Assembly: GCF_005473905.2 (NCBI RefSeq)
Contig: NZ_CP061336.1
Coordinates: 1,604,501-1,668,500, forward strand
Origin: Ruminiclostridium herbifermentans
GTDB taxonomy: Bacteria > Bacillota > Clostridia > Acetivibrionales > DSM-1351
DNA length: 64,000 bases
Direction: 5' to 3'
A program made the position numbers and the translations under genes. This document shows positions 1 through 64,000 of this stretch, piece by piece. Numbering within the stretch: position 1 is the first letter of the stretch; every line of letters begins with the position of its first letter. Below the pieces are notes generated by a model. That model did no database searches and was not told the origin of the DNA. It saw only the letters and a list, made by a program, of their open reading frames with translations.

Positions 1-1041
1 AGGTTTTCCTATTAACCACACACTATAGTTTTTCCAAAAATGGTCTGGTTCCTGTCCTAATGCCCAACTACCGGCTCCTAATAGTCCATATTTTGAAACC
101 AGTGATAACTTTTTCTCAATAGATGTCTCATTTTCATACCAAATATCGTAGACTCCAGCTGAAAGCTTATTACTTCCCCAAATTATAGCATTGTCTGTAT
201 TTGAAATAGTAAGTGTAGCACGGGCACACTGTGCTGATTCATCATACCACGTTTTGGCTTTATAAGTTGATACCAGCCTTTCTACATCTGCAACTGTAAT
301 CCCATAACCGCCAGTTTGTGAGCCTTGCTTCCAATAGCGACCGTAGAAAGGTATTCCAAGTATAATTTTTGAGGGTGGAATATGTTTGAGCGCAAATGCA
401 ACAGATTTTTCAACAAAAGGTAAACTGGCAACTGCACCTGCGGCACCGCCCGAATAGTGTTCATCATAAGCCATAATAAAAACCTGATCACTTAAGCTGC
501 CTAATGCAGCATAATCATAAGAACCCTGCCAACCAGTTTTACTTCCCCATGGGTTTGGTGCAACACATACTGAAATTATTTTAGATGAAGGCAGAGCAGC
601 TCTTAATAGCCTCATAAAATCAGTGAAATTATCCCTGTCTATTTCAGTAAGGTTTTGAATGTCGATATTAACACCATCGCATTGAAGATCTATGACTTTT
701 TTTGCAAGCTGTGTCACAAATTTTGTACGGTTTGCAACTGCTGCTCTGCCTAGAGTTCTATCCCAATTATTACTTAAATAAGGTGTTACCTTAATATTTT
801 TAGCGTGCATAGTCTGTACAAATAAAGGATCCACCTTAATTGTATTTTTTAAAGTACCATCACTGTTTATTTCAAAATAATCAGGGCAGACTGTTTTTAT
901 ATTTGCGCCTGTACGCTCCACATTTTTTATATATGTTGTTGTATTGCCTGCAAATAAATAGGCTATACTCTCATAAGCATAAGTATTAGACTGAAATCCA
1001 AACAAAATTGTGAGTATTAATATGCATTTTTTTAAGCCCAT
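1..1041 (-). CDS. Secreted GH18-fold protein, 3' end outside window
   Basis: The reading frame is open from an ATG at 1041 through position 1 (347 codons) with no stop, so the C-terminus lies outside the window. It has an N-terminal hydrophobic signal peptide (residues 1-24, ending near SNTYA) followed directly by a glycoside hydrolase family 18 (chitinase-like, YaaH/SleL-like) barrel. Recognisable segments are KNIKVTPYLSNN, the active-site strand DGVNIDIQNL (about residues 122-131), VFIMAYDEHYSG and the late strand ILGIPFYGRYW. GH18 enzymes cleave chitin or peptidoglycan N-acetylglucosamine bonds using the last Glu of DxxDxDxE; here that position reads Gln (residue 129, codon CAA). The protein may therefore bind sugar without cutting it, or the family may vary here. 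The upstream region carries a conserved leader sequence described separately. The fold call is firm; activity is uncertain. Confidence 0.85.
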   Translation of the reverse strand, partial: MGLKKCILILTILFGFQSNTYAYESIAYLFAGNTTTYIKNVERTGANIKTVCPDYFEINSDGTLKNTIKVDPLFVQTMHAKNIKVTPYLSNNWDRTLGRAAVANRTKFVTQLAKKVIDLQCDGVNIDIQNLTEIDRDNFTDFMRLLRAALPSSKIISVCVAPNPWGSKTGWQGSYDYAALGSLSDQVFIMAYDEHYSGGAAGAVASLPFVEKSVAFALKHIPPSKIILGIPFYGRYWKQGSQTGGYGITVADVERLVSTYKAKTWYDESAQCARATLTISNTDNAIIWGSNKLSAGVYDIWYENETSIEKKLSLVSKYGLLGAGSWALGQEPDHFWKNYSVWLIGKP

Positions 1042-1108
1042 ATTATATCCATGCCATTACTTCTTATTTAACACAATAAAAAATATGGAATGGACTTGGC
1101 ACCTCCCA
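1042..1108 (-). promoter_or_regulatory. Conserved translation leader upstream of the GH18 gene
   Basis: Read on the minus strand, GGGAGGTGCCAAGTCCAT (1107 downward) is almost identical to the leaders at 43264 and 59088 (minus). In the other two copies the last three bases form an ATG that starts a short reading frame; here the base change makes it ATT, so the leader reading frame may be inactive. The gene's own ATG is about 50 bases further on and has no good ribosome binding site of its own. It may depend on the leader, or on a very short reading frame, ATG GCA TGG ATA TAA, that ends just before it. Confidence 0.5.
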
Positions 1109-1833
1109 ATAATTATTTAATAGGTAATTCACTTTTTTAAAATTATTAGTTTTACTATTCCCACGGTTCTAAATCGTAAATTCCACGTCAATATATTTTT
1201 TACTCATTAGTTTTATTATGATTAAGTGTAAATTATATATTCTATAAAAATTTGGATAAAAGTTGATTTGGTTTAGAAAAGATAAATTATGTAGCAATAC
1301 TCCTAATTTCATCAAGCAATTTCGAAGTTGAGAATTTTTCTTTAGTTTGGGTTGCTGATTCTGGGATTTTCAGACAATATTTTATTTAAAGCGTATTATT
1401 AATTAAATAATTACTTAACATTTTCAGCTAAAATTTAAGTTGTTCAACATAAACAAATGAAAAGTAATATAATAGCTAAGAATTTAGTTGTTTTTTTGTA
1501 AAAAACTTTTAATAATTTATGAACATGGATTGCTTTTCGTTTAGATGTATCAAGAAAAAGAATACTCTGGAAAGAAGATAATTTTGAACATGAATTGCTT
1601 TTTAAATTGCTTTTCATCTGTAGTTGGGTTATAAAAAACAGTATTAATTGCTGCAGAACATATTGAAAGATTTAGCATCATTATGATTTTATATGGGAAA
1701 GTTGATTAATTATTATAAGTTTATTCGTACCGTAATAGACACTATCTCATTGCAAATATGAGAAGCATACTATAGTAATATCTCTAAATTAAATTATATA
1801 AAATTATTAAACTTACTATTTAAGAGGGGGATT
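1109..1833. other. Intergenic region without recognisable gene
   Basis: Very AT-rich. I see no supported reading frame. Two copies of TGAACATG-G/A-ATTGCTTTT occur about 70 bases apart near 1519 and 1587. Around 1682-1714 there is a segment (GATTTTATATGGGAAAGTTGA) resembling motifs upstream of the two topoisomerase-like genes and one arm of repeat R3. Confidence 0.4.
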
Positions 1834-2133
1834 ATGATGAAGAAAAGAATATTATTGATAATTGTTATTGCTTTACTTATATTTACACTGACAGGCTGTA
1901 TTCCAGGGGATGGAACATATACAGCAGATAAGCCGGCAGGATTTTTATGGGGTATCTGGCATGGGTGGATATCACCAGTATCGCTTATTATAGGATTGTT
2001 TGATAAGAACATAAGAGTATATGAAGCTGTAAATACTGGCTGGTGGTATGATTTCGGTTTTTATATTGCAATTATCAGCGGTTTTGGCAGCTTATCCTTA
2101 TCTAGAAATAAACGCTCTAAGAAAGATGATTAA
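1834..2133 (+). CDS. Small predicted lipoprotein with C-terminal membrane segment
   Basis: 99 residues, preceded by AAGAGGGGG eight bases before the ATG. The N-terminus is a type II (lipoprotein) signal peptide: KKR, a hydrophobic stretch and the lipobox LTGC (Cys21). The middle is rich in Trp and Gly (FLWGIWHGWISP), then a second hydrophobic segment (FYIAIISGFGSLSL) and a charged tail RNKRSKKDD. This suggests a lipid-anchored protein that also spans the membrane once. Such small proteins are common beside YccF-type genes in clostridia, but I do not know a function. The next gene, also small and membrane-bound, lies about 160 bases downstream. Confidence 0.7.
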   Translation: MMKKRILLIIVIALLIFTLTGCIPGDGTYTADKPAGFLWGIWHGWISPVSLIIGLFDKNIRVYEAVNTGWWYDFGFYIAIISGFGSLSLSRNKRSKKDD

Positions 2134-2295
2134 CGATAGTTTAAATGCAATGAAGCCCTAGCCTACTTTTCATTTTTGTGGGAAAGGGGTGATTAATTGT
2201 GGACAAACAGTTTAAAATTTCTAATTTTTGCACAAGCCTGCTTTAATCCTAGTATTCGTGTACAGGTAATATTAAATATAAAAAGAGGAGATATT

Positions 2296-2658
2296 ATGAA
2301 TTTAGTAGGTAATTTAATTTGGTTGATATTTGGTGGGATTATTTCTGCTATTTTATGGTTTGTAGCAGGCCTACTTTTGTGTGTGACGATAATAGGCATA
2401 CCCTTTGGCATACAGTGCTTTAAAATTTCAATGTTTGTTTTATGGCCCTTTGGAAGGAAAATTGAAATTGGTAATTTTGGAGTTGGAGGGTTACTGTTTA
2501 ATATTATCTGGATAATTGTATTTGGATGGGAGTTTGCTATTACCCACTTAGTAATTGGTGCAATATTCTGCATCACTATTATAGGAATACCTTTTGGGCT
2601 TCAGCATTTTAAATTTGCAAAGCTAGGGCTTATTCCATTTGGAGCAGAGATACGTTAG
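2296..2658 (+). CDS. YccF domain inner-membrane protein
   Basis: 120 residues from the ATG at 2296, chosen because AAGAGGAG lies six bases upstream; a longer frame from 2197 has no comparable site. The protein contains the two tandem YccF repeats: each has a hydrophobic segment followed by TIIGIPFG (residues 34-41 and 91-98) and a WPFG or IPFG turn. Length and layout fit the YccF family (PF03733). These are small membrane proteins of unknown role. No operon partner is evident beyond the small lipoprotein upstream. Confidence 0.85.
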   Translation: MNLVGNLIWLIFGGIISAILWFVAGLLLCVTIIGIPFGIQCFKISMFVLWPFGRKIEIGNFGVGGLLFNIIWIIVFGWEFAITHLVIGAIFCITIIGIPFGLQHFKFAKLGLIPFGAEIR

Positions 2659-2669
2659 AGGAAAAATAT

Positions 2670-2975
2670 AATCAACAGTAAACTGCAAAAATAGTACTCA
2701 CGTGCAACATATATCTATTGCTTGCTCACGAAATTAACGCTTAAATAATTACGGTGGAGAAACAAGCACTTCCTCTTGATATATAACACAAAGGCATCTT
2801 GTCTTGGGTTAATACTCACAGCTACTGACTTCCGCTGTTTCGGTACATTACTTGTTCTTCACCTATTATTTCTAGCATCAATTTCTATTCGAGTTTCGCC
2901 AGTAGATATTTATTGCTACTTAGTACTATTTCTTGCATAATGACATCATTATTTATAAATATAATGTTGTTTTCA
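2670..2975 (+). repeat. Dispersed palindromic repeat R1, copy A
   Basis: Copy A of a repeat seen six times in this window (2.7, 13.2, 21.7, 35.5, 47.4 and 57.4 kb). The left arm (AAATAGTACTC, TATATCTATTGC, CTCACGAAATTAACGC, GGAGAAACAAGCACTTCC) is an imperfect inverted match to the right arm (ACTTGTTCTTCACCTATT, TTTCTAGCATCAATTTC, then TATTTATTGCTAC, AGTACTATTTCTTGC). The centre contains CTTGTCTTGGGTTAATACTC and CACAGCTACTGACTTCCGCTG. No reading frame is conserved between copies. This copy is one of the more diverged and lies between the YccF gene and the SLH gene. Confidence 0.8.
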
Positions 2976-3155
2976 TTTGATAAGCTTTAATACCCGGAAT
3001 TTTCAACTGTTAGTTGAATTAATTATTTGTCTTATATGTCATCTAATTTACAAAATGTTGTTACAAACTTGAAATGGTTCTGAAATGGTTTTTTTACAAG
3101 AAATGGAATAATATGGATGTGTGACCTAAACAACATTTTGGAAAGGATGATTAAA

Positions 3156-5270
3156 TTGAAAAGAAAAGTAATTAAGATTTTCTCATTGGTAACGGTATTT
3201 CCAATAGTACTTATATGCATTTTTGGAGTATATGCAGCATCAGTTATGACCGTATACGGAAATTATTACAACAATAACTGGCAGCAAAGCAGCCCAATAT
3301 ACTCAAATGTTGCTTTATCGGCTAGTTCACCTAAGGAAGGCCAAACTTCAGTTAGTACTGATACATCTATTACACTTAAATTTTCTGGAGATATTTTATT
3401 CAAATCATCACAGCAGGAAACACAAATTTATATTATTGACAACTTAAATAGAAAAATAGATATTGATATAAAAACTAGTGACAGCAATAAGCTTGTAATA
3501 AAACCTAAAACCACATTAAAAGAAAATACTTTTTACAAGCTATACGTAAACAATTTGAAGGATAGTAAAGGTATTACTATAAAAGCTTTTAGTGTATCTT
3601 TTACTACTGGTAAAGATAATAATAGCAGATTTACAGATGTTGACAAAAATCATTGGGCATATAATGCTATAATAGAACTCAGTAAACGAGGAATTATTTC
3701 TGGATTTTCTGATAATTCCTATAAACCAAATGAAAGTATTACTCGCTCACAGTTTGCTTCAATGCTGACTAAGACTCTAAATTTGACTACTACAAGTACT
3801 AATCAAACCTTTGAAGATGTACCAGTAACAAATTGGGATTATAAGGCGGTTGAGGCAGCAAAGATATATCTTACAGGCTATAAATCTGCAGATGGAAAAA
3901 TGTATTTCTATGGTAATAAGAGTTCAGTGCGTGAAGATATGGCAGTTGCACTAGTAAAGGCACTAGGTTTATCGGTGGTAAGTAATGATAGCAAGCTTAA
4001 AAGCACATTTTCTGATTACGATAGTATTTCAAAGAATTTGAGAAGTTATGTTTATACTGCATATATTAACAATATTATGGTGGGTTCAAACGGAAAATTT
4101 AATGCTCAAGGCTCATTGACGAGAGCGGAGGCTGCTTCACTATTATTTAAGATAATTGAGAGAACTGAAAAGGTAGTTGTGGACAACTCAGAAAAGGTTG
4201 ATAAGGTAGTGGTAAGCGATGCTTACAGTAAAAGTAATGATGCTACCCTAAGCGGCTTGAAATATGATGGTAATAATGTGCAGGGATTTCAAAAGAATGT
4301 AAGCGTGTACAATGTGGTGCTGCCAGTAGGCACAAAGAATATACCTAAGGTAACAGCCAAAGCAAATGATACAAAAGCAAAGGTAACTATTACGCAGGCT
4401 GATAAATTGCCGGGAAATGCAACTGTTGTTGTAACAGCAGAAGACGGAAAAACCACAATGACATATAAGATTTATTTTCAGGTAAAAGCAAATGATGATG
4501 CTACCCTAAGCAGCTTGAAATATGATGGTAATAATGTGCAGGGATTTCAAAAGAATGTAAGCGTGTACAATGTTATGCTGCCAGTAGGCACAAAGAATAT
4601 ACCTAAGGTAACAGCCAAAGCAAATGATACAAAAGCAAAGGTAACTATTACGCAGGCTGATAAATTGCCGGGAAATGCAACTGTTGTTGTAACAGCAGAA
4701 GACGGAAAAACCACAATGACATATAAGATTTATTTTCAGGTAAAAGCAAATGATGATGCTACCCTAAGCAGCTTGAAATATGATGGTAATAATGTGCAGG
4801 GATTTCAAAAGAATGTAAGCGTATACAATGTGATGCTGCCAGAAGGCACAAAGAATATACCTAAGGTAACAGCCAAAGCAAATGATACAAAAGCAAAGGT
4901 AACTATTACTCAGGCTGATAAATTGCCAGGAAACGCAACTGTTGTTGTAACAGCAGAAGACGGAAAAACCACAATGACATATAAGATTTATTTTCAGGTA
5001 AAAGCAAATGATGATGCTACCCTAAGCAGCTTGAAATATGATGGTAATAATGTGCAGGGATTTCAAAAGAATGTAAGCGTATACAATGTGGTGCTGCCAG
5101 AAGGCACAAAGAATATCCCTAAGGTAACAGCCAAAGCAAATGCTTCAAAAGCAAAGGTAACTATTACGCAGGCTGATAAATTGCCAGGAAACGCAACTGT
5201 TGTTGTAACAGCGGAAGACGGAAAAACCACAATGACATATAAGATTTATTTTTTAGTTAGAACAAAGTGA
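3156..5270 (+). CDS. Secreted SLH-domain surface protein with cadherin-like repeats
   Basis: The start is taken as TTG at 3156, nine bases after GGAAAGG; the upstream in-frame ATGs at 3117 and 3147 are placed poorly relative to it. From that start the protein has 704 residues: a signal peptide (KRKVIKIF, hydrophobic, to about residue 27), a Big_5/SbsA-type Ig-like domain (about residues 45-155, ending VSFTTG), three SLH domains (FTDVDKNHWAYNAI, FEDVPVTNWDYKAV, FSDYDSISKNL; about 165-345), then four nearly identical 86-residue cadherin-like beta-sandwich repeats (PF12733 type, starting DATLSGLKYDGNN). SLH domains bind secondary cell-wall polymer, so the protein should sit on the cell surface with the repeats as a stalk. 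The DUF4424-like gene follows after a short gap. The last repeat ends at the stop codon. Confidence 0.88.
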   Translation: MKRKVIKIFSLVTVFPIVLICIFGVYAASVMTVYGNYYNNNWQQSSPIYSNVALSASSPKEGQTSVSTDTSITLKFSGDILFKSSQQETQIYIIDNLNRKIDIDIKTSDSNKLVIKPKTTLKENTFYKLYVNNLKDSKGITIKAFSVSFTTGKDNNSRFTDVDKNHWAYNAIIELSKRGIISGFSDNSYKPNESITRSQFASMLTKTLNLTTTSTNQTFEDVPVTNWDYKAVEAAKIYLTGYKSADGKMYFYGNKSSVREDMAVALVKALGLSVVSNDSKLKSTFSDYDSISKNLRSYVYTAYINNIMVGSNGKFNAQGSLTRAEAASLLFKIIERTEKVVVDNSEKVDKVVVSDAYSKSNDATLSGLKYDGNNVQGFQKNVSVYNVVLPVGTKNIPKVTAKANDTKAKVTITQADKLPGNATVVVTAEDGKTTMTYKIYFQVKANDDATLSSLKYDGNNVQGFQKNVSVYNVMLPVGTKNIPKVTAKANDTKAKVTITQADKLPGNATVVVTAEDGKTTMTYKIYFQVKANDDATLSSLKYDGNNVQGFQKNVSVYNVMLPEGTKNIPKVTAKANDTKAKVTITQADKLPGNATVVVTAEDGKTTMTYKIYFQVKANDDATLSSLKYDGNNVQGFQKNVSVYNVVLPEGTKNIPKVTAKANASKAKVTITQADKLPGNATVVVTAEDGKTTMTYKIYFLVRTK
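4239..5270 (+). repeat. Four in-frame 258-bp tandem repeats
   Basis: Units begin at 4239, 4497, 4755 and 5013, each exactly 258 bp (86 codons), beginning GATGCTACCCTAAGC. They differ at only a few bases each (for example Val/Met and Val/Glu changes in NVVLPVGTKN and Asp-Thr to Ala-Ser in the last unit), so the array is recent or kept uniform by recombination. The array fills the C-terminal part of the SLH protein precisely to its stop. Confidence 0.95.
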
Positions 5271-5346
5271 TGATGCAAAACCAAAAGCTTAAATATATTA
5301 AGAAGACAAGAGATAATTATGAGCCTAATTCGGCATGGGAGGTTAT

Positions 5347-6855
5347 ATGCATAGTTTGAGAGTAAGAGGTTGCTTAAAATTAGTTACAGCGTTAGTTATA
5401 ATAGTCGTATTGACTGTGCTTAACTGTACACTTATTTACGCTGATGACACTAATCTCGGGAGAACTCCGGATGGAGTTTTCCCTTTGCAGGAAAATGATG
5501 TGATAATGGAAGCTGAAGAAATAACTGTGGATTTAGAGAAAAATAGTGTTGAGTGTATATTTGTATTTCATAATACAGGTAAGAAAAAAAACGTATACAT
5601 GGGTTTTCCAGGACAATTAGGTTTAAAGTATGAAAACATAAATGCAGTAGATCTAAAGATTAGAAATTTTAAAACTTATATAAAAGGGAAAGAAGTACCT
5701 GTTACTCATGAAAAGAGCATTAAAAAAGATACTTTAGAACGTTTAAATATGCAAGACTATAATGAGTTTTTTACCTTCACAGTACCTTTTGAAGCAGATG
5801 AGAGGATTACAATACGCAACACTTATAACTTTATGCCAACTTATGATTCAATTGGTAATGTGTATAGTGGATATGTACTGGAAACTGGCGCTATGTGGAA
5901 GGGCACTATAGGTTCTGCGAAGGTTATCTTCAAGCTTGGAAACATAAAACCTTATCAGATTGAAAAACTCAATATAGGAGGTTTTAGATTTGAAGGCAAT
6001 ACCTTGGTATGGGAGCGAAAGGATTTTGAGCCTAAATATAATCTTCAAGTCACATATAATACCTATCGATATAGTCCTGACTTTTATTTAAGTTCTGATG
6101 AAACAACAAAAAGAGAAGCTTATTTAAAAAAGAACAGCTATGACATAGTTGAGCAACTAGCAAGAAAAAATGATACTGATGAATTGATTTCATTATATAA
6201 TAAGGCTGTACATGAATATAATTCAATCTTGGCTTTATATATTGCAAGCTTTCTTCCAGATAATAAAATAGTGAAAGAAGATACTAATATTGATAATATA
6301 GTTGTTCGAAAAATGAATGACTACTACGCTATAGAATGTAATATCATTGGAGAAGAACCGTTACACACTCAACTCACTATTAGTCATACAGAAAATGGAA
6401 ATACAATTGAAGACTTTTCGGAATCATTAATGCATTCTTATTCTTATTATTATAGATATTTTGTACCTGGTACTGAGTATACTATTACATGTAAATTAAT
6501 AGATTGGCTGGATAGAGAAAAGCAGAAAACCATAAAATTTAAAGTTCCAGAACAGGAAGAGGCATTAAGCGAAAATAATGCTCAGCCTTCTGATATTTCT
6601 GCAATAGAATCAAATGAGATAGAAAGATTAGATATACAGCCTGGTGGGCCTCCCATTTATAGTTCATCAAATGATATAGAAAATGTTGCTTTAAACGATG
6701 ACACTGATATCAGCTCAGATACTTCAAATAAGTCCAATACAGAAAACCAAACTGGAATTTACATAAGAATTTTTATTGGAATGCTAATGGGTATTTTTTT
6801 ATTAGGAATTACAGTGGCATTAGTAATAAAAATACGCAAAAAAGAGCAGGCATAA
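5347..6855 (+). CDS. Membrane-anchored extracellular protein, DUF4424-like
   Basis: 502 residues from the ATG at 5347, six bases after GGGAGG; the frame could extend to an ATG at 5335 that overlaps that site. N-terminal signal/anchor (VTALVIIVVLTVLNCTLIYA), then an extracellular region beginning GRTPDGVFPLQENDVIMEAE, which resembles the start of DUF4424 proteins, and a C-terminal transmembrane helix (IFIGMLMGIFLLGITVALVI) followed by the basic tail KIRKKEQA. A low-complexity Ser/Asn/Asp linker (about 415-470) lies before the helix. The topology is a surface domain tethered at the C-terminus. It sits between the SLH protein and the DUF2339/DUF3999 pair on the same strand. Function unknown; the DUF4424 assignment is by eye. 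Confidence 0.7.
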   Translation: MHSLRVRGCLKLVTALVIIVVLTVLNCTLIYADDTNLGRTPDGVFPLQENDVIMEAEEITVDLEKNSVECIFVFHNTGKKKNVYMGFPGQLGLKYENINAVDLKIRNFKTYIKGKEVPVTHEKSIKKDTLERLNMQDYNEFFTFTVPFEADERITIRNTYNFMPTYDSIGNVYSGYVLETGAMWKGTIGSAKVIFKLGNIKPYQIEKLNIGGFRFEGNTLVWERKDFEPKYNLQVTYNTYRYSPDFYLSSDETTKREAYLKKNSYDIVEQLARKNDTDELISLYNKAVHEYNSILALYIASFLPDNKIVKEDTNIDNIVVRKMNDYYAIECNIIGEEPLHTQLTISHTENGNTIEDFSESLMHSYSYYYRYFVPGTEYTITCKLIDWLDREKQKTIKFKVPEQEEALSENNAQPSDISAIESNEIERLDIQPGGPPIYSSSNDIENVALNDDTDISSDTSNKSNTENQTGIYIRIFIGMLMGIFLLGITVALVIKIRKKEQA

Positions 6856-7173
6856 GTCAATTTTCATAGCATTTAATTGTAAAAATTGATTCGACCATGG
6901 ACTTCTAATGTGGTAAGGTAGTATACTTGAGAGCAATTTACTCAGATTTCTGTATCATAAAAATAATTTTTATTATATAATATAGCTATTAAGTAAAATT
7001 ATAGGCATATTTACATAAACTATCTGAAAAAATGAAAAACAATATTATATGAATGAACAGCAATGATACTGTATTGTTGAAATGTAGATATTAGTGTTTA
7101 TTAAATAACGTTAAGGGGATTTGCCTACAGTATAGTATACAGTAAGAGAAATATTTGAGGAGAATAAATATTA
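6856..7173. other. Intergenic region, nothing recognised
   Basis: 318 bases, AT-rich. No reading frame, terminator or repeat copy is visible. The DUF2339 gene downstream has its own ribosome binding site (GAGGAG) and may have its own promoter here. Confidence 0.4.
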
Positions 7174-9708
7174 ATGGTTGATAATTTAAAAGACATTTTA
7201 GCCAGACAAAAAGAGACTCTAACTGAATTACAGAATGAAATTTCTCGTATTGAAGCAAGTGATTTGGTAACTGAAAATAAAAGTTTAAAAACAGAACTTT
7301 TACAATGTCAAGACTCATTAAAAAAAGAAAAAGACTACAATTTAAAACTATCAGAAGAAAATAAAAATTTAAGAAATGCTATATATGAGCAGCTTTATAA
7401 TGAGAAAATTCAGATATTAAATTCCACTAACAAAAAACTAGAGGCATACTATAGCTCTAATATTCAAGGTGAACTAAACCGGTTAATCAGATATGAAAAT
7501 TCAGTTAAAAAGAGAATTGATGAAATGGCTGGCATATTAAGACAAAATAGAGTAGATATTTCAGACGATATATACAAAAGGCTTGAAGAACTTCAAAAGT
7601 TGCTTAATGCCAAAGTAACAGCTGCTAGAGAGGAACTTCAAAGGAATGCTAAAACCTTTGAGGAGGCTAGATTTGCTGAATTTGAAAAGCTGAGAAATGA
7701 GCAGGTTACAGAGCACGAAATAAAGGAACGTGTTAAACAAAACAATATTGAATCTTTTATTGGACTAAATATCATTAATAAGCTGGGTATTTTGTTATTA
7801 ATAATTGGTGTAATTACTGCATCACAATTTACATATTTTAAATTGCCAGATGTACTAAAGTGCGTTTTCGCATTTTTGATAGGAGGACTTCTCCTTGTAG
7901 CAGGAGAAATTCTCAACCGCAAAAAACCAAATGTCTTTTCGCTTGGTATTACAAGCGGCGGTATAGCAATATTATATGTAGCATTAGCACTAAGCTTCTT
8001 TAGATTTGAGGTAATTGAAAAGTACCCTGCTTTAGGGCTGTGTGTTCTTATAACAGCAGGAGCCTTTGTCTTGTCTCAGAGGTATAATTCTCAAACCATT
8101 TCAGCTTTTGCAATGGTAGGGGGATATCTGCCCATTTTTTCAATTACTGGCAGCAAATCAATGATTTATGGTGCAATGATATATTTCGTTATACTAAATG
8201 TTTTGGCACTTAGTATATCAATAAATAAGAAGTGGAGTATTACAGCTTATATTGGGTTTTGGTTGAATGTTTTTGGCTCATTTTATATTACAATTATTAT
8301 GATGGAAGAAAGAAGCTATCGTGGTCCTGTTTTGATAGATGACCTGATGACAATTCTGTATATTACTTTTGCATTTGCTATATATACACTTATTCCAGTT
8401 GTTGGAACCCTTAAGAAAAAACTGGCCTTTAAAACCTCAGATATTGTATTGTTAGCACTAAATACAATAATAAGTGCAGTGCTTCTATATCTTGTATTTT
8501 ATGCTGTTAATTTATCGGATTATACTGGTGTGCTGGCTGTTGCTTTTGCAGCTGTTTATATGGCATTGGGAAGATTTGTTGAGAAGCTTATGCCCAATGA
8601 AAAGAAAGCAAGGGCACTATTTTTTATTACAGGACTGACATTTGTAGTTCTCATAATACCATTCCAGTTTGGACGAGTATGGCTGTCACTTGGATGGTTA
8701 GTTGAAGGCGTTGCAATTCTTTCTTATGGAATTTACAAAGAAATAAAAGCATTTAAGCGTACTGGTGCTATTGTATCATTGTTATGTCTATTGGCTTTTG
8801 TCATATTTGATTTAACCAATATTAGCAGCTCATTGTTTGTTTATAAGTATTTGGCTATTACTATTGGAAGTATTGCTGTTATGGGTGCCTTGATATATAA
8901 AAAGGACCTAATTGGAAAGCAAATAAAGTTATTTAAGTATGCTGTTACTCTAAATATATGGTTTTTTGCAATATATATAATAGAAGCAAAATTAAATAAG
9001 CTTTTATCGGAATTCCTAGTAAGAAGCGGCTTTGACATTGATTATTTAATTACTGCTGCTGTTGTTTTAGTTAGTTTTGTACTGGCATATATCATTCCAA
9101 AAATTAAAGTTCTTTTAGACAGGGTTATGAAGGTGCTGTCTGTAATAATTTATGTGGTAGGTTTAATAATACTATTTGCATTAAACTTCAATTCTCCTGT
9201 AATAGGCTACTTAAATGAAGTGCCTTTGACAATAAGCATAATTGGTACAATAGAATTAGCAGTTATAGCTTTACTGTCAATATTTGTGGTAAAAGATTTG
9301 GTTTTAACCCTCGTTACAGAAAAAAGGCTTGGAATAGAGTGGTATCCACTCATTATATCCTTCTATTTTGTAGTGATTTTAACACAAAATTTGATAACTC
9401 AATTTAGGCTTGAAATGAATAATGCTGCAATAAGTATAATATACTTGATAACTGCTCTTGCATGGATTACATTTGGATTTTTAAAGAGATATGTATTAAT
9501 ACGTAGATTTGGACTTGGTATGTGTATATTGGCAGTGGCAAAACTGTTTATTATTGATCTTTCCTTCCTGTCACAAGGCTATAGGATAGTATCATATTTT
9601 GTGTTTGGTGTGACCTTAATTGCCATATCCTTTGTTTACCAATATTTTAATAAAAAAATAGATACTATAAGTGGGGTAATTTCTGATGATAAAAAGGATA
9701 ATAGCTAG
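7174..9708 (+). CDS. DUF2339 polytopic membrane protein
   Basis: 844 residues; ATG at 7174 follows GAGGAGAATAAATATTA. Residues 1 to about 190 are highly charged and heptad-like (KDILARQKETLTELQNEISR, later KRIDEMAGILRQN and KLLNAKVTAAREELQ), which predicts a long cytosolic coiled coil. From about residue 195 (IGLNIINKLGILLLIIGVIT) to the end the protein is a long series of hydrophobic segments, about twenty transmembrane helices. This layout is that of DUF2339 (PF10101), a family of very large membrane proteins of unknown role. Its stop overlaps the start of the next gene by 23 bases, and that gene looks like DUF3999. This pairing also occurs in proteobacteria and supports both calls. Possibly linked to surface polymer or envelope maintenance, but that is inference. 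Confidence 0.85.
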   Translation: MVDNLKDILARQKETLTELQNEISRIEASDLVTENKSLKTELLQCQDSLKKEKDYNLKLSEENKNLRNAIYEQLYNEKIQILNSTNKKLEAYYSSNIQGELNRLIRYENSVKKRIDEMAGILRQNRVDISDDIYKRLEELQKLLNAKVTAAREELQRNAKTFEEARFAEFEKLRNEQVTEHEIKERVKQNNIESFIGLNIINKLGILLLIIGVITASQFTYFKLPDVLKCVFAFLIGGLLLVAGEILNRKKPNVFSLGITSGGIAILYVALALSFFRFEVIEKYPALGLCVLITAGAFVLSQRYNSQTISAFAMVGGYLPIFSITGSKSMIYGAMIYFVILNVLALSISINKKWSITAYIGFWLNVFGSFYITIIMMEERSYRGPVLIDDLMTILYITFAFAIYTLIPVVGTLKKKLAFKTSDIVLLALNTIISAVLLYLVFYAVNLSDYTGVLAVAFAAVYMALGRFVEKLMPNEKKARALFFITGLTFVVLIIPFQFGRVWLSLGWLVEGVAILSYGIYKEIKAFKRTGAIVSLLCLLAFVIFDLTNISSSLFVYKYLAITIGSIAVMGALIYKKDLIGKQIKLFKYAVTLNIWFFAIYIIEAKLNKLLSEFLVRSGFDIDYLITAAVVLVSFVLAYIIPKIKVLLDRVMKVLSVIIYVVGLIILFALNFNSPVIGYLNEVPLTISIIGTIELAVIALLSIFVVKDLVLTLVTEKRLGIEWYPLIISFYFVVILTQNLITQFRLEMNNAAISIIYLITALAWITFGFLKRYVLIRRFGLGMCILAVAKLFIIDLSFLSQGYRIVSYFVFGVTLIAISFVYQYFNKKIDTISGVISDDKKDNS

Positions 9709-10882
9709 TGCAGTGATTTTGCTTATGTTAAGTTTTACAGGTATATATGCAATTGATTTTTCGTATAGTGCTAGTATTGAGAACAGTGGAAATAAGAAAT
9801 ATAAAGCAATACGGCTTACTTCTGAAATATATAACAATATACAGGGGAACATGGCAGACTTAGAACTGTATAGTAAAGAAAATGAACCAATACCGTACTT
9901 TATAAATAGTTCAGAGGAAAGTGACTCTATAATTAATGCTATCTACGAAATGAATGAAATTAACTCCTATGTCAAAGACAATTATTTTTATTTTGATTAT
10001 ACCCTAAAGATGCCTCAAGATGAGGATGTTACAGCTTCATCAATAAAGGTGGAAACCGAAAATAAAAATTTTGCAAAGGAAGTTGAAATTTTCGGAAGCT
10101 ATGACAATGTTAAATGGGAAAAGGTTCAAGAAGATATTATTTATAATGTTGATGGGAATAGGAAATTAGAAATAGCTTTTGATGGTATAAAAAAATACAC
10201 TCATTATAGATTTAAAATATCAAATAATTTAGAGAAGATTTCCTTTACTAAGGTTACACTAGAACATAATAATGTTATTCAAGAGCAAGAATACTTTTCA
10301 AATACAATTGAACCGAAGTTTACAACTGAGGAAAGTGATAGTAAAACTGTTGTAAAGATAAGTAATCTTAAAAATCTAAAGCTAAGCAGCATTACCCTTA
10401 AAACAGATAGCAGGTTTAAAAGGTTGGTCACCTTTAATGGCTTTGAGTCTAAAATGCTCTATAATTTGGAGTTTGAAAATACAAAGTACAAGGATTTGAC
10501 CATTCCATTGGGACAGTACAGAGTTACTGAAGATACAGCAGAAATTATTATATCTAATCAAGATGATAAGCCTTTAGAAATATTAGGAATTGAAGTCAAA
10601 TATCTAGTTGATGAATTGGTATTTGATGGCTCGGCAGCGGATGAATATATATTAAAATATGGAAATAGCGAAAGCAAAGAGCCGAAGAACTATGATATTT
10701 CAAACTATAAGGAACAAATTTTAAAGGAAGGCTATGATGTTTTAAGCATTAAGGAAATTAAGAAGGAAAACTCTAATGATAATAATGAACAGCAGCTTGA
10801 CCTGAAGCTAATTTTTAATATTGTCCTTTGTGCAATTGCAGTAGTATTGGGAATAATAATAATCAGAAAGTTAAAAAAATAG
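9686..10882 (+). CDS. DUF3999-like exported protein with C-terminal membrane anchor
   Basis: 398 residues, starting inside the 3' end of the DUF2339 gene in another frame (23-base overlap, GGGG about 12 bases upstream), so translation is probably coupled. Signal peptide (KRIIASAVILLMLSFTGIYA), extracellular beta-rich region with a discoidin-like stretch (VEIFGSYDNVKWEKVQEDI, YTHYRFKISNN), and a single C-terminal transmembrane helix (LIFNIVLCAIAVVLGIIII) with basic tail RKLKK. This matches DUF3999, the usual partner of DUF2339. The two products likely form one membrane complex, with this subunit outside the membrane. Followed by a clear terminator, so it ends the operon. Confidence 0.75.
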   Translation: MIKRIIASAVILLMLSFTGIYAIDFSYSASIENSGNKKYKAIRLTSEIYNNIQGNMADLELYSKENEPIPYFINSSEESDSIINAIYEMNEINSYVKDNYFYFDYTLKMPQDEDVTASSIKVETENKNFAKEVEIFGSYDNVKWEKVQEDIIYNVDGNRKLEIAFDGIKKYTHYRFKISNNLEKISFTKVTLEHNNVIQEQEYFSNTIEPKFTTEESDSKTVVKISNLKNLKLSSITLKTDSRFKRLVTFNGFESKMLYNLEFENTKYKDLTIPLGQYRVTEDTAEIIISNQDDKPLEILGIEVKYLVDELVFDGSAADEYILKYGNSESKEPKNYDISNYKEQILKEGYDVLSIKEIKKENSNDNNEQQLDLKLIFNIVLCAIAVVLGIIIIRKLKK

Positions 10883-10935
10883 GAATAATATAGGAAAAAT
10901 ATAGGGAATGAGATAATAAGTGAATTATGAAAGTT

Positions 10936-10973
10936 AGACACAGAAACCATAATAAGGTGCTGTGTCTTTTCTT
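10936..10973 (+). terminator. Intrinsic terminator after DUF3999 gene
   Basis: AGACACAG (10936-10943) pairs with CTGTGTCT (10960-10967), followed by TTTTCTT. It lies 54 bases after the DUF3999 stop. Confidence 0.85.
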
Positions 10974-11167
10974 GTGCAACGAATACCTCACGTTTGCTTA
11001 TCTTTCTTAACGCAATATTTGCCTAAAAAATAATAATATCTGACAAGTATTATAAAATGATATGTGCTAAAATTCAAATATAACAGACGTCGACGGATAA
11101 AATTTATTTTAAACAATATCCATTGGTTTCAAATTACCAAAATTACGAATTATGTGGAGGAGTGCAT

Positions 11168-13102
11168 ATGAATAAGGAATATCATGTGGCGGTTACAGGA
11201 TGCGATTTTGCAGAAGGTACCAAAGAACATCCATTTAGAACTATTTCTAGAGCAGCTGAAGTGGCAGAGACAGGGGACAAGGTCATAGTTCATGAAGGTG
11301 AATATCGCGAATGGGTAAAGCCTAATCACAGTGGCTACAGTAATCTCAGCAGGATTACTTATGAAGCAGCCGAAGGCGAAAAGGTTGTTATTAAGGGCTC
11401 GGAGAGAATTCAGAACTGGGAAAATGTAGGGGGAACGGTATGGAAAGTGGTTCTGTCAAATTCCTTCTTTGGTGATTTTAATCCTTATAAAGAGATATTG
11501 ACAGGTGACTGGCTTATTTATACGCCAGGTATTTACCTCCATCTTGGAGAAGTGTACTTAAATGGAGTTTCTTTTTATGAAGCTCATTCTTTAGAAGAGG
11601 TTAAAAATCCAACTAAGCGTACAGGTGTAGTTGTAATTCCGTGGACTGGAAAGTTTGAAAAAATTCTGCAGCCTGAGCAAACTATATATCAGTGGTATTG
11701 TGAAGTGGATAACGAGAATACAACTATTTATGCAAACTTCCATGGAGCTGACCCAAATAAAGAACTAGTAGAAATAAATGTTAGAAAGTGCTGCTTTTAT
11801 CCAGTAAAAACAGGTATGAATTACATTACTGTAAGAGGGTTTGAAATGGCTCATGCTGCATGCCCATGGACACCTCCAACAGCAGACCAGCCGGGGCTTT
11901 TAGGTGCAAATTGGAGTAAAGGCTGGATTATTGAAAATAATATCATACACGATGCAAAATGCAGTGCAATTAGTATTGGTAAAGAAGCGTCTACAGGACA
12001 CAATCTAAGTTCAAGAAGGCATCAGAAGCCAGGATATCAATATCAGATGGAAGCTGTATTCCGTGCCCTAAAGATTGGCTGGAGCAAAGAAAAAATTGGT
12101 TCTCACATTATTAGAAATAATGTAATTTATGACTGCGGACAAAATGGTATTGTAGGACATATGGGTTGTGCCTTCAGTGAAATTTACAACAACCATATTT
12201 ATAATATTGCAGTTAAGCATGAGTTTTTCGGTTATGAAATAGCAGGCATAAAGCTTCATGCACCTATTGACGTGAAGATACATCACAATCGCATTCACAA
12301 CTGTACGCTAGGTACTTGGCTTGATTGGCAGGCACAGGGTGTTCGTGTCAGCAACAATCTCTACTATAATAATGACCGAGATTTGATGGTAGAGGTTAGC
12401 CATGGCCCATATTTAGTGGATAACAACATTTTTGCTTCAGACTATTCCTTTGATAATTTTTCACAGGGAGGAGCATATGTCAACAACCTATCCTGCGGAA
12501 AGATGTATTTAACTAAGGTACTGGACAGAGCTACACCTTATCATTTCCCTCATACCACTGAAGTAGCAGGAGCAGCAATAGTGTATGGTGGTGATGACCG
12601 CTTTTACAACAACATTTTTGTTGGCGGAGAAGGTATAGAGAACTGTGGAACTGCAGGCTTTAATGCTAATCCAGCCTCATATGAGGAGTATATTGCTCAG
12701 GTGCTAAGTCTTGGAGTAGGGGATCATGAAGTATTTAATAAGGTTGAACAGCCGGTATATATTGCTGCAAATGCTTATCTGAACGGGGCTGAAGGCTATA
12801 AGTGTGAAAAGAACAGCTATACTAATAAATCCTTTAATCCCAATGTGAAAATCATTGAGGAGGGTAATGAAGTATATATTGAGTTGAATGTGAATAAAGA
12901 ATTGCTAGACATACCGTCAAAAATCGTTTCCACTGAAACACTTGGTACAGTGCGTATAGTTGATGCCATATTTGATGACCCTAATGGTAATCCCATTGTA
13001 ATAGATACCGATTACACTGGAGCTGCCAGAACAGAAAAGGCTGTAGTAGGGCCTTTCCAAGAACTGAAAGAAGGCTTTAACCGCATTAAGGTATGGGGGT
13101 AG
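11168..13102 (+). CDS. GH120 beta-xylosidase
   Basis: 644 residues from the ATG at 11168, preceded by GGAGGAG; the frame extends upstream to 11123 without a ribosome binding site. The sequence closely follows the GH120 beta-xylosidase of Thermoanaerobacterium saccharolyticum (as I recall it): EYHVAVTGCDFAEGT at the start, ITYEAAEGEKVVIKGSERIQ, NSFFGDFNPYKE, EMAHAACPWTPPTADQPG, NGWSKEKIGSHIIRNN-like segments, and WLDW plus VEVSHGPYLVD. Family knowledge places the nucleophile Asp and acid/base Glu in those last two segments; they are present as Asp386 and Glu409. The fold is a right-handed parallel beta-helix. There is no signal peptide, so the enzyme should act in the cytoplasm on imported xylo-oligosaccharides. 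No transporter gene adjoins it. It is flanked by terminators and repeat R1 copy B, so it is probably transcribed alone. Confidence 0.92.
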   Translation: MNKEYHVAVTGCDFAEGTKEHPFRTISRAAEVAETGDKVIVHEGEYREWVKPNHSGYSNLSRITYEAAEGEKVVIKGSERIQNWENVGGTVWKVVLSNSFFGDFNPYKEILTGDWLIYTPGIYLHLGEVYLNGVSFYEAHSLEEVKNPTKRTGVVVIPWTGKFEKILQPEQTIYQWYCEVDNENTTIYANFHGADPNKELVEINVRKCCFYPVKTGMNYITVRGFEMAHAACPWTPPTADQPGLLGANWSKGWIIENNIIHDAKCSAISIGKEASTGHNLSSRRHQKPGYQYQMEAVFRALKIGWSKEKIGSHIIRNNVIYDCGQNGIVGHMGCAFSEIYNNHIYNIAVKHEFFGYEIAGIKLHAPIDVKIHHNRIHNCTLGTWLDWQAQGVRVSNNLYYNNDRDLMVEVSHGPYLVDNNIFASDYSFDNFSQGGAYVNNLSCGKMYLTKVLDRATPYHFPHTTEVAGAAIVYGGDDRFYNNIFVGGEGIENCGTAGFNANPASYEEYIAQVLSLGVGDHEVFNKVEQPVYIAANAYLNGAEGYKCEKNSYTNKSFNPNVKIIEEGNEVYIELNVNKELLDIPSKIVSTETLGTVRIVDAIFDDPNGNPIVIDTDYTGAARTEKAVVGPFQELKEGFNRIKVWG

Positions 13103-13179
13103 GGAAATTATAAGTCAAGAAATAATATCAACTGGTTATATATTTTGGTTGTTGATATGTTGTAGAACATGAGGTTGTT

Positions 13180-13480
13180 ACAACGCAACATTTTCTGTAT
13201 ACCCATGTCTTTTTGCAAGAAATAGTACTAAGTAGCATATATATCTATTTGCGAAGTTCGGTTAGAAATTGATGCTAGAAAAAATAGGTGAAGAACAAGT
13301 ATTGCAGCCGACATAGCGGAAGTAAGTAGCTGTGAGTATTGACTCGAGACAGGATGCCTTTGTGTTATACTGTCGGCGGAAGTGCTTGTTCAGAACCGCA
13401 ATTATTTCAGCGTTAATTTCGTGAGTGAGCAATAGATATATACTGCACGGGAGTACTATTTAAGCAGTTTACTGTTTAAA
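13180..13480 (-). repeat. Dispersed palindromic repeat R1, copy B (inverted orientation)
   Basis: Same element as copy A in the opposite orientation. Starts near CAACATTTTCTGTATACCC and ends near AGTACTATTTAAGCAGTTT. The central GCCGACATAGCGGAAG, AGCTGTGAGTATTGACTCG and AGTATAA-like segments match the other copies. It lies in the convergent gap between the GH120 gene and metF. Confidence 0.85.
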
Positions 13481-13543
13481 ACCAGACATCCAACCTAGTT
13501 CCAATCAACATTCAAAATTTTTTATAAATATGAAAAACTCAAA

Positions 13544-13571
13544 AAAGGCACAGTACAAAACTGTGCCTTAA
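13544..13571 (-). terminator. Hairpin terminator between GH120 gene and metF
   Basis: AAGGCACAG (13545-13553) and CTGTGCCTT (13561-13569) form a perfect 9-bp stem with a 7-base loop. The T run (TTTTTT) follows it on the minus strand, so it best serves transcription leaving metF, though that gene stops about 240 bases earlier. On the plus strand the tail is weaker. Confidence 0.7.
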
Positions 13572-13599
13572 AATATTTAATTTACGCAACTTTAGGAGT

Positions 13600-13790
13600 T
13601 GAAAAGTTTCCATCACCCATAGATTTTTATGTGCAAAAGTCGATATATAACGAGACAAGAAAATGACCCCATTTCTATAAGCGGCAGGTATCACTATGGC
13701 TATCAGGAGGTGAGAATATCTCCCGCCTCGATGAAACTCCGATGTTGTAATGATGTTTTTTACAATCGAAAATTTCATTTGAATTTTGGG
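13600..13790 (+). repeat. Dispersed repeat R2, locus 1
   Basis: Contains ATAACGAGACAAGAAAATG, TTTCTATAAGCGGCAGGTA, GGTGAGAATATCTCCCGCC and TCGATGAAACTCCGATGTTG. The same ordered blocks recur near 33.6, 59.3-59.5 and 62.0-62.2 kb. No reading frame is shared. It sits between the metF stop and the terminator at 13545. Confidence 0.65.
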
Positions 13791-13812
13791 AATTATAAGC
13801 TATCGTAGATAC

Positions 13813-14676
13813 CTACCTCAACCCCAAATTCTCAAATATAGCCTTACTAACATCAGCTTTGTTCAGTGTGTAAAGGTGTATGCCCTGAACACCATATTCA
13901 AGCAGCTTACTAATTTGTTTGGTAGCATATTCTATGCCCGCCTTTTTAAAGTCATCAGCATTATTTTCGTATTTTGTAAATATTGCTTTTAACTCTTCTG
14001 GTATTGATGCGCCGGACAATTCTACTATTGTATGTATTTGGCTTGGAGCTGTAATAGGCATTATTCCAGCTGAAATTGGAACTGATATCCCATGATTTCT
14101 GGCTTGTTCATAGAAATTATAGAATTTTGTATTATCAAAGAATAGCTGTGTAAGAAGAAATTCTATACCAGCGTCTACCTTAGATTTCAAGAAATATAAA
14201 TCTTCTTCTTGATTGCAGGACTCAGGGTGTACTTCTGGGTAACAAGCACCGCCAATGCATGTGTCTGATTTTTGCTTTATGAGGTTAACAAGGTCTAGGG
14301 CATATTTATAGGGTCTATTAAAAAAAGCTTCATCCGTCATGTCCTTTGGACGATCACCTCTGAGTGCTAATACATTGTTGATTTGATTTGCTTTTAACTC
14401 ACCGAAATATTTGCAAAATGAGCACTCATCTAAGGAAACACAGGTTAAATGAGCAAGAGCTTCAATATTACATTTGTTTTGAACATAGGAAGCAATATCC
14501 AGAGTTCTTTTACTTGTACTACCTCCCGCTCCATATGTAATACTAATAAAGTCAAGTTTCAGCTTTTTAATTTCATCCAGAGCATTAAAAAGCACTGGAA
14601 AGTCATCATCTTTTTTAGGTGGAAATACCTCTAAAGAAAACACATTTTTTTTTGAACTATAAATATCCTTAATCAT
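13813..14676 (-). CDS. metF: Methylenetetrahydrofolate reductase
   Basis: 287 residues. Reduces 5,10-methylene-THF to 5-methyl-THF for methionine synthesis and, in acetogenic clostridia, the methyl branch of the Wood-Ljungdahl pathway. Family motifs are clear: SLEVFPPK near the N-terminus (residues 14-21), ISITYGAGGST, HLTCVSLD, LALRGDRPKD and FLLTQLFFDN. The FAD-binding TIM barrel is complete and the length is normal for the short clostridial type. The gene stands alone, divergent from the SanA-like gene across a 231-base gap. No metV-type zinc/cysteine partner gene is adjacent. Confidence 0.95.
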   Translation of the reverse strand: MIKDIYSSKKNVFSLEVFPPKKDDDFPVLFNALDEIKKLKLDFISITYGAGGSTSKRTLDIASYVQNKCNIEALAHLTCVSLDECSFCKYFGELKANQINNVLALRGDRPKDMTDEAFFNRPYKYALDLVNLIKQKSDTCIGGACYPEVHPESCNQEEDLYFLKSKVDAGIEFLLTQLFFDNTKFYNFYEQARNHGISVPISAGIMPITAPSQIHTIVELSGASIPEELKAIFTKYENNADDFKKAGIEYATKQISKLLEYGVQGIHLYTLNKADVSKAIFENLGLR

Positions 14677-14907
14677 TGTAAACTCCTATCTGTACGTGTC
14701 ACTGATTGATTTCAATAATTAATTATATCATAAATTTTGGAAAAATAAGTCTATATTATATTTTTGAAGATTATTATAAGTCCAAAAGATGTAAATGTTA
14801 TTAAAATATTATATAATTAATGTACTTATTGTTAGACATAGCAGCGTATATTTGTGATTATATTTTTCTTGAAGCTAATACAAGAATGAAACTATAAGGA
14901 TAAAACT

Positions 14908-15642
14908 ATGATGAAGAATAAACTTAATAAAAAGAACAAAGAAGAAATAGAATCAAAAAGCAGCATGAAGAAAATAAAGAAAAGGCTTTTATTCAGCCTA
15001 TTATTATTGATAGCTGCTGGAATATTGGTTATAGCATCCACATTTTTTATTAATTTATATGTTAAGACATATGTCAGTGATAAGATTATTACTGAAGATG
15101 AAGCAGCTTCCATAGATGCTGACTGTATTCTTGTACTAGGTGCTGGTGTATGGAATAATGGATATCCAAGTACTATGCTTGAGGATAGACTTTTGCAAGG
15201 TATTAAATTATACAAAAATGGAGCTTCTGACAGATTACTTATGAGTGGCGATCATGGCCGAAAAGAATACGATGAGGTTAATGTCATGAAGCAATATTCC
15301 ATTGATAGAGGTATAGCCTCCGAGCATGTTTTTATGGATCATGCAGGCTTTTCTACATATGAGAGTTTATATCGTGCCAGAGATATTTTTGAAGCTAAAA
15401 AAATTATTATTGTAACGCAGAAATATCATTTGTATAGGGCGCTGTATATTGCTGACAAGCTAGGAATAGAGGCATATGGTGTTGCTTCTAATCCAAGGAG
15501 ATATGCAGGGCAAACAAGAATGAGTTCCAGAGAAGTATTAGCCAGAGTAAAGGACTTTTTCAATGTAATTATCAAGCCTGAACCCACTTTTTTAGGAGAA
15601 AGAATATCTATAAAAGGTAGTGGCGATTTAACAAATGATTAG
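14908..15642 (+). CDS. SanA/YdcF-family (DUF218) membrane-anchored protein
   Basis: 244 residues. A basic N-terminus (KKNKEEIESKSSMKKIKKR) and one transmembrane helix (FSLLLLIAAGILVIASTFF, about residues 31-50) anchor an extracytoplasmic DUF218 domain: CILVLGAGVWNNGYPSTMLEDRL, LLMSGDHGRKEYDEV, ASEHVFMDHAGFSTYESL and IIIVTQKYHLYRAL. These match SanA (vancomycin exclusion/envelope barrier) and related YdcF/ElyC proteins, thought to act in envelope or lipid-carrier metabolism. An internal ATG (residue 20) is an alternative start, but the ribosome binding site ATAAGGA favours 14908. Followed by a hairpin shared with the convergent small gene. Confidence 0.88.
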   Translation: MMKNKLNKKNKEEIESKSSMKKIKKRLLFSLLLLIAAGILVIASTFFINLYVKTYVSDKIITEDEAASIDADCILVLGAGVWNNGYPSTMLEDRLLQGIKLYKNGASDRLLMSGDHGRKEYDEVNVMKQYSIDRGIASEHVFMDHAGFSTYESLYRARDIFEAKKIIIVTQKYHLYRALYIADKLGIEAYGVASNPRRYAGQTRMSSREVLARVKDFFNVIIKPEPTFLGERISIKGSGDLTND

Positions 15643-15667
15643 CAGCAGAATAAGCACATAAAATTAA

Positions 15668-15704
15668 ACTATCGGCTGATATCATTGGATATTTAGCCGA
15701 TAGT
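15668..15704 (+). terminator. Hairpin between convergent genes
   Basis: ACTATCGGCT (15668-15677) pairs perfectly with AGCCGATAGT (15695-15704). The T run behind it is weak on both strands, but its place between two convergent stops suggests a two-way terminator. Confidence 0.6.
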
Positions 15705-15712
15705 AATTAATC

Positions 15713-15925
15713 TCAAGTATTTTTACTGTTTTTCCAAGTACCGTCTGCCGTACATATTGATTCTGTGCCGTCATCATTTATTATTTTTGAGCCCACTGCA
15801 TGCCTTTTATGGTCATAAACACAAAAAGGATCCTTACCCGCATTTCCACCGGGTCTTTCAAATTTAATTTCATTTTCACCAATTATATCTACAGAAATAT
15901 TATCATTCTTTTTACGATTCTGCAT
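15713..15925 (-). CDS. Small uncharacterised protein (70 aa)
   Basis: Start taken at 15925, nine bases after AAAGGATTG; the open frame reaches back to 16069, but the extra part is AT-driven, hydrophobic and lacks a ribosome binding site. The 70-residue product begins MQNRKKNDN and ends with AVGSKIINDDGTESICTADG then TWKNSKNT. Its C-terminal pattern, G-S-x-I followed by a Cys and DGTW, resembles the short DUF1496-like fold, but this is only a likeness. There are two Cys (one in DPFCVYD, one in SICTADG). No signal peptide. Function unknown. Confidence 0.6.
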   Translation of the reverse strand: MQNRKKNDNISVDIIGENEIKFERPGGNAGKDPFCVYDHKRHAVGSKIINDDGTESICTADGTWKNSKNT

Positions 15926-16140
15926 TTTATCAATCCTTTCATAAGTCCAATTTAGATAAAATAATATCTTATATAAATTTGTGTAAATATAATAAATAAA
16001 TTCAATGAAAAAAAATACATTTCTGTACATAGTATTTAGCCAATAAATAATTATCTTATTTTGACACAAAAAGCTATCGAAAATTATACTTATAAAGGAA
16101 AATAATTAAATAAGCATAGTAAACTTACAAAATATAGTGT

Positions 16141-16176
16141 TTGCTGAATTTCTGGTGAATTGACTGTTTCAGCAAT
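16141..16176. other. Hairpin beside the tandem array
   Basis: TTGCTGAA (16141-16150 region) pairs with TTCAGCAA (16168-16176 region) just before the first unit of the 38-bp tandem array. No T run follows, so it is not a normal terminator. Confidence 0.4.
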
Positions 16177-16191
16177 CACTTTGTAATTAGA

Positions 16192-16763
16192 AGAACTCAA
16201 ATGCTGTTGTTATGTTTATATCTAATTCAAAAACTCAAATGCTGTTGTTATGTTCATATCTAATTCAAAAATTCAAATGCTGTAATTATGCTCTCATATC
16301 TAATTCAAAAACTCAAATGCTGTAATTATGCTCTCATATCTAATTCAAAAACTCAAATGCTGTTGTTATGTTCATATCTAATTCAAAAATTCAAATGCTG
16401 TTGTTATGTTCATATCTAAATCAAAAACTCAAATGCTGTTGTTATGTTCATATCTAAATCAAAAACTCAAATGCTGTTGTTATGTTCATATCTAAATCAA
16501 AAACTCAAATGCTGTTGTTATGTTCATATCTAATTCAAAAATTCAAATGCTGTTGTTATGTTCATATCTAAATCAAAAACTCAAATGCTGTTGTTATGTT
16601 CATATCTAAATCAAAAACTCAAATGCTGTTGTTATGTTTATATCTAATTCAAAAACTCAAATGCTGTTGTTATGTTCATATCTAATTCAAAAATTCAAAT
16701 GCTGTTGTTATGTTCATATCTAATTCAAAAACTCAAATGCTGTTATTATGTTCTCATATCTAA
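16192..16763. repeat. 15-copy tandem array of a 38-bp unit
   Basis: Fifteen units, each containing CTCAAATGCTG (or TTCAAATGCTG), TTGTTATGTTCATATCTAA and TTCAAAAA. The period is 38 bp; two early units are 40 bp (TAATTATGCTCTCATATC). The last unit also carries TTCTCATATC. Variation between units is limited to a few positions (A/T in CTAA-T/A-TC, C/T in CA-C/T-ATATC). A 38-bp period is not a multiple of three, so any long frame through it is accidental. There are no unique spacers, so it is not CRISPR. It lies in the gap before the activase gene. Confidence 0.95.
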
Positions 16764-17337
16764 CAGAAAATCATATACTATTGATATATATATTAAATTT
16801 ATAGACAAGTTAGAGGAAGGTGTAAATTATATTAAATATTTTACAATATTTACTTATTGCTTAGATTGATAAAACTATTATAATATACATATATGTTGTT
16901 AGTTGGGAACAAAGATTCTAAAATATTAACTGACTTCTTACACAGTTAATATCCTTATATAATTTAGGGAAAGCGGAGTTGACACCATAGATATTAAGTT
17001 ACTGTTCTAATTTCGTTGGAACTATTCAGATTAAGTAATACATCTTTTTATTCTATAGATTATCTATAGTTGTTATATTTGTTTTTGCCCTCAGGTAACA
17101 CTATGACATTAGGGTAGGGCTATGGGGTTAAAGGTTTGCTGAAAATAAACGTTTGTAGTAAAAAGTGACTTGATTTTTATATGAATTTTTTTATATGAAG
17201 TGATTTTTATTTGTTGACATAAAAAGTGTTAGAAGTATTGGATGAATATTAACATAAGTTACCTGTATAAGATTTTGTTTTTTGTGATGTTTAGTTTTGA
17301 TTGTATGACTATTATTAATGTCGAGGAGGACAATCGA
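16764..17337. other. Intergenic region before the activase gene
   Basis: AT-rich without a supported gene. ATATTAACTGA and ACAGTTAATAT (about 16922-16951) form an inverted repeat. Near 17085-17125, GCCCT and AGGGC flank a 23-base centre (CAGGTAACACTATGACATTAGG region), the arrangement of a wide operator, possibly MerR-like; this is weak. The activase start at 17338 has the ribosome binding site GAGGAGG. Confidence 0.35.
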
Positions 17338-20300
17338 ATGGGTTATATTAATGGTTTGTTTCATGTGGGAATTGATATAGGTTCAACTACAGTTAAGTTA
17401 GTAATTCTAAATAATGAAAACAAACTAGTATATAGCAGGTATGAAAGGCATTTTTCTGATATTAAAAATAAACTAAAGGAATTGCTTCTCGATGCAAATA
17501 AATTTGTAAACAATGCAGAATTAACAGTAGTTGTTACAGGTTCTGGGGGAATCAGCCTTGCTGAAAGCATGGGAGTATCCTTTACTCAGGAGGTTATTGC
17601 CTCAACAAAGGCCATCAAAACCTTTTATCCTCAGACAGATGTAGCAATTGAATTGGGCGGTGAGGATGCAAAGATAACTTATTTTAATGGTGGCGTTGAA
17701 CAGAGAATGAATGGTACCTGTGCAGGCGGGACAGGTTCTTTTATTGATCAGATGGCTACATTGCTGAGAGTAGATGCATCAGGCTTGAATGAATTAGCTA
17801 AAGATTATAACACAATTTATCCAATAGCAGCAAGATGTGGAGTATTTGCAAAGACAGATGTGCAGCCTCTTTTAAATGAAGGTGTTGCAAAGGAAGATAT
17901 TGCCGTATCAGTACTTCAAGCTGTTGTTATTCAAACTATAAGCGGTTTGGCGTGCGGAAGACCAATTAAGGGTAATGTTGCATTTCTGGGAGGGCCATTA
18001 TATTTTCTTTCAGAGTTAAGAAATAGGTTTATAGATACATTAAAGCTGGAAGACAGCCAAGTAATTTTCCCTGAAAATTCACAGATATTTGTTGCAATTG
18101 GAGCCGCATTAACGTCTGTTAATGAAAAGCCTGTAAAATTTAAAGAACTCTTAAATAATTTAGACAGGCTAAGTGAAGTACATGCAGCTGAATCAACTAG
18201 ACTTGAGCCATTATTTACAAATGAAAGAGAATATGAAGAATTTATCAGCAGACATCAAAAAAGCACCGTAAAGAGAAGAGATATTTCTACCTTTGAGGGA
18301 AAGTGCTTTTTAGGAATTGATGCTGGTTCAACTACAACAAAAGCCACACTTATAGATGAAGAGGGTGCAATCCTCTATTCATATTATGGAAGTAATGAGG
18401 GAAGTCCTCTTAATTCAACTATAAAGGTGCTAAAGGAGTTATATAGCGTTTTACCTGAGAAAGCCCAAATAGTAAATTCAACTGTTACAGGCTACGGAGA
18501 AGGCTTGCTCAAGTCAGCGCTGAATATAGATATCGGTGAAATAGAGACAATTGCCCACTACAAGGCAGCAGAATTTTTCTGCCCAGGGGTTGATTTTATA
18601 CTGGATATCGGCGGACAGGACATGAAATGCTTAAAAATAAAGGATGGAAATATTGAGAGCATTCTTCTAAATGAGGCTTGTTCTTCAGGCTGCGGCTCAT
18701 TTTTGGACACGTTTGCAAGTTCCTTGGGGATGAGCATTCAAGATTTCGCTGCCCAAGCAATTAAGGCGCAAAACCCTGTTGACCTTGGCTCAAGGTGTAC
18801 TGTATTTATGAATTCAAGAGTTAAGCAGTCACAAAAGGAAGGTGCAACTGTAGGAGAAATATCAGCAGGCTTATCATATTCAGTTATTAAAAATGCTCTG
18901 TTTAAAGTAATTAAAGTAAAGAGCCCTAAGGATATGGGAGAAAAAATAGTAGTACAGGGCGGTACTTTTTATAATGATGCAGTTCTCAGAAGCTTTGAAA
19001 AGCTGTCAGGAAGAGAGGCTGTCAGACCTGATATTGCAGGGATAATGGGAGCATTTGGTGCTGCTTTAATTGCTAGAGAGCGCTATGAAGAGGGTACAAT
19101 TTCTAATTTTTTAAATGAAAATCAATTGAATGATTTTAAATTTGATACAAAGGTTTCAAGATGTGGTTTATGCTCAAATAACTGTTTGCTGACAATTAAC
19201 AGATTTGCTAATGGAGAAAAATTCATATCTGGCAATAGGTGTGAAAAAGGCGCTGGCAAAGGAAGAGAACAAAATCTACTTCCAAATATATTTAAGTATA
19301 AATATAATAGGACTTTTAATTATAAACCTTTAGAGAAGTCAGCTGCAAAGAGAGGTATTGTCGGTATTCCAAGAGTACTGAACATGTATGAGAATTATCC
19401 TTTCTGGTTTACATTCTTTACTGAACTTGGCTTTAGGGTTGAATTATCAGATAGGTCATCCAATAAGCTTTACGAAAAAGGAATTGAAACAATACCATCA
19501 GAGTCGGTTTGTTACCCTGGAAAGCTTGTGCATGGTCATATTGCAAATCTCGTTGAAAAAGGTGTCAAATTTATTTTTTACCCTTCTATAACACACGAGA
19601 AGCAAGAGCAGGAAGAAGCCGATAATCACTTTAATTGTCCTATAGTGGCTTCTTATCCTGAGGTTATCAAAAACAATATGGATGTTCTAAGAGAAGAGAA
19701 TATATTATTTATGAAGCCATTCTTGCCTTTTGACAATGAAAGTAAAATGGTAAAAAGACTATTTGATGAACTTAAGGACTTTAATATTGGAGAAGATGAA
19801 ATAAGAAAAAGTGTAATTAAAGCATATTCTGAACAAGAAAACTTTAAAAATGATATTAGACAGGCAGGAGAGAGTGCTTTAAGAATCATAGAGAAAAGTG
19901 GAATTAAAGGAATAGTTCTTGCAGGAAGACCTTACCACATTGACCCACAGATAAATCATGGTATTCCAGAAATGATAACCTCACTGGGAATGGCGGTATT
20001 AACCGAGGATTCAGTAGCACATTTGGGAAAGGTTGAAAGGCCTCTCAGAGTAGTTGACCAATGGGCTTACCACTCAAGGCTTTATGCTGCAGCAAGTTTT
20101 GTTAAAGAACAGCAAAACTTAGAACTAGTGCAGCTTAATTCCTTTGGATGTGGTTTAGATGCGGTAACTACCGACCAGGTTCAAGAAATATTAGCTGGAA
20201 ATTCGAAAATTTATACTACACTAAAAATAGATGAAGGAAACAATTTAGGAGCAGCAAGAATAAGACTTCGTTCTCTGAAAGCTACAATTACTGAAAGAGA

Positions 20301-21642
20301 GAAAAGCGGATTTAAGCTAAAAAAAGTGGATAATAGATATAAAAGAGTACCGTTTACTAAAAATATGAGAAAAAATCATACCATTTTGGCACCGCAAATG
20401 TCGCCAATGCACTTCCAATTCTTGCAGGAGGCGTTCAGGCTGTCAGGCTACAACTTAGTAGTTCTTCCGTCAATTGACAATAAGGCTACAGATGTGGGAC
20501 TGAAATATGTAAACAATGATGCCTGCTATCCAGCAATAATAGCTATTGGTCAGCTTATGGAGGCTTTGCTATCGGGTGAATATGATTTGGATAATACTTC
20601 AGTTATGATTTCTCAAACTGGAGGAGGTTGTAGAGCTACAAACTATATTGGATTTTTGAAGAAGGCACTAAAAGATGCTGGACTTGAAAAAGTTCCTGTA
20701 ATATCATTAAATGCAATAGGATTAGAGAAAAACCCAGGATTTAAGTTTACACCGGGTTTGCTGAATAAGGCAATGATGGCCCTAGTATACGGGGATTTGT
20801 TCATGAATGTCCTATATAGGGTCAGACCTTACGAAAAGGTTAAGGGGTCGGCAAATGCGTTATATGAAAAATGGACAAAAGTTTGTATTAATTCCCTTAA
20901 AGCAGCAAGAAGAAGTGAATTTAAGAAAATTATCAGAAATATAGTTAAGGAATTTGATGAATTAGAAATAAATGATGAGGTAAAGCCAAGAGTAGGATTG
21001 GTTGGAGAAATACTAGTTAAATTCCATCCAACGGCAAACAACAATGTAGTAGATATAGTAGAGGCAGAAGGTGGAGAAGCTGTAATGCCTGGACTAATAG
21101 ACTTTATATTGTACTGCGCCTATAATCAGGATTTTAAATACAAATATTTGTCAGGCAGTAAAATGGCTCAAACTGTAGGAAATGCAGTTATAAAAGCAAT
21201 AGAAGTTTACAGACGTCCAATGGTTAAGGAATTAAATAATAGTAAAAGATTCCATGGGCCTGAAACAATACAGGAATTGGCAAAGGGTGCAGCAGAAGTT
21301 CTGTCTTTAGGTAATCAGACTGGTGAGGGCTGGTTCTTAACTGGTGAAATGATTGAACTGATAAACAGCGGAGTAAAAAATATTATTTGTATGCAGCCAT
21401 TTGCATGTCTTCCAAATCATGTTACAGGAAAGGGTATGATGAAGGAACTCAAACGAGTTTATCCTGGAACTAACATAGTAGCTATCGACTATGATCCAGG
21501 TGCTAGTGAAGTTAATCAGCTAAATAGAATTAAACTGATGATTTCTACAGCATTTGAAAATATGAATGAGGTTAATAAACGTAAGGAAAAATCTGATATG
21601 TATTTAGCGAAACAATTAAAGAAAAGTAAGGATATTGTGTGA
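17338..21642 (+). CDS. Giant 2-hydroxyacyl-CoA dehydratase activase (BcrAD_BadFG x2 plus DUF2229)
   Basis: 1434 residues from the ATG at 17338, nine bases after GAGGAGG; the frame runs on upstream to 17242 without a site. Two ASKHA ATPase domains of the BadF/BadG/BcrA/BcrD type: [10 protein letters not shown] at residue 11 and [10 protein letters not shown] at 326. Each has a Cys-containing loop ([11 protein letters not shown] and [11 protein letters not shown]) that holds a bridging [4Fe-4S] cluster in HgdC-type activases. A Cys cluster CGLCSNNC lies near 609, then a DUF2229 region from about 670 ([20 protein letters not shown]) and a long C-terminal part related to dehydratase subunits ([30 protein letters not shown]). 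Activases use ATP to inject one electron into 2-hydroxyacyl-CoA dehydratases. No dehydratase genes are adjacent. Such orphan giant activases are common in clostridia, and their true partner is uncertain. Confidence 0.9.
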
Positions 21643-21708
21643 GTTCTATTTGGTGTCCTATAACAATAATCCTAATAATTGAATAGCCTCCATGGTGCAT
21701 AGTGTGCT

Positions 21709-22047
21709 AGGAACTGTTAAGAAACAAAAAATAATATATATATCAATAGAAAACTGCATAAATAGTACTACCGTGTAATATATATCTATTGCTCGCTCAC
21801 GAAATTGACACCGAAATAATTGCGGTGGAGAAACAAACACTTCCGTCTACCGTATGACCAAGACATCTTGTCTCGGGTCAATACTTACAGCTACTGACTT
21901 CAGCTGTTTCGGATACAATAATTGTTCTTCATCTGTTATTTCTAGCATAATTCTCACTGAACTTCGCAATTAGATATATATTGCTACTTCATACTATTTT
22001 TTGCAATAAGACATTGGTATACATAAAATGTTGTTTTATCAGTTCCT
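21709..22047 (+). repeat. Dispersed palindromic repeat R1, copy C
   Basis: The best example of the element ends: it starts AGGAACTGTTAAGAAACAA and ends TTGTTTTATCAGTTCCT, a terminal inverted repeat. Inside are AAATAGTACTACCG, TATATCTATTGCTCGCTC, TTGTCTCGGGTCAATACT, ACAGCTACTGACTTCAGCTG and ATAGTACTATT-type arms shared with the other copies. About 20 bases before its left end (CCATGGTGCATAGTGT) also match the flank of copy E. It follows the activase stop. Confidence 0.85.
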
Positions 22048-22679
22048 TATTAAAATTATAATTTAATATTATTTACACCTATAAATCAATAAATATCAAC
22101 TATATATCAATAAGCAAATTAATACTATATTCCTAATTAAAAGCTGTAGATGTAAAAATTTATAAGTAATATACTTATTACTAAAATATTGTTTGTTTAC
22201 TTGGACAACAAATATTTGTACAATTAAGCATGGGAAAACTTTATTAAAAATTTGAAAATAAATGTATGAAATAGTTGGTGAATTTTTGAATTTTACTAAA
22301 AAATAGTAATTATGTTTTAGTATACAAAAAATTTATGTTTAAACGTATTCTATAAAATTTACTAGCAATAGAACTACTTTTTTATACAATAATTTGCAAA
22401 GCAATGAAGGATTTATATGAATGAGTAACGAATTTTAATAATATGGGATTTATATGTTAAACATTCTTCATTAAAATTGAAAAAGCAGCCCAAATTTGAT
22501 GTTTTATGTAATGAAGCCATTTCTGTCTTAATGTAAGAAAAAATCTATACTTTATACAAGCATTCAAATGTATAAAGACCTAAAGAGGATTAAATATTAC
22601 AGGAACATAAAAATCTCTATCCAAGGTTGCAATGCAAGCACAAAATATATAATATTCTTCAATAAACAGGGGGTAACAT
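22048..22679. other. Intergenic region before the chemoreceptor
   Basis: AT-rich, no supported gene. The chemoreceptor start has the ribosome binding site AGGGGGT. I looked for a cyclic-di-GMP riboswitch or flagellar-type promoter and saw neither. Confidence 0.35.
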
Positions 22680-24713
22680 ATGAAAAAAAAGGGATATAGC
22701 AGATTTAGAGGATTAAGTTGGAGGATTTTTTTGGTATCTGTTCTATGCATGCTAATACCTATGCTGGTAAGTCTTTTTACGTCTGGTTATATTTCACAAA
22801 AGTATTTGGAGAACTCAGCAAGTGATGCTTTATTGAACATTGTTGCTGAAAAGAGGAGTCAAATTGAAGTAGCCTTGTCAAACATTGAAAAGCAGGCTCA
22901 GTCAATTGCAATGCAACCTTTTATTGTTGATACTCTCAGTGAGGCTTCTGCCAATTCTGCTAATCCAAGCAGCAGAGACTTGCAGAAGATTTCAAATAAT
23001 TTAGAGTATAATTTTAACCTGGCAAAAGGTCTTTTTGAGAATGTGTTCTTAATGTATAAGAATATTGATATAGCAGATGGCATAGGGGGTAAATCTGTTG
23101 GATGGGAAAATGAAGCCATGGGAAGCGTTACGGATTTACTAGTACGTGCAGCAAGAGTATCACCTACTACTGGTCGGCCTGTTATTACTATTGTAGCACC
23201 TGTAAAAAACAATGACAAACAACTAGGCTCAGTGGCAATGGCTATAGAATTAAACAGTTTATCAGAAAATATTATTAATAGTAATTCAAACAGCGATTTC
23301 AAGACACTTATTTTGAATTCAGAAGGGCTTGTAATTTCATCAATAGATAAAGATATTGTTTTAACTCTGAATTTTCAGGATGAAAAAAGTGGATTGCAGG
23401 ATTTTTATAATACAATAAAATCTAAAGAAACTGGTATTGATTTCTTTAAACTAGATGGTATTGAATATATTGCTGCTTACACTAGCAGCAGTAAATATGG
23501 AATGCATATAGTATCCTACAAGCCTGTTTCAGCTTACACGAAGCTAATAAAGAATATGGGGTTGGTATTAATTGGGGTTATTTTACTAAGTATTTTATTA
23601 GCATCAATTGTTATTTATTTCTCTTCTAGAAAAATAACCAAACCGATACTTGCAGCTGTAGCCCAAGCAGAACAATTGGCAAATAGAGATTTGACAGTAA
23701 ATACTATAGAAAATTCTCTTAATAGAAAGGATGAACTTGGTAGGTTAGCAAATTCTTTTTCTACTATGGTTCAGAATTTAAAAGAAATAATAACACAGAT
23801 AACAATAACATCGAGCGAGGTGGCTATATCTGGACAGGAATTGTACGAGTCTGGTGAACAGGTTGGAAAAGCCGCTGAGGAAGTGGCTAACACAATCCTC
23901 GAAATTTCCTCAGGTGCGGAAGATCAATCTAAAAAGATTGAGATGGCACTTTCGAACTTGACAGATTTAATTAGCCAAATCAATGAAGTTAATAATAATA
24001 CGTACAATATGCAACAGACTACTGTTCATATGATAGATGATATTGCTATAGGGGCTAAGACTGCTGCTGAATCCATTGAAACTATAAATAATCTAAAAGC
24101 TGATACAGAAGGAGTTTCCGGAGTTATTTCGAATTTAGGTAATACTTCTAATCAAATAGGACAGATTATTGAATTAATCAGTGGCATAGCTGAACAGACA
24201 AACTTACTTGCATTGAACGCAGCTATTGAGGCTGCAAGAGCAGGTGAGGCAGGAAGAGGGTTCAGTGTGGTTGCTGATGAAATTAGGAAATTGGCTGAAG
24301 AGTCTGCCGATGCTAGTGGAAGGATAGCAAAGCTTATTGTAGAAATAAGAAGCGGTGTTGACACAGCCGTTAGTAAGATGGATGACAGCATGAAGTCTGT
24401 AAACTCAAGTGTGAAAGCTATTCAAAAGAACGGTGAAACTTTCAATGTGATTAATGAACAGGCTGAACGACTTAAGGATATAGTATCAAATGTTATTAAT
24501 AGTGTTAAAATTATGACTGAAAACAGCAGTGATTTTGAACGTACAATGCAGGAGATAAATGAGACAAGCCATGAGTTTGCTTCTAATGCAGAAGGAGTAT
24601 CGGCTGCTAGTGAAGAACAAATAGCTTTAACAGAGGAAATAGTATCTTCTTCAAAAGCAATGGCAGATATGTCTGAAGAATTATCAAATCTAATTAAAAA
24701 CTTTAAAATATAG
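22680..24713 (+). CDS. Methyl-accepting chemotaxis protein
   Basis: 677 residues, ATG after CAGGGGGTAACAT. First membrane helix at about residues 15-37 ([20 protein letters not shown]), an extracellular double-Cache-like sensing region (about 38-285), second helix ([20 protein letters not shown], about 292-312), a HAMP linker ([20 protein letters not shown]), and a cytoplasmic signalling domain with the conserved hairpin tip [19 protein letters not shown] then [18 protein letters not shown] near residue 505-545. The role is to sense an outside ligand and set CheA kinase activity. It lacks a C-terminal CheR/CheB docking pentapeptide. It stands alone, far from any che genes in this window, with its own terminator. 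The ligand cannot be told from the sequence. Confidence 0.95.
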
Positions 24714-24741
24714 TTGCTTATTTATAAACGGTATAATACTG

Positions 24742-24777
24742 AAGACTATGGGCTATTTTTGGTCCATGGTCTTTTTT
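24742..24777 (+). terminator. Intrinsic terminator after chemoreceptor
   Basis: AAGACTATGG (24742-24751) pairs with CCATGGTCTT (24764-24773, one G-T pair), followed by TTTT. Confidence 0.85.
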
Positions 24778-25732
24778 AGTTACATGATATGGATGCTTTC
24801 AAGTTAATGATAGTTAGATACGGTGAATTAGTTAAGGTTTTTATGTAAAATATTGGTAAACAAGCTGTTATTAATTTAAGAAATAAATATAAAAAATATC
24901 TAACCTTTATTTATATTTTATTCCTTCTATTTTTATTCAGTTATTTTTCACTACATCTAGTATCTAAATGTATATTTTAGTTAAGTTCCTTAAATTGTAT
25001 TTCTTATAGCTGAAAATTGGGATTGAGATATTTAAATTGGGATTGCAAGATTTGAATTCAAGTTATTTACAGGCAACGGGGTACAATGATACAATAGTTA
25101 ATAGTATAGAGGTTTATTTATGTCAATTAATATTTTAGTCTATTAGCGGCAGAATATTGTTTCTTTTCTTTTATAGTGAAGTTTGACAAGTATGTTTAAA
25201 TATCATAATTTGAAGCTAAGGTAAATAAGCGAATTTTTATAAATTATTCAAAGTTACCAGCTGATATTTTAAATGTTTATAATTATCAATTGATATTACT
25301 GAATTGCCCTTTTTAATCAAGCGTATAATAAAATATTGAAACGTCTTATTAAGCTGATGTATCAAACTCAGTTGAAACAAATAATATAAAATAATTGTTC
25401 GTGAGTTTTATTAATGACAGAGTTATTATAGATTTATTAGTAATTGAAAAATAACTAGTTATTAATATTTTTAATATATATGTTCATACTAAGTGGACTA
25501 CTGTTTATTCTAAATGGACTAGGGCGAAAAACGAAGATAATCGAAGATAATAGCACTTACGTAATAACCTAATATTTCTTGTGAATTTAGTAACAATTTA
25601 TGGTATAATTAGAATAGAATCAAGTCAAAGCAGTTCTTGTAGAACGTCTAAGGATAGATTATAATGTGTGCATGTGTTAAATACTTGTAATTACAGTCAT
25701 TTTCACAGGGTTATCAGAAAGGAGGTAAAGAC
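24778..25732. other. Long intergenic region before the NfeD/flotillin pair
   Basis: About 950 AT-rich bases with no supported gene. Small direct repeats AAATTGGGATTG (about 25014 and 25035) and AGTGGACTA/AATGGACTA (about 25492 and 25515) are visible. The last 130 bases hold the probable promoter listed next. Confidence 0.4.
25571..25609 (+). promoter_or_regulatory. Probable sigma-A promoter for the nfeD-flotillin pair
   Basis: An extended -10 element TGGTATAAT ends at 25609, with a weak TTGTGA about 19 bases upstream as a possible -35. It lies about 124 bases before the NfeD-like start codon. The spacing is longer than ideal. Confidence 0.4.
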
Positions 25733-26416
25733 ATGTCTGATTTTTATGTAGTTGTATTTTTAGTAGGTGTATTTTATACTGTTATTTCATTGATTATTAA
25801 TGGAATTACAGGAGCGCTTCATTCTCATGGTGATTTTGGAGCTGACATAGGAGGACATCACGGAAATATAGATAGCGGGCATGTTCAAGCAGATGCTGGT
25901 CATACAATAAGTTCTGCTGATGGGAGCCAGGCTGTAAGTGTTGATGGACAACAGGGACATTCTGTCGGTGAAGGTTCAGGATTTTCACAGAATATAATAT
26001 CCTGGTTTGCAGTATTATTAAATCCAATAGTTGCAGTATCCCTTTTAACTGTTTTTGGTGGAATGGGTATATTAGGGGAGAGTTACTTTAAGTGGGATAG
26101 TATTGCTACTTTAGCTTTTGCAGCTGTATCAGGAATACTTTGTTCATCATTGTTATATAATTTTGTAGCTAAACCTATTTACAGGAGTGAGAATACTTCG
26201 AATGTTTCAAGAGAAATGTTAATAGGAACTGCTGCAGAGGTTACCACAGATATTCTTGCGGATGGCTTTGGAACTATTTCTTACACAGTAAATTCGTTAA
26301 GGTTTAATGCACCTTCAAAGCATATTGAGGGTAAAGCTGTTAAGCAAGGCCAAAAGGTAGTGATATGTAAAATAGAAGACAATATATTTTACATAAGCGA
26401 GATATCTGGTATTTAA
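25733..26416 (+). CDS. NfeD-like membrane protein (YuaF-type), flotillin partner
   Basis: 227 residues; start follows AAAGGAGG. A first hydrophobic helix (YVVVFLVGVFYTVISLII, residues 4-21), then a His/Gly/Asp-rich stretch (HSHGDFGADIGGHHGNIDSG, about 30-80), two further membrane helices (about 87-140) and a C-terminal OB-fold domain (about 160-227: GTAAEVTTDILADGFGTI, GKAVKQGQKVVICKIEDN). This is the short NfeD/YuaF type, encoded next to flotillins and involved in membrane organisation with them. The flotillin gene follows after 75 bases. The His-rich insert is unusual and could bind metal, but that is inference. Confidence 0.85.
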   Translation: MSDFYVVVFLVGVFYTVISLIINGITGALHSHGDFGADIGGHHGNIDSGHVQADAGHTISSADGSQAVSVDGQQGHSVGEGSGFSQNIISWFAVLLNPIVAVSLLTVFGGMGILGESYFKWDSIATLAFAAVSGILCSSLLYNFVAKPIYRSENTSNVSREMLIGTAAEVTTDILADGFGTISYTVNSLRFNAPSKHIEGKAVKQGQKVVICKIEDNIFYISEISGI

Positions 26417-26490
26417 ATCCCCTAGAAAAAGCGTTTATAAATTAAGTTGTAAGTTAAAATAAAATAAAAATACGAAAAGGAGAATTTGAA

Positions 26491-27942
26491 ATGATGGGTG
26501 AATATTCAATTTACGTAATACCAGCTATTATTGTTGTGGTACTATTTATCTTAATAATTTGCTTATTTAACATGTACAAGAAGGTACCGCAGGACAAAGC
26601 TTTAGTAGTTACAGGTTTTAGAGGCAGAAGGGTTATAACTGGCGGAGGCGGCATTGTCATACCTATGCTTGAAAGAATTGATGTCATATCTTTAGAAAAT
26701 ATGCAGATAGACATTAGAATTGACGGTGCACTTACCTCTCAAGGTGTTGGAATTGTTGCAGATGGTGTGGCTGTTGTTAAGGTTAAGTCTGATAAGGAAT
26801 CTATTTTGTCAGCGGCAGAGCAGTTTAATACATCAAAAGGCTTAGACTATATGTTGGCTGTTATTTCAAAAACAACTCAACAGGTGCTGGAAGGTAAGCT
26901 TCGTGAAATTGTATCAAAAATGACTGTTGAGGAGATTTACAAGGATAGAGAGACATTTGCATCACACGTACAAGGTGTTGCAGCAACTGAACTTCAAGGC
27001 ATGGGTCTTGAATTAAAGGTATTAACAATCAAAGACATATCTGATAAGAATGGTTACTTAGAGGCACTTGGAAAACCTAGAATTGCGGAAGTTAAGAGAG
27101 ACGCTCAGATTGCAGAGGCAGAAGCAACAAAGGAAACAAAAATAAGAACTGCTGAAGCAAACAGAGAAGGAGAAGCTGCTAGAATACAGTCTGAAACAAA
27201 GATTGCAGAAGAAATTAAGAATAAGGAACTTAAAGTTCAATCCTACAACAAAGATCAACAGACTGCAAAGGCAGATGCAGACCTTGCTTACGAAATTCAA
27301 GCAAATATCGTTAGAAAAGAAGTTGCTGAGACTGCAATGCAGGTTGAAATAACAAAGAAGCAGAAAGAAATTGAACTTGCAGAGCAGGAAGCACTCAGAA
27401 AAGAAAAGGAATTAGAAGCAACTATTAAGAAGCAAGCTGATGCAGACAATTACCAAGCTACAAAGCTTGCTGATGCAAATAAATATAGAGAGTTTGCAGC
27501 TGCTGAGGCAAGAGCTCGTGCTATTGAGATGGAAGGTGAAGCTAAGGCAAAAGCAAAGAGAGCAGAAGGTATGGCTGAGGTAGAAATTATCAAAGCAAAA
27601 GGTGAAGCTGAAGCATCAGCTATGGCTAAGAAAGCAGAAGCCTTCAAACTTTACAATGATGCAGCCGTTACTCAAATGATTATTGAAAAACTTCCTGACA
27701 TTGCAAGTGCAATAGCTAGCCCGCTTGCTAAAACTGAGAAAATTGTTATTGTTGACAATGCCAATGGTGGAGAAGCAAAAGGCGCAGCAAAGGTTACAGG
27801 ATATGTAACTGATATAATTTCTCAGCTTCCAGAGAGTGTTGAAGCAATTACTGGATTAAATGTATTAGATTTATTGAAAAAAAGCGGTAATAATAAAGCA
27901 GGGGAAGTAACTAACGAAGTAAATAACGAGGAAACAAAATAA
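26491..27942 (+). CDS. Flotillin family protein (YuaG/FloT-like)
   Basis: 483 residues, start after AAAAGGAGAATTTGAA. An N-terminal membrane helix (YVIPAIIVVVLFILIICLF, residues 7-25), an SPFH/band 7 domain (about 35-200, with VPQDKALVVTGFRGRRVITG and VEEIYKDRETFASHVQGVAA), a long Ala/Glu/Lys-rich coiled coil (about 200-405, repeated EAEA and KAKAK blocks), and a flotillin-type C-terminus (VTQMIIEKLPDIASAIASPL). Flotillins scaffold ordered membrane patches that collect signalling and secretion proteins. The upstream NfeD-like gene is its usual partner. Both share the terminator downstream. Confidence 0.95.
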   Translation: MMGEYSIYVIPAIIVVVLFILIICLFNMYKKVPQDKALVVTGFRGRRVITGGGGIVIPMLERIDVISLENMQIDIRIDGALTSQGVGIVADGVAVVKVKSDKESILSAAEQFNTSKGLDYMLAVISKTTQQVLEGKLREIVSKMTVEEIYKDRETFASHVQGVAATELQGMGLELKVLTIKDISDKNGYLEALGKPRIAEVKRDAQIAEAEATKETKIRTAEANREGEAARIQSETKIAEEIKNKELKVQSYNKDQQTAKADADLAYEIQANIVRKEVAETAMQVEITKKQKEIELAEQEALRKEKELEATIKKQADADNYQATKLADANKYREFAAAEARARAIEMEGEAKAKAKRAEGMAEVEIIKAKGEAEASAMAKKAEAFKLYNDAAVTQMIIEKLPDIASAIASPLAKTEKIVIVDNANGGEAKGAAKVTGYVTDIISQLPESVEAITGLNVLDLLKKSGNNKAGEVTNEVNNEETK

Positions 27943-28012
27943 ATTTGTAGCTTACAGAATTAAATTAAGTTGTTCTTTAAAACTAAATAATTTTTGTTAA
28001 GTTTCGTACATT

Positions 28013-28064
28013 AGCACGAAAAGAGTTACACCGTAGTGGTTGTAAAGCTTTTCGTGCTTTCTTT
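28013..28064 (+). terminator. Intrinsic terminator after flotillin gene
   Basis: AGCACGAAAAG (28013-28023) pairs perfectly with CTTTTCGTGCT (28048-28058), followed by TTCTTT. Confidence 0.9.
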
Positions 28065-28143
28065 GTTAAAATTATTTATGAGGTCTTTTTAGTAGTTTAA
28101 ATAAATTGCATAATAGTAGAATAATATTATAATGAACAACTAA

Positions 28144-28175
28144 AATAGCGAGGCAGTCAAAACTGTCTCGCTATT
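28144..28175 (-). terminator. Intrinsic terminator of the minus-strand ABC operon
   Basis: AATAGCGAGGCAG (28144-28156) pairs with CTGTCTCGCTATT (28163-28175). Read on the minus strand it is followed by TTTAG. It lies about 75 bases past the permease stop. Confidence 0.8.
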
Positions 28176-28249
28176 AAAGTCTAACTTTGTTATGTGATTC
28201 ATTTTTCAGATAGCTAGATGCTTGCTTTTTATATTAAAATACTGTAAAA

Positions 28250-29626
28250 CTACTCAGTCTTAATTGCCTCCAGCGCACTGAGTTTCATAGCTCTTCTAGC
28301 AGGTGAAAAGCCAGAAATAAGTCCGATTAGAATAGCAAAAGCAATGGAGAGAAGTGCCAGCCAAGGAGGTATCGAGGATATTCTGCTTTCAGCATCGCCC
28401 ATACCCATTCCAATACCGAACATACCGCCCCTTCCGGAATTTAAGTAGCTTCTGCCAATGGTGTTTATTGCATAGGAAGTAAGATAACTCAAAATAACAC
28501 CTATACACCCTCCTAATAATCCGATGATACCAGCCTCTAACAGAAACAGTTGCCTTATATTTTTCATTTTACAGCCTAAAACCTTCATTACGCCTATCTC
28601 ACGAGTTCTTTCATATATAGACATAATCATAGTATTTGTTATACCAAGGGCAGAAATGATTAGGGATATGGCTCCAATGGCCCCAAGCACCAGCTGAACA
28701 GTCTGAGACTGCTTTTGCATGGACTTGCGTATATCTGCAAGGCTGTTAGTTCCATAGCCCATATCATCAATTTCTGCCTGAATTCGGTCAACATCCTTGA
28801 TTTTATCTACCATAACCATTAGGCGTTCATAGCCTTTGCTGGTACTGCTAATATCAAACATCATATTTTGCCCGCCTTGACCTTTGGAAGCATCTTTCAT
28901 CAGCTTTTGAAGATTGAGATAATCCATGAAAATGTAACCATCTTTTTGCCAATCATTTGTTATTTCTAGGATACCTACAGGTTTCAATTTGTAGAGCTTA
29001 GGAGCTTTTGCGGAAGTGTCAGAACCTCCTGTGCCCTGCTGATGTTTTTCTCCGTAACTCATGTCGAAGGTTGCCTCTATTTTATCTGTCATCACATCAA
29101 CAAGTGGTTTTCCGTCTATTGAACCATAGTAGTTCTTTGGATTGTAAAAATATTGAGGGATATAAGCTCCCACTACTATTTTGTCAGTATCTCCTTCTTG
29201 AAGTAAACGGCCTTGGGCAACTGGATAATCAAAATCTGGCATTGATTTCACGTCAATTCCCATAACTTGAACATAGGCCATATACTTACCTGAGATAAGC
29301 TTCATGCTTCCTTCAATAACTGGAGTTACTCCTCGAATGCCTTCAATTTTGCTTATTTTTGCAATTGCAGCATCATCAAGAACTATTTCCTTAGGTGGAC
29401 CGCTAGAGTTATCGGGAGTATTTCTGTATTTGGTAACATTAATTATATTAAGGTTACCCATTTGCTTTAATTGGGCTTCAAAACTCTCATTCATACCGAT
29501 TCCAAGAGAAACCATGACAACAATGGCTGCAGTTCCTATGACTACGCCAAGAACGGTTAGAATGGTTCTTGTTTTTCTTCTGAATAGATTCTTTAAACCC
29601 ATTAAAAATATATCAAAGCTCCTCAT
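28250..29626 (-). CDS. ABC transporter permease, MacB/FtsX type
   Basis: 458 residues. Type VII ABC permease layout: an N-terminal cytosolic and membrane segment (NLFRRKTRTILTVLGVVIGT), a large extracytoplasmic MacB_PCD-like domain (about 45-310), and three C-terminal helices containing the FtsX motif (ERTREIGVMKVLGCKMKNI) and ending FSPARRAMKLSALEAIKTE. Such permeases use ATP hydrolysis to drive movements outside the membrane rather than classical transport. Its start overlaps the end of the upstream CARDB-like gene by 14 bases, so translation is coupled. With the ATPase gene at 32.9 kb it forms a three-gene operon on the minus strand. Confidence 0.92.
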   Translation of the reverse strand: MRSFDIFLMGLKNLFRRKTRTILTVLGVVIGTAAIVVMVSLGIGMNESFEAQLKQMGNLNIINVTKYRNTPDNSSGPPKEIVLDDAAIAKISKIEGIRGVTPVIEGSMKLISGKYMAYVQVMGIDVKSMPDFDYPVAQGRLLQEGDTDKIVVGAYIPQYFYNPKNYYGSIDGKPLVDVMTDKIEATFDMSYGEKHQQGTGGSDTSAKAPKLYKLKPVGILEITNDWQKDGYIFMDYLNLQKLMKDASKGQGGQNMMFDISSTSKGYERLMVMVDKIKDVDRIQAEIDDMGYGTNSLADIRKSMQKQSQTVQLVLGAIGAISLIISALGITNTMIMSIYERTREIGVMKVLGCKMKNIRQLFLLEAGIIGLLGGCIGVILSYLTSYAINTIGRSYLNSGRGGMFGIGMGMGDAESRISSIPPWLALLSIAFAILIGLISGFSPARRAMKLSALEAIKTE

Positions 29627-32000
29627 CTATCATAAATTCCTTTCTAGCTTTTATTTTCTTACGAACAAATAATACAGTAATAACTATTATTACAAGGAGA
29701 ACTGCCCCTCCAGCAATAAAAGCCCATAGTGGAATTTTTTTATCTGTTTCCTCTGGAGGAAACATTCCTTCACTATCAATAGGAGCTTCCATAGGCATTT
29801 CTATGGCATTAAAAGATATCTCTTTTTTTACCTCCTGCTTGTTTCCATCAGCATCTTCAAAGGAAAAAACAAGGAAACCATTCACAGGGCCTGCTGCTTC
29901 TGGAATAACTACACCATCAAAGGAATCGGTTTTTCCGGGTTCAAAATTACCAACATAATAGCTCGTTCCCTCAACTCTGAAATCACCTTCCAGTTTTACA
30001 AGCAAATTATATAATGTTGATTTACCCATATTATAGAAGCTTACATTAATGGGCATTGGAGAACCTAAAAAGGCTTCTGGAGGGAAGTTGAGGTCTCCCA
30101 CTACCAAACGTGGTGTCTGTTGAAGGGAAACTCCTACAACGTCCTTAGTCGAATAAGGATTTCCTTTTTCATCCTCATACTCATAATTTATACTAATCAT
30201 ATACTGCTTTGGAGCAGCATCTGATTTTGAAGTGAAGCTGACCTGTTTTTGAACCGTTCCTTTAGGGGCAATGCTGTCAATGTAAAAGGAGTTTGAATTA
30301 ACAGTTGTAAAGGTTCCATCATCGGAGGAAAGGGTCACTTTTACATTACTAATGTTGGAAGCTTTGCTGGTATTCATTATTGATAGATTCAACGTAAAGG
30401 GCTGTCCTGCATTAACAATTTCTGGATTAACACTGTACTTGTCAATAATGAGTCTTGGAACGGATTTACCAGTGGAATTTTCAATATTCAGTCCAACATA
30501 CTGCATGACTGCTTGTTTGTTCACAGTTCCGTCAACAGTGGCATCATATTCAACATTCAGTGAAACGGCATAATTCTTTGATGTTGCTTCATCTGAAACG
30601 TAAAGCTGAAATAGTACATTCTTTGACTCGCCTTTTTTTAGCAGAGGAATTAATATTGTATTTTGAGTTCTTGGTATCAATTCCTTGTCGGCTGATATTG
30701 TAACTTTTATATTACGAGCGTCAGCTGAACCTGTATTTGCTATATCAAAAGATATTGGTGCATTGTCACCAGGTGAAAGAGTGCTTTCAGGTGATACAAT
30801 GTTCTTTATTTCTATGTTAGTATTTGAATTTTCCGATACTACGTTATAAAAAAACTCTATCTCGTCGGAATATTCTGAGCCTGAATTATCCAAATAATCA
30901 ACTTTTACTTTAAGGCTGTTTGCTCCTGTTTCAATTTTGGAGGAAGCAAACAGATCAAATGAAAATACAGCCGAACTACCAGAATAAATAAGTGACTGAG
31001 TTTTTTTGTTTGTATTGCCGATTATACTAGCACCGTCATTTTTTAATCCAAGTAAGGTTACTTTTATATTTTTTGCTGATAAAGCACCGTTATTTTCAAG
31101 AGTTATATCTAGCTTAAAATTCTTTCCAGGGATAACAGGTGAAGGATTGGTTGAGACTGCTTTTAAATCTAGCCTTGGAAGTTGGCTGCCTTCTAAGGTT
31201 TTTAAATAACCTGTTTCCGTATTGCTAAAATAATCTCCTGCAGAATTATAGTACTGTAGGTTAAACTTTATTGGATAGGTTTTAGGCGTTGCGCCATTGG
31301 ATATTTTAAAGGTGAATTTAACGTTCTTGCTTTCTTTGGCCTGCAGAGAGTCTATCGTCTGAGATGGATTCATTGCTTCAATTGTAATTGGCGTAGAGTC
31401 GTCTAACACTGGAGAAACCACAATATTTCTTGCATAATATAAACTGTTGTTTTTCAGCGGAAGAGTATATGTTATTTCAGCGCCAGCTTTTCCGGAGGGT
31501 ATGGCTGAATTCTCTACTATTTGAATCTTAGGCGCATATTTTGCTGTATCTGCTGGAGGATTGTCATTAGTATCTCTATCCTCAATTATAGCTTCAGATA
31601 TATTGATAGAATCCGTTATTGATTTAGTTCCTGAAGGTGTTGTGTATTGAATAGTTACCTGGAGTCTATTTGAACCACCATTATATCTGAAATCGTTTCC
31701 CTTGGTCATAACTGTAGAATCGTCGACAACTTCATCTACAGGAATAAAATATGGATTGGAATTTTTCATTGAAAAGGAACTGCTATCAATTTCTATGTAT
31801 ATATTCGAAGCATCGGCACTATGTTTTACTTTAAAAGACATAGTAAAAGTATCACCTTGTTTAATGGTGGCCTTATTAACGAAATAGCCTACAAGATCTA
31901 CCTCTTGCGCGGCAGTTACTGGTACTGTCACTGTAAATAATTGTGATAATAAAATTAAAAAAATTAAACTAATAGCTGCTATTTTCTTTAAAGTTTTCAT
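29613..32000 (-). CDS. Large secreted CARDB-like surface protein of the ABC operon
   Basis: 795 residues from the ATG at 32000 (ribosome binding site GGAGG nine bases upstream); the frame extends to 32069 without a site. Signal peptide (KKIAAISLIFLILLSQLFTV, about 1-30), then five or six tandem Ig-like segments of the CARDB/COG1361 type, each with a pattern such as SPVIPGKNFKLDITLENNG or PEIVNAGQPFTLNLSIMNTS followed by ...NIKVTL..., and a C-terminal transmembrane helix (LWAFIAGGAVLLVIIVITVL) with basic tail. In MacB-type systems this place is usually held by an HlyD-like adaptor. Here the outer partner is a beta-sandwich surface protein, which suggests a mechanotransmission role such as delivering surface proteins or controlling wall enzymes. 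Function is inference; domain calls are moderate. Confidence 0.8.
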   Translation of the reverse strand: MKTLKKIAAISLIFLILLSQLFTVTVPVTAAQEVDLVGYFVNKATIKQGDTFTMSFKVKHSADASNIYIEIDSSSFSMKNSNPYFIPVDEVVDDSTVMTKGNDFRYNGGSNRLQVTIQYTTPSGTKSITDSINISEAIIEDRDTNDNPPADTAKYAPKIQIVENSAIPSGKAGAEITYTLPLKNNSLYYARNIVVSPVLDDSTPITIEAMNPSQTIDSLQAKESKNVKFTFKISNGATPKTYPIKFNLQYYNSAGDYFSNTETGYLKTLEGSQLPRLDLKAVSTNPSPVIPGKNFKLDITLENNGALSAKNIKVTLLGLKNDGASIIGNTNKKTQSLIYSGSSAVFSFDLFASSKIETGANSLKVKVDYLDNSGSEYSDEIEFFYNVVSENSNTNIEIKNIVSPESTLSPGDNAPISFDIANTGSADARNIKVTISADKELIPRTQNTILIPLLKKGESKNVLFQLYVSDEATSKNYAVSLNVEYDATVDGTVNKQAVMQYVGLNIENSTGKSVPRLIIDKYSVNPEIVNAGQPFTLNLSIMNTSKASNISNVKVTLSSDDGTFTTVNSNSFYIDSIAPKGTVQKQVSFTSKSDAAPKQYMISINYEYEDEKGNPYSTKDVVGVSLQQTPRLVVGDLNFPPEAFLGSPMPINVSFYNMGKSTLYNLLVKLEGDFRVEGTSYYVGNFEPGKTDSFDGVVIPEAAGPVNGFLVFSFEDADGNKQEVKKEISFNAIEMPMEAPIDSEGMFPPEETDKKIPLWAFIAGGAVLLVIIVITVLFVRKKIKARKEFMIDEEL

Positions 32001-32054
32001 ATGTATTAACCTCCAAAGCCTTTCTGGACTAAATAAAAATTTTATACTAAATTT

Positions 32055-32225
32055 AATCAAACTTTGCACAATAGGCCAATGATGATATTGAGAATTGCTC
32101 TACTTTCAATCAAAAGCTGGCTTCAAAATAATTGTATGAATCATTTATGACTCTAGCAATTATTTTGGCAATAAACCATTGATAATTTTAATGTACCAAT
32201 AGATTTTATGTGCGGTGTTTGAATA
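32055..32225. repeat. Palindromic repeat R3, copy 1
   Basis: About 170 bp lying inside the ABC operon between the ATPase and CARDB-like genes. Blocks shared with the copy at 38.5 kb are CCATTGATAA, ATAATTG-ATGAAT, AGATTTT and TTTGAATAATT; the left part is a diverged inverted match (CCAATGATGATATTGAG). No reading frame. Confidence 0.55.
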
Positions 32226-32251
32226 ATTTGCATTTATGTTGATAAATCAAA

Positions 32252-32974
32252 TTATTGTATTTCTTCCGCCAGTACATTAGCCGACGGGGTTTGAGTTACT
32301 ATTTTTTCAATGTTTCCATCGAGAATATGAATTACTTTATCCGCATAACTTGCGATACTAACGTCATGCGTAACTATTATCAAGGTTTGAGAGTTCTTTC
32401 TTGCCATTCCTGTAATGAGATTCATAACATCAGTGGTTGTTTTTGAATCTAGATTTCCAGTGGGCTCGTCTGCAAAAATAATTTGAGGATTTCCCACGAA
32501 GGCCCTTGCAATACCTACTCTTTGCTGCTGACCGCCACTCATTTGGGATGGCTTTCTGTTGTTGTGGGAGGTGAGCCCGACGGCTTTTAGCATTTGCTGA
32601 GCTTTCTTATCTCTTATTTTGCGGGGTATGCCTTTGAAAGCTAAAGGTAAGCCGACATTTTCTAGAGCTGTCAAGCTAGGCAGTAGATTATAAGACTGAA
32701 AAACAAAACCAATATATTTTTGGCGGAACAAAACAAGCTTCTGCTCATTAAGCTTTTCGATATGTATATCTTTAATGATTATTTCACCTCTGGTGGGTTT
32801 CTCAAGACCAGCCAAAAGGTTTAAAAGAGTGGATTTGCCGGAGCCTGAAGTTCCTAAGAGACAACATATTTCACCCTTTTGGATAGTAAGGTCGATATTT
32901 TGCAGAGCAACAACTTTTTCGTTGCCTACCCTGTATACCTTTCTTACTCCTTTAAGTTCAATCAAACTACCCAA
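32252..32974 (-). CDS. ABC transporter ATP-binding protein, MacB/LolD type
   Basis: 240 residues starting at a TTG (32974), seven bases after GGAGG. All ATPase motifs are present: Walker A GTSGSGKST (residues 37-45), Q-loop FVFQSYNLLP, signature MSGGQQQRVGIARA, Walker B IIFADEPTGNLDS and the H-loop VTHD. This is the ATPase for the permease at 28.2 kb. The two are separated by the CARDB-like gene and a 251-base gap holding R3. The order ATPase, surface protein, permease on one strand suggests one transcript. Confidence 0.95.
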   Translation of the reverse strand: MGSLIELKGVRKVYRVGNEKVVALQNIDLTIQKGEICCLLGTSGSGKSTLLNLLAGLEKPTRGEIIIKDIHIEKLNEQKLVLFRQKYIGFVFQSYNLLPSLTALENVGLPLAFKGIPRKIRDKKAQQMLKAVGLTSHNNRKPSQMSGGQQQRVGIARAFVGNPQIIFADEPTGNLDSKTTTDVMNLITGMARKNSQTLIIVTHDVSIASYADKVIHILDGNIEKIVTQTPSANVLAEEIQ

Positions 32975-32987
32975 ATATTTAACCTCC

Positions 32988-33530
32988 TTGTAAAAAAAAG
33001 TTTATCAAAAATTTAGACGCAATTTAAAATGTATAGTTCCAAAAAAACAATATTACTTTCACAAGATATTATATAACTTCTAGCCAATTTAAAAGTAACA
33101 AAAATGTAACCTTTTCCAAAAATTTCTTTGTGAGGAATAAAATAAATATAATAAATTAAAATGTTCTTGCTCATTTAAATTTTTTACTCGCTCTGAATGT
33201 TTAATCAACTTTCACAAATTCAATGTAGACGTTGTGCAGGAATAGCAATTTTGGCCAAGAAAATGTTGCACCTTCTTATTAACACGGGAAAATTATTTGA
33301 CTTTTCATTTAAAAGGTCTACTATATCATGACATCCAGAATTATAAGCTTTTATTTTTGATGCTGATGGTCCAGCATGTGGAAGATAAGACAAAAGCAAC
33401 ATCAGAATTCCCATCCATTCTTCACAGAACTGACAATTCACCTGCATTATCCAACTACAAACATTTATTTAATACTGTGTTTTATACAATTTTTCTTTAC
33501 TATAATTTATTTATTAGTATAATTATATCG
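32988..33530. other. Intergenic region between divergent genes
   Basis: AT-rich; expected to hold the promoter of the minus-strand ABC operon. An open minus-strand frame at 33220-33447 has no ribosome binding site and no recognisable motif, so I do not call it a gene. Confidence 0.35.
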
Positions 33531-33720
33531 AGGCTATAAAAATCTCTCCCACAACTATAAATGGTGGGTATGGTTTTGCTATAAGACGTGAATATATGCG
33601 ACGGCCGTACTACTATTACTACGCGCCCCGCAGTATGGTTTTTGCTATAAGACGTGAAAATATCTCCAGCCTCGATGAAATGCCGCTTATGTAATTGTTC
33701 GAAAAAAGTATGTATGAACA
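33530..33720 (+). repeat. Dispersed repeat R2, locus 2
   Basis: Two partial units: TTGCTATAAGACGTGAATAT near 33576 and TTGCTATAAGACGTGAAAAT near 33644, the second followed by CTCCAGCCTCGATGAAATG and CCGCTTATGTAATTG, which match the R2 blocks at 13.7, 59.4 and 62.1 kb. A GC-rich stretch (GACGGCCGTAC, CGCGCCCCGC) lies between the units and is unlike the surrounding DNA. Confidence 0.6.
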
Positions 33721-33847
33721 AGGTTCATTTTTGAACTACAAAAATTACATTTGGTTTTTGACGTTGTATAAATTCTTCTAAAATCGTAAAATTTTTAGTT
33801 TGAACCTATACGTAGTAATATTGATTTTAAAGTCGGAGGAAATGAAG

Positions 33848-35404
33848 TTGAGTATATTAACTGTAGAAAACGTAAGTCATGGTTTTGGTGCTAGAACTAT
33901 ATTAGATAACGCCTCATTCAGATTACTTAAGGGTGAGCATGTTGGGCTTGTAGGAGCAAACGGAGAGGGAAAATCAACATTTTTAAATATAATTACCGGA
34001 AAACTGATGCCAGATGAAGGCAAGGTGGAATGGTGCAACAGAATAACAACCGGATATTTGGATCAGCATACTGTTTTAACTCCAGGCAAAACAATTCGTG
34101 AAACCTTGAGAGAGGCTTTCCAGCATATGTTTGACCTTGAACAGGAAATGCTTTCTATATATGAAAAAATGGGAGATGCCACAGAGAGTGAATTAGCCGC
34201 AATGATGGAGGATGTTGGTGAAATTCAAAGTGAACTAGAGATTAGCGGCTTTTACATTATAGATTCAAAAATAGAGGAAGTTGCAAATGGTTTGGGGTTA
34301 GGTGATATTGGTCTAGATACTGACGTTTCTAATTTGAGCGGAGGACAGAGGACAAAGGTATTACTTACAAAGCTTTTGCTTCAAAGTCCAATGATATTGA
34401 TATTGGACGAACCTACAAACTTTCTTGATGAAAACCATATTGTATGGCTGAAAAATTATTTAAAGAACTATGAAAATGCTTTTATTTTAGTTTCACATGA
34501 CATTCCTTTTTTAAATGATGTTGTTAATGTAATTTACCATGTGGAAAATGCTGTGCTGACAAGATATGCAGGAAATTATGATGAATTTCAAAGGATGTAC
34601 CAGCTTTCAAAGCAGCAAATTCAGCAGGCATATGAAAAGCAGCAAAAGGAAATTGAAAAGCTGGAAGAGTTTGTGGCCAGAAACAAAGCCAGAGCAGCTA
34701 CTGCAAATATGGCTAAGAGCAGGCAAAAGAAGCTTGACAAAATGGAAATTATCAACAAAGTGCAAGAAAAGGCTAAGCCAATATTTAAGTTCAGAGAAGC
34801 ACGTGCACCAGGAAGATATATATTTAAAACCAATAACCTTATTATCGGATACGAATCTGCCCTAACAGGTCCTTTGAACATAGCATTGGAGCGTGGGCAA
34901 AAGGTAGCTATAAAAGGTGTTAACGGATTAGGTAAGTCAACCTTGCTTAAAACCCTGCTGGGAATTCAAAAGCCATTTGCAGGAGAGGTTATTTTGGATG
35001 ACTATTTATATCCCGGCTATTTTGAACAGGAAGGTGAGCGATACAATACCAAAACAGCACTAGAAGAGGTTTGGAACGACTACCCCGGAATGACTAATGC
35101 AGAGGTAAGAGGGGCTCTTGCTAAATGTGGTTTGACTACTGAGCATATTACCAGCCAGATGATGGTGCTTAGTGGTGGTGAAAATGCAAAAGTACGTCTA
35201 TGCAAGCTTATGCTCAAGGATGTTAATTGCTTGATTCTCGACGAGCCTACAAACCACTTAGATGTAGATGCAAAGGATGAACTCAAAAGAGCAATCAAAG
35301 AATTCAAGGGCTCTGTACTATTAGTTTGCCATGAGCCTGAATTTTATGAAGATTGGGTGACTGATGTTTGGAACGTAGAGAATTGGACGACGAAGATTGT
35401 GTAG
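33848..35404 (+). CDS. ABC-F family ATPase
   Basis: 518 residues from TTG at 33848, placed seven bases after GGAGGA; the ATG at 33842 is too close to that site, and the frame back to 33800 is unsupported. Two ABC domains in one chain without membrane segments: Walker A GANGEGKST and GVNGLGKST, signatures LSGGQRTKV and LSGGENAKV, Walker B LILDEPTNFLD and LILDEPTNHLD. The charged linker between them (about 230-300, QQKEIEKLEEFVARNKARAA) is the ABC-F P-site tRNA-interaction motif region. Members act on the ribosome, either in translation or in protection from antibiotics; the sequence alone does not say which. Transcribed alone; repeat R1 copy D follows. Confidence 0.93.
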   Translation: MSILTVENVSHGFGARTILDNASFRLLKGEHVGLVGANGEGKSTFLNIITGKLMPDEGKVEWCNRITTGYLDQHTVLTPGKTIRETLREAFQHMFDLEQEMLSIYEKMGDATESELAAMMEDVGEIQSELEISGFYIIDSKIEEVANGLGLGDIGLDTDVSNLSGGQRTKVLLTKLLLQSPMILILDEPTNFLDENHIVWLKNYLKNYENAFILVSHDIPFLNDVVNVIYHVENAVLTRYAGNYDEFQRMYQLSKQQIQQAYEKQQKEIEKLEEFVARNKARAATANMAKSRQKKLDKMEIINKVQEKAKPIFKFREARAPGRYIFKTNNLIIGYESALTGPLNIALERGQKVAIKGVNGLGKSTLLKTLLGIQKPFAGEVILDDYLYPGYFEQEGERYNTKTALEEVWNDYPGMTNAEVRGALAKCGLTTEHITSQMMVLSGGENAKVRLCKLMLKDVNCLILDEPTNHLDVDAKDELKRAIKEFKGSVLLVCHEPEFYEDWVTDVWNVENWTTKIV

Positions 35405-35488
35405 CGAAATTAGACTCACAATCAACTTTAAGATAATAAGTTTGCTGAAGAAATAATTAATTGACATTATATAAAAGTATGAAACAAA

Positions 35489-35830
35489 AAGGGACTGTTG
35501 CAGAACAGAAAATTTGATATATCAATGGTAAATTGCTTAAATAGTACTCCCATGCAATATATATCTATGGCTCGCTCACGAAATTGATGCTGAAATATTT
35601 GTGGTGAAGAACAAGCACTTCCGCCGACCGTATTACACTCGACCTCCTTGTCTCGGGTTAATACTCACAGCTACTGACTTCCGCTGTGTCGGCTACAATA
35701 CTTGTTCTTCACCTACTATTTCTATCATCAATTTCTAACCGAGCTTCGCAATAAGATATATATTGCACTCGCGTACTATTTTAGCAATAAGTCAATGGTA
35801 TACAGAATTTGTTGTATTGCAAAAGCCTTT
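35489..35830 (+). repeat. Dispersed palindromic repeat R1, copy D
   Basis: One of the two best preserved copies. Starts near GGGACTGTTGCAGAACAG, ends near TTGTTGTATTGCAAAAGCC. The tip (35633-35693) can fold as a three-way junction: closing stem GCCGA with TCGGC, hairpin GTATTA with TAATAC, hairpin CACAGC with GCTGTG. Lies between the ABC-F gene and iorA. Confidence 0.88.
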
Positions 35831-36021
35831 TTTTGATATAAATTTAAGATAATAATAAAAAACTCATTACTATAATTTGCTTTTCTATTTTTACTTTTTA
35901 TCTTCAAAGCATCACATTTTATCATCAACATTTGCTTTATATTGATATTTGATTTAATATAAAAAGAGAGCGATTTTTAAGAATTTATTATATTAATTTG
36001 ATACTTAGCCTTTGGGCAAAT

Positions 36022-36058
36022 TTGGGTAATGAGCCTTTGCAAAGCAGAGGCTGCCAAC
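36022..36058 (+). promoter_or_regulatory. Structured leader hairpin before iorA
   Basis: TTGG (36022-36025) pairs with CCAA (36054-36057), enclosing an asymmetric internal loop (GTAATG) and an inner stem AGCCT/AGGCT capped by GC-AAA-GC. It lies about 45 bases before the iorA ATG, with GGAGGT in between. It is too short to name as a known riboswitch. Confidence 0.35.
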
Positions 36059-36102
36059 CGATAGATTTAATATTTTATGCTCAGTGGGCAATTGGAGGTA
36101 AA

Positions 36103-37890
36103 ATGAGTAAAAAATTACTTATGGGTAACGAGGCAATAGCATTTGGTGCTATAAGAGCCGGAGTTAATGTGGTAACAGGCTATCCCGGAACGCCTTCTAC
36201 TGAAGTACTTGAGACCATAGCGCATAATAATCCGGGAGATTTATATGTAGAGTGGTCTGTAAATGAAAAGTCTGCAATGGAAATTGCAGCTGGAGCAGCT
36301 TACAGCGGAGCTAGAACAATGGTTACAATGAAACAGGTTGGACTAAATGTGGCAGCTGACCCCCTAATGACTTTAGCTTATATAGGTGTTAAGGGCGGAA
36401 TGGTAATATTAGTTGCAGATGATCCAGGCCCTTTTTCATCGCAAACAGAGCAGGATACCAGACATTTTGCTAAATTTTCAAATCTTCCTGTATTAGACCC
36501 TTCTACCCCTGAAGAGGCTTACGAAATGGTTCAATATGCTTTTGAACTATCGGAACTGGTTAAATTACCAGTGTTTTTAAGACCAACAACTAGAGTATGT
36601 CATGCATGTGCTACAATTGATGTAGATGATGGAAGAATTAGTAATAAGCCAGAAGGTTTTGTTAAAGACCTTAATTGGGTTATATTTCCAAATCTATCAT
36701 ATAGAAAACATATTCATATTGAGAAGCTTCAAGATGAATTAAGCGATATTTTCTCAAAACTCAAGTTTAATCAAGTTTATGGAAAAGGCAGGCTTGGAGT
36801 TGCTGTATCTGGAGTAGCCTATACATATGTGACCGAAGCAGTTGAGAAATTAAAGGCTGATATAAAGGTATTTAAGGCTGGAACTCCTTATCCACTGCCA
36901 AAGGATAAAGCAGAAGAGTTCCTTTCTGGATTAGACGAAGTACTTGTATTTGAAGAACTTGACCCTGTTCTTGAAGAAGAATTGACTTTATACTGTGCAG
37001 CTAACAAGAAAAATGTAAATATATTAGGAAAGAAAACTCATCATCTGCCATGTGCAGGAGAATATACCTTTGAATTGGTTTATTCTGCTTTAGCAAAATT
37101 CATAGGTGTTGAAATAGCTGAAGGTGAAAAAGCTGAAATACCAGCACTTCCAACTAGAGCACCTGTACTTTGTGCTGGATGTCCTCACAGAGCATCTTTC
37201 TATGCAACAAAAGTGGCCTTAAAGGGACAAAAAGCTGTATTCTCAGGGGATATTGGCTGCTATACCCTTGGAAATGCAAAGCCATTAGATATGGTGGACA
37301 CTTGCTTGTGTATGGGAGCAGGTATTACTGTGGCGCAGGGAATTCATAGAACACAGCCTGATACAAAGAATGTTGCCTTTGTTGGAGATTCAACCTTTTT
37401 CCACACTGGAATACCTGGCATAATAAATGCTGTTTACAATAATACCGATATTACAGTAATTATACTTGATAACAGCACTACCGCAATGACTGGGCATCAG
37501 CCTCATCCCGGCATTGGTAAAACTATGATGAACAGTATTTCAAACAAAATTGATATTTATAGTGTTGTAAAAGCCTGTGGAGTTGGACATATAACCAAGG
37601 GCAATCCATTAGATTTTAAAAATGCTGTTGAACTTATAAAGCAGGCGGTAGAGTTTAATGGCCCTTCTGTAGTTATATTTGAGGCTCCTTGTATTGCATT
37701 GTTTAAACCCACCGAATTATACGAGGTTAATGAAAATTGTAAAAACTGTAAAAGGTGTATTAATACCATTGGATGTCCAGCAATTTCTATTATGGATGGA
37801 GAGGTTAAAATAGAGCCTTCCCTTTGTTATGGCTGTGGTTTGTGTACAAATGTCTGTCCATTTAATGCCATTAGGAGGTGTGAAAAATGA
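36103..37890 (+). CDS. iorA: Indolepyruvate:ferredoxin oxidoreductase, alpha subunit
   Basis: 595 residues from the ATG at 36103, behind GGAGGTAAA; upstream codons to 35998 are not conserved. Oxidatively decarboxylates aryl pyruvates (from Trp, Phe, Tyr) to aryl-acetyl-CoA, reducing ferredoxin. Recognisable parts: N-terminal pyrimidine-binding half (NEAIAFGAIRAGVNVVTGYP, GTPSTEVLE), TPP-binding region (LCAGCPHRASFYA, GDIGCYTLG, NNTDITVIILDNSTTAMTG), and a C-terminal double [4Fe-4S] ferredoxin domain (CKNCKRCINTIGCP and CYGCGLCTNVCP, about residues 545-590). The stop overlaps the iorB start by four bases (ATGA). With iorB and the CoA ligase it supports fermentation of aromatic amino acids in the cytoplasm. 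Confidence 0.96.
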   Translation: MSKKLLMGNEAIAFGAIRAGVNVVTGYPGTPSTEVLETIAHNNPGDLYVEWSVNEKSAMEIAAGAAYSGARTMVTMKQVGLNVAADPLMTLAYIGVKGGMVILVADDPGPFSSQTEQDTRHFAKFSNLPVLDPSTPEEAYEMVQYAFELSELVKLPVFLRPTTRVCHACATIDVDDGRISNKPEGFVKDLNWVIFPNLSYRKHIHIEKLQDELSDIFSKLKFNQVYGKGRLGVAVSGVAYTYVTEAVEKLKADIKVFKAGTPYPLPKDKAEEFLSGLDEVLVFEELDPVLEEELTLYCAANKKNVNILGKKTHHLPCAGEYTFELVYSALAKFIGVEIAEGEKAEIPALPTRAPVLCAGCPHRASFYATKVALKGQKAVFSGDIGCYTLGNAKPLDMVDTCLCMGAGITVAQGIHRTQPDTKNVAFVGDSTFFHTGIPGIINAVYNNTDITVIILDNSTTAMTGHQPHPGIGKTMMNSISNKIDIYSVVKACGVGHITKGNPLDFKNAVELIKQAVEFNGPSVVIFEAPCIALFKPTELYEVNENCKNCKRCINTIGCPAISIMDGEVKIEPSLCYGCGLCTNVCPFNAIRRCEK

Positions 37891-38495
37891 TTAATTCTAA
37901 ATATGACATCTTAATAGCTGGTGTTGGCGGACAGGGAACTGTGCTTGCATCAAGACTTATTGCAGCTGCTGCTATAAAACAGGGAAGCTTTGCAAGAACT
38001 TCTGAAACTATTGGAATGTCTCAAAGAGGCGGTTGTGTAGTTAGCCATGTAAGAATAAATAGCGAAAAGTCCGGTTCAATAATACCTTTTAACACTGCAG
38101 ACATGCTAATTGGCTTTGAACTGGCAGAAGTTGCGAGAAATATGCAAAGGCTTTCAAAGGAAGGCTGCTGCATAATTAATACTCAGGTGATAAAACCTGT
38201 ATCTGCTTCTTTAGGAGCATCCCAGTATGACATTGAAGGAATTACAAAATACATAGAGGATAATTCAAAAGAAATTTATTTTATTGATGGCTATGATATA
38301 GCTAAAGAGGCAGGTTCAGTCAAAGCTGTAAACGTTGTGCTTTTAGGTGCTGCAACAGCTGTAGGTAAGATGCCCTTTAGCAAAGAAGTTATGCTTGAAG
38401 CAATTGTTGAAAATGTACCTCAGAAGTTCAGAGAATTAAATGAGAAGGCTTTTGTGATGGGGTATGATTTCATTTCAACAACGCAGTCAAAATAA
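37887..38495 (+). CDS. iorB: Indolepyruvate:ferredoxin oxidoreductase, beta subunit
   Basis: 202 residues. Pyruvate/2-oxoacid oxidoreductase gamma-type fold with the dinucleotide-like motif GVGGQGTVLASRL (residues 12-24), ETIGMSQRGGCVVSHVRI and ADMLIGFELAEVAR. It forms the catalytic complex with IorA, and its start codon overlaps the iorA stop (ATGA), so the two are translated together. Length is normal. GGAGGTG just before the start lies inside iorA. Confidence 0.95.
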   Translation: MINSKYDILIAGVGGQGTVLASRLIAAAAIKQGSFARTSETIGMSQRGGCVVSHVRINSEKSGSIIPFNTADMLIGFELAEVARNMQRLSKEGCCIINTQVIKPVSASLGASQYDIEGITKYIEDNSKEIYFIDGYDIAKEAGSVKAVNVVLLGAATAVGKMPFSKEVMLEAIVENVPQKFRELNEKAFVMGYDFISTTQSK

Positions 38496-38527
38496 TTAGT
38501 AAATTAGCCATGTACAGTTAATTTTTC

Positions 38528-38700
38528 GTAGACACTAATTAGTTCAACCTTCTCAGTTGAAAATCGTAGGCGTTAAACTTATCAATGGAAAGTTGGATTA
38601 GAAATAATTGCATGAATTAGTTCTTTCGGGTTATTTCGTCAACAAGCCATTGATAAGCTTAAACACAGAAAGATTTTTGCGGTGAGAAAGTTGAATAATT
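38528..38700. repeat. Palindromic repeat R3, copy 2
   Basis: About 170 bp, the better preserved copy. The left arm (TAGTTCAACCTTCTCA, AAAATCGTAGGCGTTAAAC, TTATCAATGG, AATAATTGCATGAATTAG) is an imperfect inverted match to the right arm (GTTATTTCGTCAACAAG, CCATTGATAAGCTTAAAC, AGATTTTTGCGGTGAG, AAAGTTGAATAATTA). It lies between iorB and the CoA ligase gene. Confidence 0.75.
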
Positions 38701-38768
38701 AATTAGAAATGTGACCTAAAAGCAGTATTTTAGCAGTATTTTAATGAGAACTATTAACAGCATAAGGA

Positions 38769-38797
38769 TAGACTTTTTATGTGGTATTTTGTATAAT
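38769..38797 (+). promoter_or_regulatory. Probable sigma-A promoter of the CoA ligase gene
   Basis: TAGACT (38769-38774) and TATAAT (38792-38797) with a 17-base spacer, the best spacing. About 108 bases before the start codon. Downstream, CGCAC and GTGCG (about 38836-38857) form a small hairpin in the leader. Confidence 0.5.
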
Positions 38798-38904
38798 AAT
38801 AAAAGAAATTAATTCAACTTTTAGTTGATAAATTCCTCGCACGACAGATTTTAGTGCGAAATTTAATAATTAAAATATAATATGAAGAGAAGAGATGAGT
38901 AACG

Positions 38905-40146
38905 ATGAGTACGGTTCAGTTCGAGTTGTTAAAAAAATTACTTGTTAATGTAAGTCAAAATAGTCCATTCTATAAGGAAAAGTTCAATAAGAGCGGAGTT
39001 AATATTGAAGAAATAAAATGTCTGGAAGATATTAAAAAACTGCCATTTACTACAAAGGAAGAGTTAAGAGACGTATATCCCCTTGGATTACAGGCAGTTC
39101 CCGATGAAAAGGTTGTTAGAATACATTCTTCATCAGGAACTACAGGAAAGCCGATAATAATTCCTTATACAGCGCAGGATGTAGAGGATTGGGCTATAAT
39201 GATGGCAAGGAGTTTTGAGATTGCTGGTGTTACTCCTTTAGACAGAGTTCAAATTACACCTGGATACGGCTTGTGGACAGCAGGAATTGGTTTTCAAGCT
39301 GGAGTGGAAAAACTAGGTGCAATGGCTGTGCCAATGGGCCCTGGAAACACTGATAAACAGCTGCAAATGATGATGGATTTGAAGTCAACAGTTATAATTG
39401 GAACCTCGTCATATGCATTAGTGCTTGCTGAAGAGGTTGCAAAAAGAGGAATCCGTTCACAGATTAATTTGAGAAAAGGTGTAATAGGTTCTGAACGCTG
39501 GGGAGAAAAAATGAGACAGCGTATTAGGAATGAGTTAAATATCGAAATTTATGATATATATGGACTTACAGAGATTTATGGACCTGGCATAGGAATTGAT
39601 TGTGACTATCATGATGGAATGCATTACTATGACGATTACCTATACTTTGAGATTATTGATTCACAAACAGGAGAAGTTCTTCCTGAAGGTGAGACAGGTG
39701 AACTTGTTATTACTACATTGAGGAAAGAGGGTGCACCTCTTTTAAGATACAGAACCAGAGATTTAACTAGAATAATTCCTGGAAAATGTAAGTGTGGACG
39801 TACATATCCTCGTATAGACAGAATAATCGGCAGAACAGATGACATGGTAAAGGTAAAAGGTGTAAACATCTATCCTGGTCAAATAGATGAAGTTCTTCGA
39901 GAAGTTGAAGGGGTTAGCAGTGAATATCAAATAATAATTGACCACATAAATGGCAAGGATGTTATGACACTCAAGGTTGAGTATAATTCAGACGGTGATA
40001 CTGACCGCTCAGATTTAGAAGATAGTATTGTAGATATTTTCAAAAAGAAAATTGGAATACAAATTATTGCTGAGGCCAGTGGAATTGGAAGTCTTCCTAG
40101 AAGTGAAAAGAAGAGTAAAAGGATTATAGACTACCGTCACTGCTAA
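38905..40146 (+). CDS. Phenylacetate/arylacetate-CoA ligase
   Basis: 413 residues. PaaK family of the adenylate-forming enzymes: activates an aryl acetate with ATP and CoA, or runs in reverse to make ATP from the aryl-acetyl-CoA produced by IorAB. Motifs: SSSGTTGKPIIIPY (P-loop-like, about residues 77-90), YGLTEIYGPG, LLRYRTRDL and RIIGRTDDMVKVKGVNIYPG. The N-terminus begins at QFELLKKLLVNVSQNSPFYK, some 15-20 residues shorter than many PaaK proteins, which have a short extra helix. Ribosome binding site GAGAAGAGATGAG is modest. The location behind iorAB strongly suggests an aromatic acid role; it has its own promoter and terminator. Confidence 0.9.
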   Translation: MSTVQFELLKKLLVNVSQNSPFYKEKFNKSGVNIEEIKCLEDIKKLPFTTKEELRDVYPLGLQAVPDEKVVRIHSSSGTTGKPIIIPYTAQDVEDWAIMMARSFEIAGVTPLDRVQITPGYGLWTAGIGFQAGVEKLGAMAVPMGPGNTDKQLQMMMDLKSTVIIGTSSYALVLAEEVAKRGIRSQINLRKGVIGSERWGEKMRQRIRNELNIEIYDIYGLTEIYGPGIGIDCDYHDGMHYYDDYLYFEIIDSQTGEVLPEGETGELVITTLRKEGAPLLRYRTRDLTRIIPGKCKCGRTYPRIDRIIGRTDDMVKVKGVNIYPGQIDEVLREVEGVSSEYQIIIDHINGKDVMTLKVEYNSDGDTDRSDLEDSIVDIFKKKIGIQIIAEASGIGSLPRSEKKSKRIIDYRHC

Positions 40147-40204
40147 TGCAGGAAATTAATATTATTTTCTTACCAAAAATTAATTAAATGAAATTATTTA
40201 TTAA

Positions 40205-40253
40205 AAAACAAGGATGCAAATAGGCGTATGCTATGTGTATGCCTTGTTTTTTT
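40205..40253 (+). terminator. Intrinsic terminator after CoA ligase gene
   Basis: AAACAAGG (40206-40213) pairs with CCTTGTTT (40242-40249), followed by further T residues; inner pairing of ATGC-type segments extends the stem. Confidence 0.8.
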
Positions 40254-40328
40254 ATTTATTGCTCTTCTTTTAATTTTAAAGTTATGTTTAAAATAATCGG
40301 GTCAATTAATTAATGAGAAAAACTTACT

Positions 40329-40351
40329 TACAAAATACAACAAATTTTGTA
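40329..40351. promoter_or_regulatory. Operator-like inverted repeat before the efflux operon
   Basis: TACAAAAT (40329-40336) and ATTTTGTA (40344-40351) are perfect inverted copies with a 7-base spacer, about 140 bases before the adaptor gene. A TATAAT near 40426 is a likely -10 element. No regulator gene is adjacent. Confidence 0.4.
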
Positions 40352-40490
40352 TACTACTTTATTTTCATTTTGTTCAGATAATAATCACATAGTATTCACA
40401 TTTTAATCATATTTTTTTAATATTTGTATAATAAAATTAATTCATATGAATTAGAAAAGTTAATGAAAAACTAATTTAAGAGGTGAAATC

Positions 40491-43154
40491 ATGCATATGG
40501 GGAGTAAGAAAATCAAATGGAGCCGTAAAAAAGTTATTATATGTTCCATAGTAGGTGCAATAGTTATTGCAATTGCTGCAGGTGGATTTATTTTAGCAAA
40601 AAACAATGCTTCAAAAAGCGCTTCAACTACAGTTCAAAGAACTGCTAAGGTTACAAGAGGAAACATTGAGGTTAGCATAACAGGTTCTGGAACTATTACA
40701 TCAGCAAATACAGCTGATTTAATGTCAAATGTTGAGGGCAAAATCATTAAAGCCTATTTTAAAGAGGGGGATACAGTAAAAGAAGGGGACTTACTGTATG
40801 AAATAGATGATAATGATGCACAGCTAAACATCCAAAAAATAGAGAATTCAATAAGTCAGGCAATGTTAAATGCAAGTTCTAGTGAGAAAAATTACGATAA
40901 TCTCGTGATTACAGCACCTTTTAGCGGAAAAGTTACGGGCGTTCAAGCAGAAGAAGGTGAAAGCGTTAACAATGGTAAGAGCCTATTTACAATAACTGAT
41001 ACAACAAATTTGATAATTTCAGTACCTTTCAGTATTGCGGATATAAAAAATATAAGAGTTGGTCAAAAGGTACAGGTTAATTTGCAAGAGCAATATGACA
41101 CAATTGATGGGGTTATCACTGAAATTGATGATAATACATATAATTCTTCAAATGGTGGAATGGTTCAAAATGTAGTGGTTAGGGTAACTAATCCGGGTAC
41201 ATTAACTGATTCATCAACAGCAAGCGTAAGTTTGATTAATAGTAATGGGACAGAAATAGTAAGTCAGGATATTGGAAAATTTGCATATGAAAATAAGAAG
41301 ACTGTTCAAGCTGGAATATCTGGAGAGTTTTCTGCTGTTAACATTAAAGAAAACCAATATGTTAACAAAGGTGATGTGTTAATTACAATTAACAACGATG
41401 ATTTGCAAATTACCTCAAAAACAAATGAGTTAAAAATGCAGGATTTACAAAATCAATTAGCTGCAGCTAAGAAGAACCTAGAAGACTACAAAGTATATGC
41501 TCCATTTGACGGAACAATTTCTTCTGTTTCTGCTGAACAGGGAGACAGCTTACAAAGAGGTGCTGCTCTTCTTAGTATAAGAGATTTTAACCAAATGCAA
41601 TTTACAATATCAGTTGATGAACTTGATATTTCAAAGGTAAAGGTTGGACAAGATGTTTCGGTAACTGTAGATGCATTATCGGAAACATTAACAAAGCCTC
41701 GCAGCGGTAAAGTTATATACAAAGCTATGGAAGGTACTTCTTCTAATGGTGTAGCTACATATGATGTTACTATTAAAATAAATGAGACGGAAAATCTGCT
41801 TGCTGGAATGAATGCGAATGCGAGAATTATAATAGATAAAGCAGAGAATGCTTTATTGCTGCCTATTGAGGCGGTAACTAAAATAGGAAATAGAGCTTTT
41901 GTCTGGGTAAAAGGTTCATCGGATGGTGACAATCAGCAAGTCGAGCCAGGAAGAGAAGGAGGAACTCCTCCTGTAAATAGAGATGCTTCTGCTGGTAAAT
42001 CAGAAGGTGACAATAAGCAAACTGAGCCAGGAAAAGAAGGAAGAACTCCTCCTGTAAATAGGGATGCTTCTGCTGATAAATCAGAAGGTGAGAATCAGCA
42101 AGCAGAGCCAGGAAGAGAGGGAGGAACCCCTCCTGTAAATAGGGATGCTTCTGCTGGTAAACTAGAAGGTGTTAATCAGCGAACTCCGCTTGTAAGAGAA
42201 GGAAGAACTGCTCCTGTAAGCAGGGGTGTTTCTACCAGCACATCAGATGGAGACAATAAGCAAACTCAGCCTGAGAGAATTCCTTCTGTAAATAAAGATG
42301 CTTCTGCTGGTAAATTAGAAGGAGACAATCAGCAAGCAATGCCTGAAAGAGAAGGAAAAACTCCACCAGCAAATTGGGATTTTTCAGCTGGTAAAACAGA
42401 AGGTGCAAATCAGCAAACTGAGTCTGGAAAAGAAGGAAGAACTCCACCAGCAAATTGGGATTTTTCAGCTGGTAAAACAGAAGGTGCAAATCAGCAAGCT
42501 ATTCCTAGAAGAGAAGGAAGAACTTTTCCTGCAAATTGGGATGCTTCAGCTGGTAAAGCAGGTGGTGGCAATCAGCAAGCTGAATTTGGAAAAGAAGGAA
42601 GAACCCCGCCTGCAAATAGGGATGCTTCTGCTGGTAAATCAGAAGGTGAAAATGAGCAAGTTCAAACTGGAGGAGAAGGGAAAACCCCTCCTGAAAATAT
42701 GGAGTCTTCTGCTAACACAACAGAAAATGTTCAAAAATCTGATAACAATCAGGGAAATAATGGTAATGAGCAAGATGAATTTTCTGCTTCAAATAAAAAT
42801 ATAAGGATGCCAACTGTGTTTACACAAAATCAAGAGTATTACGCGAATGCAACTATGGTATTTGTTGAGGTTGGTTTAGCAAGTGATACATATATCGAAA
42901 TAAAGAGTGGATTATCGGAAGGTGATGAAGTTATACTTCCACCACTTGCTGAGGCAAGCAACGGAGAAAGAGGAAATGCGAGAACTTCTGGCGGCTTTAA
43001 CATGGGAGGCATGGGCGGCATGAGTGGTAGAATGCCTACAGGCGGAATGCCTGGTATGGGCGGAGGAATGCCTGGAGGAATGCCTTCAGGTGGTATGGGC
43101 AGCAGAATGCCAAGTGGCGGAGGTATGACTTTCGGTGGCAACAGAAATAGATAA
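40491..43154 (+). CDS. HlyD/MacA-like efflux adaptor with large repeat insertion
   Basis: 887 residues, about twice the normal size. N-terminal membrane helix (KVIICSIVGAIVIAIAAGGF), then a periplasmic-adaptor-type region with two successive lipoyl/barrel-sandwich units: one from about residue 53 (GNIEVSITGSGTI...VTGVQAEEGESVNNGKSLF) and one from about 270 (TISSVSAEQGDSLQRGAALL). A membrane-proximal domain begins (NALLLPIEAVTKIGNRAFVW) but is interrupted at about residue 476 by ten 27-residue repeats and a Ser/Asn-rich linker, and resumes near residue 790 (TMVFVEVGLASDTYIEIKSG). The tail is a Met/Gly-rich stretch (GGMGGMSGRMPTGGMPGMGG). The MacB-type ATPase and permease follow, so this is the adaptor of a tripartite-like ABC exporter in a Gram-positive cell. 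Substrate unknown. Confidence 0.88.
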   Translation: MHMGSKKIKWSRKKVIICSIVGAIVIAIAAGGFILAKNNASKSASTTVQRTAKVTRGNIEVSITGSGTITSANTADLMSNVEGKIIKAYFKEGDTVKEGDLLYEIDDNDAQLNIQKIENSISQAMLNASSSEKNYDNLVITAPFSGKVTGVQAEEGESVNNGKSLFTITDTTNLIISVPFSIADIKNIRVGQKVQVNLQEQYDTIDGVITEIDDNTYNSSNGGMVQNVVVRVTNPGTLTDSSTASVSLINSNGTEIVSQDIGKFAYENKKTVQAGISGEFSAVNIKENQYVNKGDVLITINNDDLQITSKTNELKMQDLQNQLAAAKKNLEDYKVYAPFDGTISSVSAEQGDSLQRGAALLSIRDFNQMQFTISVDELDISKVKVGQDVSVTVDALSETLTKPRSGKVIYKAMEGTSSNGVATYDVTIKINETENLLAGMNANARIIIDKAENALLLPIEAVTKIGNRAFVWVKGSSDGDNQQVEPGREGGTPPVNRDASAGKSEGDNKQTEPGKEGRTPPVNRDASADKSEGENQQAEPGREGGTPPVNRDASAGKLEGVNQRTPLVREGRTAPVSRGVSTSTSDGDNKQTQPERIPSVNKDASAGKLEGDNQQAMPEREGKTPPANWDFSAGKTEGANQQTESGKEGRTPPANWDFSAGKTEGANQQAIPRREGRTFPANWDASAGKAGGGNQQAEFGKEGRTPPANRDASAGKSEGENEQVQTGGEGKTPPENMESSANTTENVQKSDNNQGNNGNEQDEFSASNKNIRMPTVFTQNQEYYANATMVFVEVGLASDTYIEIKSGLSEGDEVILPPLAEASNGERGNARTSGGFNMGGMGGMSGRMPTGGMPGMGGGMPGGMPSGGMGSRMPSGGGMTFGGNRNR
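41916..42716 (+). repeat. Ten 81-bp in-frame repeats inside the adaptor gene
   Basis: Ten units of about 27 codons (one is 24), with the pattern EGxNQQxEPGREGRTPPVNR then DASAGK. Later units read PANWDFSAGK or PANWDASAGK. Units differ more than those in the SLH gene, so the array is older. The product is hydrophilic, charged and Pro/Gly-rich, most likely an extended flexible insertion. Confidence 0.92.
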
Positions 43155-43261
43155 TTAATTGCATTAACAAAGTATATGGAATGTATTAAAACTGGTTAAT
43201 GTTAAATTATCGGATTTCTTAGTTTTGATGAAAAACTTAATTCAAAGCTATTAATTTAACC

Positions 43262-43351
43262 AAAGGAGGTGCCAAGTCCATGCCATTTCTATGTTATTTG
43301 CCCAGATATGGGTGTGGATATGATTATGATAAGAATAGAAAATATGTGTAA
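43262..43351 (+). promoter_or_regulatory. Conserved leader with 23-codon upstream reading frame
   Basis: AAAGGAGGTGCCAAGTCCATG (43263-43282; consensus GGAGGTGCCAAGTCCAT) places an ideal ribosome binding site before an ATG at 43280 that is out of frame with the ATPase gene. It encodes a 23-residue peptide (MPFLCYLPRYGCGYDY then DKNRKYV) and stops at 43351, overlapping the ATPase start by about 26 bases. The layout implies that ribosomes load on the leader and pass to the ATPase start by coupling. The same leader sequence precedes the oxidoreductase at 59 kb and the GH18 gene at 1 kb. Confidence 0.55.
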
Positions 43352-44003
43352 GATTTATAATATGGGCGATAACTCTGTATATGCATTAAATAATGTGTCA
43401 TTGCATGTCAGAGAGCACGAATTTGTATCAATTATTGGTCCTTCTGGCTCTGGTAAATCTACGTTGATGAATATACTGGGATGCTTGGATGTACCAACAT
43501 CAGGAAAATATTATTTGGATGGAAAGGAAGTCAGCAAGCTGAGAGACAATCAGCTTGCTGAAATTAGAAACTATAAAATAGGCTTTATTTTTCAAGGTTT
43601 TAATCTTCTAAAAAAACTTACAGCGGTTGAAAATGTTGAATTACCGCTTATTTATCAGGGAGTTAAACATAAGGAAAGAATCCGAAGAAGTATTGAAGCC
43701 CTTGAGATGGTTGGGCTTGGAGAAAGAGTTTACCATACTCCAAATGAATTATCAGGAGGTCAGCAGCAGAGAGTAGCGATAGCACGTGCGCTTGTAAGCA
43801 ATCCTCCGTTAATATTGGCAGATGAGCCAACAGGAAATCTTGACACTAAGTCAGGTGCGGAAGTTATAAAAACCTTAAAATTGTTGCACCAAAAAGGAAA
43901 TACAATTGTGCTGATAACACATGATAATAGTATAGCCGCCCAAGCTCAACGAATTATCAAAATTCAGGATGGTCAGATTATTGAGGACAAGGAGGCGGTG
44001 TAG
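43326..44003 (+). CDS. ABC transporter ATP-binding protein, MacB type
   Basis: 225 residues from the ATG at 43326 (ATG at 43320 or 43308 also possible); the frame extends to a GTG at 43269, but that GTG lies inside the ribosome binding site of the leader. ATPase motifs: Walker A GPSGSGKST, FIFQGFNLLKKL (Q-loop), LSGGQQQRVAIARA, LILADEPTGNLDT and LITHD. It ends two bases before the permease start. Powers the exporter formed with the adaptor upstream and permease downstream. The start region has only a weak GGGTGTGG, consistent with coupling from the leader reading frame. Confidence 0.93.
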   Translation: MIRIENMCKIYNMGDNSVYALNNVSLHVREHEFVSIIGPSGSGKSTLMNILGCLDVPTSGKYYLDGKEVSKLRDNQLAEIRNYKIGFIFQGFNLLKKLTAVENVELPLIYQGVKHKERIRRSIEALEMVGLGERVYHTPNELSGGQQQRVAIARALVSNPPLILADEPTGNLDTKSGAEVIKTLKLLHQKGNTIVLITHDNSIAAQAQRIIKIQDGQIIEDKEAV

Positions 44004-45182
44004 ATGGGCTTTTTTCAAGCCTTCAAAATGGCAATAAAAAGTATAAAAAGTAACAAAGGTCGCTCCTTTCTTACTATGCTTGGTGTAATTATAGGTGTTG
44101 GTGCTGTTATAACAGCAGTAGCCTTTGCACAAGGAAGCACAGCTAGTATAACCGACTCAATTAAAGGTCTGGGCAGTAATCTGATTAATATAAGCATAAC
44201 GGGAAGAGGCAGTAATAGGCAAATTACATATGAGCAATTGAAGGAGTATGCAGACAAGAACAGTGATATTATTAGCTTGCTTGCACCTACTGTAACTAAT
44301 AATATGACTTTGAAAGCAGGAACACAAAGTGTAAATACAACAGTTATAGGAACAAGTGAGGAATATGAATACATAAAAAACAAGCATGTTTCTGAGGGAA
44401 GGTTTATAACAGCTTTTGACAATGAAAATAAACTAAAAACAGCAGTTATAGGTACCACTGTTGCAAATGATTTGTTTGCAGGCTTAAATCCAGTAGGACA
44501 GACAATTAAAATCAATGGAAATGAATTTAAGGTAGTTGGCCTTTTACAGGAAACAGCTGGCAGCCAGGACTCCAGTGAAGATGATCAGGTCATTATACCT
44601 GTTACAGTTGCACAGCGAATCAGCAGAAATGCAGTTATAAGAAACTTTACCGCTCAAGCAGCCGATGCCAATAAAGTTGAACTTGCAATGAACAGCATTA
44701 AAGCATATTTATATTCTGTATATGGTGATGAGAGCTTGTACAATGTTATGAATCAGGCAGAAATATTAGATACATTAAATTCCATAACAGATACTCTGAC
44801 AGTTGTGCTTGCAGGAATCTCAGCCATTTCGCTTGTTGTCGGCGGTATAGGTATAATGAATATAATGTTGGTTTCAGTAACAGAGAGAACAAGGGAAATA
44901 GGAATAAGGAAGGCTATTGGAGCTAAACGAAGAAGCATTTTGGTTCAGTTCTTAATTGAAGCTGTAATGCTGACTGGTCTAGGAGGACTTGTTGGAATAT
45001 TGGTTGGAGTTTGCATCATCCACTTTGTAATTGGTGGACTAAAAATAACAACAGTGGTGTATTCGCCATTTTGGATGATACTATCATTTAGTATATCTTT
45101 AGCAGAAGGAATTCTTTTTGGAATTTTCCCTGCATATAAGGCAGCACGCTTAAATCCTATTGAGGCACTTAGATTTGAATAA
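44004..45182 (+). CDS. ABC transporter permease, MacB type
   Basis: 392 residues. N-terminal KSIKSNKGRSFLTMLGVIIG followed by the first helix, a MacB_PCD extracytoplasmic domain (about 45-260), and three C-terminal helices with the FtsX hallmark MNIMLVSVTERTREIGIRKA and ending FPAYKAARLNPIEALRFE. It starts directly after the ATPase stop (TAG-ATG), with GGAGGCGG as ribosome binding site inside the ATPase gene. Completes the adaptor-ATPase-permease operon, which ends at the hairpins downstream. Confidence 0.95.
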   Translation: MGFFQAFKMAIKSIKSNKGRSFLTMLGVIIGVGAVITAVAFAQGSTASITDSIKGLGSNLINISITGRGSNRQITYEQLKEYADKNSDIISLLAPTVTNNMTLKAGTQSVNTTVIGTSEEYEYIKNKHVSEGRFITAFDNENKLKTAVIGTTVANDLFAGLNPVGQTIKINGNEFKVVGLLQETAGSQDSSEDDQVIIPVTVAQRISRNAVIRNFTAQAADANKVELAMNSIKAYLYSVYGDESLYNVMNQAEILDTLNSITDTLTVVLAGISAISLVVGGIGIMNIMLVSVTERTREIGIRKAIGAKRRSILVQFLIEAVMLTGLGGLVGILVGVCIIHFVIGGLKITTVVYSPFWMILSFSISLAEGILFGIFPAYKAARLNPIEALRFE

Positions 45183-45247
45183 CCCGAAAGGATAGTTTGC
45201 TTATACATGGTGCCTTTTCGGGTAGCAAAAACGCAAGCGTTTTTAGC
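45182..45247 (+). terminator. Double hairpin terminator after the efflux operon
   Basis: First stem ACCCGAAAGG (45182-45191) with CCTTTTCGGGT (45213-45223); second stem AAAAACGC (45227-45234) with GCGTTTTT (45237-45244). Confidence 0.8.
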
Positions 45248-45356
45248 AAGTGTAGAGATTATGCAAACAAAGTGCATTAACTAGTTAAAAGAATGAAGTG
45301 CTTTTTGCCAGTTTAGAGAAAGTTAAATAAATAATAGTTAACGAGGAGGATAAACA

Positions 45357-47333
45357 ATGCTAAAGAAAATAATTACCCTTACAATGATTGCTATTTTGTG
45401 TATTTCAACAACATTTTCATATGCAGCTAACGGTACACAGACTCAGGCTGCTTGGAGGGATACACTTACAAAGCTTGAAACCATGGGTATTATAGAAGAA
45501 TCAGAATTAAACACAACTAGTAAGATGACTAGAGATGTGTTTTCTAAAATAATAATAAATTCAACTGGAAATTACGAATTAGCACAGTCCTTAAGAGAAG
45601 TTACTACTTTTGCAGATGTAGCTAAAACATCTGATTTGTGCGGATACATAAATGCTGCTGTAAATAAAGGGTATTTAACAGCATATGCAGACGGAAAATT
45701 TAAGCCTAAAAATAATGTTACCTTTGCTCAATTATGTACTGCTATGGTAAATGCTCTTGGATATACTAGCAATGATATTGTTGGAATATGGCCGAAGGGG
45801 CATATTGATAAAGCTAAAAGCTTGGGACTTACTACTGGTTTTAATTACAATACAAATGATGAGGTGCCAACCAGCAGCGTTATTATTATGATTGGCAGAA
45901 TGCTTAATACTAATATTAAAAAAAATAATACACAGGATGCTGGCATAACTCTTAAGGAATCAGCTGGACTTACAAATGATCAAGCTAATTGGGTATATAG
46001 TGAGCCGGAGGTTGCGTTTGATTTTAATCCTGATACAAAAAAGCTTGGAAATATCGCATTTAAAGCTAATATCCCTATTTTGAGAAATACAATTGATAAT
46101 AGTGTATCACCTGCTACAAGTGTAATTGGTGAAAAAATTACTTTGGACGATATAAAAGATAAAGATGTTGTATATGAAGTGTATAACAAGCTGAATGTTT
46201 TAATATATTATTTGGTAATTGACAATAAAATTGAAGGGAAAATTACTAGCATTCTTCCAAATAAATATGCTCCAACAGCAATTCAAATAAACAATGTAAA
46301 ATATGATTTGGGTGAAACTGCAAAAATAGATAAATTCAATTCTTCAAATGGTTCATTTGGTGTTGATGACCATGTGTCTGTTGTATTAGGCTATGACGGC
46401 AAGGTAGTTGATGCATACTATGTAGAAGACGATAATAATAAGGAATATGCATTTGTTGTTGACTGCGCTACTAAGGTATCTGAAGCGGCTGCTGATTATG
46501 GAAAAGTATATTATACAGTAAGTCTTATGCATGTTGACGGAACAACAAAAACATATAAAATTGCAGAGAATGCAAGTGGATATAAATGGAGATTAGTTAA
46601 GTATTCATATGTAGATGACGAAACAGTTGCACTATTAAAGTTAGCTTATAGGAATGATGCTGAAATTTTAGTGGACAGATATCAACGAAAAATAGGACAT
46701 AACTATATTACAGACAATGTAAAAATATTTAATTATACTGATGAAACCGTTAATTTAATTAAGTGGAACGACATACCTGACGGAGTACAGGCAGCAGGCA
46801 AAGTAAAATATCTAGCAACTACAGGTGACTTTGATGATGTGTGTGTTATTCTGACAAATGATATTTTCAATAAGCAATATAGAAATTATGTTGTTAAAAG
46901 CATTATTGAGCCAAGTAATAAAAATCTAGCTGATGAAAATTCAGCATACTATCAATATAATCTTGTATCTGGCTCTGATAATTATACATATATATCTAAG
47001 ACCGCAACTCCCATATCTGGAGTAATTGTTGGTTCTGTATTGAAAATGAAGCTGTACAACAATAAGGTAAGCACCTTCTCAAATGTCGTAACTCATGATT
47101 TAGCTGGTATACGTGTTCAAGCCATTGACAGCAAGCGTATTAAAATAAATAACATGGTATATTTGTTTGATTCAAATGTAGCAATATATGTTAAGGACTA
47201 TAAGGGAAGCTTAACAGCTAAAAAATATTCTGATATTGAAATAAATACTGACTATCCATCAATAAAGTTGTATTTTGACAGACCAATAAACGATGGAGGT
47301 AAGGTACAGATAATAGTTATTGGGAATAATTAA
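45357..47333 (+). CDS. Secreted SLH-domain protein
   Basis: 658 residues, start after AACGAGGAGGATAAACA. Signal peptide (KKIITLTMIAILCISTTFSYA, residues 3-23), then SLH-like domains (about 30-185: WRDTLTKLETMGIIEESELN, FADVAKTSDLCGYINAAVN, YADGKFKPKNNVTFAQLCTA, WPKGHIDKAKSLGLTTGFN). The remaining 450 residues form a beta-rich region of unknown fold with repeated motifs such as YDGKVVDAYYVEDD and KINNMVYLFDSN. SLH domains hold it to the cell-wall polymer. The gene follows the efflux operon after a terminator. It has the look of a major surface or wall-organising protein, but nothing identifies a specific role. Confidence 0.85.
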   Translation: MLKKIITLTMIAILCISTTFSYAANGTQTQAAWRDTLTKLETMGIIEESELNTTSKMTRDVFSKIIINSTGNYELAQSLREVTTFADVAKTSDLCGYINAAVNKGYLTAYADGKFKPKNNVTFAQLCTAMVNALGYTSNDIVGIWPKGHIDKAKSLGLTTGFNYNTNDEVPTSSVIIMIGRMLNTNIKKNNTQDAGITLKESAGLTNDQANWVYSEPEVAFDFNPDTKKLGNIAFKANIPILRNTIDNSVSPATSVIGEKITLDDIKDKDVVYEVYNKLNVLIYYLVIDNKIEGKITSILPNKYAPTAIQINNVKYDLGETAKIDKFNSSNGSFGVDDHVSVVLGYDGKVVDAYYVEDDNNKEYAFVVDCATKVSEAAADYGKVYYTVSLMHVDGTTKTYKIAENASGYKWRLVKYSYVDDETVALLKLAYRNDAEILVDRYQRKIGHNYITDNVKIFNYTDETVNLIKWNDIPDGVQAAGKVKYLATTGDFDDVCVILTNDIFNKQYRNYVVKSIIEPSNKNLADENSAYYQYNLVSGSDNYTYISKTATPISGVIVGSVLKMKLYNNKVSTFSNVVTHDLAGIRVQAIDSKRIKINNMVYLFDSNVAIYVKDYKGSLTAKKYSDIEINTDYPSIKLYFDRPINDGGKVQIIVIGNN

Positions 47334-47420
47334 AAACAGAACTTGAAATCTCTTAAATGAGTTTTTGAGTTCATTAATTGCTTACTTTCCATATTCAACA
47401 TCCATGATTCATAGTGTATT

Positions 47421-47725
47421 AGGAACTGTTAAAACAACATTTTCTGTATACCAATGACTTATGGCGAGATATAGTACTAATTAGTAATATATATCTAATT
47501 GCAAAGATTGATTAGAAATTGATGCTAGAAACAATAGGTGAAGAATAAGTACTCCCGCCGACACAGCCGAAGTTAGCAGCTGTGAGTATTAACCTGAGAC
47601 AGGATTCTTTGGTAATACTTTCGGCGAAAGTGCTTGTTCTTCACCGTAATTATTTCAGCGTCAATTTTGTGGACGAGCAGTAAATATGAATTGTTCGGGA
47701 GTACTATTTAAGCAGTTTACTTGGG
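47421..47725 (-). repeat. Dispersed palindromic repeat R1, copy E (inverted orientation)
   Basis: Starts AGGAACTGTTAAAACAACA, the terminal sequence also found at copy C. The tip (47557-47625) is the best preserved three-way junction: closing stem GCCGA/TCGGC, arms CACAGC/GCTGTG and AGTATTA/TAATACT, all perfect. Lies between the second SLH gene and the DUF4097 gene. Confidence 0.88.
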
Positions 47726-47996
47726 CATTTTAACTTTTGAGATTTTAATAAGTACAATTATATATATACTTCTATATTATAAAGAGACTTCTATATTATT
47801 AAAAAACTTCTATAAATAAACTTCCATTATGTAAGACATTTTATAATTATTTACGTATAAAAGTATTGTAGAATAATTAGTTAAGATGCACTTTTTACAG
47901 TATATAGGTATATAAATAGTAACAAAAGATTTGCAGTGCATTTAGTAAGTATGCATGTATGTAAAGGTTATTAAAATAAAATGGAGGTTGAATATT

Positions 47997-48875
47997 TTGA
48001 GAAAGTTATATAGGTCAATTTTAGCTATAACGTTGCTTTTAGCAATGCTGAGCCTTACTGCTGGCTGCGGTGTGAGAATTAATGGAAGGGAGTATGAATT
48101 TTTTTCTGCTGGAGGAAAAGATAAATCAAATCTTATTAGTGAAATAGGCAGCCAAGCATCAGATGAATTTGCTGCTTCAGTAGATAGGGAGAATGCAGAA
48201 AAAATAGTACTGCATAATGATGCTGGAAATATTATTGTTAAAAAGTCGGAAGATTCTCAGATAAAAATAGAAGCAGATAAAAAGGCAAGAGGAGCATCTC
48301 AAAATGATAAGAATACAGTTTTAGAAAACATGAATATTGTCATAGAACGAGATGGCAATGTGATTAAAATTGTTGCTGAAACAAATAACAAAAAAGATTT
48401 CTGGGATTGGCTCAAGGATGAATATAAAGCATTTCAAGCTACAATAGACTATACTATATCATTGCCAGAAGGAATAAAAGCTGTTGATATAAGTACTGGT
48501 GCAGGAAATGTGGAAGTCGACGATTTATCAACAGAACTTAAGCTAAATACGGGAGCTGGAAATATAGATATTGATGAAGTTATTAGCCTTGGAAAAAATG
48601 AAATTAGTACAGGTGCTGGAAATATAAGATTTGATGGTAATATATATGATATAGAATCATTTAAGGTTTCAACAGGTGCAGGAAATATACAGTTTAAGGT
48701 TCCAGAGGACACTAGGATGTCACTTAAGGCCAATACGGGTATTGGTGTTTTATCTGGCAGCTTTATAAAGAAAAACAGCAATATTAAATTAAGTTTTGAT
48801 GAAGATATCAATGGTGGCGGCCCAAAAGTAGAGTTAAAAAGCGGAGTTGGGAATGTTGAAGTTGACGAAAGATAA
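47997..48875 (+). CDS. DUF4097 lipoprotein
   Basis: 292 residues from TTG at 47997, nine bases after GGAGG; the frame starts further upstream at 47955 but without a site. Lipoprotein signal peptide with lipobox TAGC (RKLYRSILAITLLLAMLSL, then TAGCG). The body is a right-handed beta-solenoid-like DUF4097/DUF4098 domain with repeated STGAGN motifs: STGAGNVEV, NTGAGNIDI, STGAGNIRF, STGAGNIQF and a final SGVGNVEV. Such proteins lie on the outer face of the membrane; members are linked to envelope stress and regulation but have no agreed function. No partner gene (for example a PspC or sigma factor) is adjacent here. A large terminator follows. Confidence 0.88.
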   Translation: MRKLYRSILAITLLLAMLSLTAGCGVRINGREYEFFSAGGKDKSNLISEIGSQASDEFAASVDRENAEKIVLHNDAGNIIVKKSEDSQIKIEADKKARGASQNDKNTVLENMNIVIERDGNVIKIVAETNNKKDFWDWLKDEYKAFQATIDYTISLPEGIKAVDISTGAGNVEVDDLSTELKLNTGAGNIDIDEVISLGKNEISTGAGNIRFDGNIYDIESFKVSTGAGNIQFKVPEDTRMSLKANTGIGVLSGSFIKKNSNIKLSFDEDINGGGPKVELKSGVGNVEVDER

Positions 48876-48971
48876 AAATTGAACTAATTGCATTAGTTAG
48901 TTAAAAAAGTTGCTCAGAGAATGTTTCATTTTCTGTGTTTAATTAACATAACCCACTTTTTTAGAGAATTT

Positions 48972-49039
48972 AAAAACACAAATCCATCAAGGTTATATAT
49001 AACTGATATAATCCCACCTTGATAAATTTGTGTTTTTTT
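48972..49039 (+). terminator. Two-way terminator between DUF4097 gene and acidic protein gene
   Basis: AAAAACACAAAT (48972-48983) and ATTTGTGTTTTT (49025-49036) pair, with an inner stem ATCAAGGT/ACCTTGAT. T runs follow on both strands, fitting two convergent genes. Confidence 0.85.
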
Positions 49040-49114
49040 AATTCATTGGTTAGCATGTGGTTTATGCTAAATTATTGTTAACCATAATTACACAAAATTC
49101 TAAACGAACCCTAG

Positions 49115-49762
49115 TCATAGTAACGCCTTAACTGCCTTCCACAAAACATCGCATAGTTCAACGTTTTCGCTGTTTTCTAGTAAGGTGCTGTCCTGTACAA
49201 AATTCTCTTTCCCAATATCTATGTAGTCCTCATCAATAGCAACAGAAAGAGAAAAGTTACATTGACCATAATTTTTCCTTGAAAGAATGTCTATCATTTG
49301 TCCTATATTAAGTAAAGGTAAACAGTCATGCTTTAAAAAGGATTCTGGCCTTTGGAATTCAAAACTAAAATCCTCATCAAAAGAGAAATCTTCGTCAATA
49401 TTCTCTTCTTCCTCTTCTTCATTCACATTTATTCCTATATTTATTTCATCGTTTTCTTCGTTTTCAACGTTACTATTTTCATCTATATTTTCTGAATCAT
49501 CGCTTTCTGAGTTATCATCTTGTAATATTCTTATTTTTTGATCTGGTAAATATTTTAAATCGTGGAGAAGCAGATTATAGTTTTTCAAAATTGTAATTCC
49601 ACCAATTACAAAAGTTATCTGACCATACTTTTCTTCAGCAGCGTCAACACAAACAGTTGCTACTGCAACATCGTATAAATTTGGAATCCATAAATCACAA
49701 AGGTTTTGCTTTTGCTCTGAACTCAATTCATCTAATTGCTTTTGAGTTATCATTAACTTCAT
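49115..49762 (-). CDS. Uncharacterised acidic protein
   Basis: 215 residues from the ATG at 49762, seven bases after GGAGGG; the frame extends to 49798 past that site. Two ordered parts (about 1-80: MITQKQLDELSSEQKQNLCD, DVAVATVCVDAAEEKYGQIT; and about 135-215: CLPLLNIGQMIDILSRKNYG, LCDVLWKAVKALL) are joined by a strongly acidic Asp/Glu/Asn linker (SDDSENIDENSNVENEENDE and following). The N-terminal phrase about Gln-Lys-Gln-Leu and the C-terminal LCDVLWKAVKALL look like the short clostridial family often found as orphan genes of about 100-200 residues; I cannot name it. No signal peptide. Stands alone on the minus strand. Confidence 0.65.
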   Translation of the reverse strand: MKLMITQKQLDELSSEQKQNLCDLWIPNLYDVAVATVCVDAAEEKYGQITFVIGGITILKNYNLLLHDLKYLPDQKIRILQDDNSESDDSENIDENSNVENEENDEINIGINVNEEEEEENIDEDFSFDEDFSFEFQRPESFLKHDCLPLLNIGQMIDILSRKNYGQCNFSLSVAIDEDYIDIGKENFVQDSTLLENSENVELCDVLWKAVKALL

Positions 49763-49799
49763 GTGGCTACCCTCCATAACTGTTATTACGCTGAACATA

Positions 49800-50424
49800 A
49801 TAAATAAAATTCAAGTTGTCCAGCTGCATAAATATTATATTATAAATTCCACATGTTGTCATATGATTTTTCTATAAGGATGAGTCATTCTGTAGGAAAT
49901 TGAAAAACAGATTATCACCTTGAAATAAATTAACAACCCAATGATAAAGCAATGAACCTAAAAATATTATGTTAATTACATGATAAACCAATTAATCAAA
50001 AGCAGGCTAAAAACAGCCTGTTTTTTTAGTGCAGCCAGTTCATAATATGAAATATTGCTAATATTTTAAATAGAAATAGTATTATACTTACAAATGTCAA
50101 GCACTTGCTTTTTAAAAGAAAATACTTAAGGGTACTGGTTGATTTGCGCTTTTTGTAGTAATATATTGAATGGCACTGATTGATTTCTTATAATAGCACA
50201 TATGTTGTTTATTTTTTGTTGTTAATTTTATTTTATTTTTACTTAAATATATGTGTTATAGGTTAAGTATTTGAATAAAATAAGTTGAATACATGCAATA
50301 AACTATTGATTAATCAGATATTTATAGACTTTTCATTGGGAAAGTTGGGTAAAAGTCTTGTAAACCGAACATTAGTTTGGTAATATTATGTTGTTTGTTT
50401 TAATAATTTTTGGAGGAGTAATTA
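49800..50424. other. Divergent intergenic region with orphan terminator
   Basis: AT-rich, no reading frame. Holds the promoters for the acidic protein gene and the topoisomerase-like pair. A complete terminator sits at 50001-50027 although no plus-strand gene precedes it. Confidence 0.4.
50001..50027 (+). terminator. Orphan intrinsic terminator
   Basis: CAGGCT (50003-50008) pairs with AGCCTG (50015-50020), followed by seven T. It is about 400 bases before the topoisomerase-like start and has no upstream plus-strand gene, so it may end a small RNA or an attenuated leader. Confidence 0.7.
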
Positions 50425-52407
50425 ATGACAAAAGATACTAGAAAGACTGAGTATGGAAATGAAAGTATTTCGTCACTTAAGGGAGCAGATAGAGTTAGAT
50501 TGCGCCCAGGTGTTATATTTGGATCAGATGGGCTTGAGGGCTGCCAGCATTCTTTCTTCGAAATTTTGTCAAACTCAATTGATGAAGCACGAGAAGGTCA
50601 TGGTAAGGTTATAGAGGTTACTAGATTTGCTGATAAATCAATTATGGTTCAGGACTGGGGAAGAGGTATCCCTCTGGATTATAATGTAAATGAAGAAAGA
50701 TACAATTGGGAATTAGTCTATTGTGAGCTTTATGCAGGTGGAAAATATAAAAACAATTCAGGCGAGAACTATGAATATAGTTTGGGACTAAATGGATTAG
50801 GTGCATGTGCTACTCAATACAGCTCAGAATACTTTGATGTTACCGTGTTTCGTGATGGATACAAATATGAATTGCATTTTGAAAAGGGACAGAATATAGG
50901 GGATCTCAAAAAAGAAAAATGCAAATATGAGCAAACTACCACTATACAGAAATGGAAGCCTGATTTAGAGGTCTTTACAGATATAGATATTCCTCTTGAG
51001 TATTTTCAAACAGTATTGAAAAAGCAGGCTGTTGTTAATGCCGGACTTCGTTTTATTCTCAAGGATGAGGAATCGGGAGAGTCCTTTGTATATAGCTATG
51101 AAAATGGTATTGTTGATTATATTAAAGAGATTTCAAATGAAGATGGCTTCACAGAAATTCAGTTCTATGAAACTGCTACCAAAGGCAGAGATAGAGCAGA
51201 TAAGCCAGAATATAAGGTAAAAATGCAAATAGCTTTTTGCTTTAATAATAAAACAAATCTTCTTGAATATTATCATAATTCAAGCTTTTTGGAATATGGC
51301 GGTGCACCCGATAAGGCTGTGAAGAATGCTTTGGTATACGCCATTGATAAATGCATAAAAGAAAGAGGAAAATATAATAAAGATGAGGCGAAAATAATTT
51401 TTGCTGATATTGAAGACAGTTTAATTCTCGTGGTCAATTCATTTTCAACAATTACAAGCTATGAGAATCAAACTAAAAAATCAATTACAAATAAATTTAT
51501 TCAAGAATCAATGACAAGCTTCTTAAAAGAGCAGCTGGAGATTTATTTTATTGAAAATAGAGTGGAAAGTGATAAGATAATTGAACAGGTGCTTGTAAAC
51601 AAAAGAAGCCGTGAAACAGCTGAAAAAACTCGAATAAACATTAAGAAGAAGCTTAGCGGCAATATAGATATATCAAATAGAGTAAAGAAGTTTGTTGATT
51701 GCAGAACAAAGGATGTATCTAAACGTGAAATATATATAGTAGAGGGAGACTCTGCGTTAGGCTCTTGTAAGCTAGGTCGTGATGCAGAATTTCAAGCTAT
51801 TATGCCTGTTAGGGGTAAAATTCTCAATTGTTTGAAAGCCGATTACGATGGAATATTTAAAAGTGAAATTATCACAGATTTGCTAAAGGTTCTTGGCTGC
51901 GGTGTTGAAATAAAATCAAAGCATAACAAGGACTTAAATACATTTGATATGGACAACCTTAGATGGAGCAAAATTATTATATGTACAGATGCAGATGTTG
52001 ATGGTTTTCAGATAAGAACACTTATATTAACTATGATATATAGAGTGGCACCTACACTATTAAAAGAGGGAAAGGTCTATATTGCTGAATCTCCATTGTT
52101 TGAAATTACGTGCAAGGGGAAATCATATTTTGCATATTCGGAAAAAGAAAAGGCTGATATTTTAGCCAAACTTGAAGGAAATAAATATACAATACAGCGG
52201 TCAAAAGGACTTGGTGAAAATGAGCCGGAGATGATGTGGCTTACAACCATGAACCCTGAAACAAGGAGATTAATAAAGGTTATGCCAGCAGATGTTGAAG
52301 CTACCAGTCAAATGTTTGATGTATTGTTGGGTGATAATTTACTTGGAAGAAAACAATTTATTGAGGAAAATGGAAGCAAATATTTAGATATGATTGATGT
52401 AAGCTGA
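50425..52407 (+). CDS. Type IIA topoisomerase B subunit, divergent GyrB/ParE
   Basis: 660 residues, start after GGAGGAGTAATTA. GHKL ATPase motifs: EILSNSIDEAREG (Mg-binding Asn), DWGRGIP, GLNGLGACATQY. Transducer region to about 400, then TOPRIM with IVEGDSALGSCKLGRDAEFQ (near 437) and CTDADVDGFQIRTLILT (near 519), and the C-terminal RSKGLGENEPEMMW. All catalytic acids are present (Glu of EGDSA, Asp of DADVDG), but the contexts differ from standard gyrase (EGDSAGGSAKQGRD and DADVDGSHIRTL). It forms an enzyme with the next gene. Clostridia commonly carry such a second pair beside normal gyrase; it may act as topoisomerase IV or in a special role. No recF or dnaA nearby, so this is not the origin-proximal gyrase. 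Confidence 0.92.
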   Translation: MTKDTRKTEYGNESISSLKGADRVRLRPGVIFGSDGLEGCQHSFFEILSNSIDEAREGHGKVIEVTRFADKSIMVQDWGRGIPLDYNVNEERYNWELVYCELYAGGKYKNNSGENYEYSLGLNGLGACATQYSSEYFDVTVFRDGYKYELHFEKGQNIGDLKKEKCKYEQTTTIQKWKPDLEVFTDIDIPLEYFQTVLKKQAVVNAGLRFILKDEESGESFVYSYENGIVDYIKEISNEDGFTEIQFYETATKGRDRADKPEYKVKMQIAFCFNNKTNLLEYYHNSSFLEYGGAPDKAVKNALVYAIDKCIKERGKYNKDEAKIIFADIEDSLILVVNSFSTITSYENQTKKSITNKFIQESMTSFLKEQLEIYFIENRVESDKIIEQVLVNKRSRETAEKTRINIKKKLSGNIDISNRVKKFVDCRTKDVSKREIYIVEGDSALGSCKLGRDAEFQAIMPVRGKILNCLKADYDGIFKSEIITDLLKVLGCGVEIKSKHNKDLNTFDMDNLRWSKIIICTDADVDGFQIRTLILTMIYRVAPTLLKEGKVYIAESPLFEITCKGKSYFAYSEKEKADILAKLEGNKYTIQRSKGLGENEPEMMWLTTMNPETRRLIKVMPADVEATSQMFDVLLGDNLLGRKQFIEENGSKYLDMIDVS

Positions 52408-52702
52408 CATAAAGAATTTTATCCGCTAATTTATATGATTTTAACTTATGTGATTTTAACCAGACTGCCTAGTATCAAGCTGGAAGGAAATATATAGTTT
52501 TTAATTTATCAAAGTATTTGATGTATATTGTAATATGGTAAATGTTAACAGAAAATAAGTTTAGAAATAAGCGTATTATAAATATAGAAATATAGATTAT
52601 TTTAGCTTTTTAGTGTTAACTCAGATTTTCCAGTTAAATATCGGTAGATTTTATATGGAAAGTTGAGTAATTAACTTGATTAAGAAAGAAGAGAGGGCAA
52701 GC

Positions 52703-54895
52703 ATGACTCCTAAAAAAATAATAGTTGAAGAACAAAATATAATAGAGACTCTTGAATCAAACTATATGCCATATGCTATGAGTGTTATTGTATCAAGAGC
52801 TATTCCTGAAATTGATGGATTTAAGCCTTCGCATAGAAAGCTTCTCTATACCATGTACAAGATGTCACTGCTGACTGGGCAAAGAACTAAATCCTCAAAT
52901 ATTGTAGGTCAAACTATGAAGCTAAATCCCCACGGGGATTTGGCAATATATGAAACTATGGTGCGATTAACAAGGGGGAATAATGCTCTGCTTCATCCCT
53001 TTATTGATTCAAAAGGAAATTTTGGAAAACAGTTTTCAAGAGATATGAAGTTTGCCGCTCCTCGATATACTGAGGCTAAGCTGGATAAGATATGTGAAGA
53101 AATATTCAAAGATATAGATAAAAATCCTGTTGACTTTATGGATAATTATGATAGTACCATGAAGGAACCAGTTTTATTACCAACTACATATCCCAATATT
53201 TTAGTAAACGCAAATCAAGGAATAGCAGTTGGCATGGCTAGTAATATTTGCAGCTTCAATTTGAAGGAAATATGCGAAACAACTTCTGCTCTTATTGATA
53301 ATGAGAATATTGATATTACAGAGTATTTAAAGGCGCCTGATTTCTCATCTGGAGGTCAATTAATATATTCTGAAAAAGATATCAAGGAAATATATGATAA
53401 TGGAAGAGGTAGCGTCAAAGTTCGTGCAAAGTATAATTTTGACAAAGCCAACAACTGTATAGAAATAATTGAGATACCTTATTCAACTACAGTTGAGGCA
53501 ATAATGGACCAGATAATAGATTTGGTTAAAAGCGGTAAGATTAAGGAAATTACTGATGTTAGAGATGAAACAGATTTAAGTGGGCTGAAGCTTACAATTG
53601 ATATCAAGAAAAATACCGATGCTGATGCTCTAATGAACAAGCTTTACAGGTTTACTACATTACAAGATAGCTTCAATTGCAATTTTAATATTCTAATAAA
53701 TGGAAGACCAAGAGTTATGGGAATTAAGACCATTCTAAATGAGTGGCTTAAATTCAGAATAGAATGTATAAAACGTCAGACTTTTTATGATATTGGAAAG
53801 AAGAAGGATAAGCTTCATCTATTACTGGGTCTGAAGAAAATATTACTTGATATTGATAAGGCAATTGCAATAATTAGAGGAACAGAGCAGGACGCGTTGG
53901 TTGTACCAAACTTGATGAAGGGCTTTGAAATAGATCAAATTCAAGCTGAGTTTATTGCTGAAATTAAGCTTAGAAATTTAAACAAAGAATATATTTTAAA
54001 CAAGGTAAGTGAAATTGAAGATTTAATCAAGGAAATAGCAGATTTAGAGGATATTTACAAAAGTGAAGCCAGAATAAAAAAGATTATTCAAAAGCAGCTG
54101 AAGGAAGTAGCTAAAAAGTATGGGCAGCCAAGACGCACAGAGATAATCAGTGAAGAGCATATTGAAGAGATAACAACTGAACATCTTATTGAGGACTACA
54201 ATTTGAAGCTGTTCCTTACAGAGCATAATTACCTTAAAAAAATTACTCTTGTTTCTCTTAGATCAAGCTCTGAGCAAAAGCTTAAGGATGATGACACAAT
54301 AATTCAAGAGGTGGAAACTCATAATAAGTCAGATTTATTATTGTTTTCAAATAAATGCAATGTGTACAAAATGAAAATATATGATATACCTGATTGTAAA
54401 GCCAGCAGTTTAGGAGAATATATTACAAATCTGTTAGGTCTGGATAATGATGAAAAGATAGTATATATTGCAGCTACAGATAATTATGAAGGTTATATGC
54501 TGTTTTTCTATGAAAATGGAAAAGGAGCAAAAATTGATATGTCAAGCTACGCTACTAAGACAAATAGAAAGAAGCTGGCAAATGCTTATTACAGTGAGTC
54601 ACCATTAGTTAGAATGATGTATATAAAAGGTGATATAGACTTAGTAGCACAAAGCAGTATTAAAAAGGTTCTAGTTTTTAATACTGAAGAAATTAACTCA
54701 AAAACCACAAGGGCATCACAAGGGGTACAGGTTCTTACTTCTAAAAAGGGCAGTACACTAGTGAGTGTACAGACTTTAGAGGAAAGAAAGCTTTCTAATC
54801 CGGATTATTATAGGACAAAGAATATACCTGCAATTGGATGCTACTTGAAAGAAGAGGATAAGGGAGATTCCCAATTGAGTTTAGATTTAGAATAA
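52703..54895 (+). CDS. Type IIA topoisomerase A subunit, divergent GyrA/ParC
   Basis: 730 residues from the ATG at 52703, after GAGAGGGC; a TTG at 52676 is possible but has no site. The breakage-reunion domain is complete: YAMSVIVSRAIPEIDGFKPS, HRKLLYTMY, the active-site Tyr in APRYTEAKL at residue 122, and NANQGIAVGMASNI. Coiled coil about 360-490, and a C-terminal wrapping domain of beta-pinwheel type (LLLFSNKCNVYKMKIYDIPD, GYMLFFYENGKGAKIDMSSY, TRASQGVQVLTSKKGSTLVS). I see no GyrA box (QRRGGKG), so it may lack strong DNA wrapping, more like ParC. Translated with the B subunit gene 295 bases upstream; the gap has a motif also found before that gene. Confidence 0.92.
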   Translation: MTPKKIIVEEQNIIETLESNYMPYAMSVIVSRAIPEIDGFKPSHRKLLYTMYKMSLLTGQRTKSSNIVGQTMKLNPHGDLAIYETMVRLTRGNNALLHPFIDSKGNFGKQFSRDMKFAAPRYTEAKLDKICEEIFKDIDKNPVDFMDNYDSTMKEPVLLPTTYPNILVNANQGIAVGMASNICSFNLKEICETTSALIDNENIDITEYLKAPDFSSGGQLIYSEKDIKEIYDNGRGSVKVRAKYNFDKANNCIEIIEIPYSTTVEAIMDQIIDLVKSGKIKEITDVRDETDLSGLKLTIDIKKNTDADALMNKLYRFTTLQDSFNCNFNILINGRPRVMGIKTILNEWLKFRIECIKRQTFYDIGKKKDKLHLLLGLKKILLDIDKAIAIIRGTEQDALVVPNLMKGFEIDQIQAEFIAEIKLRNLNKEYILNKVSEIEDLIKEIADLEDIYKSEARIKKIIQKQLKEVAKKYGQPRRTEIISEEHIEEITTEHLIEDYNLKLFLTEHNYLKKITLVSLRSSSEQKLKDDDTIIQEVETHNKSDLLLFSNKCNVYKMKIYDIPDCKASSLGEYITNLLGLDNDEKIVYIAATDNYEGYMLFFYENGKGAKIDMSSYATKTNRKKLANAYYSESPLVRMMYIKGDIDLVAQSSIKKVLVFNTEEINSKTTRASQGVQVLTSKKGSTLVSVQTLEERKLSNPDYYRTKNIPAIGCYLKEEDKGDSQLSLDLE

Positions 54896-54905
54896 AATTG
54901 TATGA

Positions 54906-55203
54906 ATGGAGAATGATGTGTTAAGATTATATATTGTCCGGCATGGACAGACACAATGGAATGTTGAAAGAGAATTCAGGGACAAAAGGATTCAGACCTG
55001 ACACAAAAGGGTATAGATGGTGCTATAGCACTCGGAAGGAGTTTGAATAATGTAGACTTTAATTATATTTAAGTCCCTTCCCGTAGAACAGCTATGGAAT
55101 CAACCGTTTATTTATGGAACAGGTTTAAGCATTGTTGAAGCTTGCGAAGACCATTTCAAGGTCATACTTGAAGGTGATATGTCTCATGTTGAGATGGGCT
55201 AAG
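54906..55203 (+). pseudogene. Decayed histidine phosphatase (phosphoglycerate mutase family)
   Basis: Starts like an intact gene: LRLYIVRHGQTQWNVEREF contains the catalytic RHGQT motif. It then shifts frame within GGGACAAAAGG; in the +1 frame it continues as QKDSDLTQKGIDGAIALGRS then LNNVDFNYI, meets a TAA where SSPSRR should begin (TAA GTC CCT TCC CGT AGA), and goes on AMESTVYLWNRF before further stops. A last in-frame-like piece (CEDHFKVILEGDMSHVEMG) ends at 55203. The middle of the family domain is missing. So at least one frameshift, one nonsense change and one deletion are visible. It lies between the topoisomerase A subunit and the cyclophilin gene. Confidence 0.8.
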
Positions 55204-55282
55204 TATTTTTAATGTATTGTATTTAGGTTAAATATTATTGCTGTAAAGCTATAATTGATATAATTAAAAAGGAGACAGAGTT

Positions 55283-55804
55283 ATGAGCAAAAATCCTATT
55301 GTAACAATTGAAATGGAAAATGGAAACATAATGAAAGCAGAACTTTATCCAGATGTAGCACCAAATACTGTGAATAATTTTATTTCACTTATAAACAAAG
55401 GTTTTTATGATGGAGTTATTTTTCACAGAGTTATACCTGGTTTCATGATTCAAGGAGGAGATCCACAAGGATCAGGTATGGGCGGACCAGGCTACAGTAT
55501 CAAGGGTGAATTTACTGCAAATGGTTTCAAAAACGATTTAAAGCATGATAAGGGCGTTTTATCTATGGCAAGAACTATGGCGCCAAACTCTGCTGGTTCA
55601 CAATTCTTTATAATGGTTGCAAAAGCTCCTCATCTAGATGGACAGTACGCAGCCTTTGGAAAAGTAATTGAAGGAATTGAAGAGGCCGACAGAATTGTTA
55701 GCGTAAAGAGAGATTATAACGACAAACCAATAGAAGCACAGGTTATGAAAAAGGTTACAGTAGAAACCTTTGGAGTAGAATATCCTGAACCAGAAAAGGT
55801 TTAA
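55283..55804 (+). CDS. Cyclophilin-type peptidyl-prolyl cis-trans isomerase
   Basis: 173 residues, start after AAAAGGAGACAGAGTT. Catalyses Xaa-Pro isomerisation in folding proteins. The cyclophilin core is complete: VTIEMENGNIMKAELYPDVA, NFISLINKGFYDGVIFHRVI, PGFMIQGGDPQGSGMGGPGY (active-site Arg and Gln in FHRV and FMIQGGD), MARTMAPNSAGSQFFIMVAK and LDGQYAAFGKVIEG. No signal peptide, so cytoplasmic. Length is normal for the small bacterial type. Transcribed alone with its own terminator. Confidence 0.96.
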   Translation: MSKNPIVTIEMENGNIMKAELYPDVAPNTVNNFISLINKGFYDGVIFHRVIPGFMIQGGDPQGSGMGGPGYSIKGEFTANGFKNDLKHDKGVLSMARTMAPNSAGSQFFIMVAKAPHLDGQYAAFGKVIEGIEEADRIVSVKRDYNDKPIEAQVMKKVTVETFGVEYPEPEKV

Positions 55805-55827
55805 AATTCAAGATCCAAGTTTAATGC

Positions 55828-55898
55828 AAAAACACCTTGTTAAATAGGAGACAGAGCTTGTACAGCTGATTCCTATGTGTATCAAGGTGTTTTTATTT
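55828..55898 (+). terminator. Intrinsic terminator after cyclophilin gene
   Basis: AAAAACACCTTG (55828-55839) pairs with CAAGGTGTTTTT (55883-55894), followed by more T, with a large loop that contains extra pairing. Confidence 0.85.
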
Positions 55899-56106
55899 TA
55901 AAAAAATTATATGTAAACCTTAAGCAGTACATGAAGAATTCTAAAAATGGATTAGTACAGATAAATTGATAAAATAAATAATAAATTCAATTATATTAAA
56001 GAACTAGAAAAACTCATAAAATGATAAAATAAAATAAAATTCTACATATTGCAACAAATAGCCTGCTGTGTTAGAATACCTTCATAATAGAATAAGGAGG
56101 AAAATT

Positions 56107-57152
56107 ATGAATTTTAGAGCAATGTTAAGAATGCTAGTAATTACTTTTTTGATTACTAGTCTTAGTGTAGTTCCTGTAAGTGCAAACTATGAGGAAGTTT
56201 TTGGCTAGATCCAGCGTATAAAATATACGTGCCAGGGTTTATTGAAGGCAGAGACATAACTGTAGATGGTGGGACAGTATATGCTATTGTTGTTGAAAAA
56301 CCAGAGCCAAATAGTAGAGGTACATATGATTTTTTTGAGATTGTTACAACTGATCCTAAGGCTGTCACCATTACTTCAAGTGTGTTAACGTCTACATTTA
56401 ACCAGATGGGCGATTTCGAGGCTGAGCTGGAAGACGGCAGGGTTACATACAATCCTTACTTGTACGAGTATTTTGAAATATTAGGAAGAGAACCTTTATA
56501 TTTAGGCTTTTCTTTCCTTGATAAAAATTCTGAAGTAATATATGATTTCCCGCTTTGGGTTATCTTTGAAGGTGAATTCGAAGATGTACCTGATTTTTTA
56601 GATGAATTTAAAGATGATCTTTTAGATGAATATGAATATGTAGATGTAAATGAACTTGAAAATAAAGAGAGTTCATCTTCAACAAGTGAATCAACGCTAT
56701 TACCTATTGAGGTTAGAGAAGTTATAGCAAAGCCTGCTACTCCAACGGTTATTATAAATGGAAAGCAAATTGCTTTTTATTCATATAATATTGACGGGTA
56801 TAATTATTTCAAGCTACGTGATTTAGCTAAGGCATTTTCAGGTTCAAAAAAGGAATTTGAAGTATACTGGGACAGTGTTAAAAAGACAATAGACCTTTTA
56901 CCTGGAAAGACTTACACTTCTGATGGTAAGGAACTTGTACCACCTACTACAAAGGGTGATGCAAAGGGCGTTACTAATAGGTCTAGAATGTATCTTGATG
57001 GGGAAGAAATTTATCTAGAAGCTTACAATATAAATGGAAATAATTATTTTAAACTCAAGGATCTTGCGAATGCACTGGATTTTAGCTTAGTATGGGATGG
57101 TGTTAAGAAGCAAATCATTATTAATACAAATACCAGTTATACAGAACAATAA
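56107..57152 (+). CDS. Secreted protein with copper-amine-oxidase-like repeats, frameshifted near the N-terminus
   Basis: An ATG at 56107, well placed after AAGGAGGAAAATT, opens a signal peptide (RMLVITFLITSLSVVPVSA), but the frame ends at TAG 56206. The main frame picks up at once one base out of phase (WLDPAYKIYVPGFIEGRD) and runs to 57152. Adding one T to the run of five T at 56198-56202 joins the two exactly (NYEEVFWLDPAYK). The long frame alone has only a GTG at 56229, with no signal peptide. The joined product is about 348 residues: signal peptide, a beta-rich domain (about 35-185), a Ser/Thr linker, and two copper amine oxidase N-domain-like repeats (TPTVIINGKQIAFYSYNIDG, YNYFKLRDLAKAF and NNYFKLKDLANALDFSLVWD). 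A surface protein; the single-base change may be real, phase-variable or a sequencing error. Confidence 0.7.
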
Positions 57153-57270
57153 TGGTTATTTCGAGAAGCAGCAACACCTTTGATACATAAGTGTATGAGC
57201 ATATCAAAGCATGCTATGATAAATATTGCTTTGTGAATGGCTAACCAAAATTTAATATAGCTAAAAATAA

Positions 57271-57340
57271 ATAGCACCTTATAACAATTATATACAAAGC
57301 CGAAAAAGCTTGGGTCTACATTGTTACAAGGTGCTATATT
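57271..57340 (+). terminator. Hairpin after the frameshifted surface protein
   Basis: ATAGCACCTT (57271-57280) pairs with AAGGTGCTAT (57328-57337) and the neighbouring ATAACAAT with ATTGTTAC; followed by ATTATG, so the T run is poor. Confidence 0.6.
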
Positions 57341-57600
57341 ATGTTGTACAGAACAGTTAAATTCATTAAATAGCACGCCCTAATAATATATATCTATAGT
57401 TCACTCACGAAATTGACGTTGAATTAGCTTCGGTGCAGCAAGCACTTCCGATGACCATATGACAAGGGAATCCTGTCTCGGGTCTATAATCACAGCTACT
57501 TTACTTCTGCTGTGTCGGCTAAAATACTAGTTCTTAACCTACTATTTCTAGCATTAATTTATAACCGAGCCTGGCAATTATATATATTATACTATTTAAT
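57341..57600 (+). repeat. Dispersed palindromic repeat R1, copy F, touching the oxidoreductase stop
   Basis: Starts near GTTGTACAGAACAGTTAAA. Shares AAATAGCACGCC, TATATCTATAGTTCACTCAC, CCTGTCTCGGGTCTATAATC, ACAGCTACT, GCTGTGTCGGC and CTACTATTTCTAGCATTAAT with the other copies. Its right end (TATATTATACTATTT) runs into the last codons of the minus-strand oxidoreductase gene, whose stop is at 57598-57596. The expected outer right arm is missing, so this copy is truncated there. Confidence 0.8.
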
Positions 57601-59020
57601 ATCTGTTTTTCAATTTTGGTAAAGGTTTTTTACTAATTCTATTAGCTATAGTTCTTGCAACATGCACACCACTTGCACTTGCCTGAGAAAGACCTCTCGT
57701 AACTCCAGCACCATCACCGATGGCAAACATATTAGGTAGTTGTGTTTCAAGTTCATTAGTTAATTCAAGTCTTGAACTATAAAACTTAACTTCAACACCA
57801 TATAAAAGAGTATCGTAGTTTGCAGTGCCTGGTGCTATTTTATCCAATGCGTATATCATTTCTATTATATTGTCAAGATGCCTTTTAGTTAATACAAGAC
57901 TTAAATCTCCTGGAGTAGCATTCAATGTAGGATGCGTAAAGCTCTGGCTAAGTCGGTGGGCATTTGTTCTGTTTCCTTTTATCAAGTCACCAAATCTCTG
58001 AACAAGAACACCACCCCCAAGCATGTTAGATAGGGACGCAATCCTCTTGCCATACTGATAGGGTTCATTAAATGGTTGGGTGAATCTATTGCTTACTAAC
58101 AGGGCAAAGTTTGTGTTTTCACTTCGAAGCTGAGGGTCAGTATAGCTGTGCCCATTAACAGTGATTATATCGTCAACATTTTCAGATACAACATGTCCAT
58201 AAGGATTCATGCAAAAAGTACGCACCAAATCACCATATTGCTTTGTCCTATAAATTAGTTTTGATTCATAAACTACATCTGTTATATGTTCAAATACTTT
58301 TGCAGGAAGCTCAACACGTACACCGATATCAACCTGATTGTTTATCAAATTTAGCTTCAGCTGTTTGCATTGCTTAGAGAACCATTCAGCACCAGATCTG
58401 CCTGGTGCAGCAATCAAATAATTACAATTAATACTTTCACCGTTATACAAGTCTAATTGATAACCGTCTTGTGAAGGCATGATGTTTATAACTTGAGTAT
58501 TGCACTTGATTTCTAATAGCTTTGTAAGATGATTGTACATGCCTTTAAGTATCTCTACATTATTTTCTGTTCCAAGATGTTTTACAGCAGCTTGCAATAA
58601 ATGAAGATCATTTTCAATGGCTTTTTTTTCAATTATTTTAGCTGCATCAGTGTATGTGGAATACTTTTCTTTAGTTGCTCCAAATTCAACATTGACACTA
58701 TCAACATAATTGATTAACTTCATAACGTCGGCATCATCCAGATAATCATTTAACCAGCCGCCAAACGCTGTTGTAAAATTAAATTTGCCATCAGAAAAAG
58801 CACCTGCGCCACCAAACCCACGCATTATGTCACAGCTTTTACATCTAACGCAATCTTTTATTTTATTAGCAACAATAGGACAATTTCTGTCAAATATAGT
58901 ATTTCCTTGCTCGATCATCAACACCTTTAGCTGAGGGTTTAGCTTTGTTAACTCGTAGCCTGCAAATATTCCTGAGATACCACAACCAATAATAGCAACG
59001 TCGTAATTTAAAATCTTCAT
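57596..59020 (-). CDS. FAD-dependent oxidoreductase (COG2509 type)
   Basis: 474 residues from the ATG at 59020 (KILNYDVAIIGCGISGI); longer starts at 59032 and 59053 are in frame but are not behind a ribosome binding site. Rossmann FAD-binding motif GCGISGIFAGYEL (residues 10-22), a Cys-rich segment (CPIVANKIKDCVRCKSCDIM, about 50-70), GGAGAFSDGKFNFTTAFGGW, and the C-terminal FAD contact MFAIGDGAGVTRGLSQASAS. This is the COG2509 FAD-dehydrogenase family found widely in clostridia; substrate unknown. The Cys pair spacing hints at a bound cluster or zinc. Its start codon overlaps the stop of a 16-codon leader reading frame (ATGA). The C-terminus ends in repeat R1 copy F. Confidence 0.88.
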   Translation of the reverse strand: MKILNYDVAIIGCGISGIFAGYELTKLNPQLKVLMIEQGNTIFDRNCPIVANKIKDCVRCKSCDIMRGFGGAGAFSDGKFNFTTAFGGWLNDYLDDADVMKLINYVDSVNVEFGATKEKYSTYTDAAKIIEKKAIENDLHLLQAAVKHLGTENNVEILKGMYNHLTKLLEIKCNTQVINIMPSQDGYQLDLYNGESINCNYLIAAPGRSGAEWFSKQCKQLKLNLINNQVDIGVRVELPAKVFEHITDVVYESKLIYRTKQYGDLVRTFCMNPYGHVVSENVDDIITVNGHSYTDPQLRSENTNFALLVSNRFTQPFNEPYQYGKRIASLSNMLGGGVLVQRFGDLIKGNRTNAHRLSQSFTHPTLNATPGDLSLVLTKRHLDNIIEMIYALDKIAPGTANYDTLLYGVEVKFYSSRLELTNELETQLPNMFAIGDGAGVTRGLSQASASGVHVARTIANRISKKPLPKLKNRY

Positions 59021-59093
59021 ATATACGTCCATGTATAAAAGTTTATAAAACAATCAAGAACTGACATGGACTGGGCACCTCCTTTATAATGAT
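59017..59093 (-). promoter_or_regulatory. Conserved leader with 16-codon upstream reading frame overlapping the start (ATGA)
   Basis: On the minus strand AAAGGAGGTGCCCAGTCCATG gives an ideal ribosome binding site and an ATG at 59067. It encodes MSVLDCFINFYTWTYI and stops with a TGA whose first bases overlap the oxidoreductase ATG (ATGA at 59020-59017). No other ribosome binding site lies near the oxidoreductase ATG, so its translation should depend on the leader frame. The leader is one base different from that at 43264. Confidence 0.6.
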
Positions 59094-59285
59094 GTGTAAT
59101 TTCTTCAAATTTTAACCTGCATGCGCCGTAAAATAAAAATATAAATGTTTATTTTTGTAAAAAAATTTACTCACATATTTTAATTATATCTGAAATTTAA
59201 GTAAATTACTATGATATGATGTGTTTATGCTATAATAATTATTTGTATTATATAAATATTAATGATATAATTGACAAAAAATAAT

Positions 59286-59560
59286 TAGACAGTTCGTGAC
59301 CATCCTGTCTTATCGAGGAAAGAAAAATATCTCACACTGTGGGACCGTTTTGTTATTAAAAAGGTGAGAATATCTATTGCTTCGATAAACGCTGCTGAAG
59401 TAATAAAATTTTCTAAAATGGGTTTATTTTATTCTAGGCGTTAAAACGAGGCAAGAAAATATCGATCACTTCAATAATTGACGGGTACTGTTTTAATTTT
59501 AAGACAGTGAGAATATCCTTTACCTTGATAAACGCCGATTAAATAATAAATTTTTCTATA
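59286..59560 (+). repeat. Dispersed repeat R2, locus 3 (two units)
   Basis: Unit 1 (about 59300-59425) has TCGAGGAAAGAAAAATATC, AGGTGAGAATATCTATTGC and TTCGATAAACGCTGC. Unit 2 (about 59435-59560) has GGCGTTAAAACGAGGCAAG, AAAATATCGATCACTTC, GTGAGAATATCCTTTACC and TTGATAAACGCCGATTAAAT. Both end in AATAAA-TTTTTCTA-type sequence. Same blocks as the R2 loci at 13.7, 33.6 and 62.1 kb. Confidence 0.65.
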
Positions 59561-59561
59561 A

Positions 59562-59670
59562 TGGAATAATCCAATAGAAAAATCCAATGGAATAAATCCA
59601 ATGGAAATAAATCCAATGGAAATAAATCTAATAGAAAAATCTATTGGAAAAGTTTATTGGAATAATTTTA
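59562..59670 (+). repeat. Short tandem array of AATCCAATGGAAATA with inverted flank
   Basis: About five imperfect 15-bp units (AATCCAATGGAAATA and variants such as AATCCAATAGAAA) from about 59567 to 59645. The array is followed by inverted copies of its core (TCTATTGGA, TTATTGGAA), so the block can also fold as a hairpin. Confidence 0.75.
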
Positions 59671-59706
59671 TTTTAATCTAGGCGTTTAAAACAAAACTAC
59701 GGCGGG

Positions 59707-59736
59707 CTGCCTGCATTTTGCAGGGCAGTATTTTTT
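59707..59736 (+). terminator. Intrinsic terminator in the gap before queT
   Basis: CTGCCTGCA (59707-59715) pairs with TGCAGGGCAG (59719-59728), followed by TATTTTTT. No plus-strand gene precedes it closely; it stops any transcript coming from the repeat region. Confidence 0.75.
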
Positions 59737-59845
59737 GTTAACATTTGTTAGCAATGATTTGTTACATGCCAATTTAAGTCCTTTTTGGCTCATACATAAG
59801 GGAAGCATTTAGGTTGCAGCCAATAATAACTTGTTTTTGTTTATG

Positions 59846-59890
59846 GATTTTAGTCACAGCTTATGTCTAAAAATCAAAAAAGCAAAGGGG
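59846..59890 (+). promoter_or_regulatory. H-type pseudoknot before queT, possible preQ1-I riboswitch
   Basis: Stem GATTTTAG (59846-59853) with CTAAAAATC (59867-59875, one bulge); loop TCACAGCTTATGT; A-rich tail AAAAAAGC whose AAGC (59880-59883) can pair with GCTT (59859-59862) of the loop. The Shine-Dalgarno AAAGGGGG follows at once. Hairpin, A-rich tail pairing into the loop and adjacency to the ribosome site are the layout of class I preQ1 riboswitches, and QueT is a known target. The stem is unusually AT-rich and I cannot check the consensus. Confidence 0.4.
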
Positions 59891-59912
59891 GCATAGTTCA
59901 TGCCGAAGCGTT

Positions 59913-60473
59913 ATGGGGCTTGTGATTAATAAAGGCATGAAACAACAAATTATGAATAATAGAAAAATAAGATTACTTACTATTTCAGCTATGATATCCG
60001 CAGTATATTTAGTACTCACATTGGTATTTTATATTACTAGCTTTTTACCTTATCAGATTCGATTTGCTGAAGCACTTACTGTATTGCCGTATTTTACTCC
60101 TTTAGCAATTCCGGGTCTGTTTGTGGGTTGTGTAGTAGCAAATATAATTGGAGGAAATGGGATATGGGACATAGTTATTGGCAGCTTAGCAACTTTGATT
60201 GCAGCATATGTTACGTATAAAATATCTTATAATAAGCCAAAGAGAAAGCTGTTGGCACCGCTGCCTCCAGTAATTATTAATGCAGTTATTGTTGGGGCTA
60301 TGCTTAGCATACTTTATGAATTGCCACTGTTTGTGACAATGCTTTCTGTAGGCGGGGGACAAATTGTTGCCTGCTATTTGCTTGGATATCCTTTGATGTT
60401 GTTAATTGAGAAAAATAAAAGATTAAGAGAACTTTTCGATATAAAAAATGAAGACCAACGTAATGAATGGTAA
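59913..60473 (+). CDS. queT: QueT-family queuosine precursor transporter
   Basis: 186 residues as called from the ATG at 59913; the ATG at 59937 (MKQQIMNNRKIRLLT) is equally possible. QueT (PF06177) is the substrate-binding S component of an ECF-type transporter for preQ1/queuine. The family pattern is clear: RKIRLLTISAMISAVYLVLT, SFLPYQIRFAEALTVLPYFT, GLFVGCVVANIIGGNGIWDI, GSLATLIAAYVTYKI and NAVIVGAMLSILYELP, with five or six membrane helices. Short upstream frame MPKRYGACD (59900-59929) behind AAAGGGGG overlaps the 59913 start and ends just before 59937, so coupling is possible. A small membrane protein gene follows. Confidence 0.9.
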   Translation: MGLVINKGMKQQIMNNRKIRLLTISAMISAVYLVLTLVFYITSFLPYQIRFAEALTVLPYFTPLAIPGLFVGCVVANIIGGNGIWDIVIGSLATLIAAYVTYKISYNKPKRKLLAPLPPVIINAVIVGAMLSILYELPLFVTMLSVGGGQIVACYLLGYPLMLLIEKNKRLRELFDIKNEDQRNEW

Positions 60474-60561
60474 CTTTTACAATGCTTGATTAATTCTCTA
60501 ATCAGTGTTACTAACTGCGAGGTTTAAATTGAGTACAAACTAAACTTGAGGTATTGTCTTT

Positions 60562-60738
60562 ATGAATGCTAATAGAATGATGAGTTTTGGCAGTGCGTTT
60601 TTTACTATTGTATTGATTTGCTTTGGAATGTTAAAATATTCAGCAGGTGAAACAAGAGTAGGGATTTATTATCTTATAGGTGGGCTTGGATTTTTTATTG
60701 TTTTTATTTCATATAAGAATAAAGAAAAAAACCGTTAA
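60562..60738 (+). CDS. Small two-helix membrane protein (58 aa)
   Basis: ATG at 60562 with GAGGT nine bases upstream, stop TAA at 60736-60738. The product is MNANRMMSFGSAFFTIVLIC followed by FGMLKYSAGETRVGIYYLIG and a second hydrophobic stretch ending in KNKEKNR. Two predicted membrane helices (about 10-27 and 35-51) with a basic tail inside. No family recognised. It lies between queT and trpS on the same strand, 88 bases after queT, and could be co-transcribed with it. Confidence 0.6.
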   Translation: MNANRMMSFGSAFFTIVLICFGMLKYSAGETRVGIYYLIGGLGFFIVFISYKNKEKNR

Positions 60739-60799
60739 TTATTGAAAATACCTTGTTAAGACTAATAAATTAATGTTAAAATCATTGATATGAGAATTT

Positions 60800-60819
60800 T
60801 TAACAAATTAATTTGTTAA
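60800..60819. promoter_or_regulatory. Perfect 20-bp palindrome before trpS
   Basis: TTAACAAATTAATTTGTTAA reads the same on both strands and sits 55 bases before the trpS start. This is the form of a repressor operator, though an AT-rich palindrome can occur by chance. I saw no T-box elements, which often control trpS. Confidence 0.4.
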
Positions 60820-60873
60820 GAGTAATTATATAGTATATATTTATGCTAAATTTCAGGTTAAGGATGTGTTTTT

Positions 60874-61884
60874 ATGGAGCAAGCAGAACAGAAAAAGAGG
60901 ATTTTTAGTGGTGTTCAGCCATCAGGAAATCTTACTATAGGTAATTATTTGGGAGCAATAAAAAATTGGATTCCAATGCAGGATGAATTTGAGTGCTTAT
61001 ATTGTGTAGTTGATCTACATACACTTACTGTAAGACAGAAGCCTGCAGAGTTAAGGCAAAGAAGCTTGAATCTTTTAGCACTTTATATGGCTTGTGGACT
61101 AGACCCTAAAAAGAGTACTTTGTTTATTCAGTCACATGTTAGTGCACATGCAGAGTTGGCGTGGATTTTAAATTGCTACACATATATTGGTGAATTAAAC
61201 AGAATGACTCAATTTAAAGACAAGTCACAGAAACATAGTGATAATATAAATGCAGGCTTGTACACATATCCAGTACTTATGGCTGCTGATATTCTTTTAT
61301 ATCAGACAGACCTTGTACCAATCGGACAGGATCAAAAGCAGCATCTTGAAATAACAAGAGATATTGCTGAAAGGTTTAATGGTATTTATGGTGATACTTT
61401 TGTTGTTCCAGAAGCATATATTCCTAAGATAGGTGCTAAAATAATGAGTTTGCAGGAGCCGGAAAAGAAGATGTCAAAGTCCGATGAGAATGAAAATGCG
61501 TATGTATTTTTGCTGGATTCTGAAGATGCAATTATGCGTAAGTTTAAGAGGGCGGTTACAGATTCAGAGCGTGAAATAAGATATGATGTAGAAAAGAAGC
61601 CTGGAATAAGTAATTTAATAAGTATTTATTCAGCAACAACAAATAAAAGCATTAGTGAAATTGAAAAGGAATTTGAAGGAAAATCATATGGTGATTTAAA
61701 GGAAGTTGTTGGTCAATCTGTTGTAGAAACATTAAAGCCAGTTCAACAAAAATATAATGAATACTCTGCTAATAAAGATTACTTAAACGCAATATTGAAA
61801 GAAAATGCTGATAAAGCAGCCTATATTGCAAGAAAAACTCTTTCAAAGGTTTATAGGAAAGTAGGGCTTGTACCTAGAGGATAA
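60874..61884 (+). CDS. trpS: Tryptophan-tRNA ligase
   Basis: 336 residues, start after AGGTTAAGGATGTGTTTTT. Class I synthetase that charges tRNA-Trp with tryptophan. Signature HIGH-like motif PSGNLTIGNYLGA (residues 17-29), KMSKS at EKKMSKSDENENA (near residue 202), and QTDLVPIGQDQKQHLEITRD, typical of TrpS. Length is normal. Transcribed on its own or with queT; the next gap holds R2 units and a terminator. Confidence 0.97.
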   Translation: MEQAEQKKRIFSGVQPSGNLTIGNYLGAIKNWIPMQDEFECLYCVVDLHTLTVRQKPAELRQRSLNLLALYMACGLDPKKSTLFIQSHVSAHAELAWILNCYTYIGELNRMTQFKDKSQKHSDNINAGLYTYPVLMAADILLYQTDLVPIGQDQKQHLEITRDIAERFNGIYGDTFVVPEAYIPKIGAKIMSLQEPEKKMSKSDENENAYVFLLDSEDAIMRKFKRAVTDSEREIRYDVEKKPGISNLISIYSATTNKSISEIEKEFEGKSYGDLKEVVGQSVVETLKPVQQKYNEYSANKDYLNAILKENADKAAYIARKTLSKVYRKVGLVPRG

Positions 61885-61924
61885 AAGTGGTTATAGAGGA
61901 AGTAGTAGATAACTTGGGCTTTAT

Positions 61925-62215
61925 ATAGAGGCAAAAAAGAGGATTTTATTTCTATAAGTGGCAGGTAACATTTGGCATTAAGGCTGCTAAATTATTTTTG
62001 ACTTTATGAAGCACTGCCAATGTAACAAATTTTTCTGGAATAGAAATCTTTTATTGAATTCAAGCAATATAACGAGGCCTAAAAGAGGCATACGTTTCTA
62101 AAAGTGGCAGGTACTGCTTGGCTTTATGGCTGTTAGAATATGTTTGCCTCTATGAAGCACCGCTAATATAATAAAGTTTTTCTGCAACCGGAAATTTATT
62201 GATTCTTGGTGTTTT
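61925..62215 (+). repeat. Dispersed repeat R2, locus 4 (two units)
   Basis: Unit 1 (about 61925-62060): TTTCTATAAGTGGCAGGTA, TTGGCATTAAGGCTGC, TTTATGAAGCACTGCC, AATTTTTCTGGAAT. Unit 2 (about 62075-62200): ATATAACGAGGCCTAAAAG, TTTCTAAAAGTGGCAGGTAC, TTGGCTTTATGGCTGTTAG, TTGCCTCTATGAAGCACC, GCTAATATAATAAAG. The two units are clearly direct repeats of each other and match R2 elsewhere. Confidence 0.75.
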
Positions 62216-62218
62216 AAC

Positions 62219-62261
62219 AGTGGGAACTCATTTCAATTTGGTGAAGTAGTTCCCGTTTTTG
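62219..62261 (+). terminator. Intrinsic terminator after the R2 units
   Basis: GGGAACT (62222-62228) pairs with AGTTCCC (62248-62254), followed by GTTTTT. Ends transcription from trpS through R2. Confidence 0.85.
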
Positions 62262-62596
62262 TGTAATATTTTTATAATTTTTACATTTAATTATAATATT
62301 ATAAATTTTTTAGTGATGGTTTAATCAAAAAATCATGATGACATACTTAAGATTACAATGATACTAAACATTACAAATAACTTGTAAGTCATAAAACTAA
62401 CTTGTTTTGATGAAGTTATTTTGTTTTTCATTTGATATTGTTACTAAAGTGATATATCTAGGAATTACGCAGAATATTTAACTTCCAAATTCGAATAGTT
62501 TGAAATCGTTAGTATGTAAACAGGATTTGAGTAGTTTGAGTTTGCTAATATATAAAAAACAGGCATAGAGTGCTTGATTAGAGGGATAATTAAAAT
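62262..62596. other. Intergenic region before mntP
   Basis: AT-rich. I looked for the manganese (yybP-ykoY) riboswitch that often precedes mntP and did not recognise it. The mntP ribosome binding site is AGAGGGATAATTAAAAT. Confidence 0.35.
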
Positions 62597-63160
62597 ATGG
62601 GAACCTTAGAACTAATACTATTAGCAGTTGGACTTTCGATGGATGCGGCAGCGGTGTCTATATCCAATTCATTATGTATAAAAAAAATATCAATTAAAAA
62701 TATTTTGCAGATGGCAGTGATGTTTGCATTGTTTCAAGCAATTATGCCATTAGCAGGATATTTTGCGGCAAGTGCATTTTCAGATGTAATTAATCAATTT
62801 GATCATTGGATAGCTTTGATACTGTTATCAATTATTGGAGGAAAAATGCTGTACGAAGCAATAACTTCTGATGATAAACTGAATTGTGACTTAATAACAA
62901 TGACATTAAAGCTTTTAGTGGTACAGGCAATTGCCACAAGTATAGATGCATTGGCCGTTGGCGTCAGCTTATCTGCACTCAATGTAAATATTTTTTACTC
63001 AATAAGCATTATAGGTGCTATTACATTTATTATTTGCTGTACTGCTGTTTTAATTGCCAAAAGGTTTGGAAGTTTATTGGGTAAAAGAGCGGGAGTTGTT
63101 GGTGGAATAATATTAATTGCTATAGGCATTAAAATATTCCTTGAGCATATGTTTTTTTAA
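62597..63160 (+). CDS. mntP: Manganese efflux pump MntP
   Basis: 187 residues with six membrane helices. MntP exports Mn(II). Two family motifs are present, each with the membrane Asp: AVGLSMDAAAVSISNSL (residues 12-28) and ATSIDALAVGVSLSA (about 118-132), plus the Gly-rich last segment GKRAGVVGGIILIAIGIK. Length and symmetry fit the family (formerly DUF204/YebN). Sits 42 bases upstream of uvrB on the same strand with no terminator between, so the two may share a transcript. Confidence 0.95.
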   Translation: MGTLELILLAVGLSMDAAAVSISNSLCIKKISIKNILQMAVMFALFQAIMPLAGYFAASAFSDVINQFDHWIALILLSIIGGKMLYEAITSDDKLNCDLITMTLKLLVVQAIATSIDALAVGVSLSALNVNIFYSISIIGAITFIICCTAVLIAKRFGSLLGKRAGVVGGIILIAIGIKIFLEHMFF

Positions 63161-63202
63161 ATAAAATGTAAAATAAAATTGTAAAAGTAGAACGAGGTTT
63201 TT

Positions 63203-64000
63203 ATGAATAAATTTGAAGTTATTTCTGATTATAGTCCAAAGGGCGATCAGCCGCAAGCAATTGAAAGGCTTAGCAAGGGGATACTTGATGGTATAAAGCA
63301 CCAAACACTGCTTGGAGTAACTGGTTCAGGAAAAACCTATACTATGGCAAAGGTCATTGAGAAGGTTCAAAAGCCTACTTTGATTATGGCTCATAACAAG
63401 ACTCTTGCTGCACAGCTTTGCAGTGAATTTAGAGAATTTTTTCCTAACAATGTAGTGGAGTACTTTGTAAGCTATTATGACTACTATCAACCAGAGGCTT
63501 ATATTGCAGCCACTGACACGTATATTGAAAAGGATTCATCTGTTAATGAAGAGATAGATAAATTGCGTCACTCTGCAACTGCTGCATTATTTGAACGAAG
63601 GGATGTTATTATCGTTGCCAGTGTTTCTTGCATATATGGCTTGGGTGATCCGGAAGATTACACAGATTTGATGATATCTCTTAGAGTTGGTATGCAAAAG
63701 GACAGGGATGAAGTTTTAAGAAAGCTTATTGACATACAGTATGAAAGAAATGAGATTGATTTTAGAAGAGGACGTTTTAGGGCAAGAGGAGATGTTTTAG
63801 AGATTTTTCCAGCTAATAGTTCTGAAATGGTGCTTAGAGTGGAGTTTTTTGGTGATGAAATAGAGAGAATAACAGAGGTGGATTATTTAACTGGTGAAAT
63901 TATTGGAACAAGGAATCATATTGCTATTTTTCCTGCATCTCACTATGCAACCACCAAGCCAAAAATGGATAGAGCTATTGTTACAATAGAAAAGGAATTA
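63203..64000 (+). CDS. uvrB: Excinuclease ABC subunit UvrB, 3' end outside window
   Basis: 266 codons are present; the frame is open at the window end. UvrB is the helicase-like damage-verifying subunit of nucleotide excision repair. The N-terminus shows [20 protein letters not shown], Walker [18 protein letters not shown] (about residues 37-53), [39 protein letters not shown] (the beta-hairpin that clamps DNA) and [20 protein letters not shown]. Start after ACGAGGTTTTT. All features are normal. Confidence 0.97.

Follow-up and report, generated by a model that had tools for sequence, protein, structure and literature searches.

The noncoding segment near 35.5 kb of the window (the whole 64,000-nt stretch analysed) raises two questions: what kind of element it is, and what its fold does. 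The first-pass annotation had described it as one of six copies of a large hairpin repeat, R1, with arms that are inverted, imperfect repeats of one another and a tip that forms a three-way junction. It had also suggested a mobile origin and could name no matching element.

Copies in the window and their distribution

Six R1 copies were recovered in the window by BLAST and nhmmer. Independently, a covariance model gave exactly six core matches (E 1e-20 to 3e-34), and all six copies are intergenic (Table 1). The description of the layout proved accurate: arm complementarity is 66-73%, and the tip contains the closing stem GCCGAC/GTCGGC together with the hairpin stems GTATTA/TAATAC and CACAGC/GCTGTG.

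Table 1. R1 copies in the window and parts of copy D (window positions; the strand listed for a core is the one with the better fold)
Feature	Position	Strand	Basis
R1 copy D, whole element	35491-35829 (339 bp)	- (RNA-strand reading)	End search; nhmmer envelope (35484-35835); lower folding energy on the minus strand
Copy D, TwoAYGGAY-like structured RNA core	35581-35734	-	R1 model, 163.9 bits; RF01731, 33.9 bits (under the cut-off of 43)
Copy D, tip hairpin 1, CACAGC...GCTGTG; loop in better copies C(AGGAA)G	35666-35688	-	Sequence; alignment; pair counts
Copy D, tip hairpin 2, GTATTA...TAATAC; inner loop in better copies GAC(AGGAT)GTC	35630-35664	-	Sequence; alignment; pair counts
Copy D, left terminal inverted repeat GGGACTGTTGCAGAACA	35491-35507	+	Genome pattern search; end search
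Copy D, right terminal inverted repeat, degenerate	35813-35829	-	End search
R1 copy A	2650-2953, core 2731-2884	-	BLAST/nhmmer; covariance model
R1 copy B	13165-13499, core 13266-13419	+	BLAST/nhmmer; covariance model
R1 copy C	21705-22053, core 21802-21954	-	BLAST/nhmmer; covariance model
R1 copy E	47416-47751, core 47516-47667	+	BLAST/nhmmer; covariance model
R1 copy F, eroded ends	57329-57607, core 57410-57560	-	BLAST/nhmmer; covariance model

Copies were also collected genome-wide, as the first-pass annotation had proposed. By the covariance model, the R1 core occurs at roughly 85 loci of the window's genome (G000; one contig of 4.82 Mb), each locus being counted once though many score on both strands. 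This copy number is far above chance. Other Ruminiclostridium genomes gave between 0 and about 100 matches, and the top two were those of R. cellobioparum DSM 1351 and R. cellobioparum subsp. termitidis, with about 100 diverged copies each. The phage and viral collections searched contained no match. Of 32 G000 copies flanked by genes on both sides, 23 are located between tandem, 8 between convergent and 1 between divergent genes. The statement that R1 always follows the 3' end of a gene is therefore nearly always true, the divergent copy being the exception.

Two further observations concern the surroundings and range of the repeat. At six loci in G000 (L006, L010, L012, L013, L014 and L016), the flanks adjoin a second repeat of about 100-150 bp, possibly another miniature transposable element (MITE) used as a target. 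The R1 tip pattern is also matched by a contig of a more distant clostridium, Clostridium frigoris (L189), to which the R1 model gives 29 bits.

Family and fold of the core

The default Rfam scan of the window returned no match. In a permissive scan, the copy at 35.5 kb scored below the 43-bit cut-off of RF01731, TwoAYGGAY (Table 1), and better copies elsewhere reached it: G000:2533023 (55.3 bits), L003 (52.8 bits) and another copy (43.0 bits) in G000, as well as L037 (45.7 bits). In the reverse direction, a model restricted to Ruminiclostridium copies matched TwoAYGGAY copies in an unrelated clostridial family (E about 0.002-0.006). Given the RF01731 scores and the reverse search, we assign the R1 core, on sequence and model scores, to a diverged branch of this known RNA family. 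The first-pass annotation had taken a clear match to a catalogued RNA family as grounds for abandoning its reading. For the core such a match exists, with the best copies at 53-55 bits, and the mobile-element part of the reading survives it.

The TwoAYGGAY RNA was reported by Weinberg et al. 2010 (PMC2864571). R1 shares with it the long stem, the three-way junction, the two GGA-loop hairpins and the inner helix. It differs in that its AGGAN loops are one base shorter than AYGGAY, and in that the RNA lies within an element of about 340 bp with inverted-repeat ends, present in tens to about 100 copies per genome. The terminal loops read AGGAN in R1-type copies, ATGGAT in L072 of the same genome, and ATGGAC twice in the copies of another clostridial genome, G093. 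RF01731 belongs to Rfam clan CL00106, which also includes E. coli CsrB.

The fold was evaluated by strand preference and by covariation. First, the strand opposite to the orientation originally given was the more stable as RNA in 32 of 33 G000 copies, as judged by folding energy; the constrained strand of the 35.5-kb copy is the minus strand. In addition, when the G000 consensus is set against that of its congeners, 15 pairs differ on both sides, 14 of which are still Watson-Crick, whereas 6.4 double changes are expected under independent change. Finally, an alignment of 44 copies contained 134 compensatory double-change cells, compared with 35 in the shuffled control and 17-42 in controls with slid partners. 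An alignment of 76 copies, made to fit the structure and containing six rows from the reverse strand, gave corresponding values of 625, 203 and 61-109. Double compensatory changes occur in helices 1-6, and the three-way junction, closing stem and two hairpins are supported by covariation. A GCGAG/CGGGAG internal loop is common to different species. The covariation test proposed in the first-pass annotation thus upheld its suggestion that the folded form matters, and we regard it as settled that the R1 core is a multi-copy structured RNA, conserved and belonging to a known family.

Paired changes could also arise without any RNA function if one arm of the palindrome were copied from the other, or if sequence were exchanged between copies. 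Long palindromes are prone to templated repair, which would favour this explanation. Moreover, some sites common to both R. cellobioparum genomes show replacement of the copy by another subfamily, a flipped copy or loss of the tip, so exchange between copies also occurs. However, such correction would yield perfect arms and two equally stable strands, whereas one strand is favoured, and the unpaired loops are kept across species and families. We therefore consider it very unlikely that the paired changes reflect correction or exchange with no RNA function.

Some individual loci illustrate these rearrangements. At L038/L039 and L204/L243, the two R. cellobioparum subspecies share the insertion site and the element has opposite orientations, which suggests inversion between its own arms. 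At L224/L261 and L211/L287, the subspecies differ in the subfamily or tip present at the same site, as though dispersed copies had exchanged cassettes.

Ends, target duplications and mobility

RF01731 was found in 35 of 391 genomes of the class, 26 of them with more than one copy (at most seven candidates were scored per genome). G093 contains nearly identical copies, 284-285 bp long, with common ends (CTGYRATTCGTAATAT.../...ATTACGAATYGCAG). These copies stand between direct repeats of 8-11 bp, such as ATCATATAA, ATCCATAA, ATCGCTTAT and TTACCAAAAC; the left end has about 30 matches in this genome. Shorter forms without the RNA, 121-134 bp in length, carry these ends too, and one of them (L114) shows a clear target duplication, CTCATATA. 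Since the RNA-less forms share the ends and one carries a duplication, the ends suffice for transposition, with the RNA as cargo.

In G000, the R1 ends, GGGRCTGTTGCAAAACA, are remnants of transposon-like inverted repeats. The end search gave no signal of target duplications around R1 copies in this genome, and its RNA-bearing copies are old. Target-site duplications, which the first-pass annotation had suggested looking for, are thus present in G093 and gave no signal in G000; the mobile origin that it suggested stands on the inverted-repeat remnants of G000 and the duplications of G093. A search of G000 with the end sequence returned 21 matches, namely R1 copies, short derivatives or lone ends. 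An autonomous copy was sought among these matches and at the G093 loci with the left end only. No transposase lay beside R1 ends in the nine G000 regions examined or at the six G093 loci, in keeping with the earlier statement that none is present here.

The G093 copies demonstrate a non-autonomous MITE, and we infer the same for R1 in the window's species. R1 resembles bacterial MITEs in being short and intergenic, in having inverted-repeat ends, high copy number, deletion derivatives and no ORF found, and, as seen in G093, in its target duplications of 8-11 bp. It differs from them in that the cargo is a conserved structured RNA and in that the matching transposase was not found at the loci checked. 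The new finding is that TwoAYGGAY RNA is the cargo of a miniature transposable element.

The element is mobile and strongly palindromic, and the tip deletion and in-place flip show structure formation or recombination as DNA. The fold could accordingly be thought to act as single-stranded DNA or a DNA hairpin in transposition or replication of the element, and not as RNA. We judge such a role highly improbable: the RNA-less forms of G093 imply that the core is dispensable for transposition, and a DNA role explains neither why the GGA loops are conserved nor why one strand is preferred.

Several derivatives were noted. Three G000 loci, L051 (158 bp), L053 (50 bp) and L055 (55 bp), consist of little beyond the two terminal repeats, and the 17-bp ends of L053 are perfect. 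At the other extreme, L119 in G093 is an enlarged element of 598 bp with additional GGA hairpins. It contains an extra palindromic module, GGACCACAGCAATCTTTGATTGC..., which also occurs in forms of 397 bp.

GGA loops and a proposed role as CsrA decoy

To our knowledge, no function has been established for TwoAYGGAY RNA in the time since 2010, and it is classed as cis-regulatory. The Rfam type Cis-reg contrasts with the lack of orientation preference among R1 copies: relative to tandem neighbour genes in G000, the RNA is on the same strand in 10 cases and antisense in 13. Because the RNA lies on either strand, we argue against a cis-regulatory role. No promoter above chance was detected in the window copy.

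CsrB and RsmZ bind CsrA in gamma-proteobacteria, and R1-type RNAs resemble these sRNAs in their paired A(N)GGA-loop hairpins, in Rfam clan and in the presence of csrA in carriers; G000 itself encodes two csrA genes. They differ in that CsrB has many hairpins in one gene, whereas the R1-type RNA has two GGA hairpins and many gene copies. Gardner and Eldai (PMC4333381) proposed from motifs that TwoAYGGAY binds CsrA, with a CsrA-sequestering role of the CsrB/RsmZ type; an experimental test of this binding was not found in the literature searched.

The conservation of the loops was compared between species. In R. cellobioparum, hairpin 1 has an AGGA-type loop in 39 of 40 copies and both hairpins have their GGA loops in 34 of 40, compared with only 9 of 30 copies in the window's species, where most copies, including most of those in the window, appear to be decaying relics. 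The same loop, C(AGGAN)G, is closed in R. cellobioparum by the stems CGGC/GCCG, CAGC/GCTG, CAAC/GTTG or GTGAC/GTCAC. The GGA loops thus persist while the stems swap. At 16 orthologous loci of the two R. cellobioparum genomes, core divergence was 0.90%, whereas the outer element diverged by 3.4% and the intergenic and coding flanks by 2.6% and 2.8%, respectively. These copies were preselected for high core score, which biases core divergence downwards. In the top-scoring subset, the core diverged by 1.1% and the intergenic sequence by 2.7% (P 0.01), and the contrast between core and outer element weakened (P 0.07).

The occurrence of the RNA was also compared with that of csrA. Of 125 genomes with csrA, 30 carry RF01731, compared with 5 of 266 lacking csrA (P 7e-12); equivalently, csrA occurs in 30 of 35 carriers and in 95 of 356 non-carriers. 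All 12 families with RF01731 contain csrA, compared with 37 of at least 96 families (P about 3e-6). Four of the five csrA-negative carriers are assemblies that are 80-95% complete. Flagellin, used as a control, tracks csrA closely, with 2 RF01731 carriers among 17 flagellin-positive, csrA-negative genomes, so that csrA was not separable from motility in this sample and the link of the RNA could be to motility or lineage.

This leaves room for the same mobile element and RNA acting on a target other than CsrA, such as ribosomes, a nuclease or the mRNA of the element's own transposase, with the csrA association a by-product of motile lineages. The inseparability of csrA and flagellin fits such a target, as does the conserved GCGAG/CGGGAG internal loop, which CsrA alone does not explain; the CsrA role itself is a prediction. 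On the other hand, the persistence of two GGA-loop hairpins through changes of stem, the clan shared with CsrB and the family-level co-occurrence with csrA all favour CsrA, and we regard a non-CsrA target as rather unlikely.

We predict that the RNA probably works by offering its paired GGA loops to CsrA. In the CsrA decoy model, R1 is a MITE whose interior is a TwoAYGGAY-family RNA, built from a long imperfect stem, a three-way junction and a pair of hairpins with A(N)GGA loops. The RNA would be made by read-through or by transcription of the element, and its paired loops would bind a CsrA dimer as CsrB/RsmZ do, so that less CsrA would be left for flagellin and other mRNAs. A decoy site would be gained with each insertion, and the RNA would persist through benefit to the element or the host, most copies in the window's species now being relics. 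We consider the arguments for and against this combined reading, a MITE whose TwoAYGGAY RNA titrates CsrA via paired GGA loops, to be evenly balanced. More tentatively, and leaning slightly against it, we propose that the element spreads the decoy RNA and that transposition itself determines how much of this sponge for a global regulator is present.

Finding TwoAYGGAY RNA as mobile cargo with up to about 100 copies per genome, and with GGA loops that outlast their stems, changes what to test. The question of a CsrA sponge in Clostridia becomes testable in a cultured cellulose-degrading species, R. cellobioparum. We know of no CsrA-sequestering RNA shown earlier in Gram-positive bacteria and of no sponge delivered by a MITE; if true, R1 would be the first of both.

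The surroundings of csrA were also inspected. The RNA lies beside csrA at 1 of 20 loci: the R1 copy at C1:162741-162889 of G000 (L162:3242-3390) is located between fliW-csrA and a flagellin gene, adjoining a duplicated csrA-flagellin pair. It was rejected as a conserved csrA-linked RNA; since its GGA loops are lost and the 19 other csrA loci have no copy, its position is probably chance. In genome G407, the extra csrA genes do not lie beside the RNA; two such paralogues (L291:4698-4970 and L292:2051-2323) each adjoin a tyrosine-recombinase-like gene, and one of the two is followed by a flagellin gene.
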